DNA of 64,000 nucleotides from Ralstonia pickettii (GTDB lineage Bacteria > Pseudomonadota > Gammaproteobacteria > Burkholderiales > Burkholderiaceae). The notes beneath the pieces were generated by a model. That model was not told the origin of the DNA and ran no database searches. It saw nothing but the letters and a program-made list of their open reading frames with translations. The stretch lies in the NCBI RefSeq assembly GCF_000607165.1, contig NZ_JFZG01000003.1:62001-126000 (forward strand). Direction: 5' to 3'. This document shows positions 1-64,000 of the stretch, in pieces; the stretch's first letter is position 1; every line of letters begins with the position of its first letter. The position numbers and the translations under genes were made by a program.

Positions 1-248
1 AGCATCACGCCGCCGGAGCCCACACGCAGGTGCTTCGTGGCGCTGGCCACACGGGCGATCATCACCTCCGGCGCGGGGTTGCTGACACCGCGCAGGCCGT
101 GGTGCTCGGCACACCAGTAGCGCGTGTAGCCGAGCGAATCCGTGAGTTGTGCCAGATCGACCGTCGCGGCGATGGCATCGCGTGCGCTGTGACCGTAGAT
201 GACCGGGCTTTGGTCCAGGACGGACAGGCGGATCGGCGCGGCACTCAT
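1..248 (-). CDS. LLM class flavin-dependent oxidoreductase (N-terminal part, cut by window edge)
   Basis: Reading down from the ATG at 248 gives 82 codons with no stop before the window ends. The product begins MSAAPIRLSVLDQSPV and continues with an AEHHG motif and a stretch ending VGSGGVML. This is the start of the luciferase-like monooxygenase TIM barrel, subgroup MsnO8, whose members use FMN or F420; the substrate cannot be told. Its ATG overlaps the coaBC stop (ATGA), so it is probably translationally coupled to coaBC as the downstream gene. The C-terminal three quarters lie outside the window. Confidence 0.85.
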   Translation of the reverse strand, partial: MSAAPIRLSVLDQSPVIYGHSARDAIAATVDLAQLTDSLGYTRYWCAEHHGLRGVSNPAPEVMIARVASATKHLRVGSGGVM

Positions 249-1450
249 GATCGTGCCCCATGCACGCGGTCGGCGATGGCGGCGACGATCTGGCGCGCGA
301 GCGTCAGCTTGTCGGCGCGCGGCAGGCGCGTGATGCCCTTGGCATCGAAGAGTGCGACTTCGTTGTCGTCGCGGCCGAAAGTCTGCTGGCCGAGGTTGCC
401 CACCAGCAGGGGGATGCCCTTCTTCTGGCGCTTGGCCTCGCCGAACTCTTCCAGCCGCTCCGTTTCAGCCGCGAAGCCGACGCAGAACGGCGCATTCGCG
501 CGGCGCGCCACAGCGGCGAGGATGTCCGGGTTCTGCGTGAACGTAAGTGCGGGTACGTCGGAGTCGTTCTGCTTCTTGAGTTTCTGTTCCGCGGCTTGTG
601 CCACGCGCCAGTCGGCCACCGCCGCAACCGCGATGAAGATATCGTTCTTGGCAGCATCCAGCTCGTGCATGACGGCGTCGTGCATCTGCTGGGCGGTTTG
701 CACATCAATGCGCAGCACGCCTGCGGGCGTGTCCTGATGGCACGGTCCGGCAACCAGCGTGACTTCTGCGCCGGCGTGCGCTGCCGCACGTGCCAAGGCA
801 AAGCCCATCTTGCCGCTGGACAGGTTCGTGATGCCGCGCACGGGATCGATCGGCTCGAAAGTCGGGCCTGCGGTGAGCAGCACGCGGTGACCGCGCAGCA
901 GCTTGGGCTGGAAGAAGCCGATGAGCTGCTCGACGATGTCTTCCGGCTCCAGCATGCGGCCGTCGCCAACTTCGCCGCAGGCCTGGTCGCCGGCGTCGGG
1001 GCCGAGCAGGGTGACGTCATCCGCGCGCAACTGCGCGGCGTTACGCTGCGTGGCGGGCGCGGCCCACATCTGCCGGTTCATCGCGGGCGCCACGAGCAGC
1101 GGGCAATCGCGCGCGATGCACAGCGTGGAGAGCAGATCGTCGGCCATGCCGTGCGCGAGCTTGGCCAGAAAGTCGGTGGAGGCCGGCGCGATGATGATGG
1201 CATCTGCCTCGCGCGAGAGGTCGATGTGCGGCATGTTGTTGCCGATGCGGCCGTCCCACTGTGACGTGAAGACCGGTCGCCCGGAAAGCGCCTGCATCGT
1301 CACCGGCGTGATGAAGTGCGCGGCGGCCTCGGTCATCACCACCTGCACGGTCGCGCCGGCCTTGGTCAACAGCCGCACCAGCTCGGCCGACTTGTAGCAC
1401 GCGATGCCGCCGGTCAGGCCGAGCACGAAATGTTTGCCTTGCAGTTCCAT
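245..1450 (-). CDS. coaBC: Bifunctional phosphopantothenoylcysteine decarboxylase / phosphopantothenate-cysteine ligase
   Basis: Two successive cytosolic steps of coenzyme A synthesis: 4'-phosphopantothenate is joined to cysteine (CoaB) and the product decarboxylated to 4'-phosphopantetheine (CoaC). The 401 aa length fits the family. The N-terminal flavoprotein half shows LTGGIACYKSAEL, the catalytic histidine in NNMPHIDLSREAD, the PAMN-type motif APAMNRQMW and the substrate-clamp motif CGEVGDGRM. The C-terminal ligase half begins around GPTFEPIDPVRGITNLSSGKMG. I chose the ATG at 1450 (MELQGKHFVLGL) because the in-frame extension upstream has no family-like sequence. It is divergent from the YdcF-like gene. 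Confidence 0.96.
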   Translation of the reverse strand: MELQGKHFVLGLTGGIACYKSAELVRLLTKAGATVQVVMTEAAAHFITPVTMQALSGRPVFTSQWDGRIGNNMPHIDLSREADAIIIAPASTDFLAKLAHGMADDLLSTLCIARDCPLLVAPAMNRQMWAAPATQRNAAQLRADDVTLLGPDAGDQACGEVGDGRMLEPEDIVEQLIGFFQPKLLRGHRVLLTAGPTFEPIDPVRGITNLSSGKMGFALARAAAHAGAEVTLVAGPCHQDTPAGVLRIDVQTAQQMHDAVMHELDAAKNDIFIAVAAVADWRVAQAAEQKLKKQNDSDVPALTFTQNPDILAAVARRANAPFCVGFAAETERLEEFGEAKRQKKGIPLLVGNLGQQTFGRDDNEVALFDAKGITRLPRADKLTLARQIVAAIADRVHGARS

Positions 1451-1598
1451 AACAACCCGCTTGGGAATCCGATTGACGCAATATGCGCGGGCAGGATACA
1501 ACCCGGTGCCCGGGCTTCCTGCTGAACAGTGGCGATGATACCGGCTTGCCCCGCGGTGCGTTTGGCACCCGGTTTTTCCTCAAAAGCGCATTCTCGAT

Positions 1599-2171
1599 AT
1601 GGTTTTCGGTCGTTCAGCAGTTCGCAATGTCCTCGCCTGGATTGGCGGTTGCGCCATCGTTGCGGCGGTGATCGGCGCTGTGCTCGTGTGCGGGGCCAAG
1701 GCATGGCTGCGTGACGAGCCGAAGCTGGCGCACGCAGACGTGATCGTTGTACTGGGTGGCGAATCGGGCCAACGCGTGATCGGCGCCGCGGAGCTGTACC
1801 ACGCAGGCGTGGCACCCCACGTGTTCGTCAGCGGCCAGGGCGATTGCCTTCTCATCGAGCGCCGCCTTGTGATGGCCGGCGTGCCGGCAGAGCGCATCGG
1901 CCACGAATGTGTGTCCGGCAGCACGATGGAAAATGCGCGGATGACGCGCGAGACGCTAACGGGCCAGCAGGTGCAAAGGGCAATGCTGGTCACGAGCTGG
2001 TATCACACGGGCCGGGCGCTGGCGGTGTTCCGCAAGGTGTGGCCGGAAGTCACATGGGGCGCGCAGGGCGTATTCCCGGGCGACACGCTGGCCAAGTCGG
2101 TGCCAGTGTACGAATCCGGGTCGATTCTTGCGGAGTACGTCAAACGGGCGTGGTACGCCGTGCGCTACTGA
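1599..2171 (+). CDS. YdcF family (DUF218) protein
   Basis: A 190 aa protein with one N-terminal membrane segment (about residues 9-31) followed by the DUF218/YdcF fold. Recognisable pieces are HADVIVVLGG near residue 46, HVFVSGQGD, and the SGSTMENARMTRE segment typical of the family. The domain probably faces the periplasm. Family members such as SanA and ElyC are linked to envelope integrity, but the biochemical activity is unsettled. The protein is short (some relatives have two TM segments), and no clear Shine-Dalgarno sequence precedes the ATG. It stands alone between divergent coaBC and the convergent DUF4180 gene. Confidence 0.85.
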   Translation: MVFGRSAVRNVLAWIGGCAIVAAVIGAVLVCGAKAWLRDEPKLAHADVIVVLGGESGQRVIGAAELYHAGVAPHVFVSGQGDCLLIERRLVMAGVPAERIGHECVSGSTMENARMTRETLTGQQVQRAMLVTSWYHTGRALAVFRKVWPEVTWGAQGVFPGDTLAKSVPVYESGSILAEYVKRAWYAVRY

Positions 2172-2181
2172 CGCTGAGGGA

Positions 2182-2559
2182 TCATTCAGCCGGCATGGGC
2201 CGCGCATTGGCGGCCAGGTCGGCGAGCGAGGGCACGAAGCGGATCGTGTCGCGCTGGTTCGATTCACGAACCCAGTCGCGTAGCGCGCTGCTGGCGTACA
2301 AATGCGCAGAGATGTCACCCACCACGGCAAGCTTCAGGCGGTAGTTGGTGATCTTTTGAGCGATGCCGCCAGCCAGGCCCGTGCGCAGCGCAAAGAACGC
2401 GGCATCAAGGCGGCTGACGGGCACGGCAACCATCGACGCACCATGCCCCAGCGCCTCGCCGATCAGGTGGTCCAGCGCATCCTGTTCGCTGGCGATGGGC
2501 GGGCCGGCCTCGTCGAGGCACAGCACCGCTTCACCATTCCACTGCCGGAGTTCTGGCAC
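2182..2559 (-). CDS. DUF4180 domain-containing protein
   Basis: A 125 aa soluble protein starting with GTG. It matches the DUF4180 pattern: an EQDALDHLIGEALGHG-like segment, then SRLDAAFFALRTGLAG, and KLAVVGDIS near the C-terminus. That alpha/beta layout is reminiscent of STAS-like folds. The function is unknown. It starts 7 bp after the lspA stop on the same strand, so it is probably the last gene of the ribF-ileS-lspA transcription unit. Its stop lies 10 bp from the end of the convergent YdcF gene. Confidence 0.8.
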   Translation of the reverse strand: MPELRQWNGEAVLCLDEAGPPIASEQDALDHLIGEALGHGASMVAVPVSRLDAAFFALRTGLAGGIAQKITNYRLKLAVVGDISAHLYASSALRDWVRESNQRDTIRFVPSLADLAANARPMPAE

Positions 2560-2566
2560 CGCAGCG

Positions 2567-3103
2567 TCAGCGACGCACGCGGCGCAGTTCGTCGACGATC
2601 AGCAGCACTGCACCGATGGTGATGCCGCAATCGGCCACGTTGAAGGCCGGCCAGTGGTAGTTGTGCAGGTAGAAGTCGAGGAAGTCCACCACATGACCGT
2701 AGATGACGCGGTCGATCACGTTGCCCAGCGCGCCACCCAGAATGAGCGCCAGCGCAAAGCAGAACAGCTTTTGCCCGCTGTGCCGCTTGAGCAGCCACAC
2801 GATGAACAGCGCCGCCGCCACGCCCAGGCCCGTGAAGAACCAGCGCTGCCAGCCGCCGGCCGCGGCCAGGAACGAAAACGCCGCGCCCTTGTTATAGGCC
2901 AGCACGAGGTTGAAGAACCCGGTGACCGGGCGCGACTCGCCGTAGGTAAAGGTCTTGAGGATGGCGACCTTGGTCAACTGGTCCAGCAGGATCCAGATGA
3001 CGGCCAGGCCGAGCCAGGGGCCCACGCCATGACCGCCGCCGCTCTTCTTCAACCCGATCGATTTGCTCTTACCGCCGTTACGGGCCGCCCGAGTTGTCGC
3101 CAT
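2567..3103 (-). CDS. lspA: Lipoprotein signal peptidase (signal peptidase II)
   Basis: Inner-membrane aspartic protease that cleaves the signal peptide of lipidated prolipoproteins, acting after Lgt (also in this window, at 60729). The 178 aa product has four membrane segments and both catalytic aspartates, in GNVIDRV and FNVADCGI. A basic N-terminal extension ([11 protein letters not shown]...) of about 25 residues precedes TM1. The ATG at 3103 shares one base with the ileS stop (TAATG), which indicates translational coupling and argues against the longer in-frame start upstream. Confidence 0.97.
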
Positions 3104-5982
3104 TACGCAGCGCTCCGTTGTTCGCCGGCACCGAACAGGTTGTCCGTGCAACGCTTGCAGAGGGTCGGGTGGGCCGCGTCGTGGCCGACATCGGCGCGGT
3201 AGTGCCAGCAGCGCTCGCACTTGGCGTGCGTGGACGGCACCACGGTGATGAGCAGATCGCCGCCTTCCGGCGCACGCTCCAACTTGGCCGCAGATGTGAT
3301 CAGCACGAAGCGCAGGTCGTCGCCGAGGCTGGCCAGCGCGTCATGCACCGACTCACCTGCCGACACCGTCACTTCCGCCTGCAGCGACGAGCCGATCTTG
3401 CCGTCGATGCGCAGCGCTTCCAGCTGCTTGGTCACTTCGCCGCGCACGTTGCGGATGGCTGCCCACTTCTCCAGCAGCGCGCTGGCGCCTTGCGGCACCG
3501 GGGCGTTGTAGTACGTGCTGGTGAAGATGGTGTCGGTGTGCTGCGTGCCGTGCGCAAATACCTGCCACGCCTCTTCGGCCGTGAACGACAGGAACGGCGC
3601 CATCCAGTGCAGCATTGCCTGGGTGATGTGGTACAGCGCGTTCTGTGCCGAGCGGCGCGCCACGGAATCGGGCGCCGTCGTGTACAGGCGGTCCTTCAGC
3701 ACATCGAGGTAGAAGCCGCCCAGGTCTTCCGAGCAGAACGTCTGCAGCTTGGCGACCACCGGGTGGAATTCGTACACGTCGTAGTGCGACAGCACTTCTT
3801 TCTGCAGCGCATCCGTCAGCGCCACGGCGTAGCGGTCGATCTCGAGCCATTGCTCGGTCGGCAGCGCGTGCTTGGCATGGTCGTAGTCCGTCAGGTTGGC
3901 GAGCAGGAAGCGCAGCGTGTTGCGGATGCGGCGATAGCCTTCCACCACGCGCTTCAGGATTTCATCCGAGATGGCCAGTTCGCCCGAATAGTCGGTCGAG
4001 GCCACCCACAGGCGGATGATCTCGGCGCCCATCTTGTTGGCGATTTCCTGCGGCGCGATCGTGTTACCGATCGACTTGGACATCTTGCGGCCTTCGCCGT
4101 CCACCGTGAAGCCGTGCGTGAGCAGGCCCTTGTACGGTGGCTTGCCGTACAGCATCGAAGCCGTCAGCAGCGACGAGTGGAACCAGCCGCGGTGCTGGTC
4201 GGAACCTTCCAGATACAGATCAGCCAGGCGACCGTCCGGCAGATCGGCCGAAGCGTCGTACAGATCCGCGGCGTGCGAGCCGCGGATGACGTGCCAGTGC
4301 GTGGTGCCCGAGTCGAACCACACGTCGAGCGTGTCGCGGTTCTTTTCGTACATGTCGGCTTCATCGCCGAGCAGCTCGCGCGGGTCGAGCGTCTGCCAGG
4401 CTTCGATGCCGCTCTTCTCGATGCGCTGGGCCACTTGCTCCAGCAGCTCAGGCGTGCGCGGGTGCAGCGCGCCGGTTTCCTTGTGCACGAAGAAGGCCAT
4501 CGGCACACCCCATTGGCGCTGGCGCGAGAGCGTCCAGTCGGGGCGGTTGGCGATCATGTTGTGCAGGCGCTGCTTGCCCCACGACGGGTAGAACGCCGTC
4601 GCGTCGATGCCCGCGAGCGCGGTCTCGCGCAGCGTGGCGTTGCCGTCGTTGGGCTGCACGTCCATCCCCGCGAACCACTGCGACGTGGCGCGATAGATGA
4701 TCGGCGTCTTGTGGCGCCAGCAGTGCATGTAGCTGTGCGGGTGCTTGTGCGCGTCGAACAGGTTGCCGGACTCGCGCAGCACCTCGACAATCTTCGGATT
4801 GGCGTCCCAGATCATCTGGCCGCCAAACAGCGGCAGCGTCGATGCATACACGCCGTTGCCCATCACCGGGTTGATGATCTCCGAGTCGGGCATGCCGTGC
4901 GACTTGCACGACTGGAAGTCTTCCACGCCATACGCAGGCGCGGAGTGGACGATGCCGGTACCGGTGTCGATGGTCACGTAGTCGCCCAGGTAGACGGGTG
5001 AGGTGCGGTCGTAGCCCGCGTCCATCTTGGCGAGCGGGTGGTGGAAGCGCGCGCCCGAGAGCGCCGCGCCTTCGCATGTGGCCAGCACGGTGCCTTCAAG
5101 CTTCCAGCTTTGCAGGCAAGCCTCGACGCGCTCCTTGGCAACGATCAGCAGCCCACGCGGCGTGTCGACCAGCGCGTATTCGATTTCCGGGTGCAGGTTC
5201 AGCGCCTGGTTGGACGGGATCGTCCACGGCGTGGTGGTCCAGATCACGATCCAGCCCGGCTTGGCCTTGAGCACGTCAACACCCACGTGGAAGGCACTGG
5301 CCAGTGCGTCGATATTGGCAAACGGGAAGCCGACATCGATCGACAGGTCGGTACGGTCCGCGTATTCGACTTCGGCTTCAGCCAATGCCGAGCCGCAGTC
5401 GAAGCACCAGTTGACGGGCTTCAGGCCGCGGAAGACGTAGCCCTTCTCCAGGATCTTGCCCAGCGCCCGCACTTCATCCGCTTCGTTGCGGAAGTTCATC
5501 GTCAGGTACGGATCGGCCCAGTCGCCCAGTACGCCCAGGCGCTCGAAGTCTGCCTTCTGGCGCGCAATCTGGCCGGTGGCGTATGCACGCGCCTTCTCTT
5601 GCACTTCCTGGACGGGCAGGCCCTTGCCGAACTGCTTTTCGATCTGGATCTCGATCGGCATGCCGTGGCAATCCCAGCCCGGCACATAGACAGCGTCCAG
5701 GCCGGTGAGGCCGCGCGACTTGATCACCATGTCCTTGAGGACTTTGTTGACCGCGTGGCCGATGTGCAGATCACCGTTGGCATACGGCGGGCCGTCATGC
5801 AGGATGAACTTCTTCGCGCCCTTGCGCGCGGCGCGGATCTTCTTGTAGAGCTGCTTGTCCTGCCATTGCTTCACCCACTGCGGCTCGCGCTTGGGCAGGT
5901 CGCCGCGCATGGGGAACGGGGTGTCCAGCAGGTTGACCGGGTACTTGCTCTTCTCCGGCGTGGGCTTCTTGGAATCGGACAT
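3103..5982 (-). CDS. ileS: Isoleucyl-tRNA synthetase
   Basis: Class I aminoacyl-tRNA synthetase charging tRNA-Ile in the cytosol, with an editing domain against valine. The 959 aa length is normal. The HIGH signature lies in [16 protein letters not shown], the substrate loop in [10 protein letters not shown], and the KMSKS loop in [10 protein letters not shown]. The C-terminal zinc site is CERCW...CKRC. I start at [17 protein letters not shown]; the 81-residue upstream extension in frame is low-complexity and unsupported. It lies between ribF and lspA, the usual proteobacterial order, and is coupled to lspA. Confidence 0.98.
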
Positions 5983-6091
5983 GGTGTGATGTGGGGCAGA
6001 TTCGGGCAGATCGGATCGGTGCAGGCGCGGCTGACAGTGCAGGGCGCGCGTGCGCAGCGTGTGGCTTCTGGGCGGCGAACGGGTCGGCCGC

Positions 6092-7090
6092 CTACTGAAT
6101 TCGGTCGGTGGCGGAGGTGGCGAAGTCGCGCCGAAGCGTTGGCGACTCGCCGGCTGGCGGAATCGGCAGGCCGAAGAACTGCCGCGCGTGTACGCAGTCC
6201 TGCGCGATCGCGTCCTTGAGGGCATCGAGCGAATCGTAACGGGCCTCGTCGCGGAGCTTTTTCATGAATTCCACGCGCACCAGCTTGCCGTAGACGCTGG
6301 CGTGATAATCAAAGATATGCACTTCAAGCAGCACGCGGCCTGAGTCGTCCACGGTCGGCCGCACACCAATGCTGGCGACGGCCGGCAGCGGTTTTTCGGC
6401 CAGCCCGTGCACCTGCACGACAAAGATGCCGGCCACTGCCGGCTTGCGATGCGAGATGCGCAAATTCAGCGTCGGGAAGCCCAGCGAGCGGCCGAGCTTT
6501 TGCCCGTGCACCACGTGTCCGCTGATGGCATAACCGTGCCCGAGCAGGCGGCGGGCGTGTTCCAGGTCACCGGCGGCCAGCGCCTCGCGCACGGCCGAGC
6601 TGGAAATGCGCACGCCGGACTCCGACACCGAGCCCATCTGCTCGACTTCGAAGCCAAACTGGGCACCGGCGGCCTGCAGATAGTTGAAATCGCCCGCCCG
6701 CTTGGCGCCGAAGCGGAAGTCATCGCCCACCAGCAGCCAGCGCGTGTGCAGGCCATCGACCAGAACATTGCGCACGAACTCGTCCGGCGTCTGCCCAGCG
6801 AAGTGCGCGTTGAAATGCTCCACGACCACGCGGTCGACGCCTTGGCGGCGCAAGCTTTCCAGCTTGTCGCGCAGCAGCGCAATGCGGGTGGGCGCGCGGT
6901 CCGGCATGAAGAATTCGCGCGGATGCGGCTCGAATGTCATCACCGTAAGCGGCAATCCGCGTGCGTCGGCCGCCGCGCGTGCGCGGGCCAGCAAAGACTG
7001 GTGCCCGCGGTGCACGCCGTCGAAGTTGCCGATGGTCAACGCGCAGGGCGCGCGACTTTCGGCATTGGGCAAGCCGCGAAAGACTTTCAC
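6092..7090 (-). CDS. ribF: Bifunctional riboflavin kinase / FAD synthetase
   Basis: Converts riboflavin to FMN and FMN to FAD. The N-terminal nucleotidyltransferase domain carries [14 protein letters not shown] near residue 25. The C-terminal flavokinase domain carries [13 protein letters not shown] near residue 210. I chose the GTG at 7090 ([13 protein letters not shown]), giving 332 aa, the usual length; the longer frame upstream runs into the divergent kinase gene. It is the first gene of the ribF-ileS-lspA block, and the 109 bp before ileS show no T-box-like or other regulatory motif that I recognise. Confidence 0.94.
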
Positions 7091-7213
7091 GAGAAGCGTC
7101 GGTGGTCGAGGAAAGGAGAAGTGCGTTTTCGTGCCGGATTGGCGTGACAGCCGCCAAAATCCAGCAAAACGCACATTATATAAGGGATTGCCCCATCCCC
7201 GGCGCGCACGCGG

Positions 7214-9142
7214 ATGGGTGTCGGGGTGTTGCACAATCGTCCGAACGGTGCGCCCGCGCGGCGCATGCTTGCGGCACAATCCGGTATCCAGTTTCTTTCC
7301 CACATCCCCTTGAACGCTTCGTTGCGCCTTTTTTTTGCCAAGTTCGGGCTTGCCAGCCGTGCGCCGCTTGAACTGGACGCCCGAGCGAAGCTGCTCGCCG
7401 CCGTGCATCGCGGGGCTCCCATGGGGATTGCGGCCTCGGTCGTGCTGCCCGCCTTGACGGTAGCGGCGTTCTGGGACGCCTCCAACCGCCCGGTGCTGCT
7501 GGGCTGGTGCCTGATCATGCTGTGCCTGACGGCGTCAGGTCTGCGCTTCTATTTTGGCTATCGCTACGACCTAAGCCGCATGACGCTGGCCGCGCACACC
7601 CGCAAGTGGTGGACGGGCATGCACGTCATGTCAGCGGTGGGCGGGGTGGCGTGGGGCTGTTCGGCGGGGCTGTATCTGATGTCGCCGTCGCTCGAGTTCA
7701 GCAGCCTGCTGATGATCGTGATCATCGGTGTGGCGGCGGCGGCGGTGTTGTCGCAGGCGCCGGTGCCGTCCAGCCTGCTGATCCTCGGGACGGGCATCCT
7801 GGCGCCGCACTTTGTGCTGGCCGAGCAGGCGTTTCCGGGGCACGGGCTGTATTTGCGGGGCGTGCTGCTGTTCTTTGCGGCGCTGCTGACGCGGCATGCC
7901 GTGAATATCCACAACACGCTGGTGCGCGAAATCCAGCTTGAGAACGAGAGCCGCCAGCTCGCGCGCCGCTATCAGGATGAGAAGCAGCGCGCGTTGTCGG
8001 CATCGGAAGAAAAATCGCGCTTCCTGGCTGCAGCCAGCCACGACTTGCGTCAGCCGGTGCATGCGATCGTGCTCCTGGTGGAGGCGCTGCGGGCGCGCAA
8101 CCAGTCGGAATCCTTGGCGCCGCTGGTGGAGCAACTGGCCTCGGGCGCCGCGACCATCGATCTGCTGTTCCGTTCGCTGCTGGACCTGTCCAAGCTGGAG
8201 AGCCGTAAGACCTCGCCGACGCTGGAGCCGGTGGATCTGGGCGAGGTCATCACCGAAGTGGTCCAGCAGTTCATGCCGGATGCGCGCGCCAAGGGTCTGG
8301 CGCTCACGGCGCGCATTCCGCCGCTGCCGGTGTTCGGGATGGCCGAGCCGGTGTTGCTGCGCCGGGCGCTGTTCAATCTGCTGCAGAACGCGTTGCGCTA
8401 CACCGAGCGCGGCGGCGTGATGGTGGCACTGCGCGTGCGCCAGAAGCATCTGCGGATCGAGGTCTGGGATACGGGCATCGGCGTAGCGCCAGAGCACCAG
8501 AAAGACATCTTCTCGACGTACTACCAAGTCGAAAACCCCGAGCGCGATCCGAGCCAAGGTTTGGGTTTGGGCCTGTCGATCTACAAGGAATGTGTGCGTC
8601 TGTTGCGCGGGACGTTTGGCGTGCGCTCGGTGCCGGGGCGCGGCTCGATGTTCTGGATGGCGCTTCGGCCGGTGCCCGCCGAGATCAAGGCGCCGCTGGC
8701 CACACAGCCGCGCGCCGAGCAAAAGCGTGCAGTGCTCGACCAGCCGCGATTCTCCGGCGTAGTGCTGGTCGTGGACGACGACCAGCAAATCCGGAAGGCG
8801 TGGCACGCGCTGCTCGAAGCGTGGGGCGTGGAAGTCCACAGCGCCGCCGATGGCCGTTCCGCAGAGCAACTGCTCGCGCGCGGTATCCGTCCGCAGATCA
8901 TCTTCTGCGACCTGCGCCTGCCCGGCGAGGAAGACGGCCTGCAACTGCTCGAACGCTGGCAGGTCAGCCACCCCGATGCCCACGCCGTGCTGCTGACTGG
9001 CGATCGCAACTCCGCCGCCCTGGCGCGCGCCGAAGAGGCAGGCTATCTGCTGCTGGCCAAACCGATGGACCCGAACATGCTGCGCGTGCTACTCAAGCGC
9101 TGGCTGCGCGGCCGCTCAGCCGAGCCGCAGGTCGCTTACTGA
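7214..9142 (+). CDS. Hybrid sensor histidine kinase with six-TM input domain and C-terminal receiver
   Basis: The 642 aa product has about six hydrophobic segments (roughly 70-88, 93-115, 134-157, 163-182, 187-205, 210-230), then a short coiled coil. The kinase core follows: an H-box with the phospho-acceptor His near residue 276 in SHDLRQPVH, an N-box NLLQNALRY, and G-boxes DTGIGV and GLGLGLSIY. The receiver domain has VDDDQQ, its phospho-acceptor Asp near residue 566 (CDLRLP) and the lysine of LAKPMDP. No periplasmic sensor domain is evident, so the signal may be read in the membrane. The start is uncertain: 7265 or a later start is possible because none has a good ribosome site. It is convergent with a LuxR-type regulator, its probable partner. 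Confidence 0.93.
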   Translation: MGVGVLHNRPNGAPARRMLAAQSGIQFLSHIPLNASLRLFFAKFGLASRAPLELDARAKLLAAVHRGAPMGIAASVVLPALTVAAFWDASNRPVLLGWCLIMLCLTASGLRFYFGYRYDLSRMTLAAHTRKWWTGMHVMSAVGGVAWGCSAGLYLMSPSLEFSSLLMIVIIGVAAAAVLSQAPVPSSLLILGTGILAPHFVLAEQAFPGHGLYLRGVLLFFAALLTRHAVNIHNTLVREIQLENESRQLARRYQDEKQRALSASEEKSRFLAAASHDLRQPVHAIVLLVEALRARNQSESLAPLVEQLASGAATIDLLFRSLLDLSKLESRKTSPTLEPVDLGEVITEVVQQFMPDARAKGLALTARIPPLPVFGMAEPVLLRRALFNLLQNALRYTERGGVMVALRVRQKHLRIEVWDTGIGVAPEHQKDIFSTYYQVENPERDPSQGLGLGLSIYKECVRLLRGTFGVRSVPGRGSMFWMALRPVPAEIKAPLATQPRAEQKRAVLDQPRFSGVVLVVDDDQQIRKAWHALLEAWGVEVHSAADGRSAEQLLARGIRPQIIFCDLRLPGEEDGLQLLERWQVSHPDAHAVLLTGDRNSAALARAEEAGYLLLAKPMDPNMLRVLLKRWLRGRSAEPQVAY

Positions 9143-9202
9143 CGGTAATGTGAAACGGCGCCGTCGATGGCGCCGCCGGAATGATCAGATCAGGTGCGCA
9201 GA

Positions 9203-9868
9203 TCAGGCCGCGCCCGTCAGGCGAAAGCGTTCCATGCGCGAGATGATCTGGATGCGCGTGCGCACGCCCAGCCGCTGGAGAATCGCCGAGACGTGTTCTT
9301 TGACGGTGTTTTCCGTCAGGCCCAACTGGCGTGCGATTGACTTGTTGGGCAGGCCTTCGAGCAGCAGCGCTAGCACCGAGCCCTGACGCGGCGTCAACCC
9401 CAGTTCCGCCGGCGTGATGGGGATGCCATGCGAGGCGCCACCTTTGCCGTTGATGCCCCCCATATCGTCTTCCGACGGGAACGACGCATCGCCGCCAAAA
9501 ATACCGGCCACTGCCTTGGAGAATGCATGGGCATCGGCGTGCTTGCCGATGAAGCCGATGGCGCCCAGCGCTTGGGCCTTGGCGACGATTTCCGGCGTGT
9601 TTTCCGCCGACATGAAGGCAAAGCGCGCTTCCGGCAGCTTGCCGCGCAGTTCGCGCATGGCGTCGAAACCCGTGCAATCAGACAGCCACACATCCAGCAG
9701 CACGACGTCCGGTCGGACGCCTTCTTCAATCAGCGCCAGCGCTTGGCGCCGGCCAATAGCCGCGTGCACCTGAACTTCAGGCAAGGCGTGCGCAAGAAAC
9801 GTGGTCGTGCCAGATAAGGCGAGAGGGTGGTCGTCGACCACCAGCAGGCTACGCAGCGAGCTCGTCAT
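9203..9868 (-). CDS. LuxR/NarL-type response regulator
   Basis: A 221 aa two-domain regulator. The receiver has VVDDHP at residues 10-15, the phospho-acceptor Asp59 in LLDVW and a conserved lysine in GFIGKHAD. The C-terminal LuxR helix-turn-helix spans about 158-205 (LTPRQGSVLALLLEG...KSIARQLGLTENTVKEHV). The two domains are joined by a glycine-rich linker. It faces the hybrid kinase gene (stops 60 bp apart), so the pair probably forms one phosphorelay; the targets are unknown. A ribosome site (GGGGAA) precedes the ATG. Its upstream region holds a tandem 10 bp repeat (10098-10117). Confidence 0.94.
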   Translation of the reverse strand: MTSSLRSLLVVDDHPLALSGTTTFLAHALPEVQVHAAIGRRQALALIEEGVRPDVVLLDVWLSDCTGFDAMRELRGKLPEARFAFMSAENTPEIVAKAQALGAIGFIGKHADAHAFSKAVAGIFGGDASFPSEDDMGGINGKGGASHGIPITPAELGLTPRQGSVLALLLEGLPNKSIARQLGLTENTVKEHVSAILQRLGVRTRIQIISRMERFRLTGAA

Positions 9869-10270
9869 TCTTATTCCCCGGTGAGGGCAATGCCCTCTTG
9901 TTGTTGTACGCGTGTCGACCCGGCGCGGGCGATGGCCGACAAGCCGGGTGTCTCACCCTGTGCCGATCGACCGTCACGGTATTGCCCGCACGCTGTTGCA
10001 GCGCAGGATGAACAGGCGTTTGATACGCGTCGGATCACCGCTGGCAGCCCACCCGACCCCTCGGGAGCGCGGACAATTATGGTGCTGAGATTATCAGAGC
10101 GCGCCAAAGCGCGCCAACGGTTGCCCCTTCCTTTTGCTGGCGCGACAGGGTTTTTGTCGGCACGCGTCGGCAAAATGCCACGGTGGCTGCAAAAGCGCCC
10201 GCGGCATGGCTGCGCAGGCGTCACACCCGATTTTCTCGGGGAACTCCGGCGCACTTGATAAAATGCCGCG
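9869..10270. other. Intergenic region between response regulator and purN
   Basis: About 400 bp with open frames on both strands but no ribosome sites or protein-like sequence; I treat it as non-coding. It holds a small hairpin (GAGGGC-aat-GCCCTC, 9883-9897) in the leader of the response regulator, two tandem copies of AGCGCGCCAA (10098-10107 and 10108-10117), and AT-rich -10-like sequences nearby on the minus strand. It probably contains the divergent promoters of the regulator and purN. Confidence 0.5.
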
Positions 10271-10921
10271 ATGAAAAACATCGTCATTCTCATTTCCGGA
10301 CGCGGTTCCAATATGGAAGCCATTGTCCGCGCCTGTCAGGCCGAAGGTTGGTCGGGACGCATTGCCGCCGTCATTTCTAATCGGCCCGATGCGGCAGGAC
10401 TTAAATTTGCCGCGTCGCACGGCATTGCCACCGCGGTGGTCGACCACAAGGCGTTCCCCGATCGCGACAGCTTCGACGCCGCCCTGGCGCAGGTGATCGA
10501 CGGCTTTTCGCCGGATTTGGTGGTGCTGGCCGGCTTCATGCGCATCCTTACGCCGGGCTTTGTAAAGCGCTACGCCGGGCGCATGCTGAACATTCATCCG
10601 TCGCTGCTGCCGTGCTTCCCCGGCTTGCACACGCACGAGGCCGCGTTGGCCATGGGCGTGAAGGTGCATGGCGCGACGGTGCATTTCGTCACGGCCGACC
10701 TGGACCACGGCCCGATCGTGCTGCAGGCCATCATCGACGTGCGTCAGGACGACACGCCCGACTCGCTGGCCGGGCGGCTGCTGGCGCAAGAACACACGAT
10801 CTATCCGCGTGCCGTACGCTGGTTCGTGGAAGGGCGGTTGTCGATCGAAGACGGTGTTGTGCGCGTTTCTCCGGATGAATCGCAGCTTGTCATTGGCATC
10901 AACGCCCGGGAGGCAGCATGA
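10271..10921 (+). CDS. purN: Phosphoribosylglycinamide formyltransferase
   Basis: Transfers the formyl group from 10-formyl-THF to GAR in de novo purine synthesis. The 216 aa product shows the N-terminal ISGRGSNMEAI phosphate loop, the catalytic stretch GRMLNIHPSLLPCFPG, and FVTADLDHGPIV with the catalytic Asp. Its stop overlaps the start of the next gene (ATGA), so the two are coupled. Confidence 0.97.
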   Translation: MKNIVILISGRGSNMEAIVRACQAEGWSGRIAAVISNRPDAAGLKFAASHGIATAVVDHKAFPDRDSFDAALAQVIDGFSPDLVVLAGFMRILTPGFVKRYAGRMLNIHPSLLPCFPGLHTHEAALAMGVKVHGATVHFVTADLDHGPIVLQAIIDVRQDDTPDSLAGRLLAQEHTIYPRAVRWFVEGRLSIEDGVVRVSPDESQLVIGINAREAA

Positions 10922-12312
10922 GTCAGGATCGTCAGCGTTCGCGCGGCAATGGAAATGGTGGGACGGGCAACAAGCGTGCCGGTTCCGGTGGCGGCGGCTG
11001 GTATCGGGCGCCGCAGGGCAAGCCCGCGCCCCGTAGCGCCCCGCGTCCCCGCACGGGCGTGCATGGCAGCCATCTGGAACACCTGGATAAGGTGCTGGCG
11101 CGCCTGCTGCACTTTGCGGCGCCGGCCGACATGGTGGTCAGCCAGTACTTCCGCGAGCACCACGAACTTGGCCACCGCGAGCGCGGCATCATCGCTGAGG
11201 CAGCCTTTGCCGTGCTGCGCCGCAAGGTGGAGTTCGGTCAGTTTGCCGAGAGCGGCACTGGCCCGGCGCGTCGTCGCCTTGTGCTGCTTGGCTTGTTGCA
11301 GACCGCCGGGCGTGAGGCCATTGCCCCGTTCCTGAACCCGGCCGAAGCCGAATGGCTGGATCGCTGGGAAAACCGCGACCGTGCCGCGCTGGCAGCCCGC
11401 GTGCGTGCCAATCTGCCCGACTGGCTGTTCGACGCACTGGTTGCGCAGCACGGTGCGGATTTCACCGAAGCGCTGGCGCAAGCGTGGCTGACGCCCGCGC
11501 CGCTGGACTTGCGGGTGAACACGCTCAAGGGCGAGCGCGAAGCCGTGCTTGCAACACTGGCCGAAGCCGGTATTGAAGGTGCTGCGGCGCCGCTGTCGCC
11601 GGTGGGCATTCGCCTGGCGGGTAAGCCGGCGTTGAACAAGCTCGATATCTTCACCAACGGCACGGTCGAGGTTCAGGACGAGGGCAGTCAACTGCTCTGC
11701 CAATTGCTGGCACCCAAGCGCGGCGAGATGGTGGTCGATTTCTGTGCTGGCGCCGGTGGCAAGACTCTGGCGATCGGCGCGGCGATGCGCTCGACCGGGC
11801 GCCTGTATGCCTTCGATGTATCGGAAAAGCGCTTGTCGAACCTGGGCCCGCGCCTGGCGCGCAGCGGCCTGTCGAACGTGCATCCGGGCCGGATCGACAG
11901 CGAGCACGATGCCAAGGTCAAGCGGCTGGCGGGCAAGATCGATCGCGTGTTGGTCGACGCGCCGTGCAGCGGTCTGGGTACGTTACGCCGCAATCCGGAC
12001 CTGAAGTGGCGCCAGTCCGCGCAGGCCGTGGAAGAAATGTCGGCCAAGCAGTTGTCGATCCTGACATCGGCGGCGCGGCTGCTGAAACCGGGCGGCCGCC
12101 TCGTTTACGCGACCTGCAGTGTGCTGGCGCGCGAGAACCAGCAGGTGGTCGAGCAGTTCCTGGCCGCGCATGAAGATTTCGTGCTCGTGCCCGCTGGTGA
12201 GGTGCTGGCCGCGCAGAAGATCGCCCTGGAAATGGGGCCCTACCTGGAGCTGTATCCGCACTCGCATCAGACCGACGGCTTCTTCGCGGCTGTGCTGGAG
12301 CGCCGCGCATGA
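10918..12312 (+). CDS. RsmB/NOP-family RNA (cytosine-5) methyltransferase
   Basis: A 464 aa SAM-dependent RNA m5C methyltransferase. Its Rossmann domain has motif I DFCAGAGGKTLAIG near residue 280, motif IV VDAPCSGLGTLRRNPD, and the catalytic cysteine motif VYATCSVLARENQ. The first 40 residues are Gly/Arg/Ser-rich and likely disordered. The following helical region is a diverged NusB-like domain, weaker than in true RsmB, so the substrate could be rRNA or another RNA. It overlaps purN upstream and the PLD-like gene downstream by 4 bp each. Confidence 0.93.
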   Translation: MSQDRQRSRGNGNGGTGNKRAGSGGGGWYRAPQGKPAPRSAPRPRTGVHGSHLEHLDKVLARLLHFAAPADMVVSQYFREHHELGHRERGIIAEAAFAVLRRKVEFGQFAESGTGPARRRLVLLGLLQTAGREAIAPFLNPAEAEWLDRWENRDRAALAARVRANLPDWLFDALVAQHGADFTEALAQAWLTPAPLDLRVNTLKGEREAVLATLAEAGIEGAAAPLSPVGIRLAGKPALNKLDIFTNGTVEVQDEGSQLLCQLLAPKRGEMVVDFCAGAGGKTLAIGAAMRSTGRLYAFDVSEKRLSNLGPRLARSGLSNVHPGRIDSEHDAKVKRLAGKIDRVLVDAPCSGLGTLRRNPDLKWRQSAQAVEEMSAKQLSILTSAARLLKPGGRLVYATCSVLARENQQVVEQFLAAHEDFVLVPAGEVLAAQKIALEMGPYLELYPHSHQTDGFFAAVLERRA

Positions 12313-12878
12313 TGCTGCGCCGCTTGGGTTGGCTGCTGGCCGCATGGCTGGTGTTTGCTGAAGGCGGCGTGGCGCTGGCCCGCAGCACACCGCCGGTGCA
12401 GCCGGCCAAGGGTACGGTGCAGGCTGCGTTCACGCCCGACGATGACATCGAAGGGTTGTTGGCCGATGCCATCGACCAGGCGCGCGAGCAGGTGCTGGTG
12501 CAGGCGTATCTGCTGTCGAACAAGGCGATTACGCGTGCGTTGCTGGCGGCGCATCAGCGCGGCGTGGATGTGCGCGTGCTGGCCGATCGCGAGCAGATGA
12601 CGCGCTCCGGCGGCAGCCGCGTGCCCGAGGTGGCCAATGCGGGCATCCCCGTCTGGCTAGAGGTGCGCTACAAGAACGCGCACAACAAGGTCATCGTGAT
12701 CGACCCGCGCGGCGCGCATCCGGTGCTGGTCACCGGTAGCTTCAACTTCACGCAGACCGCGCAGCGCGGCAATGCCGAGAACGTCCTGATCGTGCGCGGC
12801 GACGCCGATCTCGCCCAACGCTATGCCGCCAATTGGCAGAAGCATGTGGGCGATGCGTTGCCCTATCGGACCCAATAA
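12309..12878 (+). CDS. Phospholipase D-like protein (single HKD), exported
   Basis: A 189 aa protein with a signal peptide (MLRRLGWLLAAWLVF..., cleavage probably after ALA near residue 26). It has one PLD active-site motif, HNKVIVID (HxKxxxxD) near residue 121, followed by TGSFNFTQTAQRGNAEN. Single-motif members such as Nuc dimerise to form one active site and are usually periplasmic nucleases. The gene overlaps the methyltransferase by 4 bp. Whether it cleaves nucleic acid or lipid cannot be decided from sequence. Confidence 0.88.
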   Translation: MMLRRLGWLLAAWLVFAEGGVALARSTPPVQPAKGTVQAAFTPDDDIEGLLADAIDQAREQVLVQAYLLSNKAITRALLAAHQRGVDVRVLADREQMTRSGGSRVPEVANAGIPVWLEVRYKNAHNKVIVIDPRGAHPVLVTGSFNFTQTAQRGNAENVLIVRGDADLAQRYAANWQKHVGDALPYRTQ

Positions 12879-12903
12879 TGGGTCGCAATAACCGGTCACG
12901 CCA

Positions 12904-14280
12904 ATGAACGGATTGCCGCTGAACCTGAACCACTTCGCGCTGGGCCACATGATCGACGACATCGTCTCCGATCTGGGTGGTCCGCGCTTTATCTGGCAAC
13001 TGGGCGTGCTGGTGCTGGTGCTCGTTGCCGCGTGGCTGATTGCGCGGCCGATTGCGCGGCGCTTGCATACGGCCCATGTGAACGACACGTTCGCCCTGCG
13101 TTTTGCCTGGTCGAGCCTGGAGCGGGCGATGTTCCCGCTGATCGGCTGGCTGCTGGTGGTGGGCGCGCGCTATGCGCTGATCGGAACCATGCCGATCAGC
13201 GTGTTCCGCCTGGCTGCCGTGCCGCTGTTCGGCCTGACGATTCTCTATCTCGGCTTCTACGTGCTGCGCCGCGTGCTGTCGGCCAATGGTGAGTTGCACG
13301 GCATGCTCGTCGTCGCCGAGCGCGTGCTGACCACGCTGATGTGGATCGGCATGGTGCTCTACGTGCTGGGCGTGCTGGGCGATGTGGTGGATTACCTCGA
13401 CGGCATTCGCTTTGCGCTGGGCGGCAAGCAGAAGGTGAGCCTCGCCGCCATGCTGATGGGCGTGGTGTGGATTCTTGTCACCGTGCTGGTGGCGATGTGG
13501 TTCGGCTCGTGGCTGGACAGCCGCATTACGCGCGCTTCTGCCATCGACGCCAACCTGAAGGTGGTGCTGTCGCGTGTGACCAAGGCGGTGCTGTTGCTGG
13601 TGTCGTTGCTGCTGAGCCTGTCGCTCGTGGGCATCGACCTGACGGTGCTGTCGGTGTTTGGCGGCGCGCTGGGTGTGGGCCTGGGCTTCGGTTTGCAGAA
13701 GATCGCCAGCAATTACGTCTCGGGCTTCATCATCCTGCTCGAGCGCTCGCTCAAGCTCGGCGATCAGATTACGGTCAGCACATACACCGGCATCGTCACG
13801 CAGATCCGCACGCGCTACACCGTGGTGCGCAACGGCGATGGCGATACGCTGGTTCCGAACGAACTGATGGTCGCGCAAGCCGTGCAGAACCACAATGAGC
13901 GCGGCACCGTGCGCGTGGCAGTGCGCGTGCAGGCGTCGTATGCCGCCGATCCTGAAGCGGTGCTGTCGCTGCTGCTGCAATGCCCCGAGGGCATCTCACG
14001 CATTCTGCCCGAGCCGGCGCCCGCCGCCTTCATGGCCCTGTTTGCAGACAGCGGCATCGAGTACGAACTTGGCGTGTGGATCGCGGATCCGCACAACGGC
14101 AAGCTGGGCGTCCAGTCCGATCTGAATCGCGCTATCTATCGCCGTTTCAAAGAGGCGGGCATCGACATTCCGTATCCGCAACGGGAAGTGCGTGTGCTCG
14201 GGCCGCTGGGGCCGCAGCAGGGCGCTTCAAGCACTTCGGGTGATGCAGCAGCCTCATCCAGCGCATCCGTGCCGACCTAA
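12904..14280 (+). CDS. MscS-family mechanosensitive ion channel
   Basis: A 458 aa inner-membrane channel protein. Several hydrophobic segments precede the pore-lining helix, seen in FGGALGVGLGFGLQKIASNY. The MscS beta domain then follows (LERSLKLGDQITV..., with the NGDGDTLVPNELM segment), and the C-terminal alpha/beta vestibule (PYPQREVRVLG). The tail is low-complexity Ser/Ala. It has more N-terminal TM segments than the minimal MscS. It starts 25 bp after the PLD-like gene and may share its transcript. Confidence 0.93.
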   Translation: MNGLPLNLNHFALGHMIDDIVSDLGGPRFIWQLGVLVLVLVAAWLIARPIARRLHTAHVNDTFALRFAWSSLERAMFPLIGWLLVVGARYALIGTMPISVFRLAAVPLFGLTILYLGFYVLRRVLSANGELHGMLVVAERVLTTLMWIGMVLYVLGVLGDVVDYLDGIRFALGGKQKVSLAAMLMGVVWILVTVLVAMWFGSWLDSRITRASAIDANLKVVLSRVTKAVLLLVSLLLSLSLVGIDLTVLSVFGGALGVGLGFGLQKIASNYVSGFIILLERSLKLGDQITVSTYTGIVTQIRTRYTVVRNGDGDTLVPNELMVAQAVQNHNERGTVRVAVRVQASYAADPEAVLSLLLQCPEGISRILPEPAPAAFMALFADSGIEYELGVWIADPHNGKLGVQSDLNRAIYRRFKEAGIDIPYPQREVRVLGPLGPQQGASSTSGDAAASSSASVPT

Positions 14281-14652
14281 CACATCTGTAGGCGGAACGG
14301 TGCCCACTTGTCTGAGGTCAAATCAGCGGGTTTCCCCCATGGAATGGAGGGGGTATTCGGTTAAAATGTTAAATGCTCCCACGAAGGATCAGACGGCCGG
14401 TCGCAAAAGCTTAGCACTTGCGACAATGCGCCGCGAACACCTTGTATTGCGCTGGGGCGGAGGTCATATGGGTAGCAGCCGCAAGCTCGCCGATGTGACG
14501 CGCAAGCCGGGTGCCAACACCCGAATCCCCGCCAACACGACCCCGTTGTCGTAACGCTACGACAGCGGATGGCCTTAAGAGGCAGCAACGTCCGGATCAG
14601 TTGATGGATAAAAAGCTGCTTTGATCACCCCGAGTTGACCACGGAGAACACT
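14281..14652. other. Structured intergenic leader upstream of the desaturase
   Basis: About 370 bp without a recognised gene. It contains a C5/G5 inverted repeat around 14334-14353, an AT-rich -10-like stretch just after it (TTAAAATG), and two perfect 7 bp hairpins: GTCGCAA/TTGCGAC at 14400-14424 and TGTCGTA/TACGACA at 14547-14564. A 28-codon ORF with a good ribosome site lies between the hairpins. It is probably a long 5' leader of the desaturase gene. Confidence 0.4.
14468..14554 (+). CDS. Possible 28 aa small ORF in desaturase leader
   Basis: The ATG at 14468 is preceded by GGAGG four bases upstream. The frame encodes MGSSRKLADVTRKPGANTRI and eight more residues, then stops with TAA. It has no signal peptide, no TM segment and no family I recognise. 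Its stop lies inside the second hairpin of the leader, so translation could influence folding there. The call rests only on the ribosome site and position, and it may be chance. Confidence 0.25.
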   Translation: MGSSRKLADVTRKPGANTRIPANTTPLS

Positions 14653-15843
14653 TTGATCGACTCCTTTCTGACTTTCCTTGCCAACGGCACCCTCGATTGG
14701 GCCTGGTGGCAGATCCTGATTTTCACGCTGGTGGTGACGCACATCACGATCGCCTGCGTCACGATTTTTCTGCACCGTTGCCAGGCGCACCGGGCGCTGG
14801 ACGTGCATCCCATTGCCGGACACTTCTTCCGTTTCTGGCTGTGGCTGACCACCGGCATGGTCACCAAGGAATGGACCGCCATTCACCGCAAGCACCACGC
14901 CAAGTGCGAAACCGAAGACGATCCGCACAGCCCGCAGACCCGTGGCATCCGCAAAGTGCTGATGGAAGGTGCTGAGCTGTATCGCGCCGAGGCCAAGAAC
15001 AAGGAAACGATCCAGAAGTTCGGCCACGGTACGCCGGACGATTGGGTTGAGAAGAACGTGTACTCGAAGTTCACGTGGCAGGGCGTCGGTTTGATGCTGA
15101 TCCTGGACGTGCTGATGTTCGGCGCGCTGGGCCTGACGGTGTGGGCGGTGCAGATGCTGTGGATCCCGATCCACGCTGCCGGCATCATTAACGGTCTGGG
15201 CCACTTCTGGGGCTACCGCAACTTCGACTGCGAAGACGCTTCGACCAACGTGTCGCCGTGGGGCATCATCATCGGCGGCGAAGAGCTGCACAACAATCAC
15301 CACACGTACGCTACGTCGGCTAAGTTTTCGGTCAAGTGGTACGAGTTCGACATCGGCTGGGGCTACATCCGCGCGCTCGAAATCGTCGGTTTGGCGAAGG
15401 TCAAGAAAGTGGCGCCAAAGGCACGTTTTGGCGACGTGAAGCCGGTCGACCAGAACACGCTGGAAGCCATCATCGCGAACCGCTATGACGTGATGGCTCG
15501 CTACGCCAAGACTGTTAAGACCGCTTACCGCCAAGAGCTGGCCAAGTTGAAGGACTCGCGCGCTGTTGAGTACCGTGCGCTGAAGCCGGCCCGCAAGTGG
15601 TTCCACCGCGACGAAACCAAGCTGGGCGCGCCGCAGCGTGAGCAGCTCTCGCAAATCGTGTCGGACCATTCGGCGTTGCACACCTTCGTTGAAATGCGTC
15701 GCGAGCTTGGCGCGCTGTGGGGCCGTTCGAACGCCACGCGCGAGCAACTACTGCATCAACTGCAAGAGTGGTGCAAGCGCGCCGAGGAAAGCGGCATCCA
15801 CGCGCTGCAGGAATTTGCTGTTCGCCTGCGCCGTTACGCCTGA
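14653..15843 (+). CDS. Membrane fatty acid desaturase (DesA/acyl-CoA desaturase type) with extra C-terminal domain
   Basis: Introduces a double bond into acyl chains at the inner membrane using a di-iron centre. Three histidine boxes are present: HRCQAH near residue 41, HRKHH near 78 and HNNHH near 213, with two pairs of hydrophobic segments. I chose the TTG at 14653 because GGAG lies 6 bp upstream; TTG at 14635 is the alternative. After about residue 250 a soluble helical domain of roughly 145 residues follows. Its end (QREQLSQI..., GALWGRSNATREQLL, RAEESGIHALQEFAVRLRR) resembles the C-terminal region of ISL3-family transposases. The gene is followed by a terminator. Confidence 0.92.
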   Translation: MIDSFLTFLANGTLDWAWWQILIFTLVVTHITIACVTIFLHRCQAHRALDVHPIAGHFFRFWLWLTTGMVTKEWTAIHRKHHAKCETEDDPHSPQTRGIRKVLMEGAELYRAEAKNKETIQKFGHGTPDDWVEKNVYSKFTWQGVGLMLILDVLMFGALGLTVWAVQMLWIPIHAAGIINGLGHFWGYRNFDCEDASTNVSPWGIIIGGEELHNNHHTYATSAKFSVKWYEFDIGWGYIRALEIVGLAKVKKVAPKARFGDVKPVDQNTLEAIIANRYDVMARYAKTVKTAYRQELAKLKDSRAVEYRALKPARKWFHRDETKLGAPQREQLSQIVSDHSALHTFVEMRRELGALWGRSNATREQLLHQLQEWCKRAEESGIHALQEFAVRLRRYA

Positions 15844-15862
15844 CTTTCTTGTCTCATAGGTG

Positions 15863-15888
15863 AAGCCCCGCTCCGCAGCGGGGCTTTT
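15863..15888 (+). terminator. Rho-independent terminator after desaturase
   Basis: A perfect 10 bp stem, AAGCCCCGCT / AGCGGGGCTT, with a 4 nt loop (ccgc) followed by a T-run. Confidence 0.9.
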
Positions 15889-16030
15889 CTTTTGGGTAAA
15901 CTGCCCCAACTCACATTTTTAACGGGCCGCGACAATGTATCGCGGTGCCAGTCCTCCTCACACGCCGTCCGTTTCATTGCCGCGCCAGCTTCTCGGCGCC
16001 TTAACAGCGCGAATGGACGCGGAGACCACC

Positions 16031-17179
16031 ATGGAAACCCACATCAAGACGGTTGAATTCGAGCGCCCGGATATGCTTTCCGAAGCGCAATCCGGCGCCA
16101 GTTGCGTGGCCCACGCTTGGGCCAAGGTGCCGCCGGTGCTGTCGCGCGAGGAACGCGACGAACTGAAGGCTCGCATCAAGCGCCTGCTCAAGGAACGCGA
16201 GGCCGTGCTGGTCGCGCACTACTACGTTGACGCTGACCTGCAGGACCTGGCCGAGGAGACCGGTGGCTGCGTGTCCGACTCGCTCGAAATGGCGCGCTTC
16301 GGCCGCGACCATTCGGCCAAGACATTGATCGTGGCAGGCGTGCGCTTCATGGGCGAGACCGCCAAGATTCTGAGCCCCGAAAAGACTGTGCTGATGCCGG
16401 ACCTTGACGCGACCTGCTCTCTGGATCTGGGTTGCCCGCCGGATGAGTTCGCCGCCTTCTGCGACGCGCATCCGGATCGCACCGTGGTCGTCTATGCCAA
16501 TACCAGCGCCGCTGTGAAGGCACGTGCCGACTGGATGGTGACCTCATCGATCGGCCTGAAGATCGTGCAGCATCTGCATGCGCAGGGAAAGAAAATCCTG
16601 TGGGCTCCCGATCGTCATCTCGGCAGCTACATTCAGAAGCAGACCGGCGCCGACATGCTGATGTGGCAGGGCTCCTGTCTGGTGCACGACGAGTTCAAGG
16701 GCGTGGAGCTCGACCTGCTGCGCGCCGAGCACCCGAACGCGAAGATTCTCGTCCACCCGGAATCGCCTGAATCTGTGGTGGCGCAGGCCGATGTGGTGGG
16801 TTCGACTTCGCAGCTGATTGCGGCAGCGCAGTCGTTGTCAGCGCAGGAATTCATCGTCGCGACCGACAACGGCATCCTGCACAAGATGCGCATGGCGGCT
16901 CCGGGCAAGCGCTTTATCGAGGCGCCGACCGCCGGCAACGCCGCCACCTGCAAGAGCTGCGCGCATTGCCCATGGATGGCGATGAATGCGCTGACCAATC
17001 TGGCCGAGGTGCTGGAAACCGGTCGCAACGAGATCCATGTTGATCCCGCCGTCGGTAAGCAGGCCGTGGTCTGCATCGATCGCATGCTGGATTTTGCCGC
17101 GCGGGAAAAAGCCGTGGTTCGCCCGCAGGGTGAACTGGCAGCCAACGCGCAACTCTTTCAAGGAATCGGTCCGGCATGA
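16031..17179 (+). CDS. nadA: Quinolinate synthase
   Basis: [4Fe-4S] enzyme condensing iminoaspartate (from NadB) with DHAP to quinolinate. At 382 aa it is slightly longer than the E. coli enzyme. Conserved pieces are [39 protein letters not shown], the ligand-bearing [11 protein letters not shown], and [13 protein letters not shown] near the C-terminus. I chose the ATG at 16031 because GGAG lies 6 bp upstream; an in-frame start at 15935 adds 32 unconvincing residues. It is coupled to nadC by a 4 bp overlap. Confidence 0.96.
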
Positions 17180-18075
17180 CGGCAACCCAGATGAACGCGA
17201 CGAGCTTTGCTACGGCGGCTCAGGCAATTTTCGATAGCTTTGGCCCGGCACTGCACGAGGCATTGTCCGCCAACGTGGCTGCTGCGATTGCCGAGGACGT
17301 CGGCACGGGTGACCGCACCGGTTTGCTGATCCCAGCCGATCGCCATGCGCGCGCGCGGGTGATTGTGCGCGAGACCGCCGTGCTGTGTGGCACGCCTTGG
17401 TTCGATGCATGCATGCGCGCCGTTGATCCGACGCTGCGCGTTACATGGCGCCAGCACGAAGGCGACCGCATGGCGCCCGATTCGGTGGTGTGCGAGATCG
17501 AAGGCCCGGCGCGATCGCTGCTGACAGCCGAACGCCCGTCGCTGAACTTCCTGCAATTGCTTTCCGGTGTGGCGACAACAACGTCGCGTTACGCTGCGGC
17601 CATCGACGGCACGCGCGCCCGCGTGCTTGATACGCGCAAGACGCTGCCGGGCCTGCGCCTGGCGCAGAAGTACGCCGTGCGTATCGGTGGTGGCGAGAAC
17701 CAACGCCTGGCGTTGTATGACGGCATCCTGATCAAGGAAAACCACATCGCTGCGGCGGGTGGCGTGACGGCAGCCCTGCGTGCGGCGCAGGCACTGAACA
17801 CCGGGGTGACGATCCAGGTCGAGGTGGAAACGCTGACTCAGCTTGAAGAGGCGCTGGCGGCGGGCGCTACGTCCGTGCTGCTGGACAACTTCGAGCCGCC
17901 TGCGATGCGTGAGGCTGTGCGCGTGACGGCGGGCAGGGCGCTACTGGAGGTGTCCGGCGGCGTGAGCATCGAGACGATCCGCGCGTTTGCCGAAACGGGT
18001 GTGGACCGTATCTCCGTCGGCGCGCTGACGAAGGACGTACGCGCGACCGACTTCTCTTTGCGGATCGTCGAGTAA
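17176..18075 (+). CDS. nadC: Nicotinate-nucleotide pyrophosphorylase (quinolinate phosphoribosyltransferase)
   Basis: Converts quinolinate and PRPP to nicotinate mononucleotide in de novo NAD synthesis. The 299 aa product shows [17 protein letters not shown], the signature [40 protein letters not shown], and the C-terminal [21 protein letters not shown]. It overlaps nadA by 4 bp and converges on nadB with only 3 bp between stops. Confidence 0.97.
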
Positions 18076-18078
18076 GCC

Positions 18079-19680
18079 TTAGCGTTTCCGGGCGATCTGC
18101 CGATGGGTCGGCTGCATGACTGTCGGCAGCGCCTTGGGCAGCGTCTCGGGGTAGTCGCGCGAGAAATGCAGGCCGCGGCTCTCATGCCGTGACAGCGCAC
18201 TGTCGACGATCAGCGAGGCAGCCTCGACGAGGTTGCGCAGCTCCAGCAGATCGTGGCTCACGCGGAAGTTGGCGTAGTACTCCGTAATTTCTTCGCGCAA
18301 CAGGGCGATGCGGTGCTGCGCGCGTTCCAGCCGCTTGTTCGTGCGCACGATGCCGACGTAGTTCCACATCATGCGGCGCAGTTCGTCCCAGTTGTGCGAG
18401 ACGACGACTTCCTCATCGGCGTCGGTCACGCGGCTCTCATCCCACGCGGGAATCTGCACCGACGTTGGGTTCGAGGGCGGTTGCGCGAGGATGTCCTCCG
18501 CCGCGCCACGCCCGATCACCATGCATTCCAGCAGCGAATTGCTCGCCAGCCGGTTGGCGCCGTGCAGGCCCGTGTAGGCCGTCTCGCCCACGGCGTACAG
18601 CCCCGCGATATCCGTGCGCCCGAGGTGATCCGTCACCACGCCGCCGCACGTGTAGTGGGCCGCCGGCACCACCGGAATCGGTTGGCGCGTGATGTCGATG
18701 CCCAGCTCCAGGCAGCGTGCCATGATGGTCGGGAAATGTTCCTTGAGGAACTCCGGGCTCTGGTGGCTGATGTCCAGATAGACGCAGTCCAGGCCACGCT
18801 TCTTCATCTCGAAGTCGATGGCGCGCGCGACGATATCGCGCGGAGCGAGCTCAGCGCGCTCATCGTGCGCCGGCATGAAGCGCGTGCCGTCGGGCAGGAT
18901 CAGCTTGCCGCCTTCACCGCGCACGGCTTCGGTAATCAGGAATGATTTCGCGAACGGGTGGTAAAGACATGTGGGGTGGAACTGGATGAATTCCATGTTC
19001 GCTACCCGGCAGCCCGCGCGCCAAGCCATGGCGATGCCGTCGCCGCTGGCCGTGTCCGGATTTGTCGTATAGAGATAGACCTTGCCCGCGCCGCCCGTGG
19101 CCATCACGGTTTGGCTCGCGGTAATCGTCTTGACGTGGCCCGATGCAATGTCGAGCGCATACAGGCCATGGCAGCGCATGCCCGGCTGCCCCAGCTTCGC
19201 ATCGGTAATCAGGTCGATCGCAAAGTGGTCTTCCAGCAGCGTGATGTTCGGGTGGTTGCGTACCTTCTCAACCAGCGTCGTGACCACGGCATGGCCGGTG
19301 GCATCGGCGGCGTGGATGATGCGTCGATGGCGATGGCCGCCCTCGCGCGTCAGGTGGAAGCCGAGTTCAGCCTGCTCGTCGCGCGTGAAAGGCACGCCAT
19401 GGCCGATCAGCCATTCAATGGCCGAGCGCCCGTTTTCGACGATGTAGCGGGTGGCGGCTTCATCGCACAGTCCTGCCCCGGCGATGAGCGTGTCGTCGAC
19501 GTGTTCGTCATGGCTGTCGCCTGAATCGAGCACTGCGGCAATGCCGCCCTGCGCCCAGTCGCTGGCGCCTTCCGGCAGGCTGCGTTTGCTGATGACGACC
19601 ACGCGGCGGTGATCGGCTAAGTGCAGGGCGACGGTCAGACCCGCCAAGCCGCTGCCAACAACGGCAACATCGAAATTCAT
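18079..19680 (-). CDS. nadB: L-aspartate oxidase
   Basis: FAD enzyme oxidising aspartate to iminoaspartate, the first step of the NadB-NadA-NadC route. The 533 aa product has the FAD-binding [16 protein letters not shown] at its start, [13 protein letters not shown], the succinate dehydrogenase-like active-site region [18 protein letters not shown], and [23 protein letters not shown] chose the ATG at 19680 ([11 protein letters not shown]), where the family begins. It is convergent with nadAC. Confidence 0.97.
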
Positions 19681-19787
19681 GGAAGACGCGGGAAGCGGTG
19701 CGAACGCGGCCGGTGGATAACACAGCCGCGTGTCAATTGGAAAGAAGAGGAGTGTACACCCCAGCATGCGCCAAACAGCAGGCAACA

Positions 19788-19813
19788 AAAAACCCGCCTG
19801 AGAGCGGGTTTTT
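19788..19813 (-). terminator. Terminator after rpmB-rpmG
   Basis: Stem AAAAACCCGC / GCGGGTTTTT with a 6 nt loop. Flanking ACAGCA/TGCTGT can extend it. The stem is T-rich on both strands; the likely role is to end the rpmB-rpmG transcript before nadB. Confidence 0.88.
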
Positions 19814-19858
19814 GCTGTCGGTCATGCCGACGGAAACAAGATGCGCAATCCGCGAGGA

Positions 19859-20029
19859 TTACTTGATCTTGGTTTCCTTGTAAGCGACGTGCTTGCGGGC
19901 GACGGGATCGAACTTCATGATCTCCATCTTTTCCGGCTTGGTGCGCTTGTTCTTGGTGGTCGTGTAGAAATGACCCGTACCTGCGGTCGATTCCAGCTTG
20001 ATCTTGTCGCGTCCGCCTTTGCTGGCCAT
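19859..20029 (-). CDS. rpmG: 50S ribosomal protein L33
   Basis: The 56 aa product begins [20 protein letters not shown] and ends [18 protein letters not shown]. It is the zinc-free type of L33 (no CxxC pairs). Basic and full length, it lies 13 bp downstream of rpmB as in most proteobacteria, with a ribosome site (AGGAG) before its ATG. Confidence 0.97.
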
Positions 20030-20042
20030 GTTTAACTCCTAA

Positions 20043-20276
20043 TTAGACTTCGCCGCGTGCGCGCAGGTCCACGAGCACTTCGTCGATGCCTTTTTTATCG
20101 ATCAGGCGCAGACCAGCGTTCGAGACGCGCAGGCTGACCCAGCGGTTTTCGGATTCGACCCAGAAGCGGCGATTCTGCAGGTTCGGCAGAAAACGGCGCT
20201 TGGTCTTGTTGTTTGCGTGGGAAACGTTATTGCCGACCATCGGCGCTTTCCCGGTCACTTGACAGACGCGTGCCAT
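20043..20276 (-). CDS. rpmB: 50S ribosomal protein L28
   Basis: The 77 aa product begins [20 protein letters not shown] and continues [18 protein letters not shown], the invariant L28 core. It is first in the rpmB-rpmG operon, behind a good sigma-70 promoter at 20379-20408. Confidence 0.98.
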
Positions 20277-20378
20277 GGAGCACTCCTAACTAAATTCGTT
20301 GGCTACAGTTTGCGACCGGGCGCTGGGACCAAACCAAGCGCAGCGCCACTGTAGAGGTGGGACTTCAGCGAAACGCGG

Positions 20379-20408
20379 ATTATACACACAAAAGCGCTGG
20401 CAAATCAA
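20379..20408 (-). promoter_or_regulatory. Sigma-70 promoter of rpmB-rpmG
   Basis: On the minus strand, TTGATT (20403-20408) and a consensus TATAAT (20379-20384) are separated by 18 bp. The transcript would start near 20371, about 95 bp before the rpmB ATG. Confidence 0.75.
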
Positions 20409-20455
20409 CGAGATCGACGGATTGCTGTTGGGCACCGTGCGATGCGGCATCGGCA

Positions 20456-21130
20456 CTACATTTTGCCGTGTTCGAGGAAGCCGTAGACGTGGCTGCGACC
20501 AACGATCATGTGATCCAGGACGATCACGTCGAGCATGGCCAGCGCGCGGCACAGCTCTCGGGTCAGCGTGATGTCGGTTTCGCTGGGTTCAGTATTGCCG
20601 GTGGGGTGGTTGTGGGCCAGGATCACGGCGGCTGCATTGTGATGTAGTGCGCGCTTGGCGATCTCGCGCGGATAGACGCGGGCTTCCGTCAGCGTGCCGC
20701 GGAAGAGTTCTTCCCAGGCGATCAGCCGGTGTCGTACATCTAGAAAGAAGCAGGCGAACACCTCGTGGGGGCGGTGCCCCAGTGTCAGGCGCAAAAAATC
20801 CTTCACGCTTTGTGGAGAGTTAAAGGTCTGGCCCTGGGTGAAGTCTTCTTTTAGTGCGCGCCGCCCAACTTCGAGCAGCGCGTGCAGTTGCGCGTATTTG
20901 GCAGGGCCCATGCCGTTGATCGACGAGAACTCCTGTTGTGACGCATGGCACAGCCGCGCGAGCGACCCAAAGTGCGTGAGCAGCTCGCGGGCTAGGTCGA
21001 CGGCGCTTTTGCCTGGCATCCCCACGCGTAGGAAGATGGCCAGCAGTTCCGCATCGGAGAGCGCGGCGGGGCCGTGGGCGAGCAGTTTTTCACGCGGCCG
21101 CTCGTGGGCGGGCCAGTCGACGATTGCCAT
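20456..21130 (-). CDS. radC: RadC family JAB/MPN domain protein
   Basis: A 224 aa protein with an N-terminal helix-hairpin-helix-like region (EFSSINGMGPAKYAQLHALLE) and a C-terminal JAMM metalloprotease-like core. The metal motif AHNHPTGNTEPSETD is intact (HxH...SxxD). Despite the name, a role in DNA repair is not established for the family. It precedes rpmB on the same strand, but rpmB has its own promoter. Confidence 0.94.
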   Translation of the reverse strand: MAIVDWPAHERPREKLLAHGPAALSDAELLAIFLRVGMPGKSAVDLARELLTHFGSLARLCHASQQEFSSINGMGPAKYAQLHALLEVGRRALKEDFTQGQTFNSPQSVKDFLRLTLGHRPHEVFACFFLDVRHRLIAWEELFRGTLTEARVYPREIAKRALHHNAAAVILAHNHPTGNTEPSETDITLTRELCRALAMLDVIVLDHMIVGRSHVYGFLEHGKM

Positions 21131-21247
21131 AGTTTGGGATCAACGGAGGAAAGGCCCTGCCAGCGGGAGTGCGGCGGCTTCGCGCCTGCGGCTGCGGGGA
21201 GGGCTGACGTACAATAACGGGTTACTTTTTGGTCAAGCAGGTTAAGC

Positions 21248-21736
21248 GTGCAAAATTTGGTGAACGAGGCGTCCGCGGCGGCGCCAAGCGACGCAGGCAA
21301 GGTGGTTGGCCCGGATTCCTTTCTGACGCTGCACTACCGCATCGCGCTGGAAAACGACACGGACATCGTGACGACCTTCGACGACAAGCCGGCCACGCTG
21401 CTGCTCGGCCAAGGCCAGATGGCGCCGACGCTGGAACAGGCGCTGCTCGGGATGCGCGAGGGCGAGCGCACGACGTTCCGCCTGGCGCCCGAGCATGCGT
21501 TCGGCCCGCGCAATCCGGAGCTGCTGCAGCGCGTGTCGCTGGCCACGCTGCGCGAGAATTCTTCGTTTGAAGAGGATTACCAACCGGGCGACCTGGTTGA
21601 GTTCAATGCGCCGAGCGGCGGTAAATATGCCGGTGTGCTCAAGGAAGTCGGCGAAACCTCCGCGCTGTTCGACTTCAACCACCCGCTGGCCGGCCAGACG
21701 ATCGTGTTTGAAGTCCAACTGATCGGCATTCTCTAA
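21248..21736 (+). CDS. FKBP-type peptidyl-prolyl cis-trans isomerase (SlpA-like)
   Basis: A 162 aa cytosolic protein starting with GTG. It has the short FKBP/SlyD layout: [19 protein letters not shown], then [21 protein letters not shown] and the [14 protein letters not shown] segment opening the insert-in-flap domain. It lacks the histidine-rich tail of SlyD, which favours SlpA. It sits 1 bp before ispH, the common slpA-ispH order, so the two are co-transcribed. Confidence 0.93.
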
Positions 21737-21737
21737 T

Positions 21738-22724
21738 ATGAGTAACGCTGTGAACGCCCCGCTTGCCCCCCGCATTGATCCTGTCACACAGGCCGACGCC
21801 GAGGTTTTGCTGGCGCAGCCGCGCGGTTTCTGCGCCGGCGTTGATCGCGCCATCGAGATTGTCGAGCGCGCGCTGGAGCTGTTTGGGGCGCCCATTTACG
21901 TGCGCCACGAGATCGTGCACAACGCCTATGTCGTTGGCGATCTGCGCAACAAGGGCGCGGTGTTCGTGCAGGAACTCGACGATGTGCCCGTTGGCGGCAC
22001 GGTCATCTTCAGCGCGCATGGCGTATCGCGTGCGGTGCGCGAGGCGGCGGAGGCGCGCGGCCTGCGCGTGTTCGATGCGACCTGCCCGCTGGTGACCAAG
22101 GTGCACGTGGAAGTCTCGAAGATGCGTGCGCAGGGTTTCGAGATCATCATGATTGGGCACAAGGGCCATCCCGAGGTGGAAGGCACCATGGGCCAGGCCA
22201 ACGACGGCATGCTGCTGGTCGAGTCCGTCGACGACGTTGCGCATATTGAGGTGAAAGACCCGACGCGCCTGGCCTACGTGACGCAGACGACATTGTCGGT
22301 GGACGAGACCCAGGAGATCGTGGCGGCCATCAAGGCACGCTTTCCGACCGTGCACGAGCCGAAGAAGCAGGACATCTGCTACGCGACACAGAATCGCCAG
22401 GACGCTGTGAAGTTCATGGCGCCGCAAGTGGAAGTGGTGATCGTGGTCGGTAGCCCGAACAGCTCGAACTCGAACCGCCTGCGTGAGCTGGCCGAAAAGC
22501 TGGGCGTGCCTGCCTATATGGTGGATACACCTGAACAGGTGCGGCCCGAATGGGTGGCCGGCAAGCGCCGCGTGGGCCTGACGGCGGGGGCTTCGGCGCC
22601 CGAAGAGCTGGCGCAATCGATCGTCGACCGGCTCAAGGTGCTGGGCGCGCGCACTGTGCGTCCGCTCGACGGCATCCAGGAAAACATGTCCTTCCCCCTT
22701 CCGAGGGGTCTTCAAATCAATTGA
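21738..22724 (+). CDS. ispH: 4-hydroxy-3-methylbut-2-enyl diphosphate reductase
   Basis: Final step of the MEP isoprenoid pathway: reduces HMBPP to IPP and DMAPP with an iron-sulfur cluster. The 328 aa product carries the three cluster cysteines in [24 protein letters not shown] and [13 protein letters not shown], plus [14 protein letters not shown] terminator lies about 85 bp downstream. Confidence 0.98.
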
Positions 22725-22807
22725 ATACCTTTATGTAAATACCCACTTAAAAGCGCACAAAAACTGTGCGCCCTAATGCGGTGCATAAAGCGCTTTTGAG
22801 GAATCAG

Positions 22808-22842
22808 CGGCCACTTCTTCCCGGAGTGGCCGTTTTGTTTTG
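22808..22842 (+). terminator. Rho-independent terminator after ispH
   Basis: Perfect 8 bp stem CGGCCACT (22808-22815) / AGTGGCCG (22825-22832), a 9 nt loop, then TTTTGTTTTG. Confidence 0.9.
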
Positions 22843-22913
22843 TGCGTTGCAAAACCTCTTCAATACCGGCGAAGCCTTGATTTACCGTGGAAAACGCCCG
22901 CCAAGCCGCATAA

Positions 22914-22949
22914 ATAGGGGGTTTCCCCTAGTCTGGCACACTTCTTGAT
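22914..22949 (+). promoter_or_regulatory. Candidate sigma-54 promoter with upstream palindrome (livJ)
   Basis: TGGCAC (22934-22939), five bases, then TTGAT (22945-22949) resembles the -24/-12 sigma-54 consensus TGGCAC-N5-TTGCW with one mismatch in the -12 core. Directly upstream lies an inverted repeat TAGGGG-gttt-CCCCTA. It is 230 bp before livJ. The assignment is tentative because the -12 GC is replaced by GA. Confidence 0.35.
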
Positions 22950-23177
22950 AAGCCTATCAGCCGTTCGCGAATGCCTGCGCGAAATGACGCCTGTTTGGGC
23001 ATTGGGGAAAGCCCGTAAAGCGGCGTAGTTACTGCAAAAATCGTTGTTGCGACGCGTATTGCATCCGCAATAAAAGGGGATACAATTCGCGCGTTTCAAA
23101 TTGAAACAATCGGCGCGGGGGGAGCGGCCGGGAGGCAGGACGCTCTTCTTGCTCTTGCGAGATCTAGGAGATCACTC

Positions 23178-24383
23178 ATGCAAATTAAGTTTGCCAAAGT
23201 TCTGCCGCTTGCGGCTGCCGTGGCACTCGTAGCAGCTTGCGGTAAGAACGAGGAAAAGCCCGCAGACCAAGCTGCTGCACCTGCAGCAACGTCGGCTCCG
23301 GCTGCTGCTGGCGGCGGCGAGACCGTCGTCAAGATCGGTCACGCGGCTCCGCTCACGGGCGGTATTGCTCACCTTGGCAAAGACAACGAAAACGGTGCAC
23401 GCCTGGCCGTTGAAGAAGCCAACAAGGAAGGCCTGACCATCGACGGCAAGAAGATCAAGCTGGAACTGGTCGGTGAAGACGATGCAGGCGACCCGAAGAC
23501 CGGCACCGCCGTCGCGCAGAAGCTGGTTGACGAGCACGTTGTTGCTGTCGTTGGTCACCTGAACTCGGGCGTTTCGATCCCGGCCTCGAAGATCTACAGC
23601 GATGCAGGCATCGTGCAGATCTCGCCGTCGTCGACGAACCCCGACTACACCAAGCAAGGCTTCAAGACGACCTACCGCGTGGTCGCGACCGACGCGCAGC
23701 AAGGCCCGGCACTGGCGAACTACGCCGCCAAGACCTTGGGCGCCAAGACCGTGGCAATTGTTGATGATGCCACCGCCTACGGTAAGGGCTTGGCCGACGA
23801 GTTCGAGAAGACCGCGAAGGCGGACGGCGTGAACGTCGTGGCGCGTGAGGCGACCAACGACAAGGCGACCGACTTCAAGGCCATTCTGACCAAGATCAAG
23901 GGCAAGAAGCCGGACGTGATCATGTACGGCGGCATGGACGCCACCGGCGGCCCGTTCGCCAAGCAAGCCAAGGAACTGGGCATCACGGCCAAGATCGTTG
24001 GCGGCGACGGCGTGTGTACCGACAAGGTGGCCGAACTGGCTGGCGACGCAATCGACAACATCGTCTGCTCGGAAGCAGGCCTGGCGCTGTCGAAGATGGA
24101 GAAGGGCGCGGACTTCGACAAGAAGTACCAAGACCGTTTCCACACGCCGGTGCAGATCTACGCTCCGTTCACGTATGACGCCGTCAACGTGATCATCGAC
24201 GCGATGAAGCGTTCCAACTCGACCGATCCGGCCAAGATCCTGGCTGCCATGCCGGCAACCAACTACAACGGCGTGATCGGCAACATCTCGTTCGATGACA
24301 AGGGTGACCTGAAGCAAGGTTCCATCACCCTGTACAACTACAAGGACAAGAAGAAGACTGTTCTTGACGTTGTGAAGATGTAA
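23178..24383 (+). CDS. livJ: Branched-chain amino acid ABC transporter, substrate-binding lipoprotein
   Basis: Binds Leu/Ile/Val (or related amino acids) in the periplasm and delivers them to LivHM. The 401 aa product has a lipoprotein signal with lipobox LVAAC near residue 20, so Lgt and LspA should process it. An Ala/Pro-rich linker follows, then the type I periplasmic binding fold (KIGHAAPLTGGIAHLGKDNENG...). It stands before livHMGF but is cut off by a strong terminator, which fits the usual higher expression of the binding protein. Confidence 0.93.
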   Translation: MQIKFAKVLPLAAAVALVAACGKNEEKPADQAAAPAATSAPAAAGGGETVVKIGHAAPLTGGIAHLGKDNENGARLAVEEANKEGLTIDGKKIKLELVGEDDAGDPKTGTAVAQKLVDEHVVAVVGHLNSGVSIPASKIYSDAGIVQISPSSTNPDYTKQGFKTTYRVVATDAQQGPALANYAAKTLGAKTVAIVDDATAYGKGLADEFEKTAKADGVNVVAREATNDKATDFKAILTKIKGKKPDVIMYGGMDATGGPFAKQAKELGITAKIVGGDGVCTDKVAELAGDAIDNIVCSEAGLALSKMEKGADFDKKYQDRFHTPVQIYAPFTYDAVNVIIDAMKRSNSTDPAKILAAMPATNYNGVIGNISFDDKGDLKQGSITLYNYKDKKKTVLDVVKM

Positions 24384-24402
24384 TCGAAGGGTTATCCGCC
24401 CT

Positions 24403-24440
24403 AAAAACGGCACCGCGACTACCCCTGCGGTGCCGTTTTT
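24403..24440 (+). terminator. Terminator after livJ
   Basis: Perfect 14 bp stem AAAAACGGCACCGC (24403-24416) / GCGGTGCCGTTTTT (24427-24440) with a 10 nt loop. It lies between livJ and livH and could act as a partial terminator. Confidence 0.92.
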
Positions 24441-24593
24441 CATAGCCTCGCCAATGAAACAAGGCCCTCACCATGGGCGTGTCGGCAGGCCGCTTACCAG
24501 CAACCTCACCTTACCCATCCGATTGATCGCATACCTTGCGGGCACGTCATCCCGTCGCCTACAACAAAGCAAGGCATAGCAGGAGCTGTTCTC

Positions 24594-25529
24594 ATGGATA
24601 TCTTTATCCAGCAGATCGTGAACGGTCTGGTGCTCGGCAGCATTTACGCGCTGATCGCACTTGGCTACACCATGGTCTACGGTATTCTCGGCATCATCAA
24701 CTTCGCCCACGGCGATGTTCTGATGGTTGGGGCAATGTCTGCCCTGACTGCCATCAACTTCCTCCAGAAGTACTTCCCCAATCTGCCTGACTGGCTCACG
24801 CTGGTGTTTGCACTGCTGTTTGCAATGCCCGTCTGCGCCATCGTGGCCTACACCATCGAACGTGTCGCTTACCGGCCGCTGCGCAATGCGCCGCGTCTGG
24901 CGCCGCTGATCACCGCCATCGGCGTGTCGATCGTGCTGCAGACACTCGCGATGATGATCTGGTCGCGCAACCCTCTGACCTTCCCGCAACTGCTGCCTTC
25001 GAGCCCGATTGATATCGGCTCCACGGGCGCAACCATTACGGGCAAGGAAATCGTCATCATCGCGGTGTCAATCGTGGTGATGATCGGGCTGATCCTGCTG
25101 GTCAACCGCACCAAGCTCGGCCGCGCCATGCGCGCTACCGCCGAGAACCAGCGTGTGGCAGGCCTGATGGGCGTCAACCCGAACTTCGTGATCTCCGCCA
25201 CCTTCATGATCGGCGCTGCCATGGCTGCGGTCGCCGGCGTGATGATGGCAACCAACTACGGCAATGCTCACTTCTACATGGGCTTCATCCCCGGCCTGAA
25301 GGCGTTTACCGCCGCAGTGCTGGGCGGCATCGGCAACCTGGCAGGCGCCATGGTTGGCGGCATGCTGCTGGGCCTGATCGAAGCACTGGGTGCCGGTTAT
25401 ATCGGTGATCTGACTGGCGGTGTGTTCGGTTCGAACTACCAGGATGTGTTCGCATTCATCGTGCTGATTGGCGTGCTGCTGTTCCGCCCGTCCGGCATCA
25501 TGGGCGAACGCGTTGCGGACCGCGCATAA
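24594..25529 (+). CDS. livH: Branched-chain amino acid ABC transporter permease LivH
   Basis: A 311 aa inner-membrane permease with about eight TM segments. The start MDIFIQQIVNGLVLGSIYAL and the segments ALGYTMVYGILGIINFAHGD and KLGRAMRATAENQRVAGLMG are LivH hallmarks; the last contains the EAA-like loop that contacts the ATPases. A ribosome site AGGAG precedes the ATG. It is first of the four clustered genes livHMGF. Confidence 0.97.
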   Translation: MDIFIQQIVNGLVLGSIYALIALGYTMVYGILGIINFAHGDVLMVGAMSALTAINFLQKYFPNLPDWLTLVFALLFAMPVCAIVAYTIERVAYRPLRNAPRLAPLITAIGVSIVLQTLAMMIWSRNPLTFPQLLPSSPIDIGSTGATITGKEIVIIAVSIVVMIGLILLVNRTKLGRAMRATAENQRVAGLMGVNPNFVISATFMIGAAMAAVAGVMMATNYGNAHFYMGFIPGLKAFTAAVLGGIGNLAGAMVGGMLLGLIEALGAGYIGDLTGGVFGSNYQDVFAFIVLIGVLLFRPSGIMGERVADRA

Positions 25530-25542
25530 GAAGGGGAGCGCC

Positions 25543-26670
25543 ATGACAGAAAATTTCAAAGCGCCGATGAAGACGCGCGCCGCGCTGTACGGTTTCCTGA
25601 TCCTTGCGATCTTCGCGCCGTTCATCGTAGGTGCCGCAGGTGGCAACTATTGGGTGCGCGTGCTGGACTTCGCGCTGCTGTACATCATGCTGGCCCTGGG
25701 CCTGAACATCGTAGTGGGCTTTGCCGGCCTGCTTGATCTGGGCTACATCGCGTTCTACGCGGTGGGCGCCTACATGATGGCGTTGCTGGGTTCGCCGCAC
25801 CTGTCCAACCAATTTGAGTGGATTCACAACCTGTTCCCCAACGGCCTGCACCTTGTTGTCTGGTGGGTGATTCCGCTGGGTGCCGGGTTGGCGGCGCTGT
25901 TCGGCATTCTGCTGGGCACGCCGGTGCTGAAGCTGCGCGGTGACTACCTTGCCATCGTGACGCTGGGCTTTGGTGAAATCATCCGGATCTTCATGAACAA
26001 CCTCGACCGCCCGGTGAACATCACCAACGGTCCGAAGGGCATCAACCTGATCGAGCCGGTCAAGATCTTCGGGTTCGACTTCTCGAAGCGCCATGATTTC
26101 TTCGGCATCCGCTTCGACTCGGTCTACATGTATTACTACCTGTTCGTGTTCCTGGCCGCGATCATCATCATCGTGTGCCTGCGGCTGCAGAACTCGCGTA
26201 TTGGTCGTGCATGGGTGGCGCTGCGTGAAGATGAAATCGCTGCCAAGGCGATGGGCATCAACACCCGCAACATCAAGCTGCTGGCCTTTGCGATGGGTGC
26301 GTCGTTCGGTGGTGTGTCTGGTGCGATGTTCGCGTCGTTCCAGGGCTTTGTGTCACCGGAATCGTTCGTGCTGTGGGAGTCGATCTACATCCTGGCGATC
26401 GTGGTGCTGGGCGGCATGGGCCATATCCCGGGTGTGATTCTGGGCGGCATTCTGCTGGTGGGCTTCCAGGAACTGCTGCGCGCCCTGGCCGAGCCGGTGC
26501 AGAACAAGCTGTTCGGCCATGTGATCGTGGAAGCGGAAGTGCTTCGTCAGTTGCTGTTCGGCCTGGCGATGGTTGGGGTGATGCTGTATCGCCCTGCGGG
26601 CCTGTGGCCCTCGCCGCGCAAGGAAGACCGTCCGCAAAAGCAGCGGGCTGGTGGACTGTCCCGTATCTGA
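25543..26670 (+). CDS. livM: Branched-chain amino acid ABC transporter permease LivM
   Basis: A 375 aa permease partner of LivH. It shows LALGLNIVVGFAGLLDLGYI, LRGDYLAIVTLGFGEIIRI and the cytoplasmic loop RIGRAWVALREDEIAAKAMG. I chose the ATG at 25543 (MTENFKAPMKTRA) because GGGGAG lies just upstream and the in-frame extension overlaps livH. The basic C-terminal tail (KEDRPQKQRAGG) is cytoplasmic. Confidence 0.96.
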   Translation: MTENFKAPMKTRAALYGFLILAIFAPFIVGAAGGNYWVRVLDFALLYIMLALGLNIVVGFAGLLDLGYIAFYAVGAYMMALLGSPHLSNQFEWIHNLFPNGLHLVVWWVIPLGAGLAALFGILLGTPVLKLRGDYLAIVTLGFGEIIRIFMNNLDRPVNITNGPKGINLIEPVKIFGFDFSKRHDFFGIRFDSVYMYYYLFVFLAAIIIIVCLRLQNSRIGRAWVALREDEIAAKAMGINTRNIKLLAFAMGASFGGVSGAMFASFQGFVSPESFVLWESIYILAIVVLGGMGHIPGVILGGILLVGFQELLRALAEPVQNKLFGHVIVEAEVLRQLLFGLAMVGVMLYRPAGLWPSPRKEDRPQKQRAGGLSRI

Positions 26671-26683
26671 TGGAGGCACGCAC

Positions 26684-27460
26684 ATGAGCAATAACAACGT
26701 CCTCCTCTCGATCCGAGGAGTCCAGAAGCGTTTCGGCGGCCTGCAAGCGCTGTCCGACGTGAACCTGGAAATTCGCGAAGGCGAAATCTACGGTTTGATC
26801 GGCCCGAACGGCGCCGGCAAGACCACGTTCTTCAACGTCATCACGGGCCTGTACACGCCTGACGCAGGCGAGTTCGTGCTGGCCGGCACGCCCTACCAGC
26901 CGACCGCCGTGCACGAAGTGGCCAAGGCTGGCATTGCGCGCACGTTCCAGAACATCCGCTTGTTCGGCGACATGACCGCGGCAGAAAACGTCATGGTCGG
27001 CCGTCACGTGCGCACCAAGGCCGGCTTGATCGGCGCGGTGTTCCGCACCAAGGCTGCACGCGAGGAAGAGCAGTCGATCGAAGACTGGGCGCACGACCTG
27101 CTGGACTACGTCGGCATCGGCAAGTACGCCAATTACACGGCGCGCAACCTGTCGTACGGTCACCAGCGTCGTCTGGAAATCGCACGTGCCCTGGCCACGC
27201 AGCCCAAGCTGCTGGCCCTGGACGAACCGGCCGCCGGCATGAACGCCACCGAAAAGGTGGAACTCCGTGGCCTGCTCGACAAGATCCGTTCCGACGGCAA
27301 GACCATCCTGCTCATCGAGCACGATGTAAAGCTGGTGATGGGCCTGTGCAACCGCCTGACCGTGCTGGATTACGGCAAGGTAATCGCACAAGGCCTGCCG
27401 CATGAAGTGCAGAGCAACCCCGCCGTGATCGAGGCCTACCTCGGCGCGTCAGCGCACTGA
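26684..27460 (+). CDS. livG: Branched-chain amino acid ABC transporter ATP-binding protein LivG
   Basis: A 258 aa ATPase: Walker A GPNGAGKTTFFN, signature LSYGHQRRLEIARAL, Walker B LLALDEPAAGM, and the LivG-specific C-terminal part ending GLPHEVQSNPAVIEAYLG. Start at 26684 with GGAGG upstream. It works with LivF as the nucleotide-binding pair. Confidence 0.97.
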   Translation: MSNNNVLLSIRGVQKRFGGLQALSDVNLEIREGEIYGLIGPNGAGKTTFFNVITGLYTPDAGEFVLAGTPYQPTAVHEVAKAGIARTFQNIRLFGDMTAAENVMVGRHVRTKAGLIGAVFRTKAAREEEQSIEDWAHDLLDYVGIGKYANYTARNLSYGHQRRLEIARALATQPKLLALDEPAAGMNATEKVELRGLLDKIRSDGKTILLIEHDVKLVMGLCNRLTVLDYGKVIAQGLPHEVQSNPAVIEAYLGASAH

Positions 27461-27476
27461 CGCAGAGGAACGGAAT

Positions 27477-28193
27477 ATGAAACCAGTAATGTTGAAGATC
27501 GACAGCCTGAAGGTCGCGTACGGCGGCATCCAGGCGGTCAAGGGCGTGGATCTGGAGATTCGCGAAGGTGAGCTGGTCACGCTGATCGGTGCCAACGGCG
27601 CCGGCAAGACGACCACCATGAAGGCCATCACCGGCCTGCAGGGCTGGGCCGGCGGTGACGTGCAGTATCTGGGCAAGTCCATCAAGGGCGTGCCGAGCTA
27701 CAACCTGCTCAAGCAGGGCCTGGCGATGGTGCCGGAAGGCCGCGGCGTGTTCGCGCGCATGACCATCGTCGAGAACCTGCAGATGGGTGCCTTCACGCGC
27801 AACGACGAGGCCAACATCAAGGCCGATATCGACCGCATGTTCGGCATTTTCCCGCGCCTGAAGGAGCGTGCAAACCAGCTGGCCGGCACGATGTCGGGCG
27901 GCGAGCAGCAGATGCTGGCCATGGCGCGTGCGCTGATGAGCCAACCGAAGCTGCTGCTGCTGGACGAGCCGTCGATGGGTCTCTCGCCGATCATGGTGGA
28001 GAAGATCTTCGAGGTCGTGCGCGACATCTCGGCGCAAGGCGTGACCGTGCTGCTCGTTGAGCAGAACGCGCGCCTGGCGCTGCAGGCAGCGCACCGCGGC
28101 TACGTGATGGACTCCGGTCTCATCACCATGAGCGGCGATGCCAAGCAGATGCTGGACGACCCGAAGGTGCGTGCCGCCTACCTGGGCGAGTAA
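27477..28193 (+). CDS. livF: Branched-chain amino acid ABC transporter ATP-binding protein LivF
   Basis: A 238 aa ATPase: Walker A GANGAGKTTTMKAI, signature TMSGGEQQMLAMARAL, Walker B LLLLDEPSMGL, C-terminus LDDPKVRAAYLGE. It is last in livHMGF and followed by a terminator. Confidence 0.97.
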   Translation: MKPVMLKIDSLKVAYGGIQAVKGVDLEIREGELVTLIGANGAGKTTTMKAITGLQGWAGGDVQYLGKSIKGVPSYNLLKQGLAMVPEGRGVFARMTIVENLQMGAFTRNDEANIKADIDRMFGIFPRLKERANQLAGTMSGGEQQMLAMARALMSQPKLLLLDEPSMGLSPIMVEKIFEVVRDISAQGVTVLLVEQNARLALQAAHRGYVMDSGLITMSGDAKQMLDDPKVRAAYLGE

Positions 28194-28213
28194 GCACCCT
28201 CAAGCACCACGAG

Positions 28214-28239
28214 AAAGCCCCGCGATTGCGGGGCTTTTT
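28214..28239 (+). terminator. Terminator after livF
   Basis: Perfect 10 bp stem AAAGCCCCGC / GCGGGGCTTT with loop gatt, then T's. Confidence 0.92.
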
Positions 28240-28259
28240 CTTTGCGCGTGACCAACGCT

Positions 28260-28736
28260 TCAGGCAGATGCCGCCGTGTAGATGTTCGGCCGATGCAACT
28301 GCATGAACCCGACGCCCTCCGGCACATCGGTAAAGCCGTGCTTGCGATAAAGCCAGTCGGCGCCCGTTGTCACCAACACTGTGCGGCGCAGCGTCTGCAG
28401 GTCAGGGTGCTCGCGCAGGAAGTCCATCAACGCGTGGGAGATACCTTTCCCACGCCAAGCCTGCAGCACGAACACATCGCACAAGTACGCGAACGTTGCA
28501 CGATCGGTGATGACACGCGCAAAACCAACAAGCTCGCCATGTGAGCCATCGCCGTTCAGTCGATAAGCGGCAAGGCACACCGAATTTGCGATCGATCTGT
28601 CGAACACATCGCGTGGCAGGCCGCGGGCCCAATACGTTTCCTGCGAGAGGAAGTTGTAGATGTCGTCCAGCGGGAGCCACGCGGAATCATCAGACAACAC
28701 GATCCCCGTGGCCGAAACTTCTCGCGTCACGGCCAT
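28260..28736 (-). CDS. GNAT family N-acetyltransferase
   Basis: A 158 aa protein with the GNAT core: LVGFARVITD, the YLCDVFVLQAWRGKGISHAL acetyl-CoA loop (Q/RxxGxG/A type), and a C-terminal GADWLYRKHGF strand. I start at the ATG at 28736 because GAGG lies 6 bp upstream; a TTG four codons earlier is possible. The acceptor substrate is unknown. It is downstream of argD on the same strand, 80 bp away. Confidence 0.9.
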   Translation of the reverse strand: MAVTREVSATGIVLSDDSAWLPLDDIYNFLSQETYWARGLPRDVFDRSIANSVCLAAYRLNGDGSHGELVGFARVITDRATFAYLCDVFVLQAWRGKGISHALMDFLREHPDLQTLRRTVLVTTGADWLYRKHGFTDVPEGVGFMQLHRPNIYTAASA

Positions 28737-28816
28737 GGCAAACCTCAAGGGGGGAACTGCGATGGAGCGATGAAGGGCGACGCATTGCGCGCCGCCCCGG
28801 GGTCATGCGATGTGCT

Positions 28817-30004
28817 TTAGGCGTGCGCTTTCAGCAGCGTGCGCAGCATGCCGATCATCGTGTCGATCTCTTCGGTCGTCACGTTCAGCGCAGGCATGAA
28901 GCGCAGGATGTTCGGGCGCGGGGCGTTCAGCAGCAGGCCCGTCGGGTTCATCTCGCGGGCGGCTTCCACCAGTTGGCCGCCAATGTCCTTGCCGAGCAGC
29001 AGCGCGCGCAGCAGGCCGTTACCGCGTTCGCCGGCCAGGCCGAACTCTTCGCTCAGCTTGAGCAGTTGCGTGCGCAGATAGGCGCCGCGTTCTTGCACGC
29101 CGGCCAGGAAGCCCGGGGCCAGGAGTTGCTCGATCACCGAGCAGCCGACGGCCGTCATCAGCGGGTTGCCGTTGTAGGTGCCGCCCTGGTCGCCGGCCTC
29201 GAAGCTGGCAACTTCATCCGTGCACAGCAGGGCCGAGAGCGGCACGCCGCCGCCGATACCCTTGCCCAGCGTCATGATGTCCGGCTCGATGTTCGAGAGC
29301 TGGTAGGCGAAGAGCGTGCCGCAGCGGCCGCAACCGGCCTGCACTTCATCAACGATCAACAGGATCTTGTGCTTCTTGGTCAGCGCGCGCAGCTGCTGCA
29401 TGAATTCCGGCGTGGCCGGCAGCACGCCGCCTTCGCCTTGCACCGGCTCAAGCATCACGCCGACAGTCTCGTCGGTGATGAGCGCTTCCACCGAGGCAAT
29501 GTCGTTCAGGATGGCTTTCGGGAAGCCCGGTACCTGCGGCGCGAAGATGGTGTCCCAGCCGGCCTTGCCCGACGCGCTCATGGTGGCGAGCGTGCGGCCG
29601 TGGAAGCTGTGGTCGAACGTGATGATCTGGAACGCGCCGTTCTTATGCTTCTTGCCCCACTTGCGAGCGAGCTTGATGGCGCCTTCGTTGGCTTCGGCGC
29701 CGCTGTTGGCGAAGAACACCTTGTCGAAACAGCTGTGCGCGGTCAACAGGCCGGCCAGCTTGGCCATTGGCTCGTTGTAGAACGCCGGGCTCGGGTTGAT
29801 CAGCTTCCTGGCCTGCGCGTTCAGCGCTTCGATCATGCCGTCATTGGAGTGGCCGAGGCAGTTGACGGCCCAGCCTTGCACGAAGTCCAGATATCGCTTG
29901 CCGTTGTGGTCCGTCAGCCACGAGCCCTTGCCTTCGGTGAAGATGATCTCGGGCCGATTGGTGATGTACATCAGGGACTGGACGGGGTAGTCAGCAAACG
30001 CCAT
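28817..30004 (-). CDS. argD: Acetylornithine aminotransferase (class III, PLP)
   Basis: A 395 aa class III aminotransferase converting N-acetylglutamate semialdehyde to N-acetylornithine in arginine synthesis; some homologues also serve lysine synthesis. The PLP lysine lies in [18 protein letters not shown] near residue 247. [18 protein letters not shown] and [20 protein letters not shown] are typical. A ribosome site GGAG precedes the ATG. I see no promoter between the terminator at 30071-30098 and this gene, so expression appears to depend on read-through of that leader terminator. A 4-aminobutyrate-type specificity cannot be excluded by sequence alone. Confidence 0.9.
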
Positions 30005-30059
30005 GGCAAAGCTCCAGAAAAAGGCGGCAGGAAGATGAAAAACCGAAAAAACGCGAGTT

Positions 30060-30098
30060 GGAAAAAGACAAAGGCCACGGGGGTTGCCCCGTGGCCTT
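30060..30098 (-). terminator. Intrinsic terminator in the argD leader (candidate attenuator)
   Basis: On the minus strand, AAGGCCACGGGG (30098-30087) pairs perfectly with CCCCGTGGCCTT (30082-30071) around the loop CAAC, followed by TTGTCTTTTT. It lies about 105 nt after the promoter and 67 bp before the argD ATG. It may end a short RNA or act as an attenuator; the arginine-rich ORF before it favours attenuation. Confidence 0.8.
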
Positions 30099-30131
30099 GT
30101 GATCGTCGAATCCTGTGAACCCGATATGCAA

Positions 30132-30203
30132 TCAGCAGACAGCCGCGTGGCTTCCCGGAGGGAGCAACGTACGGCGGCGTCGGAGGTGCAGGGCTCGGTT
30201 CAT
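30132..30203 (-). CDS. Candidate arginine leader peptide upstream of argD (23 aa)
   Basis: ATG at 30203 to TGA at 30132 encodes [16 protein letters not shown] followed by GSHAAVC. Codons 8-11 are CGA CGC CGC CGT, four arginines in a row, and codon 3 is also Arg. The ATG lies 8 nt after the -10 hexamer, so the mRNA would be leaderless or nearly so; no Shine-Dalgarno sequence is possible. The ORF ends 33 nt before the terminator hairpin. A leader peptide rich in the pathway's own amino acid before a terminator and a biosynthetic gene is the layout of his/leu/thr attenuators. CGN codons are common in this GC-rich genome, so the run alone is weak evidence; the context is the stronger part. Confidence 0.55.
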
Positions 30204-30211
30204 AAGGCGCA

Positions 30212-30240
30212 AGAATAAGACGGATGCCAAGTCAAGTCAA
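30212..30240 (-). promoter_or_regulatory. Sigma-70 promoter of the argD leader
   Basis: On the minus strand, TTGACT (30240-30235), a 17 bp spacer and TATTCT (30217-30212). Transcription should begin at about 30203-30205, at or next to the leader ATG. It lies 36 bp past the stop of the upstream reductase gene. Confidence 0.7.
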
Positions 30241-30275
30241 AACGAAATTTTGACCTTCTTTGGATTTGTGCAACG

Positions 30276-31325
30276 TCAGCCGGCCGGGTGGAGGTCTGCC
30301 TCCGAGGTGAAGGAATCGGCGAAGAACGCGTCCGGGTGCATCCGGCACTGGGCGGCGAAATCCGTGCGGGCCGAGTTGATCACCACCGGCGCGCCGCAGG
30401 CGTAGACCTCGTGGCCTGACAGGTCAGGGTGATCGGCCATCACAGCTTGGTGAACGAAGCCGGTGCGGCCTGTCCACGCGTCTTCTGGCAAGGCGTTGGA
30501 GACGACCGGCACGTAGGTGAAGTTCGGCAGCGTGCGCGCCCATTCTTCAGCCTTGGCGTGCATGTACAGGTCTTGTGGGCGACGGCCGCCCCAGTACAAC
30601 GTCATCGGGCGTGTGCTGCCGATGAACTGGGCGTGCTCGATGATCGCCTTGATGGGCGCGAAACCGGTGCCCGAGGCCAGCAGGATGATCGGCTTGTCGG
30701 ATTCTTCACGCAGGAAGAAGCTGCCCAGCGGGCCCTCGAAGCGCAGGATGTCACGCTCCTTCATGGCCGGGGCGCCTTCTTTGGCGCCGAACACGTAGTC
30801 GGTAAATGCGCCGCCCGGCATGTGGCGGATGTGCAGCTCGATCGGGCCTTCGTCGTGGGGCGGGTTGGCGATCGAGTAGCTGCGGCGCTTGCCGTCGCGC
30901 AGGAGGAATTCCACGTACTGTCCGGCCAGAAATTGCATACGCTCGGTGGCAGGCAGTTGCAGCTTGACGATGGTGACGTCCGGCGCGGCCTTTTCCAGCG
31001 ACGCGACGCGGCACGGAATCTTCTTGATGGGTACGTCGCCGGCGCCATGCACTTCGCGCACTTCAATCGTGACGTCAGTGGCGGGCGTGGCGCAGCAGAA
31101 CAGCGCACGGCCTTCGGTGGCTTCCTGGGCGGACAGCGCGTTGGGCGAGTGGTTGCCCTGGACGATGGAGCCCTCACGCACGTGGCCCTTGCACGAACCG
31201 CACGCGCCGTTTTTGCAGCCGTATGGCAGGCCGATGCCCTGGCGCAGCGCCGCTGCAAGGATGGTCTCGCCGTCTTCGGCCTGGAATTGGCGGCCGCTGG
31301 GCAGCACGTTGATCTGGTAAGCCAT
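30276..31325 (-). CDS. 2Fe-2S ferredoxin-type NAD(P)H:flavin oxidoreductase (CDP-6-deoxyglucoseen reductase-like)
   Basis: A 349 aa electron-transfer protein. Its N-terminal plant-type ferredoxin domain holds the cluster cysteines in YGCKNGACGSCKGH and LFCC. A flavin-binding barrel follows with the motif RSYSIANPP, then an NAD(P)-binding domain with LASGTGFAPIKAII. This layout is shared with AscD/RfbI, methane/phenol monooxygenase reductases and NQR-F-like proteins. No oxygenase or sugar genes are nearby, so the acceptor is unknown. The start is the ATG at 31325 (MAYQINVLPSG). It is divergent from the SDR gene, 14 bp between starts. Confidence 0.88.
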   Translation of the reverse strand: MAYQINVLPSGRQFQAEDGETILAAALRQGIGLPYGCKNGACGSCKGHVREGSIVQGNHSPNALSAQEATEGRALFCCATPATDVTIEVREVHGAGDVPIKKIPCRVASLEKAAPDVTIVKLQLPATERMQFLAGQYVEFLLRDGKRRSYSIANPPHDEGPIELHIRHMPGGAFTDYVFGAKEGAPAMKERDILRFEGPLGSFFLREESDKPIILLASGTGFAPIKAIIEHAQFIGSTRPMTLYWGGRRPQDLYMHAKAEEWARTLPNFTYVPVVSNALPEDAWTGRTGFVHQAVMADHPDLSGHEVYACGAPVVINSARTDFAAQCRMHPDAFFADSFTSEADLHPAG

Positions 31326-31339
31326 ACTACAATCCGAAT

Positions 31340-32407
31340 ATGTTGAAAAGAGTGTCTGGTCGCCCGTCTGGGCATGCAATGGTGGTCAATCCGGCAGCAC
31401 GTCCGATGGTGAATCAGTCAGTCGCTCGGCCATCCAAATCTTCACTACGCTTGGGCCTTCCCCGCGTGTTGATCGTCGGTTGCGGCGATGTCGGACAACG
31501 CTGCCTGGCGATGCTCCGCACGCGTTTTCGCGTCTTTGCCGTCACCTCACGCCCCGAAGGTCGCGCTTCGTTGCGCGAAGCCGGCGCCGTGCCGATTGTC
31601 GCCAATCTGGACGATCCCGCGTCGCTGCGCCGCCTGCGAGGTTTAAGCCTCCGCGTGCTGCATCTGGCACCGCCGCCCGCTGCCGGCAACGATGATCCGC
31701 GTACCGCCGCGCTACTGCACGCGCTGACGCAGCCGGCTCCGGTTTCCCGGGCCACAAAACATCGCATTTTACCCGAGCGGGCGCGCAGGTCGGGTGGCCT
31801 CACTGGCCGCTTGAAAACTCACCTCCAAGCGCGCGCGTTCGTGTATGCCAGCACCAGTGGCGTCTACGGCGATGCGGGCGGCGCCTGGGTCGACGAATCC
31901 CGCCCGGTGAAGCCAACCACGGCGCGTGCCCAACGCCGTGTCGCTGCCGAGCGCCGCGTGCGCTGGTTCGGTGCGGGCGGCGGCTGGCGCACGTCGATTT
32001 TGCGCATTCCAGGCATCTATGCAGCCGACCGGCTGCCTGTCGCGCGGCTCGAACGCGGCACGCCCGCCTTGCGCCCGGAAGACGATGTCTACACCAACCA
32101 CATCCACGCCGACGACCTTGCGCGCGCCCTCATTGCCGCGCTGTTCCGGGGGAAACCGCAGCGCGTGGTGCATGCCAGCGATGCATCGGAGCTGCGCATG
32201 GGCGATTACTTTGACGCCGTGGCCGACGCGCGCGGCTTGCAGCGGCCACCGCGCATTTCGCGGGCCGAGGCCGCCCAGCAGATCGAGCCGGCACTGCTGT
32301 CGTTCATGAGCGAATCGCGCCGGCTTCGCAACACGCGGCTAGCGCGCGAGTTGCGCGTGGCGCTGCGCTACCCGACGGTGGCGGATTTCCTGAGCAGCGA
32401 GGCCTGA
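31340..32407 (+). CDS. NAD(P)-dependent sugar epimerase/dehydratase-like SDR protein
   Basis: A 355 aa protein with a Rossmann motif in RVLIVGCGDVGQRCL near residue 43 and a FVYASTSGVYGD active-site strand near residue 160. The extended-SDR lysine is not in the usual YxxxK position, so it is an atypical member. The start is uncertain: ATGs at 31340, 31379, 31382 and 31409 are in frame and the first ~40 residues look unstructured. The stop lies 1 bp before the diguanylate cyclase ATG. Confidence 0.8.
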   Translation: MLKRVSGRPSGHAMVVNPAARPMVNQSVARPSKSSLRLGLPRVLIVGCGDVGQRCLAMLRTRFRVFAVTSRPEGRASLREAGAVPIVANLDDPASLRRLRGLSLRVLHLAPPPAAGNDDPRTAALLHALTQPAPVSRATKHRILPERARRSGGLTGRLKTHLQARAFVYASTSGVYGDAGGAWVDESRPVKPTTARAQRRVAAERRVRWFGAGGGWRTSILRIPGIYAADRLPVARLERGTPALRPEDDVYTNHIHADDLARALIAALFRGKPQRVVHASDASELRMGDYFDAVADARGLQRPPRISRAEAAQQIEPALLSFMSESRRLRNTRLARELRVALRYPTVADFLSSEA

Positions 32408-32408
32408 C

Positions 32409-34076
32409 ATGAAGGCGCCTGCGCCCGCACCTGCAACGTCGTCGCACGGCGCCCGGCTGCGCCTTGCGCGGTTGGCGCTTTGGCTGTCGGCGGCGGTGGT
32501 GGGCGTAGGCGTCTCATGGTTTGCCGCCTGCTTCGTGGCGGATTCGATGAGCGCGCGCGACATGCAGCAGATGGTCGATGCGCGGCGCCAGCTGGCTGCG
32601 CAGGTGGCGGAAGGGATGTCGAACCAGATCACGGCCGACGTGGCCTTGCTGCGCGCGCTGCCGCAGACGCTCGCGCAGATCGATGCCATCCCGCGTGCCG
32701 TGGCGCGCGTCGACACCCGGCGCTGGAACCTGATGGATCAGGGCTCGCGTGCTGAAGAGGCGACGTCGCACCCGGAAGTGGTCGACATCGATGCATTCCT
32801 GAACGCGACCGCCGGCAATCTCGGGCTCGACTACGTCTGGGTCGTCAACCAACACAATTACGTGGTGCTGGCCAATAACGCCGGTCATGCCGATTCGTTC
32901 GTCGGCGTGCAGTCGAGCATGCAGCCGTACATGAAGGAGGCGATGCTGGGCGGCCTGGGCGAGCAATTCACGGTGGGCCGGGTGACGGGCGTGCCGGGCC
33001 TGTTCTTCGCTGCACCGGTGTATGACGCTGGTGGGTACCTGGTCGCGGCGATGGGCACCAAGGTAAGCCTTGCGAGGCTGCAGCACTGGGTGTCGCACCC
33101 GACATCGTTGGTGACCGATCCAAACGGATTGATCATTCTGTCGACCGACGCGTCGCTGGTGGGCAAGATCCTGCCGGATGCGCGCCTGCAGCGCATGCGT
33201 GCCAGCGACCGGTACAACGCCTACCAGCGTGTCGACTTCGAGCCGTGGCCCTATCAGCCCACTGCCAAGGCGCATCACGATGTGCCCCGCTGGGTGCCGG
33301 CCGAGGTGCGCGACACGCTGTCCTGGCGTGAGGGCAGTGCGATGCCTTCGCTCGCCGTGTCGCGCAGTGCCAGTGCGGACCTCACCATCGTCGTGGCCGA
33401 GCCGCTGCCTGCGTGGGGCCAGCAGCTTGCCAACCATGCGCGCAACCGCGCGATCGGCTTCGTGTTGTTCGTGAGCGTGCTGGTGACGTTCGTGCTGGTG
33501 GCGTGGTCTTTGGTGCGCGAGCGGCAGCATCACCGTGTAACGCGCCATTTGAACCAGCGGCTGCAACGCACCAATAGCGCGCTCGCCAACGAGGCGCATT
33601 TCGACCATCTCACGGGTGTGCTGACGCGGCGTCGCTTCCTGGCGCTGTTCGACACGGTGCTCGCGCGAGCCCACAACCGCGCCGAACCGCTCGTGCTGGT
33701 GCTGGCCGATCTGGATCACTTCAAGCGCATCAATGACACATGGGGCCACGCAGTGGGCGACATGGCGCTGCAGCGCTTTGCGTCGCTTGCGACGAGCGTG
33801 CTGCGCAGTAGTGATCTGGTCGGGCGTTTGGGCGGCGAGGAATTCGCCATGGTGATGGGCCGCACCACACTGGAAACGGCCACTGAGGTGGCGGAGCGCC
33901 TGCGTACTGCGGTGGCAGAGACGGACGAGAGTTTCCCGACCGGGCTGTCGATGACCGTCAGCATGGGCATGACGGTCTGCCGGCCGGGCGATACCGCGTC
34001 GGAGATGCTCAAGCGCGCCGACCTGGCGCTGTATCGCGCCAAGGAAAGCGGTCGCAACCGGCACGTGGCCGGCTGA
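32409..34076 (+). CDS. Membrane-bound diguanylate cyclase (dCache-GGDEF)
   Basis: A 555 aa protein with TM1 near residues 21-45, a periplasmic sensor region of about 300 residues resembling a dCache domain, TM2 near 350-370, and a C-terminal GGDEF domain. The active site is intact as GGEEF, and an RxxD inhibitory site (RSSD) lies five residues before it. It should therefore make c-di-GMP with product inhibition. The periplasmic ligand is unknown. It follows the SDR gene by 1 bp. Confidence 0.93.
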   Translation: MKAPAPAPATSSHGARLRLARLALWLSAAVVGVGVSWFAACFVADSMSARDMQQMVDARRQLAAQVAEGMSNQITADVALLRALPQTLAQIDAIPRAVARVDTRRWNLMDQGSRAEEATSHPEVVDIDAFLNATAGNLGLDYVWVVNQHNYVVLANNAGHADSFVGVQSSMQPYMKEAMLGGLGEQFTVGRVTGVPGLFFAAPVYDAGGYLVAAMGTKVSLARLQHWVSHPTSLVTDPNGLIILSTDASLVGKILPDARLQRMRASDRYNAYQRVDFEPWPYQPTAKAHHDVPRWVPAEVRDTLSWREGSAMPSLAVSRSASADLTIVVAEPLPAWGQQLANHARNRAIGFVLFVSVLVTFVLVAWSLVRERQHHRVTRHLNQRLQRTNSALANEAHFDHLTGVLTRRRFLALFDTVLARAHNRAEPLVLVLADLDHFKRINDTWGHAVGDMALQRFASLATSVLRSSDLVGRLGGEEFAMVMGRTTLETATEVAERLRTAVAETDESFPTGLSMTVSMGMTVCRPGDTASEMLKRADLALYRAKESGRNRHVAG

Positions 34077-34085
34077 AACTGGCGA

Positions 34086-35903
34086 CTAGCGCGCGGCGCG
34101 TCCAGCGCGGCGGCGGCGTAGTTCGAGCTGCGTGCGCGTGCCCGACAGCGGCACACGGCGGAAGCGCTCGCGGCGCTGTTCCTCATCAAAGAACGCCAGC
34201 GAGGGTTTGACCAGATCGCTGCGCGAGACAATGCCCACCAGCGCGCGCGATTGCGAATCGGCCACCACCGGCAGCCGCTCCAGCCCATGCACTGCCAGGC
34301 GCGTGGCGACGATGCGGCAGGTCTCGCCGGGCAATGCCATCACGGGGGCATTCGCACCGAACAATTCGGCAACGGTGATGGCGCCGCGCTTCTGGCCCGC
34401 CAGCAGGGCATCGCGGTCGAGCATGCCGACCAACGCGCCATTCGGGCCACCTCGCACCACCGGAAACGCGCGGTGTGCCTGCTTGGCCCCAAAGCGGTTG
34501 GCGAGCGTATCGGCCAGCGTGGCCTGTGCGTCGATGGTCTGCACCGAACGCGTCATCACCTCATCCACGGCGTGACGCTCGAGCGGGTCGACGGCGTATT
34601 CGCGATAGATGTGGAAGCCGCGGCGTGCGATCTTCTCGGTCATGATCGAACGCGGCATGGTCAGCACGACAAAGCCGTAGGACACCGCCACCGCCAGCAG
34701 AATCGGCAGCAGCGCGTTCACATCGTGGGTAAGCCCGAAGGCGAAGACGATGGCCGTGAGCGGGGCGCCCAGCACACCGGCCAGCATGGCCGCCATGCAC
34801 ACCAGCGGCCACAAGCCCGGGTCACCCCCCGGCAGCACGGGCCCGATCAGCACCCCCAAGCCGGCGCCCATCATCAGCAGCGGAGCAAGCACACCGCCGG
34901 ACGTGCCGGAACCCAGCGCGATCACCCAGATGACGGCCTTGACCACCAGCAGCGCCAGCGCCACGCGGATGGCGAGATGGTTGTGCAGCAAATCGCCGAT
35001 GACGTCGTAGCCGACCCCGAGCGCACGCGGCTCGAAATAACCGCCAATGCCAACCACCAGGCCACCGATGGCCGGCCACCACATCCAGTGGATCGGCAGG
35101 CGGCCGAACAGGTCTTCAGTTTTGTACAGCGCCATCGAGAGCGAGCGTGCCAGCGCGCCGCACAGCAACCCGGCGACCACGCACGAGCCCAGCGCTGGTA
35201 GCGTCGCCGGTGCGGTTTCCAGCGGGAAGAGAGGGCCAGGTTCCAGCACCAGTACACGCAGGAAGCCCGCCACCGCGCACGCCACCGCCACGGGCAGCAT
35301 GCTGCGCGGGCGCCATTCGAACAGCAGCAGTTCCACCGCCAGCAGCAGCGCGGCCACCGGCGTGCCGAACACGGCCGTCATGCCCGCCGTAGCACCGGCC
35401 ACCAGCAGCGTCTTGCGCTCGGCGGCCGTCAGCTTGAAGAACTGCGCGAACAGCGAGCCGATCGCGCCGCCCGTCATGATGATCGGGCCTTCCGCGCCAA
35501 ACGGGCCGCCGCTGCCGATCACGATGCCCGAGGACAGCGGCTTGAGCACCGCCACCTTCGGGGACATCTTGCTCTTGCCGAACAGGATGGCTTCGATGGC
35601 CTCGGGAATGCCGTGGCCACGAATCTTCTCCGAGCCGAAGCGCGCCATCAGCCCGACGATCAGCCCGCCGATGAGCGGTACCGCAATCACCCAGGCGCCG
35701 AGCGTGTTGGTGGCCGGCGAGCGATCCGCCAGCGACAGCGTCTGGAAAAAGAACAGGTTGGTGAAGAAGCGGATCAGGTTGAGCAGCACCACGGCTGCCA
35801 ACGTGGCAAACGCAGCGATGACAACCGCCAGCGCAGTGGTGCGGAACAGCGTGGTGTCGGTCGCAAAGTCGCGCCGATGCTGTTGGTGTTCAAGGGTTTG
35901 CAT
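34086..35903 (-). CDS. ClC-type chloride channel/antiporter with CBS domain pair
   Basis: A 605 aa inner-membrane protein with the ClC fold: GHGIPEAIEA, SGGPFGAEGPIIMTGG (retains the gating glutamate of the GxEGP motif), GTPVAALLLAVELLL, and GTSGGVLAPLLMMGAG. Two CBS domains follow in the last ~170 residues (VDEVMTRSVQTIDAQ... and PVMALPGETCRIVATRL...), which usually bind adenine nucleotides. The retained Glu is compatible with H+/Cl- exchange. It starts 4 bp after the MarR gene's stop, so the two form an operon. Confidence 0.93.
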   Translation of the reverse strand: MQTLEHQQHRRDFATDTTLFRTTALAVVIAAFATLAAVVLLNLIRFFTNLFFFQTLSLADRSPATNTLGAWVIAVPLIGGLIVGLMARFGSEKIRGHGIPEAIEAILFGKSKMSPKVAVLKPLSSGIVIGSGGPFGAEGPIIMTGGAIGSLFAQFFKLTAAERKTLLVAGATAGMTAVFGTPVAALLLAVELLLFEWRPRSMLPVAVACAVAGFLRVLVLEPGPLFPLETAPATLPALGSCVVAGLLCGALARSLSMALYKTEDLFGRLPIHWMWWPAIGGLVVGIGGYFEPRALGVGYDVIGDLLHNHLAIRVALALLVVKAVIWVIALGSGTSGGVLAPLLMMGAGLGVLIGPVLPGGDPGLWPLVCMAAMLAGVLGAPLTAIVFAFGLTHDVNALLPILLAVAVSYGFVVLTMPRSIMTEKIARRGFHIYREYAVDPLERHAVDEVMTRSVQTIDAQATLADTLANRFGAKQAHRAFPVVRGGPNGALVGMLDRDALLAGQKRGAITVAELFGANAPVMALPGETCRIVATRLAVHGLERLPVVADSQSRALVGIVSRSDLVKPSLAFFDEEQRRERFRRVPLSGTRTQLELRRRRAGRAAR

Positions 35904-35907
35904 GACG

Positions 35908-36345
35908 TTACTGCTCGGCGGATGGTTCGGCGGGGTGATCGAGGTGGGGGATCTTGAAAGCGCGGCTGAAGGTTGACAGCTCGCTCTGGTGCAGCCCGGC
36001 CAGCAGCGCAACAAGTTGGTCACCCTTCCTGGAGAGATGCACTTCCACCTGGCGTGCGTCGGTGTCGCTTTGGCGGCGTTCGACCAGGCCCGCTTCTTCG
36101 CAGCGTGTGATGAGTGCCGCCGTGCCATGCGGCGCGGCCTGCAGGCGCTCGGCCAGTTCGCCGACGGTGGCCCATTCGCGCCCGGCATAGCCTTTCACGT
36201 GCAGCAGCAACTGATACTGCAGCGGCGTGATGCCCTTGGCGTGGATCAGATCTTCAGAGGCGCGCAGGAAGCGGCGCAGGTGGTAGCGGAAATCGGAGAG
36301 GCTCTCGAAATCCTGCTTGGACAGAGGTCGGGCGCGGGTGGACAT
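35908..36345 (-). CDS. MarR family transcriptional regulator
   Basis: A 145 aa winged-helix regulator: FRYHLRRFLRASEDLIHAKG, LQYQLLLHVKG, VGELAERLQAAPHGTAALITR (recognition helix) and EAGLVERRQSDTDARQVEV (wing). I chose the ATG at 36345; the longer frame crosses the operator. It is first in an operon with the ClC channel, behind a palindrome at 36373-36391 that is probably its own operator. The ligand is unknown. Confidence 0.93.
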   Translation of the reverse strand: MSTRARPLSKQDFESLSDFRYHLRRFLRASEDLIHAKGITPLQYQLLLHVKGYAGREWATVGELAERLQAAPHGTAALITRCEEAGLVERRQSDTDARQVEVHLSRKGDQLVALLAGLHQSELSTFSRAFKIPHLDHPAEPSAEQ

Positions 36346-36372
36346 GGCGGAATCAAAAGGTTCGGGCTGGAA

Positions 36373-36391
36373 TATATCACAGTGTGACATA
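36373..36391. promoter_or_regulatory. Candidate MarR operator
   Basis: TATATCACA (36373-36381), a central G, then TGTGACATA (36383-36391): an inverted repeat with 8 of 9 positions symmetric. It lies 28 bp before the MarR ATG and overlaps an AT-rich -10-like sequence (TATATT on the minus strand), so binding would block the MarR/ClC operon. Confidence 0.6.
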
Positions 36392-36588
36392 TTTGGAGAG
36401 GCCTGCCATGTTGCTGTATTGCCAACCTGGAGTGCGTTCTGAGTTGCACGGATTGTTGATTGCCAATCAAGACTGTTTCGTCGACGGGCGGGTTTTTCTG
36501 CAAAGGTGGCGCACGCACACTGCGGTCCATGCTCATTGCGTTGATAGCGAACGCTTCGCCGTTAGCGCCTTTTGACCCGATCACAACC

Positions 36589-37533
36589 ATGCCTCCCACA
36601 CTCGACAAACTGACTCACGGCGGCTTCACCATCGGCATCGAGTTGCCACTCGACAACGATTGGTCCCCCGCTGGCGATGCCAAGCGGCTGCGCGATGGGC
36701 GCCGCCACGGTGTGCCCGATATCGAACACCACGCAGCCCTCGCGCAACTCGCGGATTCGCTCGGCTTTCGTGCCCTGTGGGTGCGCGATGTGCCGGTGTA
36801 CGACCCCGCATTCGGCGATGCTGCGCAGGTGTTCGAAGCGTTCTCGTATCTGGGCTACCTAGCCGGCATCACGCGCAACATTCTGCTCGGCACCGCCGCC
36901 GTTGTTCTGCCGCTGCGCGAGCCGCTGCTGACGCTCAAATCGGCCGCAAGCATCCAGGAGTTGAGCGGCGGTCGTCTGTTGCTCGGCGTGGCGAGCGGAG
37001 ACCGGCCCGTCGAATATCCGTTGTTCGGCCGCGACTTCGAATCGCGCGGGGAAAGCTTCCGTGACCAGATCGCGCTTTTGCGTGACGGCGCGCGCGGCAG
37101 CTTGCCCGCCGGCATAGAGATTCTGCCGGCCATGCGCCCGTCGCTTCCGCTGCTGGTGGCCGGCCTCGCGCAACAGACGCCGACCTGGATCGGCACACAC
37201 ATGGACGGTTGCCTTGCCTATCCGGGCACGCCGGCCGACCACGCGCAACGCGCCGCCGCATGGCGTGCCGTTGCGGGCGACAAGCCCTACGTGAGCTTCA
37301 TCCACCTCGATCTGACGGATGACCCGCACGAGCCGCTGCAACGCCATCGCTTTGGCGCACGCGCCGGGCGCATCGCACTGTCCGAAGAGCTGGCAGCGAT
37401 GCGCGAGGCGGGTGTTCAGCATATCGGGCTGCATTTCCGCCGGAATCGTCGCCCGCTTGCCGAAACGTTTGCGGAAATCGCGGCAGAGGTCCTGCCCGCT
37501 TTCCATTCCTCTGCTTTGGAGTACACCGCATGA
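36589..37533 (+). CDS. LLM class (luciferase-like) oxidoreductase
   Basis: A 314 aa protein of the luciferase-like FMN/F420-dependent family: HHAALAQLADSLGFRALWVRD, LGTAAVVLPLREPLLTLKSAAS, and ELSGGRLLLGVASGDRPVEYPLFG. I chose the ATG at 36589, where the family starts. It overlaps the MFS gene by 4 bp and heads a three-gene operon (LLM, MFS, aldo/keto reductase) divergent from the MarR/ClC operon. The substrate is unknown. Confidence 0.9.
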   Translation: MPPTLDKLTHGGFTIGIELPLDNDWSPAGDAKRLRDGRRHGVPDIEHHAALAQLADSLGFRALWVRDVPVYDPAFGDAAQVFEAFSYLGYLAGITRNILLGTAAVVLPLREPLLTLKSAASIQELSGGRLLLGVASGDRPVEYPLFGRDFESRGESFRDQIALLRDGARGSLPAGIEILPAMRPSLPLLVAGLAQQTPTWIGTHMDGCLAYPGTPADHAQRAAAWRAVAGDKPYVSFIHLDLTDDPHEPLQRHRFGARAGRIALSEELAAMREAGVQHIGLHFRRNRRPLAETFAEIAAEVLPAFHSSALEYTA

Positions 37534-38732
37534 ACCCCACCCCCACTTCCGCCGAGACCACACGCAGCAGCGCAACGCTGCCGCTGCTCGCGCTTGCCGC
37601 AGGTGCCTTCGGTATCGGCACCACCGAGTTCTCGCCGATGGGCTTGCTGCCTGTCATTGCCGACGGCGTGCATGTATCGATTCCGCAGGCCGGCATGCTG
37701 ATCAGCGCCTACGCGATCGGCGTGATGGTCGGTGCGCCGATCATGACGTTGGTGCTCGCACGCTGGCCACGGCGTAAGGCGCTGATCGCGCTGATGAGCA
37801 TCTTCACCATCGGCAACCTGCTGTCAGCCGTTGCGCCGGATTACACGACCCTGCTGCTCGCGCGGCTCGTCACCAGCCTCAACCACGGCGCGTTCTTCGG
37901 GCTGGGTTCGGTCGTTGCCGCCAGCCTCGTGCCGCGCGAGAAGCAGGCCAGCGCCGTGGCCACGATGTTCATGGGCCTGACGATCGCCAACGTCGGCGGT
38001 GTGCCGGCCGCGACGTGGCTTGGACAGATGATCGGCTGGCGCATGTCGTTTGCCGCCACGGCCAGCCTGGGCCTGATCGCAATCGCGGGCCTGTTCGCCG
38101 CGCTGCCGAAGGGCGATGCCGGCAAGATGCCCAACCTGCGTGCCGAACTCGCCGTGCTGACGCGTCCCGTTGTGCTGGGCGCGCTTGCCACTACGGTGCT
38201 CGGTGCGGGCGCGATGTTCACGCTCTACACGTACGTCGCCCCGACGCTCGCCGAACTGACCGGCGCCTCGCCAGCGTTCGTGACGGCGATGCTGGTGCTG
38301 ATCGGCATCGGTTTTTCGATTGGCAACATCGCCGGCGGCCGCCTGGCCGATCGCTCGCTCGACGGCAGCCTGATCGGCTTTCTGTTGCTGCTGATCGTGA
38401 CGATGCTCGCCTTCCCTGTACTCGCCAAGACGCACGCGGGTGCGGCCGCCGCGCTGCTGGTATGGGGCATTGCCACCTTCGCGGTCGTGCCGCCGCTGCA
38501 GATGCGCGTGATGCGTGCCGCAGCTGAGGCGCCGGGGCTTGCATCGTCGGTCAACGTGGGCGCGTTCAACCTCGGCAACGCGCTCGGCGCGGCAGCGGGC
38601 GGCGCGGCCATCTCTGCAGGCCTGGGCTATGCGGCCGTGCCGATTGTCGGCGCAGTGATTGCGGCGGCAGGTCTCGCGCTGGTTGGTCTGCACGTTGTTC
38701 AGCGTCGGACGCGCCTGGCCATGAACCCCTGA
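37530..38732 (+). CDS. MFS transporter (AraJ/drug:H+ antiporter 1 type)
   Basis: A 400 aa inner-membrane transporter with twelve TM segments. AAGAFGIGTTEFSPMGLLPVIA is the hallmark N-terminus of the DHA1 subgroup that includes AraJ/YdhP, and ISAYAIGVMVGAPIMTLVLARWPRR contains the loop 2-3 motif. It is a likely efflux pump for a small organic compound. It is coupled to the LLM gene and 24 bp ahead of the aldo/keto reductase. Confidence 0.92.
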   Translation: MNPTPTSAETTRSSATLPLLALAAGAFGIGTTEFSPMGLLPVIADGVHVSIPQAGMLISAYAIGVMVGAPIMTLVLARWPRRKALIALMSIFTIGNLLSAVAPDYTTLLLARLVTSLNHGAFFGLGSVVAASLVPREKQASAVATMFMGLTIANVGGVPAATWLGQMIGWRMSFAATASLGLIAIAGLFAALPKGDAGKMPNLRAELAVLTRPVVLGALATTVLGAGAMFTLYTYVAPTLAELTGASPAFVTAMLVLIGIGFSIGNIAGGRLADRSLDGSLIGFLLLLIVTMLAFPVLAKTHAGAAAALLVWGIATFAVVPPLQMRVMRAAAEAPGLASSVNVGAFNLGNALGAAAGGAAISAGLGYAAVPIVGAVIAAAGLALVGLHVVQRRTRLAMNP

Positions 38733-38756
38733 TCCGGTTTCCCTTTGGAGCACAAG

Positions 38757-39563
38757 ATGAACAAGATTCCCGCCTTCGGCCTCGGCACGTTTCGCCTGAA
38801 GGGCCAGGTTGTCATCGATTCGGTTCGCAACGGCCTCGAACTCGGCTACCGCGCAATCGACACTGCGCAAATCTATGGCAATGAAGCGGAGGTGGGCGAG
38901 GCAATTGCCGGCTCCGGCGCGTGCCGCGAAGACCTGTTCCTGACCACCAAGATCTGGGTCGACAACTACGCCCGGGGCAAGCTCGCGGCGAGCCTCGAAG
39001 ACAGCCTCACCAAGCTGCGCACCGACTACGTCGACCTCACGCTGATCCACTGGCCCGCGCCTAACAACGGCGTGTCGCTCGAAGAATTCATGAGCGCGCT
39101 GGCCGATGCCAAGGCCCGGGGTTTGACGCGCGAGATCGGCGTCTCGAATTTCAACATCGCCCTGACGCAACAGGCGATTGCGGTGGTTGGCAAAGACGCC
39201 ATCGCCACCAACCAGATCGAGCTGAGCCCGTATCTGCAGAACCGCAAGCTCGTCGATTTCCTACAGCGCGAGGGCATCCACGTCACGTCGTACATGACGC
39301 TTGCTTACGGCAAGGTGTTGGGCGATCCGGTGATCGGCGCGATTGCACAGCGGCATGAGGCAACGCCGGCGCAAGTTGCGCTGGCCTGGGCGATGCAGCT
39401 CGGCTATTCGGTGATCCCATCGTCGACCAAGCGGGAGAACCTGGCGAGCAACCTGCGTGCGCAAACACTGCAACTGACTGCCGACGACATGGCGCAGATT
39501 GCCGCGCTTGAGCGCAACGGCCGCGAGGTGTCACCCGATGGGCTTGCGTCGCAGTGGGATTGA
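38757..39563 (+). CDS. Aldo/keto reductase (DkgB-like)
   Basis: A 268 aa NADPH-dependent reductase with the AKR catalytic tetrad: Asp and Tyr in [11 protein letters not shown], Lys in LTTKIW and His in LIHWPAP. The C-terminal NADPH site is [15 protein letters not shown]. Closest in style to DkgB (2,5-diketo-gluconate reductase/methylglyoxal reductase). The ATG at 38757 has GGAG 6 bp upstream. It ends the LLM-MFS-AKR operon. Confidence 0.93.
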
Positions 39564-39586
39564 ACGTTGCGCAGCCGGCGCAATAG

Positions 39587-39614
39587 AAAAGCCGCTCCGA
39601 AGAGCGGCTTTTTT
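39587..39614. terminator. Bidirectional terminator between aldo/keto reductase and ilvD
   Basis: Perfect 11 bp stem AAAAGCCGCTC / GAGCGGCTTTT with loop cgaa. It is T-rich on both sides and lies between two convergent genes. Confidence 0.92.
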
Positions 39615-39644
39615 GCATCACTCGGGCGCATGGCCCGTCGCGCA

Positions 39645-41504
39645 TCAGTCGTCCAGTTGCGACAGGTCGCGCACGGCGCCCTTGTCCGCCGACATGACCA
39701 GTTTTGCGTAGGCCTTGAGCGCGGCCGATACCTTGCGCGGACGCGGCTGCGCGGGCTTCCAGCCCTTGGCGTTCTGCTCTTCGCGGCGGCGTGCAAGTTC
39801 TTCGTCCGACACCAGCACGTTGATCGTGCGGTTGGGGATGTCGATGCGGATCTTGTCGCCGTTACGCACCAGCCCAATCGCGCCGCCTGCCGCCGCTTCC
39901 GGCGAGCAGTGGCCGATCGACAGGCCCGACGTGCCGCCCGAGAAGCGGCCGTCCGTCAGCAGGGCACAGGCTTTGCCCAGGCCCTTGGACTTGATGTAGC
40001 TCGTCGGGTACAGCATCTCCTGCATGCCGGGGCCGCCCTTCGGGCCTTCGTAGCGCACGACCACCACGTCGCCAGCCTTGACCTTGTCGGCGAGGATGTT
40101 CTCGACCGCTTCGTCCTGCGATTCCGTCACGTGTGCCGTGCCTTCGAACACGAGGATGCTTTCATCCACGCCAGCGGTCTTCACCACGCAGCCGTCCAGC
40201 GCGATGTTGCCCCTTAGCACGGCCAGGCCGCCTTCCTTCGAGAACGCATGCTCGTTCGAGCGGATGCAGCCCTCGGCGCGGTCCAGGTCCAGGCTCGGCC
40301 AGCGCGTGTTCTGGCTGAACGCGACCTGCGTCGGGATACCGGCCGGGCCGGCACGGTAGAACGTCTGCACGGCTTCGTCCGACGTGCGGACGATGTCCCA
40401 CTGGTCCAGCGCATCCTTCATCGTGGGCGCGTGCACGGTTGGTGCATCGGTGTGCAGCTTGCCGGCACGGTCCAGTTCACCCAGGATGGCCATGATGCCG
40501 CCTGCGCGGTGCACGTCTTCGATGTGGTACTTGTTCGTGTTCGGTGCGACCTTGCACAGCTGCGGCACGACGCGCGAAAGGCGGTCGATATCCGTCATCG
40601 TGAAGTCGATTTCGGCTTCCTGTGCAATCGCCAGCAGGTGAAGGATCGTGTTGGTCGAGCCGCCCATCGCGATGTCCAGCGTCATCGCATTTTCAAATGC
40701 CTTGAAGCCGACCGAGCGCGGCAGCACGCGCTCGTCTTCCTGTTCGTAGTATTGGCGGGCCAGTTCAACGATGCGGCGGCCGGCGCGCTTGAAGAGCTGT
40801 TCGCGGTCTGCGTGCGTGGCGACCACGGTGCCGTTGCCCGGCAGCGACAGGCCCAGGGCTTCGGTCAGGCAGTTCATCGAGTTGGCCGTGAACATGCCCG
40901 AGCACGAACCGCAGGTCGGGCAAGCCGAGCGCTCGACTTCCGCCACTTCCTCATCGGAATACTTGCTGTCGGCCGCGATCACCATCGCGTCAATCAGGTC
41001 GAGCTTCTTGATCTCGATGGCCTTGGTGACGGGGTTGGCCAGGCGCGTCTTGCCCGCTTCCATCGGGCCGCCCGAGACGAAGATCACCGGAATGTTCAGG
41101 CGCATGGCGGCCATCAGCATGCCCGGGGTGATCTTGTCGCAGTTCGAGATGCACACCATGGCGTCGGCGCAGTGCGCGTTGACCATGTATTCGACCGAGT
41201 CGGCAATGATGTCGCGGCTGGGCAGCGAATACAGCATGCCGTCGTGGCCCATGGCGATGCCGTCATCGACGGCAATCGTGTTGAATTCCTTGGCGACGCC
41301 GCCCGCGGCTTCGATCTCGCGCGCGACGAGCTGGCCCAGGTCTTTCAGGTGCACGTGGCCGGGCACGAACTGGGTGAACGAGTTGACCACCGCGATGATC
41401 GGCTTCTGGAAGTCTTCATCTTTCATGCCGGTGGCGCGCCAGAGCGAGCGTGCCCCCGCCATGTTGCGGCCGGCGGTGGAGGTTTTGGAACGGTATGCGG
41501 GCAT
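39645..41504 (-). CDS. ilvD: Dihydroxy-acid dehydratase (619 aa, enterobacterial type)
   Basis: Dehydrates dihydroxyisovalerate and dihydroxymethylvalerate to the keto acids in valine, leucine and isoleucine synthesis. The 619 aa length matches E. coli IlvD (about 616). Iron-sulfur ligands are visible in [11 protein letters not shown] and [20 protein letters not shown]; this group carries a [4Fe-4S] cluster. A second, shorter ilvD is at 57968. It converges on the aldo/keto reductase; tRNA-Leu lies upstream on the same strand. Confidence 0.95.
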
Positions 41505-41670
41505 TGTGGGTACTGAAGAAGGTTCGAAATGGGGAGCGGGCCACGCGGATACAGGCCCTCATGCCCGTGCGATCAACCTCTTGAGCCGCGCCCGGGGCAA
41601 AACCCGCATTATCCCACGCCAGGCGGGGCGTGTTGCCGGCTGCAATTGGGTTGGCGAATGGCCAATGAAA

Positions 41671-41700
41671 AAGCCGCTTCTGCGTGAACAGAAGCGGCTT
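41671..41700 (-). terminator. Terminator after tRNA-Leu
   Basis: Perfect 12 bp stem AAGCCGCTTCTG / CAGAAGCGGCTT with a 6 nt loop, T-run on the minus strand, just 6 bp past the tRNA 3' end. Confidence 0.92.
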
Positions 41701-41706
41701 GAATTC

Positions 41707-41791
41707 TGGTGCCCGAGGCCGGAATCGAACCGGCACGCCTTGCGGCGGGGGATTTTGAGTCCCCTGCGTCTACCAATTTCACCACTCGGGC
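41707..41791 (-). tRNA. tRNA-Leu (anticodon CAA)
   Basis: An 85 nt class II tRNA with encoded CCA. Acceptor stem GCCCGAG/CTCGGGC with discriminator A. Anticodon stem GGGGA/TCCCC with loop CTCAAAA gives anticodon CAA. A long variable arm (CGCCGCAAGGCG) and a T-loop GGTTCGATTCC are present. It reads UUG codons. A promoter lies just upstream and a terminator just downstream, so it is transcribed alone. Confidence 0.97.
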
Positions 41792-41810
41792 AGGTGCTGA
41801 TGAGCCGGCA

Positions 41811-41840
41811 ATTATGCCAGAAGTTCGGCCATCCGAACAA
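41811..41840 (-). promoter_or_regulatory. Promoter of tRNA-Leu
   Basis: On the minus strand, TTGTTC (41840-41835), 18 bp and CATAAT (41816-41811); the tRNA begins 19 bp after the -10. The perfect inverted repeat GTTCGG-ccat-CCGAAC (41823-41838) overlaps the -35. Confidence 0.6.
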
Positions 41841-41856
41841 GGCGGCCGGGCAATGC

Positions 41857-42741
41857 TCAATCCGCCTGCTGATTGTTCTGCTGCTCCAGCACGCGCAGCA
41901 GCGATGCCGTATCGTCATACCCCCAGCCATTGGCGACCAGCGTATTGAGCTGCGAAGCCACCAGCTCCATCGCCGGCATCTGCAGGCCGAGTTCCTGGGC
42001 GATCTCGCGCACGAGGCCGAAATCCTTGTCGTGCAGGCGTGCTTCGATGCCGGCGGCAAAGTTACGCTCGGCCATCTTCGGGCCCATCATGTCGAGCATG
42101 CGGCTGCCCGCAAAGCCCGGGCCGATGGCAGCCAGCACGCGCGACGGGTCGGTGCCCTGGGCGCGTGCAAACAGCATGGCCTCGGCAATGCCCTGGATGT
42201 TGATGACCTGCACGATCTGGTTGCAGGCCTTGGCGACCTGGCCGGCGCCGTGGTCGCCGACGTGCGTGATGGTGGTGCCCAGCAGTTGCAGCAGCGGGCG
42301 CACGCGTTCCAGCACCTCGGTCTTGCCGCCCACCATGATCGATAGCGTGGCTTTTTGCGCGCCTGCGGTGCCGCCGGAGACTGGCGCATCCAGGAACTCC
42401 AGGCCCGCCGCTTCCAATTCGGCGGCCATGCGGCGCGTGGCCACGGCCGAGATCGTGCTGTGATCAATGCACACCGCGCCGCGCGGTGCGCCATGGACGA
42501 CGCCGTCCGGCCCCAGCAGCACGCCTTCCACATCGGCCGTGGAGGTGACGTTGGTGAAAATGACTTCGGCGTCGCGTGCAGCCTCGGCGGGGGTGCTGCA
42601 AGGCTCGGCGCCGATGGCGCGGGCGTTGTCCGCTGCCTCCGGACGGCGCACATAGGCGCGCATGGTGTGTCCGGCGGCAATGAGGTGCTGGACCATCGGC
42701 GTGCCCATGTTGCCGAGGCCGATGAAGGCGATACGTGTCAT
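41857..42741 (-). CDS. 3-hydroxyisobutyrate dehydrogenase / tartronate semialdehyde reductase family oxidoreductase
   Basis: A 294 aa beta-hydroxyacid dehydrogenase. NAD(P) motif IAFIGLGNMGTPMVQHL at the N-terminus, substrate motif DAPVSGGTAGAQKATL near residue 120, and the catalytic lysine in GAGQVAKACNQIV. Candidate activities are GarR/GlxR or MmsB-like; the sequence does not decide. It lies 21 bp downstream of an ABC binding-protein gene on the same strand, which suggests joint use of an imported hydroxy acid. Confidence 0.9.
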   Translation of the reverse strand: MTRIAFIGLGNMGTPMVQHLIAAGHTMRAYVRRPEAADNARAIGAEPCSTPAEAARDAEVIFTNVTSTADVEGVLLGPDGVVHGAPRGAVCIDHSTISAVATRRMAAELEAAGLEFLDAPVSGGTAGAQKATLSIMVGGKTEVLERVRPLLQLLGTTITHVGDHGAGQVAKACNQIVQVINIQGIAEAMLFARAQGTDPSRVLAAIGPGFAGSRMLDMMGPKMAERNFAAGIEARLHDKDFGLVREIAQELGLQMPAMELVASQLNTLVANGWGYDDTASLLRVLEQQNNQQAD

Positions 42742-42762
42742 GGCAGATCTGTGCGTGTTTGA

Positions 42763-43932
42763 TTAGCGCGGGCCAGCGTAAGCAAAGCGGCCGTTCTTGA
42801 TGATGCCCATCACGCGCGAGCGTTGGTCGAAGCCTTGGTGATCCTGGGCATTCAGGTTCAGCACGCCGTTGGGCACAGTCAGATCGCGCGTGGTTTCCAG
42901 CGCGTCGCGCAGGGCGGCGCGGAAAGCGGGCGTGCCAGGCTTGGCGCCGGTCTTGAGCGCGCGGGCCGTGGCGTTGTCGAGCAACTGCCACGCGCCCCAG
43001 GCGTCGCCCGCAAATTGCGTGACGGTGTTGGGGCCATACTTGGCTTCATAGCGCTCGGCAAACTCAACTGCCACCTTGCGTACCGGATGGCTGGCTGGCA
43101 GCTCGCGCGCCACCACCACGGGGCCGGTCGGGAAGAGGGTGCCTTCGACGTCCTTGCCGCCCACCTTCAGGAATTCCGTGCTGGCGATCCCGTGCGTCTG
43201 ATAGATGCGGCCCTTGTAGCCGCGCTCCACCAGCGTGCGTTGGGGCAACGCGGCCGGGGTGCCGGCCCCGGCAATCAGGATGGCGTCGGGCTTGGAGGCC
43301 ATCAACTTGAGAATCTGGCCGGTCACGCTGGTATCTGTGCGCGCAAAGCGCTCGTTGGCCACCACGCGCAGCTTGCGCACCTCGGCCAGCTTCGAGAATT
43401 CACGCCACCAGCTTTCGCCATACGCATCGGTAAAGCCGATAAAACCGACGGTATGCACGCCGCTGTCCGCCATGTGCTGCGTGACGAGCGTGGCCATCTG
43501 CGAATCGTTCTGCGGCATCTTGAACGCCCAGTGGCGCTTGGCGTCCTGCGGCTCCACGATGGAAGCGGAGGCGGCCAGCGTGATCATCGGCGTCTGACCT
43601 TCGGCCACGGCATCGAGCGAGGCCAGCGCCGTCGGCACGATCGTCGGACCGACGATCACATCCACCTTGTCTTCGGCGATCAGCTTGCGCACATCGCGCA
43701 CCGCCATCGAGGGGTCAGATGCGTCGTCCAGAATGATGACCTGCGCGCGCTGACCGCCGATGGTCGCCGGCCACATCTGCACGGTGTTCTTGCTCGGGAT
43801 GCCGATGGCCGCAGCGGGGCCGGTGGTCGACAGCACCACACCCACGCGGATGTCGGCTTGGGCGGGCAGGGCGATGGCGGCAGCGCTGGCAAGGAGCGCC
43901 ATGCCGCAAAGCAGGCGACGTCGGGTCGTCAT
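42763..43932 (-). CDS. Periplasmic ABC-type substrate-binding protein (Leu/Ile/Val-binding fold)
   Basis: A 389 aa exported protein: signal peptide with N-terminal RRR and hydrophobic core, cleavage probably after AQA near residue 26. The mature part is a type I periplasmic binding fold starting IRVGVVLSTTGPAAAIG. No permease or ATPase genes accompany it, so it is an orphan binding protein, possibly sharing LivHMGF. It is downstream of cysB (40 bp) and upstream of the dehydrogenase. Confidence 0.9.
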   Translation of the reverse strand: MTTRRRLLCGMALLASAAAIALPAQADIRVGVVLSTTGPAAAIGIPSKNTVQMWPATIGGQRAQVIILDDASDPSMAVRDVRKLIAEDKVDVIVGPTIVPTALASLDAVAEGQTPMITLAASASIVEPQDAKRHWAFKMPQNDSQMATLVTQHMADSGVHTVGFIGFTDAYGESWWREFSKLAEVRKLRVVANERFARTDTSVTGQILKLMASKPDAILIAGAGTPAALPQRTLVERGYKGRIYQTHGIASTEFLKVGGKDVEGTLFPTGPVVVARELPASHPVRKVAVEFAERYEAKYGPNTVTQFAGDAWGAWQLLDNATARALKTGAKPGTPAFRAALRDALETTRDLTVPNGVLNLNAQDHQGFDQRSRVMGIIKNGRFAYAGPR

Positions 43933-43972
43933 GAAATCTCCGGGAAGTTCGGCAATTGCAATTGCAGGCGAA

Positions 43973-44914
43973 TCAGAGCTCGTACGCTTCGTGATCGCCG
44001 GACATGAGTTGCTCGACCAGCTTGCGCGTCAGCGTTGGCGCAAACAGTTCGATGAAGGTGTAGACGAAGCCGCGCAAGTACGCGCCTTGTTTGACGCCCA
44101 GGTGCGTGACGTTGGTGCCGAACAGGTGTCCGGCCGGAATCGCGCGCAGGTTGCGGTCGCGCTCGGCGTCAAACGCCACGCCGGCCACGATGCCCACGCC
44201 AAGCCCCACTTCCACGTAGGTCTTGATGACGTCTGCGTCGATGGCCTCCAGCACGATATCGGGCTTGATCTGGCGTAGCTCGAAGGCGTGGTCGATCTTG
44301 GGCCGGCCGGCAAAGTGCTGGTCGTACGTGACGATCGGGTAACCCTTCAGGTCTTCCAGCGTCAGGTGCTGGCGAGACAGAAGCGGGTGATCAGGCGGCG
44401 TCACCACCACATGCTGCCACTGGTAGCCCGGGATCGAGATCAGATCCTTCACGTGCGACATGCCTTCGGTGGCAATGGCAAGGTCGGCCTGGTCGTGCAG
44501 CACCATCTCGGCAATCTGCGCGGGGGTGCCCTGCTGAATGGAAAGGCGCACCTTGGGGTATTTGCGCGTGAACTCGGCAATCGCCTTGGGCAGCGCGTAG
44601 CGCGCCTGCGTATGCGTGGTGGCGATGGTGAAGTTGCCCTGATCCTGCGCGGCGTAGTCCTTGCCGACGCGCTTGAGGGTTTCGACTTCTTCCAGCACGC
44701 GCTCGACCGAGGCCAGGATGCGCCGACCCGGCTCCGTGAGACCCCGGATGCGCTTGCCGTGCCGGGTGAAGATATCGACGCCCAGCTCCTCTTCCAGCTC
44801 AATGATGGCCTTCGAAACGCCTGGCTGTGATGTATAGAGCGCTTTTGCGGCCTCTGTCAGGTTGAATTTCTGCCGCACGGCTTCGCGCACGAAGCGAAAT
44901 TGGTGAAGGTTCAT
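43973..44914 (-). CDS. cysB: LysR-type regulator CysB
   Basis: A 313 aa LTTR. The start MNLHQFRFVREAVRQKFNLT and the helix-turn-helix LTEAAKALYTSQPGVSKAI are typical of CysB, as are the TTHTQARYALP and VVTPPDHPLL effector-domain motifs. In CysB the inducer is N-acetylserine and the regulon is sulfate assimilation. The cys genes lie immediately on the other side of the divergent intergenic region, which supports the assignment; a Cbl-like paralogue is the alternative. Confidence 0.92.
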   Translation of the reverse strand: MNLHQFRFVREAVRQKFNLTEAAKALYTSQPGVSKAIIELEEELGVDIFTRHGKRIRGLTEPGRRILASVERVLEEVETLKRVGKDYAAQDQGNFTIATTHTQARYALPKAIAEFTRKYPKVRLSIQQGTPAQIAEMVLHDQADLAIATEGMSHVKDLISIPGYQWQHVVVTPPDHPLLSRQHLTLEDLKGYPIVTYDQHFAGRPKIDHAFELRQIKPDIVLEAIDADVIKTYVEVGLGVGIVAGVAFDAERDRNLRAIPAGHLFGTNVTHLGVKQGAYLRGFVYTFIELFAPTLTRKLVEQLMSGDHEAYEL

Positions 44915-45069
44915 GGCTGCGCGGTCGATAAAGAAGAACGGGTGCGAACTGAACGCTACTTATAACCGACGCCATATAAACAAACAATTTTTTATTGGTT
45001 TGGGATATGAGGCCAGTTCATTACGATGCTCGAACTTCGTGATAACACGCCCTCACTGTCTCCCGCGCC

Positions 45070-45843
45070 ATGACGCTCGCCTATACGGTTTCCGGTTTGC
45101 TGGTCGGCCTGTTGGTCGGCCTGACGGGCGTTGGCGGCGGCTCGCTGATGACTCCGCTGCTGACGCTGATGTTCGGCTTTTCGCCGGCGACCGCTGTCGG
45201 CACGGATTTGGCATTTGCGTCGCTCACCAAGGGCGTCGGCACGATCGCACATCGCAGCCACGGTCATATTCGCTGGGACATCGTCAAGCGCCTCTGCATG
45301 GGCAGTCTGCCCGCAGCGCTGGTGACGGTGATCGTGCTGAAGACCGCCGGCAACCTGGATGCGGAGTGGATGCACGTGATTCGCGTGACGATCGGCGCGT
45401 CGGTCATCCTGACGGTGATTTCGCTGCTGTTCCGTCAGCGCGTATTGGGCTGGCTGGCGGCCAACCCGCGTTATCGTCTGCAGGGCACGGCGCTGGCCGT
45501 GGCCACGGTCATCGTCGGCGTGGTGCTGGGCGTGCTGGTGACGGTGTCGTCCATTGGCGCAGGTGCCGTGGGCGCGACGCTCATCCTGATCCTGTATCCC
45601 GAATTGAAGAGCGCCGAAGTGGCCGGCACCGACATCGCCTATGCCGTGCCGCTGACCGCCGTGGCGGGCCTGGGCCACATGTACCTGGGCACGATCGACT
45701 GGAACCTGCTGGTGTCACTGCTGGTGGGCTCCATCCCGGGTATCTGGCTGGGTGCGCGCCTGTCCAAGAATCTGCCGGAACGTCTGGTGCGCGGCGCGCT
45801 TGCCGCCACGCTGACGATCACGGCCATCAAGCTGGTGTCGTGA
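45070..45843 (+). CDS. TSUP family sulfite exporter / sulfur-compound permease
   Basis: A 257 aa inner-membrane protein of the TauE/SafE (TSUP) family with about eight TM segments; the hallmark GLTGVGGGSLMTPLLTL lies near residue 20 and a second glycine motif SSIGAGAVGATL near 160. Located between cysB and cysI, it may move sulfite or sulfate; direction is not evident from sequence. Confidence 0.88.
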   Translation: MTLAYTVSGLLVGLLVGLTGVGGGSLMTPLLTLMFGFSPATAVGTDLAFASLTKGVGTIAHRSHGHIRWDIVKRLCMGSLPAALVTVIVLKTAGNLDAEWMHVIRVTIGASVILTVISLLFRQRVLGWLAANPRYRLQGTALAVATVIVGVVLGVLVTVSSIGAGAVGATLILILYPELKSAEVAGTDIAYAVPLTAVAGLGHMYLGTIDWNLLVSLLVGSIPGIWLGARLSKNLPERLVRGALAATLTITAIKLVS

Positions 45844-45968
45844 TGCGTGACCTCATGCCGGCCCTGCTTGATTGCGGCTGCTGTCGCTGAGCTGGCAGCA
45901 GCGCCATAACGAAACGCTTTCCCCCAATTGAATCGCACGCCGGCCCAGCCGGATCGGACTGAACAGTC

Positions 45969-47630
45969 ATGTACCAATACGACGCTTACGATCACCGCCT
46001 CGTCGCCGACCGCGTAGAGCAGTTCCGCGATCAGGTGCGCCGCCGTATCTCGGGCGAACTGACGGAAGAAGAGTTTCTGCCGCTGCGTCTGCAGAACGGC
46101 CTGTACTACCAGCGCCACGCCTACATGCTGCGCGTGGCGATTCCGTATGGCCACCTGCGCGCCAAGCAACTGCGCATGCTCAGCCACATCGCCGCCGAGC
46201 ACGATCGCGGCTACGGCCACTTCAGCACGCGCCAGAACATCCAGTACAACTGGATCGAGCTGGAGCAGGTGCCCGACATCCTGGCCAAGCTGGCCTCGGT
46301 GGAAATGCACGCCATCCAGACCTCGGGCAACTGCATCCGCAACATCACGACCGACCAGTTTGCTGGCGTGGCACCGGACGAGGTGGTCGACGCGCGCCCG
46401 CTGGCGGAAATCCTGCGCCAATGGTCGACGTTCATCCCCGAATTCGCGTTCCTGCCGCGCAAGTTCAAGATTGCCGTGTCGGCCTCGCGCGAAGACCGCG
46501 CCGTGACGCAACTGCACGACATCGGCGTCTACGCCTATGAGAAGGACGGCCAGACGCTGCTTCGCATCCTGGCCGGCGGCGGCATGGGGCGCACGCCGAT
46601 CCTGGGCGCGATCATCAAGGAAGACCTGCCGTGGCAGCACATGCTGTCGTACATCGAGGCCGCCGTGCGTGTGTACAACCGCTACGGCCGTCGCGACAAC
46701 AAGTACAAGGCGCGCATCAAGATTCTCGTGAAGGCCATCGGCGCGGAACAATTCGCCCGCCAGGTGGAAGAAGAGTGGCAGCACATCAAGGACGGTCCGT
46801 CGACCATCACGCAGGCCGAATTCGACCGCGTGGCGCAGTTCTTCGCGCCGCCGGCGTATGAAAAGCTGGCCGACACCGATGCCACCTATGAAAAGGCGCT
46901 GCTGGAGAACAAGGCGTTCGCCCGCTGGGTGAGCCGCAATGTGCATCCGCACCGCGTGCCAGGCTACGCCGCAGTCACGCTGTCGCTCAAGCCGGGCGCG
47001 GCGTTGCCTCCGGGCGACGCGACGGCCGAGCAGATGGCGCTGGTGGCGGATTGGTCCGAGCGCTTTGGCTTTGGCGAGCTGCGTGTCGCGCACGAGCAGA
47101 ACCTGATCCTGCCGGACGTGAAGAAACACGATCTGTTCGCGCTGTGGCAACTGGCCAAAGAGCACGGCATGGCGACCGCCAACATCGGCCTGCTGACCGA
47201 CATCATTGCGTGCCCGGGCGGCGATTTCTGCTCGCTGGCGAACGCCAAGTCGATTCCCATCGCGCAAGCGATTCAGGCGCGTTTCGACAACCTCGACTAC
47301 GTGTACGACCTGGGCGAGCTGTCGCTCAACATCTCGGGTTGCATCAACTCGTGCGGGCACCACCACGTCGGCAACATCGGCATCCTGGGTGTCGATAAGC
47401 ACGAAGAAGAGTGGTACCAGGTGTCGTTGGGCGGCGCGCAGGGCAACGATTCGGCGATCGGCAAGATCATCGGTCCGTCGTTCAAGGCCGAAGAAATGCC
47501 CGATGTGATCGAACGCATCATCGACACTTTCGTCGCCAACCGCACGGAAGACGAGCTGTTCATCGACACCTATCACCGTATCGGCATGGCCCCGTTCAAG
47601 GAACGCGTCTACGCCCGTGAAGAAGCCTGA
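45969..47630 (+). CDS. cysI: Sulfite reductase hemoprotein (nitrite/sulfite reductase family)
   Basis: A 553 aa siroheme/[4Fe-4S] enzyme reducing sulfite to sulfide. Cluster cysteines are in CPGGDFC and SGCINSCGHHHVGN, and a duplicated ferredoxin-like half shows TRQNIQYNWIELEQV and SGNCIRNIT. No CysJ flavoprotein gene follows; instead a DUF934 gene lies 18 bp downstream, so the electron donor may be ferredoxin or another reductase. First of cysI-DUF934-cysH-cysD-cysN. Confidence 0.94.
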   Translation: MYQYDAYDHRLVADRVEQFRDQVRRRISGELTEEEFLPLRLQNGLYYQRHAYMLRVAIPYGHLRAKQLRMLSHIAAEHDRGYGHFSTRQNIQYNWIELEQVPDILAKLASVEMHAIQTSGNCIRNITTDQFAGVAPDEVVDARPLAEILRQWSTFIPEFAFLPRKFKIAVSASREDRAVTQLHDIGVYAYEKDGQTLLRILAGGGMGRTPILGAIIKEDLPWQHMLSYIEAAVRVYNRYGRRDNKYKARIKILVKAIGAEQFARQVEEEWQHIKDGPSTITQAEFDRVAQFFAPPAYEKLADTDATYEKALLENKAFARWVSRNVHPHRVPGYAAVTLSLKPGAALPPGDATAEQMALVADWSERFGFGELRVAHEQNLILPDVKKHDLFALWQLAKEHGMATANIGLLTDIIACPGGDFCSLANAKSIPIAQAIQARFDNLDYVYDLGELSLNISGCINSCGHHHVGNIGILGVDKHEEEWYQVSLGGAQGNDSAIGKIIGPSFKAEEMPDVIERIIDTFVANRTEDELFIDTYHRIGMAPFKERVYAREEA

Positions 47631-47648
47631 ACGCCGAGGGAAACGAAT

Positions 47649-48197
47649 ATGAGCAAGATCATCAAGCTGCAAAACGGTGCCCCGCAAATCGTGGCTGACG
47701 AATGGACCGTGCTGCGCGCACCGGAAGGCGGCGAACTCACGCAAGCCGATGTGGATGCCACTGCGCACGCCATCGTGCCGCTGGCCTATTGGCAAGCCAA
47801 CCGCGACGCGCTGCTCGGCCGCGCCCGCGCTGGCACGCTGGCCGTCTGGCTCGCTCCCGACGACGAGCCGTTTGCGCTGGAGGCTGACCTGCCGAACCTG
47901 TCGCTGGTGGCCGTGGATTTCCCGGTCTTCCGCGATGGCCGTGGCTACAGCACCGCGTTCCTGCTGCGCCAGCGCCTGGGCTTTACGCGTGAGTTGCGCG
48001 CCATTGGCGACGTGCTGCGCGATCAGCTCGACTTCATGCGCCGCTGCGGCTTCGATGCCTACGCTGTGCGTGCGGACAAGAACATCGACGATGCGCTGAA
48101 CGGCTTTGGCGAGATCAGCGTGCGCTACCAAGGCGCCATCGACGAGCCGCGTCCGCTGTTCCGCCGCGAGCGCACAACCGAGGCAAATGCAGCATGA
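47649..48197 (+). CDS. DUF934 family protein linked to sulfite reduction
   Basis: A 182 aa soluble protein. The end of the domain, VDFPVFRDGRGYSTAFLLRQ..LGFTRELRAIGDVLRDQL, is the DUF934 signature. The family is nearly always beside cysI in alpha- and betaproteobacteria, and a role in sulfite reduction is inferred from that. No redox cofactor motif is visible. It overlaps cysH by 4 bp. Confidence 0.9.
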   Translation: MSKIIKLQNGAPQIVADEWTVLRAPEGGELTQADVDATAHAIVPLAYWQANRDALLGRARAGTLAVWLAPDDEPFALEADLPNLSLVAVDFPVFRDGRGYSTAFLLRQRLGFTRELRAIGDVLRDQLDFMRRCGFDAYAVRADKNIDDALNGFGEISVRYQGAIDEPRPLFRRERTTEANAA

Positions 48198-49021
48198 GCG
48201 ACACCCAAGACATCGCCGTGTCCGAAGTGCCGGTGTCCGCAATCGGGCGCCCGGTGCTGTGGACGCGCCCCGTCTACACCGGCACGGCTGAAGCCCTGGC
48301 CGCGAAGGAAGCCGCGCTGTTCGAGCGCCTGGCCGAGATTGCCGCCAAGCACGGCGTGGCAAAGTTCGCCACCAGCCTGGCTGCCGAAGACATGGTCGTG
48401 ACCGATGCGATCCTGCGCAGCCCCGAGGCCGTGCGGGCGCACCTGCCGATCTTCACGCTGCAGACCGGCCGCCTGCACGCCGAAACGCTGGCGATGCTCG
48501 ACCGCATTCGCGCGCACTACGGTTATGCGATCGAGCAATACGCACCGGACGCCCGCGCAGTGGAAGCCTACGTGCGCGACCATGGCCTCAACGCGTTTTA
48601 CGACAGCATTGAACTGCGCAAAGCCTGCTGCAACATCCGCAAGGTGGTGCCGCTGAACCGGGCACTGAAAGACGCCGACGCGTGGCTCACGGGCCAGCGC
48701 CGCGAGCAGGCCGTCACCCGTGCCGACCTGCCGTTTGCCGAAGACGACGACGCGCGCGGCATCGCCAAGTACAACCCGCTGTTCGACTGGTCCGAGGCAG
48801 AAGTCTGGGCTTACCTCGAACAACACAACGTGCCGACCAACGCGCTGCACGACAAAGGCTATCCAAGCATCGGCTGCGAGCCTTGCACGCGCGCGGTGCG
48901 TGCCGGTGAAGACGTACGCGCCGGCCGCTGGTGGTGGGAATCGCGCGACAGCAAGGAATGCGGTCTGCATGCGGCAAATGCGGTGACAAATTCGTCGACG
49001 AACCTGTCGCAACAGAATTGA
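48194..49021 (+). CDS. cysH: Adenylyl-sulfate (APS) reductase, CysH family
   Basis: A 275 aa enzyme reducing activated sulfate to sulfite with thioredoxin. It carries the paired cysteines ACCNIRKV and the later GCEPCTRA that bind a [4Fe-4S] cluster in APS-type reductases; PAPS-only enzymes such as E. coli CysH lack them. The catalytic cysteine is in KECGLH near the C-terminus. Absence of cysC here agrees with direct use of APS. It precedes cysD by 20 bp. Confidence 0.93.
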   Translation: MSDTQDIAVSEVPVSAIGRPVLWTRPVYTGTAEALAAKEAALFERLAEIAAKHGVAKFATSLAAEDMVVTDAILRSPEAVRAHLPIFTLQTGRLHAETLAMLDRIRAHYGYAIEQYAPDARAVEAYVRDHGLNAFYDSIELRKACCNIRKVVPLNRALKDADAWLTGQRREQAVTRADLPFAEDDDARGIAKYNPLFDWSEAEVWAYLEQHNVPTNALHDKGYPSIGCEPCTRAVRAGEDVRAGRWWWESRDSKECGLHAANAVTNSSTNLSQQN

Positions 49022-49041
49022 GCGAGAGCTAAGGAAGAATC

Positions 49042-49992
49042 ATGGGAGTGATGAGCGAGATCCCCGGCACGGCCCTGACGCCTGTGCAGAACGAACACCT
49101 CGACTGGCTGGAAGCCGAGTCGATCTACATCATCCGTGAGGTGGTGGCCGAGTGCCGCAACCCGGCGCTGCTGTTCTCGGGCGGCAAGGATTCGATCGTC
49201 ATGCTGCACCTGGCGCTCAAGGCGTTCCGCCTGGGCGATCGCAAGATCGATCTGCCGTTCCCGCTGGTGCACATCGACACGGGTCACAACTACCCGGAAG
49301 TGATCGCCTTCCGTGACGAGCAGGTTGCCAAGCTGGGTGCACGCCTGGTGGTCGGCCATGTGGAAGATTCCATCAAGCGCGGCACGGTGCGCCTGCGCAA
49401 GGAAACCGACTCGCGCAACGCCGCACAGGCCGTCACGCTGCTGGAAACGATCGAATCGCACGGCTTCGACGCCCTGATGGGTGGCGCCCGCCGCGATGAA
49501 GAAAAGGCCCGCGCGAAGGAGCGGATCTTCTCGTTCCGCGACGAGTTCGGCCAGTGGGATCCGAAGGCCCAGCGCCCGGAACTCTGGAGCGTGTACAACG
49601 CCCGCATGGCACAGGGCGAGCAGATGCGCGTGTTCCCGATCTCCAACTGGACGGAACTCGACGTGTGGCAGTACATCGCCCGCGAGAACCTCGCCCTGCC
49701 GCCGATCTACTACGCGCATCAACGTGAAGTCGTGCGCAAGAACGGCCTGCTGGTGCCCGTCACGCCGATCACGCCCAAGGCCGATGGCGACGTGAGCGAA
49801 GTGCTGTCGGTGCGCTTCCGCACCGTGGGCGACATCAGCTGCACGTGCCCGGTGGCGAGCACCGCCGCCACGCCGGCCGAGATCATCGCCGAGACGGCCG
49901 TTACCGAAATCACCGAACGCGGCGCCACGCGCATGGACGACCAGACGAGCGAAGCCTCGATGGAAAAGCGCAAGAAGGAAGGGTATTTCTGA
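49042..49992 (+). CDS. cysD: Sulfate adenylyltransferase subunit 2
   Basis: A 316 aa ATP-sulfurylase catalytic subunit of the PP-loop family: LLFSGGKDSIVMLHLALKAF near residue 40, PFPLVHIDTGHNYPEV, and GGARRDEEKARAKERIFSFRD. The start at 49042 has AAGGA upstream. Forms APS together with CysN, 2 bp downstream. Confidence 0.97.
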   Translation: MGVMSEIPGTALTPVQNEHLDWLEAESIYIIREVVAECRNPALLFSGGKDSIVMLHLALKAFRLGDRKIDLPFPLVHIDTGHNYPEVIAFRDEQVAKLGARLVVGHVEDSIKRGTVRLRKETDSRNAAQAVTLLETIESHGFDALMGGARRDEEKARAKERIFSFRDEFGQWDPKAQRPELWSVYNARMAQGEQMRVFPISNWTELDVWQYIARENLALPPIYYAHQREVVRKNGLLVPVTPITPKADGDVSEVLSVRFRTVGDISCTCPVASTAATPAEIIAETAVTEITERGATRMDDQTSEASMEKRKKEGYF

Positions 49993-49994
49993 TC

Positions 49995-51326
49995 ATGACG
50001 ACGAATTCGACGCACCCAGCGACGCATCCTGCATCGCACCAAGGCCTGCTGCGCTTCATCACCGCCGGTTCCGTTGACGACGGCAAGAGCACGCTGATCG
50101 GTCGCCTGCTGTACGACAGCAAGGCCGTGCTGACCGACCAACTGCAAGCGCTGGCCAACGCCAAGAACAAGCGTACCGCCGGCGAGCAGATCGACTTTTC
50201 TCTGCTCACCGACGGCCTGGAAGCCGAGCGCGAGCAGGGCATCACCATCGACGTGGCGTACCGCTATTTCTCGACCGCGCGCCGCAAGTTCATCATTGCG
50301 GATACGCCGGGCCACGAGCAGTACACGCGCAACATGGTGACCGGCGCCTCGACCGCGCACGCCGCCATCATCCTGATCGATGCCACGCGTGTGACGACCG
50401 TTGACGGCAAGACGGAGCTGCTGGCCCAGACCAAGCGCCATTCGGCCATCGTGAAGCTGCTGGAACTGCAACACGTGATCGTGGCCATCAACAAGATGGA
50501 TCTGGTCGACTACAGCGAAGCGCGCTTCAACGAAATCCGTACCGCCTACGATGCACTGGCCACGCAACTGGGCTTGCGCGATGTGCGCTACGTGCCGGTG
50601 TCGGCCCTGCGCGGCGACAACATCGTGCACGCGTCCGAAGCCATGCCTTGGTATCAGGGCGAGCCGCTGCTGGCGCTGCTGGAAGATCTGAAGGTGGAAG
50701 AGACCGCCCCGGCGGGCGACGATGCGCTGCGCTTCCCCGTGCAGCTCGTGGCGCGTCAGGACGGCTCGCAGGCTGATGATTTTCGCGGCTACATGGGCCG
50801 TGTGGAAGCCGGCACGGTGCGCGTCGGCCAAGCCGTGCGCGTGCTGCCCGCCAACCGCGAAACCACGGTGGCCGAAGTGCTGACGCCCAATGGCGCAGCC
50901 GATTCTGCCGGCCCCGGCGAGACCATCACCGTGCGCCTGGCCGATGACGTGGACATCTCGCGCGGCGACACGATCGTCGCTGCTCCGACGACTGCCGCCA
51001 ACGCAGCCAAGAAGCTGCATGCCGACCTCTGCTGGTTTGACGCGCATGAGCTGAACCCGGCCCGCAAGTACGTGCTCAAGCACACTACGGCCACCGTGTT
51101 CGCACGTGTGTCGGATGTGGAGCGCGTGCTGGACGTGCATACGCTGTCGCACGAAACCGGCCGCAAGCAGATCGCACTCAACGATATCGGTACGGTCAAC
51201 ATCAGCCTGCAGAAGCCGATCGTCTGCGATGCGTATGGCGACAACCCGGCCACCGGCGCGTTCATCCTGGTGGACGAAGCCACGCACCATACGGTGGCAG
51301 CTGGCATGATCCGTGCGTTTTCCTAA
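49995..51326 (+). CDS. cysN: Sulfate adenylyltransferase subunit 1 (GTPase)
   Basis: A 443 aa GTPase subunit that drives APS synthesis: P-loop GSVDDGKSTLIGRLLYDS, switch region DTPGHEQYTRNM, NKMDLVDY, then EF-Tu-like barrels. It lacks a C-terminal APS kinase (CysC) domain. Start at 49995; the longer in-frame version overlaps cysD and is rejected. Confidence 0.96.
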   Translation: MTTNSTHPATHPASHQGLLRFITAGSVDDGKSTLIGRLLYDSKAVLTDQLQALANAKNKRTAGEQIDFSLLTDGLEAEREQGITIDVAYRYFSTARRKFIIADTPGHEQYTRNMVTGASTAHAAIILIDATRVTTVDGKTELLAQTKRHSAIVKLLELQHVIVAINKMDLVDYSEARFNEIRTAYDALATQLGLRDVRYVPVSALRGDNIVHASEAMPWYQGEPLLALLEDLKVEETAPAGDDALRFPVQLVARQDGSQADDFRGYMGRVEAGTVRVGQAVRVLPANRETTVAEVLTPNGAADSAGPGETITVRLADDVDISRGDTIVAAPTTAANAAKKLHADLCWFDAHELNPARKYVLKHTTATVFARVSDVERVLDVHTLSHETGRKQIALNDIGTVNISLQKPIVCDAYGDNPATGAFILVDEATHHTVAAGMIRAFS

Positions 51327-51382
51327 CGTGGATGGGGCGCGGTAAGCTGCGCCCCGCAGGAAAAAGCAAAGGAACCTAGGCA

Positions 51383-52192
51383 ATGGAAGCGAAGACCCCC
51401 AAAATACTCGGCCGCGTGAGCCTGATTGGTGCGGGCCCCGGCGCCGCGGACCTCATCACGGTGCGCGGTGCACGATTGTTGGGCGAAGCCGAAGTCGTGC
51501 TGCATGACGCACTGGTCTCGCCGGAGGTCTTCCAGTACTGCCCGCAGGCTGTGCTGATTGCAGTCGGCAAACGCTGCGGAAAGCGTTCGACCGCGCAGCG
51601 CTTCATCAATCGCCAACTCGTCGATCTGGCCACCAAATATCAGCGCGTCGTGCGCCTGAAGGGCGGCGATCCGATGCTGTTCGGCCGTGCTGACGAGGAG
51701 CTGCAGGCGCTCGAGCAAGCCGGCATCGACTACGAAATCGTTCCGGGCATTACGGCAGCGCTGGCAGCCGCCTCTGCGATCCGTCAGCCGTTGACCAAGC
51801 GCGGTGTCGCGCGCAGCGTCGCGTTTGTTACGCAAGCCAAGGCTGCTGATCCCGACACGCCGCAACCCGAAGGCGTCGTGCCGGAACCCGTTGCGCAGGC
51901 CGATTCGCTCGTCTACTACATGGGCCGGGATCAAGCTGCCTCCATCGCTGCGGACCTGATCGCCCGTGGCCGCGCACCGTCGACACCCGCTTGGGTGGTC
52001 GAGGCCGCAACAACGCCCGAGCAGCGCTCGGCATGCTTCACCCTTCAGCAGATGGCCGATGGCGCCGCAGCGGAGTGGATCAACCCAGAGCATCCGAGCC
52101 TGCTGATGATCGGTGACGCGTTTGCCGCGCGGGCATCGGCGGCAGCGCCCGAACTGGCGCTCGACATGCATCCCCATAGCCTGGCCGCCTGA
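51383..52192 (+). CDS. cobA: Uroporphyrinogen-III C-methyltransferase
   Basis: A 269 aa SAM-dependent enzyme making precorrin-2, precursor of siroheme. Conserved: LIGAGPGAADLITVRGARLL, VRLKGGDPMLFGRADEEL, VPGITAALAAASAIRQPLT. The CysG dehydrogenase/chelatase half is absent. It follows cysN by 56 bp and probably supplies siroheme for CysI. Confidence 0.95.
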   Translation: MEAKTPKILGRVSLIGAGPGAADLITVRGARLLGEAEVVLHDALVSPEVFQYCPQAVLIAVGKRCGKRSTAQRFINRQLVDLATKYQRVVRLKGGDPMLFGRADEELQALEQAGIDYEIVPGITAALAAASAIRQPLTKRGVARSVAFVTQAKAADPDTPQPEGVVPEPVAQADSLVYYMGRDQAASIAADLIARGRAPSTPAWVVEAATTPEQRSACFTLQQMADGAAAEWINPEHPSLLMIGDAFAARASAAAPELALDMHPHSLAA

Positions 52193-52320
52193 GCTGCGCT
52201 CAGCGCGCCGGCGCTTTCTCTCTCCCCTGTTCAAGCAATCAAAACTGCCCGGTGCAGCGATAAAGCTGCCGGGCATGAGATGCTTTGAGATATTCCATTC
52301 TCCGGGGGGAGATCTGTGCC

Positions 52321-52722
52321 ATGCCGCACGTCATCATCGAATACACCGCCAATGTCGAGGCCGATGCGCGCATTCCTGAGCTGATGCGCGTGCTCAACGA
52401 TGTGCTGATCGGCTACGCGGATGTGTTTCCCACCGGCGGCATCCGTACGCGCGCGCTGCGCCTTGACCAGTACCGCATGGCCGACGGCGCGGAAGACGAC
52501 GCCTTCATCCACGTGACCTTCCGCATCAAGGCGGGCCGGCGCAAAGCTGTGACGGGGTCGATCTGCGCGGCGATGTTCACCGCCATGCGCGCGCATCTGG
52601 CCGACGTGTTTGCGCGCCGTCATCTCGGGCTGACACTGGAGCTGGTGGAGTTCGACGCGCATGGCTTTCACGTCGAAAACAACGTGCACGCGCGCTTCAT
52701 GCGCATGGCAGAACCGCAGTGA
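52321..52722 (+). CDS. 5-carboxymethyl-2-hydroxymuconate Delta-isomerase-like protein
   Basis: A 133 aa tautomerase-superfamily protein. The start MPHVIIEYTANVEAD places the catalytic Pro directly after Met. TGGIRTRALRLDQYRMADG and ADVFARRHLGLTLELVEFD match the CHMI (HpaF) family of homoprotocatechuate degradation. No other hpa genes are present, so the actual substrate may differ. It starts with its own leader and converges on cbiX. Confidence 0.88.
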   Translation: MPHVIIEYTANVEADARIPELMRVLNDVLIGYADVFPTGGIRTRALRLDQYRMADGAEDDAFIHVTFRIKAGRRKAVTGSICAAMFTAMRAHLADVFARRHLGLTLELVEFDAHGFHVENNVHARFMRMAEPQ

Positions 52723-52735
52723 GGCGACGTCTGGC

Positions 52736-53107
52736 TTAGCCGAGTTGGCGGACGCAGTAACCCGCGATGGCGTCGAGCACGGCGTCGTCTTCGCCAACGG
52801 CATCGGCGCAACGGATGGAGAGGGAGGGATGAGCCTGCGCGCATTGCGCGACCAGTGCAGGCAGATCGCGCCGCAAGTGGCCGCCCTGGCCAAAGAACAC
52901 CGGCACGATGGTGACACTCCGCGTGCCATTTGCGGCCAGATCATCGATGGTGCCCGGCAGATCGGGCGCCATCAGTTCGAGAAAGGCTAGGCGCGTGTCG
53001 ACGTCGGGCTGCTGCGTAGCCAAACACGCGCGCAGGCGGTCGAACGGTTCACGCCAGCGGGCATCGCGCGCGCCGTGTGCAAAGAGGACAAGCGCCCGGT
53101 CAGCCAT
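52736..53107 (-). CDS. cbiX: Short CbiX/SirB-type chelatase
   Basis: A 123 aa single-domain class II chelatase: ALVLFAHGARDARWREPFD with the metal His at the N-terminus, FLELMAPDLPGTIDDLAANG, and VTIVPVFFGQGGHLRRDLP with the second His. Short CbiX proteins insert Co or Fe into sirohydrochlorin; with cobA and cysI nearby, iron for siroheme is the likely use. The ATG overlaps the lptG stop (ATGA), so it is coupled to lptG rather than to cobA. Confidence 0.9.
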   Translation of the reverse strand: MADRALVLFAHGARDARWREPFDRLRACLATQQPDVDTRLAFLELMAPDLPGTIDDLAANGTRSVTIVPVFFGQGGHLRRDLPALVAQCAQAHPSLSIRCADAVGEDDAVLDAIAGYCVRQLG

Positions 53108-54300
53108 CAGTGGCGCTCCACCCAGCGCAGGCTGACCAGCGCCAGTGCCAGATACAGCGCGCCCGGCACGATGGCCGTAAAGATGGCCGGCCACGTATTC
53201 AGCAGGCCGACGTGCGAGAAGAGGTTGTTCACCAGTTGGAATGACAACCCCAGCATGATGCCGCCGAACACCTTCAGGCCGACTGCCCCGGCACGTGCAT
53301 GCAGATACGCAAAAGGCAGGGCCAGCGCCATCATCACCAGCACAGTGAACGGATAGACCACCTTCTTCCACAGCGCGATCTCGTAGCGCTGCGTGTCCTG
53401 CTTGTTGTCGCGCAGGTGGCGGATGTACTGGAAGAGGTCCAGCGTAGCCATGCGGTCGGGGGTGACCATCAGCACCGACAGAATCTGCGGCGTGAGCTCA
53501 GAGCGCATCTCCTGCTGCGGCAGTTTGATCTGCTCGCCGCGGAAGTCGGGCGCCAGCGCATCGGGTGCGCCGGGCACCGCCTGCACGGTGTCCTGCGGGG
53601 CCACTGTGCCGGGCTTGCGCGGGAACTCAATGAAGCGCGTTTCCGTCACGCCGTTCAGTTGCCAGTTCTGGTGGCCCTGGTAGCGCGCCTGCTCCGCCAC
53701 GCGGATCGAACTCAGGCGGTAGTCCGAATCGAATTCATAGATGCGCAGGCCTTTGATGGATTGGTCCGGCTGCAGCGCGCCGACGTTGACAAAGCGGGTG
53801 ACTTCGCCACCCGTGCCGTCGGGCTTGGCGGGGCCGCGATCCTTGACCCACACGCCCGAGCGGAAGCCGGCCGACACCGTCGCGCCCAGCGCTTCCAGCC
53901 GTACCTTCTGTGCGTACTCTTCCGCTTTCGGCCCGATGAATTCACCGAAGATGTACGTGACAAGCGCCAGCGGCAGCGCAATCTTGAACAACGACATCAG
54001 CGCACGCCGCGTATCAAGCCCTGCCACGCGAAAAATCGTGAACTCCGACTGGCTCGCCATCTGCGAGAACACATAGATGGCGCTGATGAGCGCCGCCACC
54101 GGAATCACTTCGTACACACGCGTCGGCGCCTGCAGCATCACGTGGAAGAACGCGACGAGCGTGGTATAGCGTCCGACCACCGAGCCCAGTTCGCCCAGCA
54201 TGTCGAAGAAGATAAACAGTGCCAGCACCGCAAACAGGATGAAGACGAACACGCCGTAGATCTGACGCGCGAAGTACTTCTCATAGACCGGCATCTTCAT
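53107..54300 (-). CDS. lptG: LPS export ABC transporter permease LptG
   Basis: A 397 aa inner-membrane protein with three TM segments at each end and a central periplasmic jellyroll domain; MPVYEKYFARQIYGVFVF at the N-terminus and LMVTPDRMATLDLFQYIRHL are typical. With LptF and LptB it extracts LPS and sends it to LptC. Its ATG overlaps the lptF stop by one base (TGATG). Confidence 0.96.
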   Translation of the reverse strand: MKMPVYEKYFARQIYGVFVFILFAVLALFIFFDMLGELGSVVGRYTTLVAFFHVMLQAPTRVYEVIPVAALISAIYVFSQMASQSEFTIFRVAGLDTRRALMSLFKIALPLALVTYIFGEFIGPKAEEYAQKVRLEALGATVSAGFRSGVWVKDRGPAKPDGTGGEVTRFVNVGALQPDQSIKGLRIYEFDSDYRLSSIRVAEQARYQGHQNWQLNGVTETRFIEFPRKPGTVAPQDTVQAVPGAPDALAPDFRGEQIKLPQQEMRSELTPQILSVLMVTPDRMATLDLFQYIRHLRDNKQDTQRYEIALWKKVVYPFTVLVMMALALPFAYLHARAGAVGLKVFGGIMLGLSFQLVNNLFSHVGLLNTWPAIFTAIVPGALYLALALVSLRWVERH

Positions 54301-55418
54301 CACGCACCCGCCTTCTTGGGTGCGAAGCCGAGCAGGGCGGAAATCCCCTTCAGGCCGGCCGCGCTGTAGTGGCGGAAGCGGAACAGCAGCACCGCGCAGA
54401 TGAAGGCAGCGAGGTGGATCGGCCACCAAGCCATGAACACGTTCATCTTGCCCTGCGAGACCCACGCCTGCGACAGGTTCAGCAGGTTCGAATACGTCAG
54501 GTAGATCAACACCGCAAAGATCATCGGTGTGTAGCGGCCCAGGCGCGGGTTGACGTAGGCCAGCGGAATCGCAATCAGCACGAAGTTCAACGCCAGCAGC
54601 GGCAGGCCGATCCGCCAGACCAGTTCACCGAGGTTCTCGGGCGTCGGGTTGGCGAGCAGATCCTTCGTGGAGCGGCTCTTGGTTGGCAGGCTGGCATCTG
54701 CTTGCGGCGGCTTGTTGGCGACTTTCACGCCGTATTTGTCGAATTCGACGATGCGGTAGTCGAGCTTGCCGGGCGTGCCTTCATAGCGGCGGCCCTTGTC
54801 GAGTACGACAAAGCGGTCGCCGTTGGGCATGGTCTTGAATTCGCCGGTCTTGGCCATCGCCACGCCGATCTTGTCCTGCTCGGCATTGGCGACGAACAGG
54901 TTACGGGCGTGCTTCATGCCGTTATCGACGCCCTCGATAAAGAGGACGTAGCTGCCGTGCGCGGGCTCGATGAAGCGGCCGGCTGAGATCATCGACAGCA
55001 CATCGCGCTGCTCGAAGCGATCTCGGAACAGCGCACTCTGCTGATTGGCCCACGGCCAGCCGAACAGCGCCAGCAGCGCCACCAGCACGATGAACGGCAG
55101 CGAGAAACGCAGCACGGGGCGGATGAAATCCGTCAGGCTGATGCCCGAGGTGAACCACACCACCATCTCGGAATCCTTGTACCAGCGCGTCAGCACCAGC
55201 AATACCGAGATGAAGAGCGTGGCGCACAGGAGAATCGCCAGGTAGCCTAGCGTTGCCAGGCCGATGAGGAGCAGGACGTCGTTCGGGTTCGCTTCGCCGT
55301 TGGCGGCCATGCCGAGAATGCGGATCACCAGGGTGGTCAGCATGAACGTCAGCAGCACGAGGAAGACGGCGCCGGCGGTGAATGACAGCTCGCGTCGCAG
55401 GGCTTGTTCAAAAATCAT
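54300..55418 (-). CDS. lptF: LPS export ABC transporter permease LptF
   Basis: A 372 aa partner of LptG with the same layout; begins MIFEQALRRELSFTAGAVFL and contains LLTRWYKDSEMVVWFTSGIS. I chose the ATG at 55418; the frame stays open for another 2 kb upstream but only as an antisense shadow of pepA. Divergent from pepA, the standard lptFG-pepA arrangement. Confidence 0.96.
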   Translation of the reverse strand: MIFEQALRRELSFTAGAVFLVLLTFMLTTLVIRILGMAANGEANPNDVLLLIGLATLGYLAILLCATLFISVLLVLTRWYKDSEMVVWFTSGISLTDFIRPVLRFSLPFIVLVALLALFGWPWANQQSALFRDRFEQRDVLSMISAGRFIEPAHGSYVLFIEGVDNGMKHARNLFVANAEQDKIGVAMAKTGEFKTMPNGDRFVVLDKGRRYEGTPGKLDYRIVEFDKYGVKVANKPPQADASLPTKSRSTKDLLANPTPENLGELVWRIGLPLLALNFVLIAIPLAYVNPRLGRYTPMIFAVLIYLTYSNLLNLSQAWVSQGKMNVFMAWWPIHLAAFICAVLLFRFRHYSAAGLKGISALLGFAPKKAGA

Positions 55419-55532
55419 GCGGATGCGGGATGGGAGGGCGAGGTCATAGCCGGTGTGCGTTCCACCGGAGCCCCTGCGCAAAATGGCGGATAATGTGGGC
55501 TTTCGTTGACTCGCCTCATAGAGAGAAGCGCG

Positions 55533-57041
55533 ATGGAATTTAGCACAAAAGCCCTGGATTGGGCCAAAGCGGGCGCCCTGGCCGCCAAGAGCGATTGCCT
55601 CGTGATCGGTCTGTTCGAGTCGCAGACCCTGGCTGGCGCCGCAAAGGCGCTGGACGTGGCCACCAAGGGCTTGGTTGCCCGCCTCGTCAAGCTGGGCGAC
55701 TTTGAAGGCAAGCGCGGCACGTCGCTGCTGTTGCACGAAGTGGCCGGCGTGGGGGCTGCCCGCGTGCTGCTGGTCGGTCTGGGCAAGGAAGCCGACTTCA
55801 CCGATCGCGCCTACGCCGAAGCCGTGCGCACCGCACTGCGCGCGCTGGCCAGCACCAAGGCCACCAGCGTGACGTGGGCGCTCACCGAGCACACCGCGCG
55901 CGACAAAGACACCGCCTGGGCGGTCTTGACCGCCGTCACGCTCATCCGCGAAGCCAGCTACCGCTTCATCGAGCGCCATCCGGAGCTCAAGAGCAAGCGC
56001 GACAAGAACGGTACGAGCCTGCGCAAGGTCGTCCTGACCGTATCTGCAGCCGATGCCAAGGCTGCCAGCGTGGCCGCAGCGCGCGGCACCGCCATCGCCA
56101 ACGGCATGGACCTCACGCGTGATCTGGGCAACCTGCCGTCCAACATCTGCACGCCGACGTACCTGGCCAACACCGCACGCCAGATCGCCAAGGATTTCAA
56201 GCTCAAGGTGGAAGTGCTTGGCCGCAAGCAGATCGAAGCCTTGAAGATGGGCGCCTTCCTGGCCGTGACGAAGGGCAGCGTCGAGCCGCCGGCATTCATC
56301 GTGCTGCGCTACGAGGGCGGCCCCGCCAAGCAGGCCCCGGTGGTGCTGGTCGGCAAGGGCATCACGTTTGATACGGGTGGCATCTCGCTCAAGCCGGGCG
56401 AGGGCATGGACGAGATGAAGTACGACATGTGCGGCGCCGCTTCGGTGCTGGGCACGCTGCGTGCTGTGGCCGAAATGGGACTCAAGCAGAACGTCATCGC
56501 CGTGGTGCCGACCTGCGAGAACATGCCCAGTGGCGTTGCCACCAAGCCGGGCGACGTTGTGACCAGCATGTCGGGCCAGACCATCGAGATCCTGAATACC
56601 GACGCCGAAGGCCGCCTGATCCTGTGCGATGCGCTCACCTACGTGGAGCGCTTCAAGCCGGCGGTGGTGATCGACGTGGCAACGCTCACGGGCGCCTGCA
56701 TCATCGCGCTCGGCCACATCAACACCGGCATGTACGCCCGCAGCGACGCGCTGGCGGGTGCGCTGGTGGCGGCCGGCAAGCAATCGCTCGATACAGCGTG
56801 GCGCATGCCGCTGGATGAGGAATACCAGGAGCAGCTCAAGTCCAACTTTGCCGACATGGGCAACATCGGCGGCCGTCCGGCCGGCAGCGTGACGGCTGCC
56901 TGTTTCCTGGCGCGCTTTACCGAAAAGTACGACTGGGCCCACCTGGACATCGCCGGCACCGCTTGGAAGAGCGGCGCGGCCAAGGGCGCCACGGGCCGCC
57001 CGGTGCCGCTGCTGACGCGCTTCCTGATGGACCGCGGTTGA
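55533..57041 (+). CDS. pepA: Leucyl aminopeptidase (cytosol aminopeptidase, M17)
   Basis: A 502 aa dizinc exopeptidase releasing N-terminal amino acids. The metal-binding region [20 protein letters not shown] and the signature [14 protein letters not shown] are intact. In E. coli PepA also binds DNA at Xer sites; nothing here tests that. Start at 55533 ([12 protein letters not shown]). It is followed by holC. Confidence 0.97.
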
Positions 57042-57062
57042 TTGGCAGAGGTAAAGCACCGT

Positions 57063-57491
57063 ATGACTCGCGTCGACTTTCACAGCAACGTGCCCGGCAA
57101 GCTGGCTTATGCCTGCCGGCTCGTGCGCAAGGCCTACGGCGCGGGCCAGAAAGTGATCGTGGTCGGAGATCAGGCTGCGCTGCAAGCGTTCGACACGCAG
57201 TTGTGGACGTTCAGCCAGCTCGATTTCCTGCCGCACTGCGGCCTGAGGCATCCGCTGGCCGCGCAGACGCCCATCCTGTTGGCCGATGCATCCGAGCCGC
57301 TGGACGACGCACCGCATCACGACATTCTGGTCAATCTGTCGCCTGAACCGCCGGCGCTGTTCGCGCGCTTTAGCCGGTTGATCGAGATCGTTGGCGATGA
57401 CGACGCCGATCGCGCCGCTGCGCGCGATCGCTTCCGGTTCTACCGCGATCGCGGCTATCCGATCCAACATCATGACGTGGGGCGCGCATGA
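57063..57491 (+). CDS. holC: DNA polymerase III subunit chi
   Basis: A 142 aa clamp-loader accessory subunit that links SSB to the polymerase III holoenzyme. MTRVDFHSNVPGKLAYACRL, GQKVIVVGDQ, LDFLPHC and DRFRFYRDRGYPIQHHDV fit the family. 21 bp after pepA and overlapping the next gene by 4 bp; pepA-holC is a conserved pair. Confidence 0.95.
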   Translation: MTRVDFHSNVPGKLAYACRLVRKAYGAGQKVIVVGDQAALQAFDTQLWTFSQLDFLPHCGLRHPLAAQTPILLADASEPLDDAPHHDILVNLSPEPPALFARFSRLIEIVGDDDADRAAARDRFRFYRDRGYPIQHHDVGRA

Positions 57492-57913
57492 CCGACGGAC
57501 GCTATCCCGGGTCCCACGCGGACAACAACATCCCTGTTCTGACGGAAATTGTCGAATTGGAGGATGTGGCGCCTACGGCCGCGCCTGCCGCGCCGCTGCC
57601 CGCCACGACTGAAGCCGGCAACGTGGACATCCCGCCCGCCCTGCGCGAGCAAGGACTTGCAGCCACTTCGGCCATGCCTCCCGAAGGGACCGATGCCGCC
57701 CGCGTGATGGGCGACGTGATGTGGCGTTTCCAGTCCGAGTGGCCGGCGTTGATCGAAGCGCAGTGTCGCGCAGCCATGGAATCACGCCTGTCACTGTTGA
57801 GCGAACAGCTCGCCGCTGACCTGACCCGCACGCTGGAGGCCCGCCTGATGGATTGGCTGGGCGCGGCGTTGGACGATGCGCTCGCCGCGCAGCAGAAGCC
57901 CCCGCAGCGCTGA
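57488..57913 (+). CDS. DUF2486-like hypothetical protein
   Basis: A 141 aa acidic protein with a disordered Pro/Ala-rich N-terminal half (IPVLTEIVELEDVAPT at its start) and a helical C-terminal half, roughly residues 70-135. IPVLTEIV followed by a helical tail is the pattern of DUF2486, found next to holC in betaproteobacteria. Function unknown. Coupled to holC by a 4 bp overlap and followed by a terminator. Confidence 0.8.
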   Translation: MTDGRYPGSHADNNIPVLTEIVELEDVAPTAAPAAPLPATTEAGNVDIPPALREQGLAATSAMPPEGTDAARVMGDVMWRFQSEWPALIEAQCRAAMESRLSLLSEQLAADLTRTLEARLMDWLGAALDDALAAQQKPPQR

Positions 57914-57924
57914 TCGCACAAAGA

Positions 57925-57950
57925 AAAACCCGCCGTCTGGCGGGTTTTTT
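57925..57950. terminator. Terminator between holC operon and ilvD2
   Basis: Stem AAAACCCGCC / GGCGGGTTTT with loop gtct, T-rich on both sides, between convergent genes. Confidence 0.92.
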
Positions 57951-57967
57951 GTTGGTGCTGCTCGAAC

Positions 57968-59641
57968 TCAGTCCGTTACCGCGCCCTTGCTGGCCGTTGC
58001 TGCCAGTTTTGCAAACTTTGCCAGCACGCCACGCGTATAGCGCGGCGCTGGCTGCTTCCACGCGGCGCGGCGGCGGGCAAGCTCATCGTCTGGCACGTTC
58101 AACTGCAACAGGCGCTGATGCGCGTCGATGGTGATTGAATCGCCTTCGTGCACCAAGCCGATCGTGCCGCCCACGTACGCTTCCGGCGCGACGTGGCCGA
58201 CCACCATGCCCCACGTGCCGCCCGAGAAGCGTCCGTCGGTGACAAAGCCGACCGACTCGCCCAGGCCCTTGCCGATGATGGCTGAGGTCGGGGCCAGCAT
58301 CTCCGGCATGCCGGGGCCGCCCTTCGGCCCCAGATAGCGCAGCACGAGGATGTCGCCGGCCTTGATCTGGTCGCTCAGGATCGCGCTCATCGCGCTTTGC
58401 TCGTCGTCGAACACGCGCGCCGGGCCGGTGATGACAGGATTCTTCAGGCCGGTGATCTTCGCCACGGCGCCTTCTTCGGCCAGGTTGCCTTTCAGGATGG
58501 CGAGGTGGCCTTCCTTGTAGAGAGCTTTGTCGATCGGCAGGATCACGTTCTGATCGGCGCGCGGTTGGTCGGGAACGTGCGCGAGTTCTTCAGCCAGCGT
58601 TTTGCCCGTGATGGTGATGCAATCCCCGTGCAGCAGGCCGGCGTTGAGTAGCAGCTTCATCACCTGCGGAATGCCGCCTGCCTCGTGCAGGTCGGTCGCC
58701 ACGTATTGGCCCGACGGCTTGAGGTTGCAGATGACGGGCACGCGCTGGCGCACCCGCTCGAAGTCATCGATCGTCCATTCCACCTCCGCCGCGTGGGCGA
58801 TGGCCAGGTAGTGCAGCACGGCGTTGGTGGAGCCGCCGGTGGCCATGATCACGGCTACGGCGTTTTCGATGGATTTGCGCGTGATGATGTCGCGCGGCTT
58901 CAGGTCGCGGCGCACGGCTTCGACCAGCACGCGCGCAGATTCGGCTGCGCTGTCGACCTTCTCCTGATCGGGATTGGCCATCGTCGACGAATACAGCAGC
59001 GACATGCCGAGCGCTTCAAACGATGAACTCATCGTGTTGGCCGTGTACATGCCGCCGCACGACCCGCTCGACGGGCAGGCGTTTTTCTCGATGCCCTCGA
59101 AGTCTTCCTCGCTCATGCGGCCGGCGGTAAATTCGCCCACGGCCTCGAACGATGAGACGATGGTCAAATCCTTGCCCTTCCAGTGGCCCGGCTTGATGGT
59201 GCCGCCGTACACATAAATGCCTGGCACATTCGTGCGCGCCAGGGCGATCATGCCGCCTGGCATGTTCTTGTCGCAGCCGCCGATAACGACGACACCATCC
59301 ATCCATTGGCCGTTGACGCAGGTCTCGATGCAGTCGGCAATCACCTCGCGCGAGATCAGCGAGAACTTCATGCCTTCCGTGCCCATCGACATGCCGTCGG
59401 AAATGGTCGGCGTGCCAAAGATTTGCGGATTCGCGTTGGCATCCTTTACTGCAGCCACGGCGGCATCGGCCAGCTTCTGCAGGCCCGAGTTGCACGGCGT
59501 GATGGTCGAATGGCCGTTGGCCACGCCGATCATCGGATTGTTGAAGTCGTCTTTCGTGTAGCCCAATGCGTAGTACATCGAGCGGTTGGGCGAGCGTGCC
59601 ACACCTTGGGTGATGTGCTGCGAACGCTTGTTGTCTGGCAT
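57968..59641 (-). CDS. ilvD: Dihydroxy-acid dehydratase, second paralogue (557 aa type)
   Basis: A second IlvD/Edd-family dehydratase. [35 protein letters not shown], and [23 protein letters not shown] are intact. At 557 aa it belongs to the shorter group, whose plant and mycobacterial relatives carry a [2Fe-2S] cluster; cluster type here is inferred. Start at 59641 with GGAG upstream. Divergent from a LysR gene that probably controls it. It may be the main DHAD or act on sugar acids. Confidence 0.93.
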
Positions 59642-59715
59642 GGTGGTCTCCGTGGGGGCGGCACTATCGTTGTAGTCAACAGCTTGGCGCCCAGCATGCA
59701 CTTGGAGAAATGGCG

Positions 59716-59762
59716 CGTCAAATATATTATTGATTGATTATTGATTCGAAAAATATATCAAT
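59716..59762. promoter_or_regulatory. LysR box (T-N11-A) and divergent promoter region, ilvD2/lysR
   Basis: ATTGAT (59740-59745), 11 bases, ATCAAT (59757-59762) is a perfect inverted repeat with the LTTR T-N11-A spacing. On the ilvD2 side a consensus-like -35 TTGACG (59721-59716) is followed 17 bp later by a poor -10 (CATGCT), as in activator-dependent promoters. The box centre falls at about -65 of the predicted ilvD2 start and just before the lysR ATG. Further TTGATT repeats flank it. Confidence 0.6.
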
Positions 59763-59769
59763 CGCCGAT

Positions 59770-60714
59770 ATGGATCTGCGCCAGCTTCGCTACTTTGTGA
59801 CCGTTGCCGAGGAATTGCATTTCGGGCGCGCCGCCGAGCGTCTTTCGATGACGCAGCCGCCGCTGTCGCAGCAGATTCGCGCGCTGGAAGACGAACTCGG
59901 GGTCACGCTGTTTCATCGCACGCAGCGCTCCGTGGCGTTGACGGCCGTCGGTGCGCGCTGGCTGGTCGAGGTGCGGCGTGTGCTTGCCGAGGCGAATGCG
60001 CTGCCCGGTCTGGCGCAGCGGCTGGCGCGCGGGGAGGTTGGCTCGCTGTCGCTGTCCTTCGTCAGCACCGCCGATTACGGCATCCTGCCCGCCTTGCTGC
60101 GGCACTTTCGCGACGCGCGGCCCGAGGTGCAGCTTCTGCTGCGCGAGGCCACCAGCGATGTGCAGATCGAAGCGCTCCTGGCCGGCGATGTGGACGCGGG
60201 TGTCGTGATCGCGCATCACGCGGGCTCGGTGCCCGGCGAGCTGGAATACCGCCCGCTGGTGCGCGAGCGCCTTGTGCTGGCGGTGCCCGCATCGCGCGCA
60301 GCGCAATGGGGCGTGGTGCCGGGCCAGCCCATTGCCTTGGCGGATGCGGCGGCCGAATCGCTCATCATCTTCCCGCGCAGGTCCGCGCCTGCGCTGTATG
60401 ACATCATTACCGGCTATCATGCCGCGCACGGCGGTCGGCCAGGAGAATCTGGGGCCGCGATGCGCATTGGCCAGGAAGCCATCCAGATGCAGACCATCGT
60501 CAGCCTGGTCTCCGCTGAGATGGGGATTGCGCTGGTCCCGGCATCGCTATGCAACCTGCAGCGGACCGGCGTGGTCTATCTCGAACTTGCCGCGCCAAGC
60601 CCGTTCATCGAGACCGGGCTCGTGTGGCGGCGAGATGCGGCTTCGCCGGTGCTGCCGTGGTTCGTGGCCAGTGCCGAAGCCGTTGCCAAGCTGCAAGAAA
60701 ACAACCAAACCTGA
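59770..60714 (+). CDS. LysR family transcriptional regulator
   Basis: A 314 aa [24 protein letters not shown], recognition helix [21 protein letters not shown], and an effector domain with [16 protein letters not shown]. Start at 59770. Position opposite ilvD2 with a T-N11-A site between them suggests it activates that gene and represses itself. The inducer is unknown, possibly a pathway intermediate. Confidence 0.92.
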
Positions 60715-60728
60715 AACCCACAGGATTC

Positions 60729-61631
60729 ATGCTCATCCATCCGCAATTCGACCCCGTCGCCCTGCATCTGGGGCCGCTCGCCATCCGCTGGTACGGCCTG
60801 ATGTATCTGGCGGCGTTCATCATGTTCCTGTGGTTCGGCCGCCTGCGCACGCGCCAGCCACACATCGCCGCCGAAGGCTGGACCGGCCGCGACCTCGACG
60901 ACATGCTCTTCTACGGCGTGCTGGGCGTGATTCTGGGCGGGCGCCTGGGCTACGTGCTGTTCTACAAGCCCGACTGGTATTTCGCCCACCCGCTCGACAT
61001 CTTCAAGGTTTGGGAAGGCGGCATGGCCTTCCACGGCGGCTTCCTCGGTGTGGTCGTCGCGATGATGCTGTATGCGCGGATGCGCGGCCGCTCGTGGATG
61101 CAGGTGACCGACTTCATCGCGCCGATGGTGCCGTGCGGCCTCGCAGCGGGGCGCCTTGGCAATTTCATCAACGGCGAGCTGTGGGGCCGTGTGTCGTCGC
61201 CCAATCTGCCTTGGGCGATGATGTTCCCGCAGGCGCAGGGCGAAGACCGGGAGTGGCTGCTCTCGCACGCGCAAGAGGCCGTCACCAGCGGCGTGCAAGC
61301 TCTGTTCGATCAGTACCACATGCTGCCGCGCCACCCCTCGCAGATCTACCAGTTCCTCGGCGAGGGCGTGCTGTTCTTCATCCTGCTGTGGCTGTACGCG
61401 CGCAAACCGCGACCGATGGGCGCGGTGTCTGGCGCATTCCTGCTCGGCTACGGCGTGTTCCGCTTCATTGCGGAGTTTGCCCGCGAGCCGGATAACTTCC
61501 TCGGCCTGCTGGCGGCGAACCTGTCGATGGGGCAGTGGCTGTCGTTGCCGATGATCCTGATCGGCATCGCTATGCTGGTCTGGTCGTATCGTCGTGCAGG
61601 CAACGGCGAAAAAAGCCAGGCGCACGCCTGA
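60729..61631 (+). CDS. lgt: Prolipoprotein diacylglyceryl transferase
   Basis: A 300 aa inner-membrane enzyme transferring diacylglycerol to the lipobox cysteine, the step before LspA. Seven TM segments; signature [14 protein letters not shown] near residue 142, and early motifs [12 protein letters not shown] and [10 protein letters not shown]. Start at 60729, 14 bp after the LysR stop, with CAGGA upstream. Confidence 0.96.
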
Positions 61632-61650
61632 CGCTGCTACCGCACAAAGA

Positions 61651-61679
61651 AAAAGCCACCGAACTTCGGTGGCTTTTTT
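61651..61679. terminator. Terminator between lgt and SIMPL gene
   Basis: Perfect 12 bp stem AAAAGCCACCGA / TCGGTGGCTTTT with a 3 nt loop, T-rich on both strands between convergent genes. Confidence 0.92.
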
Positions 61680-61697
61680 CATGGAGCGGCTCGCTGC

Positions 61698-62399
61698 TTA
61701 TTTCAGCATCTGCACGGCACCGGAAACGGTCACCGTCACCTGGGCCTTGCCGCCCTCGATGGGCACCGGCGCCGAATCGTACGACGCCGGAGCCGCTGCC
61801 ATGCGCATCATCGGACGCGGGCCCGGGTTGTTGCTGCCCTCGCTCACATGCACGTCGCGGATCGTGTAGCTCGTGTAGCCGAACAGCTTGGTGGTCGTCA
61901 GTGCTTTGTCGCGGAACGAATTCACGGCCTGATCGATCAGTTTGGCTTCCGCCGCCGAGCGTGCCTCGCGCGAGAGCGTGAAGTTCACGTTCTGCACCTG
62001 CATCTGGTTGGCCAGTTGGCCCGCCAGCTTGGACGCCGCAGCAAAGTCCTTCGATGTGATGCGCACTTCCGCACGGCCACGCCAGACGCTGATCTTGCCG
62101 TTGCGATCGGTGTTCGGATAGATGTTGAAGCCACCTGTCTCTGCCTGTACGCCGGACGTGCGTTTTGCCTGGTTGATCACCTCATCGGCCTTTCGCGACA
62201 GGGCCGTGGAGATCGCGCCCGGGTCCGCGCCTTCCTGCTCGGCGCCCAGTGTGAGCGTGACGGTGTCGGTCGGCACTTCGGCTACGGCCTGCGCATCCAG
62301 CGACAGCACGCCCGAATGATTCGTTTCAGGAGCAGCTTGTGCGAAAGCAGTCGTCATGATTGCAGTCCCCAAAATGGTTGCGGCCAGGACAGATTTCAT
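61698..62399 (-). CDS. SIMPL domain periplasmic protein
   Basis: A 233 aa exported protein: signal peptide MKSVLAATILGTAIMTTAFA, then the SIMPL (DUF541) domain with LSLDAQAVAEVPTDTVTLTL at its start and a GGFNIYPNTDRNG strand. SIMPL proteins are periplasmic or outer-membrane associated; their activity is not defined. The start at 62399 has GGGAG upstream. Confidence 0.9.
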   Translation of the reverse strand: MKSVLAATILGTAIMTTAFAQAAPETNHSGVLSLDAQAVAEVPTDTVTLTLGAEQEGADPGAISTALSRKADEVINQAKRTSGVQAETGGFNIYPNTDRNGKISVWRGRAEVRITSKDFAAASKLAGQLANQMQVQNVNFTLSREARSAAEAKLIDQAVNSFRDKALTTTKLFGYTSYTIRDVHVSEGSNNPGPRPMMRMAAAPASYDSAPVPIEGGKAQVTVTVSGAVQMLK

Positions 62400-62493
62400 T
62401 GTGTTCTCCCAAAAAAGCAATGTGATCCGTCTGACTGGCTGTTACGCGCATCGTTCATCACGTTTGTAACAATTCCCCGCCGATGCCAACCAT

Positions 62494-62964
62494 TCACTCA
62501 GGATCGCGCATCAATTTGGTGGTGATGTAACGCCACTGCGCAGGTGTGACGGGCGTGATCGACAGGCGGTTGCCGCGTTGCAGCACCGTCATGTCGGCGA
62601 GCTGTTCCTGCGCACGCAACGTCGGCAGATCGATCAGCGCGCATTTGCGCACGAATTTCACGTCGACGAGCATCCAGCGCGGCGCTTCGGGCTTCGATGC
62701 GGGGTCGTGGTAATGGCTCTTGGCGTCGAACTGCGTGGGATCGGGATAGCTGGTCGAGCAGACTTCCGCCAGCCCCGCGATGCCGGGTTGCGGACAAGAC
62801 GAGTGGTAGAACAGCACGCCGTCGCCGATGCGCATGCGGTCGCGCATGAAGTTGCGTGCCTGATAGTTGCGAACGCCGGTCCAGGGCAGCGTGCCTTCGG
62901 CGTGCAGCGTATCGATGCTGGCCTCGTCGGGCTCGGACTTCATCAACCAGTACTGGGTGGCCAT
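62494..62964 (-). CDS. EVE domain-containing protein
   Basis: A 156 aa protein made of one EVE (PUA-like) domain: QYWLMKSEPDEASID, the core WTGVRNYQARNFMRD, VLFYHSSCPQPGIAGLAEV, and the VTPAQWRYI end. EVE domains bind modified nucleotides in RNA or DNA. Start at 62964; a longer frame upstream is not family-like. It is downstream of ssrS on the same strand but separated by a strong terminator. Confidence 0.93.
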   Translation of the reverse strand: MATQYWLMKSEPDEASIDTLHAEGTLPWTGVRNYQARNFMRDRMRIGDGVLFYHSSCPQPGIAGLAEVCSTSYPDPTQFDAKSHYHDPASKPEAPRWMLVDVKFVRKCALIDLPTLRAQEQLADMTVLQRGNRLSITPVTPAQWRYITTKLMRDPE

Positions 62965-63080
62965 CGTGTGGGGCGCGCGGGCGACGTGCGGGGAGGTGAC
63001 GGTGTGCGCAGCATAGCAACACGGCCGCGGCCTCGCCATTAGCGGTGCGGTAATGGCGGGTGTATCGAGGATAGGCAAAG

Positions 63081-63120
63081 AAAAAGGCGGTAGCGCACAT
63101 GTGCGCTACCGCCTTTTTTT
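63081..63120. terminator. Perfect-palindrome terminator after ssrS
   Basis: A perfect 38 bp palindrome (arms 63081-63099 and 63100-63118) with an A-run at one end and a T-run at the other. It immediately follows the 6S RNA 3' end on the minus strand. With no unpaired loop in the DNA palindrome the RNA stem will open a few central bases. Confidence 0.9.
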
Positions 63121-63335
63121 GGGTCCCCACCTTGGCCGCTAGACCCGCATCCTGAACCCAAGTGAGGTTCAGAGTGGCAGCGGAAGCCGCATTTTGGGTA
63201 CATCACCGGCGCAGGGAGCCCACGACTTGCGTCGCACGCTATGCACTGGAAGACGCGCTCGCCCACACGGCATATCCCGCACCAAGCAATGCTTATCGGT
63301 TCAAGGAATTAATGGCCATGGCGAACCAGGCAGGG
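63121..63335 (-). ncRNA. ssrS: 6S RNA
   Basis: Lies between zapA and the EVE gene on the zapA strand, the usual proteobacterial position. The RNA ends can pair: CCTGGTTCGCCATGGCC (63330-63314) with GGCCAAGGTGGGGACC at the 3' end, one mismatch and wobbles, forming the closing stem. Inside, the 3' half has the small hairpin TGAACC/GGGTTCA seen in 6S RNAs, and the 5' half has CCTTGAACCGATAAGC resembling the E. coli bubble strand. 6S RNA binds sigma-70 polymerase and represses promoters in stationary phase. End points are approximate; about 210 nt is slightly long. Confidence 0.75.
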
Positions 63336-63421
63336 AAACTGTCAGACGCATCATCACGCTGTGTTTCGAGCGCATGGCGATGCGTCTGAAAGATTCATCG
63401 CAGGCAACCGTTTTTCTCTAC

Positions 63422-63450
63422 TCTATAGCCGCTAAAGCCTTATGCTGCAA
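63422..63450 (-). promoter_or_regulatory. Candidate proximal ssrS promoter
   Basis: On the minus strand, TTGCAG (63450-63445), 17 bp, TATAGA (63427-63422). The start would be near 63415, giving an RNA with about 80 nt before the mature 6S 5' end. Confidence 0.5.
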
Positions 63451-63485
63451 GGGTTTGCGGGAGATTCCGGAAGCCATTGGGAGAC

Positions 63486-63513
63486 ACTATACACCCGTTC
63501 GCATCCGAACCCA
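63486..63513 (-). promoter_or_regulatory. Candidate distal ssrS promoter
   Basis: On the minus strand, TTGGGT (63513-63508), 17 bp, TATAGT (63491-63486). The -35 lies in the loop of a perfect hairpin (TCGCATCCG/CGGATGCGA, 63499-63526) downstream of zapA. Confidence 0.45.
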
Positions 63514-63554
63514 AGCCCGGATGCGATCCGGTTACAAACACGTTTTGTACTGAG

Positions 63555-63872
63555 TCAAATGACTTCGCCGTACTGGCGCAGCGCCTCGTCAGTGCGGGCG
63601 TTCAGGTCGGCCAGTTTGGCGCGAATCGAGTCGATCGGCAGGGCGGAATCGGACGCGGCCTGGCGTTGCATCGACAGCAAATCCGACGCGATGCTAATGG
63701 CGGCCATCACGGCAACGCGCTCGATGCCCTTGGTGTTCGAGCCGTTCTTGATGCGCGTCATCTGACTGTCGACCATGGCTGCGGCTTCACGCAGGGCCGC
63801 TTCGTTATCGACCGAGACGGCAAACTTGTAGGGCTGCCCGGCGATGTTCACTTCAATTTGCTTGCTGCTCAT
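63555..63872 (-). CDS. zapA: Cell division protein ZapA
   Basis: A 105 aa FtsZ-ring stabiliser: SSKQIEVNIAGQPYKFAV at the N-terminus (beta-hairpin), then EAALREAAAMVDSQM and a C-terminal coiled coil. Start at 63872 with GGAG 8 bp upstream inside the preceding gene's end. ssrS follows it. Confidence 0.96.
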   Translation of the reverse strand: MSSKQIEVNIAGQPYKFAVSVDNEAALREAAAMVDSQMTRIKNGSNTKGIERVAVMAAISIASDLLSMQRQAASDSALPIDSIRAKLADLNARTDEALRQYGEVI

Positions 63873-63874
63873 GC

Positions 63875-64000
63875 TTAGGTCTCCGGATGCGGGGCGGGGG
63901 CGGCCGTTGTTTCATCGGCGCCTGCGGCCTGGCCGAGGAGGTCAAGCTGGCGCGCGTCGGTAGCCGTGGGCAGCTTGTCGAGAATCGATTGGATGCGCAG
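63875..64000 (-). CDS. C-terminal end of a protein encoded upstream of zapA (cut by window edge)
   Basis: Forty-one codons ending with TAA 2 bp before the zapA ATG: LRIQSILDKLPTATDARQLD, then an Ala/Pro-rich tail. The position and the short helical segment fit the small coiled-coil ZapB-like (TIGR02449) protein often preceding zapA, but too little is visible to name it. Confidence 0.6.
   Translation of the reverse strand: MRIQSILDKLPTATDARQLDLLGQAAGADETTAAPAPHPET

Follow-up and report, generated by a model that had tools for sequence, protein, structure and literature searches.

The argD gene of Ralstonia pickettii is preceded by a short leader region that very likely works as a ribosome-mediated transcription attenuator, responding to arginine supply through the level of charged tRNA-Arg. 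The window, meaning the whole stretch of DNA that was analyzed, comprises 64,000 nt of the R. pickettii assembly GCF_000607165.1 (contig NZ_JFZG01000003.1, positions 62,001 to 126,000, forward strand). Read directly, its sequence gives the minus-strand order promoter, 23-codon upstream ORF (uORF), terminator, and argD. This order, with a TTGACT-17-TATTCT promoter and a terminator ending in a U-run, had been described in an earlier note on the same DNA, and each of the parts was found again at its place. The features of the locus, in window coordinates, are the following.

30212..30240, minus strand: sigma-70-type promoter TTGACT-17-TATTCT, found by promoter scan and with an equivalent in 110/110 argD upstream regions.
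30132..30203, minus strand: leader uORF of 23 codons plus TGA, with its ATG at 30203; position and frame are kept in relatives.
30171..30182, minus strand: Arg codons 8 to 11 (CGA CGC CGC CGT), the proposed sensor and segment 1.
30138..30151, minus strand: proposed segment 2 (GCCACGCGGCTGTC), whose predicted partners are the Arg codons or, alternatively, the terminator 5' arm.
30071..30098, minus strand: intrinsic terminator stem-loop (segments 3 and 4), found by terminator scan; a terminator lies 3' of the uORF in 126/126 rows of the family comparison.
30062..30070, minus strand: U-rich terminator tract TGTCTTTTT, directly 3' of the stem.
30070..30218, minus strand: whole leader RNA, a full-length sub-threshold match (30.1 bits) to Rfam RF02884 BcKCsr7.
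28817..30004, minus strand: argD, acetylornithine transaminase, the gene under the proposed control (NF002985, 783 bits against a cut-off of 568).
28260..28748, minus strand: GNAT-family acetyltransferase gene (Pfam GNAT domains), the next gene found 3' of argD on the same strand.

The terminator stem, AAGGCCACGGGG-CAAC-CCCCGTGGCCTT, is GC-rich, with 12 bp and a 4-nt loop, and has a predicted strength of −24 kcal/mol, while the fold predicted for the leader RNA as a whole beats 200 of 200 shuffles (z −3.8). Terminator-like matches in the region 28500-31500 occur at chance level (3 observed versus 2.8 expected), so the case for this particular terminator lies in its strength and its conservation. 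A simple scan of both strands of the same region returned the uORF promoter as its sole promoter-like match, with 0.4 expected in shuffled sequences; the earlier note had likewise seen no promoter between the terminator and argD. The GNAT acetyltransferase gene is possibly co-transcribed with argD. Two further RNA genes were found in other parts of the window, both on the minus strand: a 6S RNA at 63120-63339 (RF00013, 50 bits) and a tRNA gene at 41710-41791 (RF00005, 53 bits).

Conservation of the leader was followed in 110 argD loci, consisting of the 80 best of at least 579 ArgD search matches (Ralstonia, Cupriavidus, Paraburkholderia, Trinickia, and Burkholderia-named records) together with a further 30 best-scoring loci, all of which come from one related genus (g12). 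The addition of 16 genomes from the same genus as the window, 8 of which have the same sequences as among the 80 loci, gave 126 rows (L001-L016 and L020-L129) that represent 113 distinct upstream regions, the 110 loci by themselves representing 105. A pattern of promoter plus ATG, defined for counting after the first upstream regions had been inspected, matched exactly once upstream of argD in each of the 110 loci, and every one of these matches is the start of a small ORF that contains an Arg run and has a terminator 3' of it. Comparison across relatives was the check that the earlier note had put forward, and run, terminator, and promoter are kept in all 110 upstream regions. The run contains four adjacent Arg codons in 83 loci, three in 19, and two in 8, and the leader peptides drift (e.g., MHTTFNRRRSFRTSLPAGVPRG, MNTAMIRRRARTLLPSGVPRG, MNRIQSELRRRRSPLP, and MNRFLSALRRRRSPLRPDAAGSSRTRA). 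A composite scan of the 80 loci (965,872 bases, both strands counted), with a pattern that was set post hoc, returned 80 cases, all of them upstream of argD.

The reading frame is conserved along with the Arg codons. In 126/126 rows, which were chosen irrespective of the peptide, the distance from the ATG to CGACG is 18, 21, or 24 nt and thus always in frame, and the uORF of one locus (L040) carries a 9-nt insertion that is likewise in frame. All 113 distinct leaders begin the run with CGA, and their run codons are CGC (220), CGA (115), and CGT (83), with no other Arg codon used. For comparison, window ORFs of at least 300 codons, a set that may include shadow ORFs, contain 2077 Arg codons, of which 357 are CGG and 212 CGA; the codon that is invariable at the first position of the run therefore makes up about a tenth of the Arg codons in long window ORFs. 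A single tRNA reads CGA, CGC, and CGU, and CGA may be kept as the first run codon by slow decoding or by RNA pairing. The earlier note had also drawn attention to a CGA at codon 3, which is present in the window but replaced by Gln or His in sister species; it is the run at codons 8-11 that is conserved.

The same layout extends to other families of the order Burkholderiales. A sample of 300 genomes from the order contained 46 with an ArgD of the NF002985 type (E ≤ 1e-160); the layout is present in 26 of these, ambiguous in 1 (L190), and absent from 19. The 26 positive genomes span nine families (f1, f3, f5, f8, f15, f21, f24, f35, and f39). Of the 46 regions, 40 were newly read, and the other six (G000, G017, G026, G038, G043, and G059) carry the layout; among the 40, 13 were flagged by script and 7 were recognized by eye (L185, L191, L194, and L196-L199). 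The positives accordingly comprise 19 plain cases and 7 recognized by eye, and the negatives comprise 12 judged by script alone and 7 that were also viewed. Among the order genomes examined, the layout is absent from f4 (8/8), f30 (3/3), and f1-g13 (3/3), and in L181 and L182 an Arg-rich ORF is present, with neither a terminator nor a fitting promoter detected. A separate set of 34 genomes contained 11 with an NF002985-type ArgD, 5 of which are without the element (L131, L133, L136, L137, and L140), 19 with loci below the ArgD family cut-off, and 4 without a locus. At the 19 loci below the cut-off, several of which have approximate gene starts, the script detected no combination of Arg-rich ORF and terminator.

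The letters of the terminator vary by family while the layout is kept, with arms of GCCACAGG/CCUGUGGC in f8, GCCGCGC/GCGCGGC in f3, and GGCCGCA/UGCGGCC in f24. CGACG stands in frame, 18 to 72 nt from the ATG, in 31 of 34 cross-family representatives, a count that is no independent test because ORFs outside the family were picked for in-frame Arg codons. The remaining 3 representatives, all from f5, have Arg-rich ORFs whose run lacks CGACG, and their codons and spacing differ. The terminator arm GGCCGCA of f24 has a clear complement near the end of the uORF, with the letters UGCGGCC or nearly so, and the f5 arm GCCACGG is likewise complemented by a segment that reads CCGUGGC or differs little from it. 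The f5 leader ORFs (L194-L199) also share a conserved G-R-G-A stretch, with nucleotides like GGCCGUGGCGCG, which doubles as the proposed antiterminator strand against the terminator arm.

ArgR is the usual explanation for the control of arginine synthesis in Gram-negative bacteria, and the earlier note had taken ArgR control as the norm against which an Arg leader would stand out. In the genomes searched here, matches to ArgR (PF01316) were found in 0 of 101 genomes, which included the genome of the window and relatives from its genus, family, and order, while 9 of 14 controls did match. ArgR control of argD was rejected on this basis. A comparative study describes ArgR as conserved in many groups of gammaproteobacteria and absent from other classes (PMC5343134). 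Upstream of argF and argG in the genome of the window, neither the script nor inspection of the sequence revealed a leader of this kind, so pathway-wide control is not supported and argD is the only gene at which the leader is shown. The same genome has two argC-like matches, both below the family cut-off, for which no gene start was found.

How a ribosome would enter the uORF is suggested by the spacing of the promoter. The ATG follows the −10 hexamer by 7 nt in 104 of the 126 rows and by 8 nt in the other 22, and the gap is 8 nt in the window leader. Such a short distance predicts a leaderless mRNA in these Burkholderiaceae, and in the window the spacing places the predicted transcription start at about 30205. 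The probable leaderless state of the uORF mRNA is one of two points that go beyond the earlier note, the other being the relation of the RNA to a catalogued sRNA, BcKCsr7. Leaderless mRNAs account for 4.67% of primary starts in Cupriavidus metallidurans and have also been noted for B. cenocepacia (PMC7563307).

We propose that transcription begins at the ATG or just 5' of it and that a ribosome loads on the leaderless end. With ample arginine, the ribosome would pass the Arg codons toward the stop and mask segment 2, the terminator would form, and termination would release an RNA of ~145 nt, the BcKCsr7-like species. With charged tRNA-Arg scarce, the ribosome would stall on CGA CGC CGC CGT, so that segment 2, left exposed, could capture the terminator 5' arm ahead of synthesis of the 3' arm, and RNA polymerase would continue into argD. 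If the uORF were not translated at all, segment 2 would be occupied by the Arg codons and the terminator would be the default structure.

The RNA released in this scheme has a counterpart in Rfam. The window leader matches RF02884 (BcKCsr7) across model positions 1-157 with 30.1 bits and an E-value of 1.9e-4, below the 59-bit gathering threshold; it is related to BcKCsr7 and is not a formal member of the family. This is the one BcKCsr7 match listed for the genome of the window. BcKCsr7 scored above threshold in 4 of 8 relatives scanned, and across 200 genomes of the family it gave a match at E ≤ 0.001 in 120 and above threshold in 81. Of these 81, the 67 with a listed argD were checked, and in every case (67/67) the match ends 38-102 nt before argD and has the same orientation. 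Two Cupriavidus leaders (L031 and L044) are sub-threshold despite the same position, as is the Ralstonia leader, and weak second matches (E ~1e-4 to 6e-4) occur elsewhere in G013, G035, G145, G188, and G221. The leader and BcKCsr7 are very probably the same RNA, read here as the terminated leader, and the Rfam family could be broadened and its description changed to that of an argD leader.

To judge by its name, BcKCsr7 would be the Bc_KC_sr7 of two reviews, which report that Ghosh et al. confirmed the expression of Bc_KC_sr1-7 in B. cenocepacia and that target prediction suggested roles for this set in Fe-S cluster and siderophore synthesis and in oxidative stress, none of them specific to sr7 (PMC10987360, PMC6321483). 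The available text of these reviews and of the Rfam entry mentions neither a leader peptide nor attenuation in describing it. In the same species, Sass 2017 lists 82 5' UTRs with short transcripts that arise via processing or attenuation (PMC5688073).

Its status in the databases raises the alternative that the short RNA acts chiefly in trans, as an sRNA, with promoter and terminator its own and argD dependent on a weak promoter of its own or on leak-through. RF02884 is typed as an sRNA in Rfam, the reviews count Bc_KC_sr7 among seven expressed sRNAs with set-wide roles suggested by target prediction, and a terminator of −24 kcal/mol is predicted to be strong; yet all 67 checked matches immediately precede argD in the same orientation, and the Arg run keeps the frame of the ATG whichever of the three distances separates them. 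The layout stays constant where the terminator letters vary between families, and the simple scan showed no second promoter-like site in the region. We consider an RNA of mainly trans-acting function very improbable. A combined reading, in which one locus has two outputs, namely a leaderless arginine attenuator that replaces ArgR at argD in much of Burkholderiales and a terminated leader (BcKCsr7) and/or peptide that acts in trans, is speculative and on balance unlikely. Trans action has reportedly been proposed for a rhizobial trp leader.

Attenuation at argD calls for mutually exclusive pairings, and these were compared in silico for 34 leaders from 20 groups in three states, with a ribosome stalled at the first Arg codon, with a ribosome at the stop, and with none, under an assumed ribosome footprint of 13 nt. 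In the absence of the 3' arm, pairing of the terminator 5' arm (arm 3) with upstream RNA amounted to −7.8 kcal/mol in the stalled state, −3.9 kcal/mol with the ribosome at the stop, and −3.7 kcal/mol without a ribosome (means of 20 groups). Pairing in the stalled state was better than the shuffle mean in 17/20 groups (mean z −1.23) and better than pairing in the at-stop state by more than 1 kcal/mol in 15/20, and in 19/20 groups the native 5' part was superior to shuffled ones at sequestering segment 2 from arm 3 (mean z 1.23), although these counts are not independent because the groups are related. A plain duplex test of the terminator arm against segment 2 gave a moderate result (mean z −0.71, negative in 15/20 groups). 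Over the groups, the predicted folds favor the exclusive 1:2, 2:3, and 3:4 states of classical attenuators, with the window leader taken alone not significant (z −0.05 for arm 3 versus segment 2, −0.34 for the stalled state, and 0.69 for sequestration).

The same folds bear on a second alternative, in which the conserved letters reflect RNA pairing only, the uORF is untranslated, and the switch is an RNA bound by a protein or a ligand. Pairing could keep the letters of the Arg codons, since these pair with segment 2 in the predicted folds, and the synonymous excess expected of a translated ORF is weak in the codon-position test, being slight in 4 of 6 sets and absent from the two Cupriavidus sets. 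What makes this alternative very improbable in our view is that frame and start position are kept despite length changes, including the in-frame 9-nt insertion of L040, that the codons match the pathway of the downstream gene, and that the f5 leaders are still Arg-rich though their codons and spacing differ. A chance origin of the Arg run in GC-rich intergenic DNA, for which one could cite that 23 of the 575 small ATG ORFs (12-45 codons) in the window contain RRR and 4 contain RRRR, which makes the run alone unusual and not decisive, and that terminator-like matches are at chance number, has practically no likelihood and was rejected by the conservation of the run at 110/110 argD loci and its presence in nine families. 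The reading of this leader as an Arg leader-peptide attenuator of argD, as the earlier note had it, thus has strong support from its conservation at the 110 loci and in the nine families, and we hold it with high confidence.

A conserved arginine attenuator would be a partial answer to the question of how arginine is sensed in bacteria without a detected ArgR. It would add arginine to the amino acids that are sensed by terminator-switching leader peptides, probably without a ribosome binding site, and it offers a testable function for an expressed RNA catalogued as an sRNA in Rfam and in reviews. Classical attenuators (his, trp, leu, thr, ilv, and phe) consist of a short ORF with codons for the product of the pathway, an intrinsic terminator, a competing antiterminator, and a biosynthetic gene. 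The argD leader resembles them in its product-codon ORF, its terminator, its proposed competing antiterminator, and the biosynthetic gene downstream, and it differs from them in having Arg codons at an arginine gene, in its probably leaderless start, and in its occurrence in Burkholderiales without a detected ArgR. To our knowledge, arginine is not among the classical cases. One account names attenuators for his, thr, and phe, and T-boxes for tyrosine and arginine (PMC1262725), and neither argD, argF, nor arginine occurs in the main text of a terminator survey (PMC2965389). We recognized no earlier bacterial arginine leader-peptide transcription attenuator in the open-access literature.

Several known systems share single traits with the argD leader. 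The fungal arginine attenuator peptide (arg-2/CPA1) is likewise encoded by a uORF upstream of an arginine gene, but its logic is opposite, with the nascent peptide stalling at high arginine and blocking translation (PMC11550727). Closer in its sensing is orf34 in the leader of Salmonella speF, where consecutive Arg codons of a leader ORF sense arginine, as proposed here for argD; it differs in that it involves Rho, ribosome-site release, and mRNA decay, in that it governs a polyamine gene in another clade, and in that no Rho-independent terminator was found, according to the report (PMC6386406). In Staphylococcus aureus, the leader ORF rbfL senses arginine through rare Arg codons, similar to the proposal for argD, whereas it governs translation initiation of rbf, with no terminator switch in the description given (PMC13009471). 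The probably leaderless argD uORF finds its nearest parallel in the ilvBNC leader of Corynebacterium glutamicum, an attenuator whose peptide is described as made without a ribosome binding site, although that leader serves branched-chain amino acids and belongs to the Actinobacteria.
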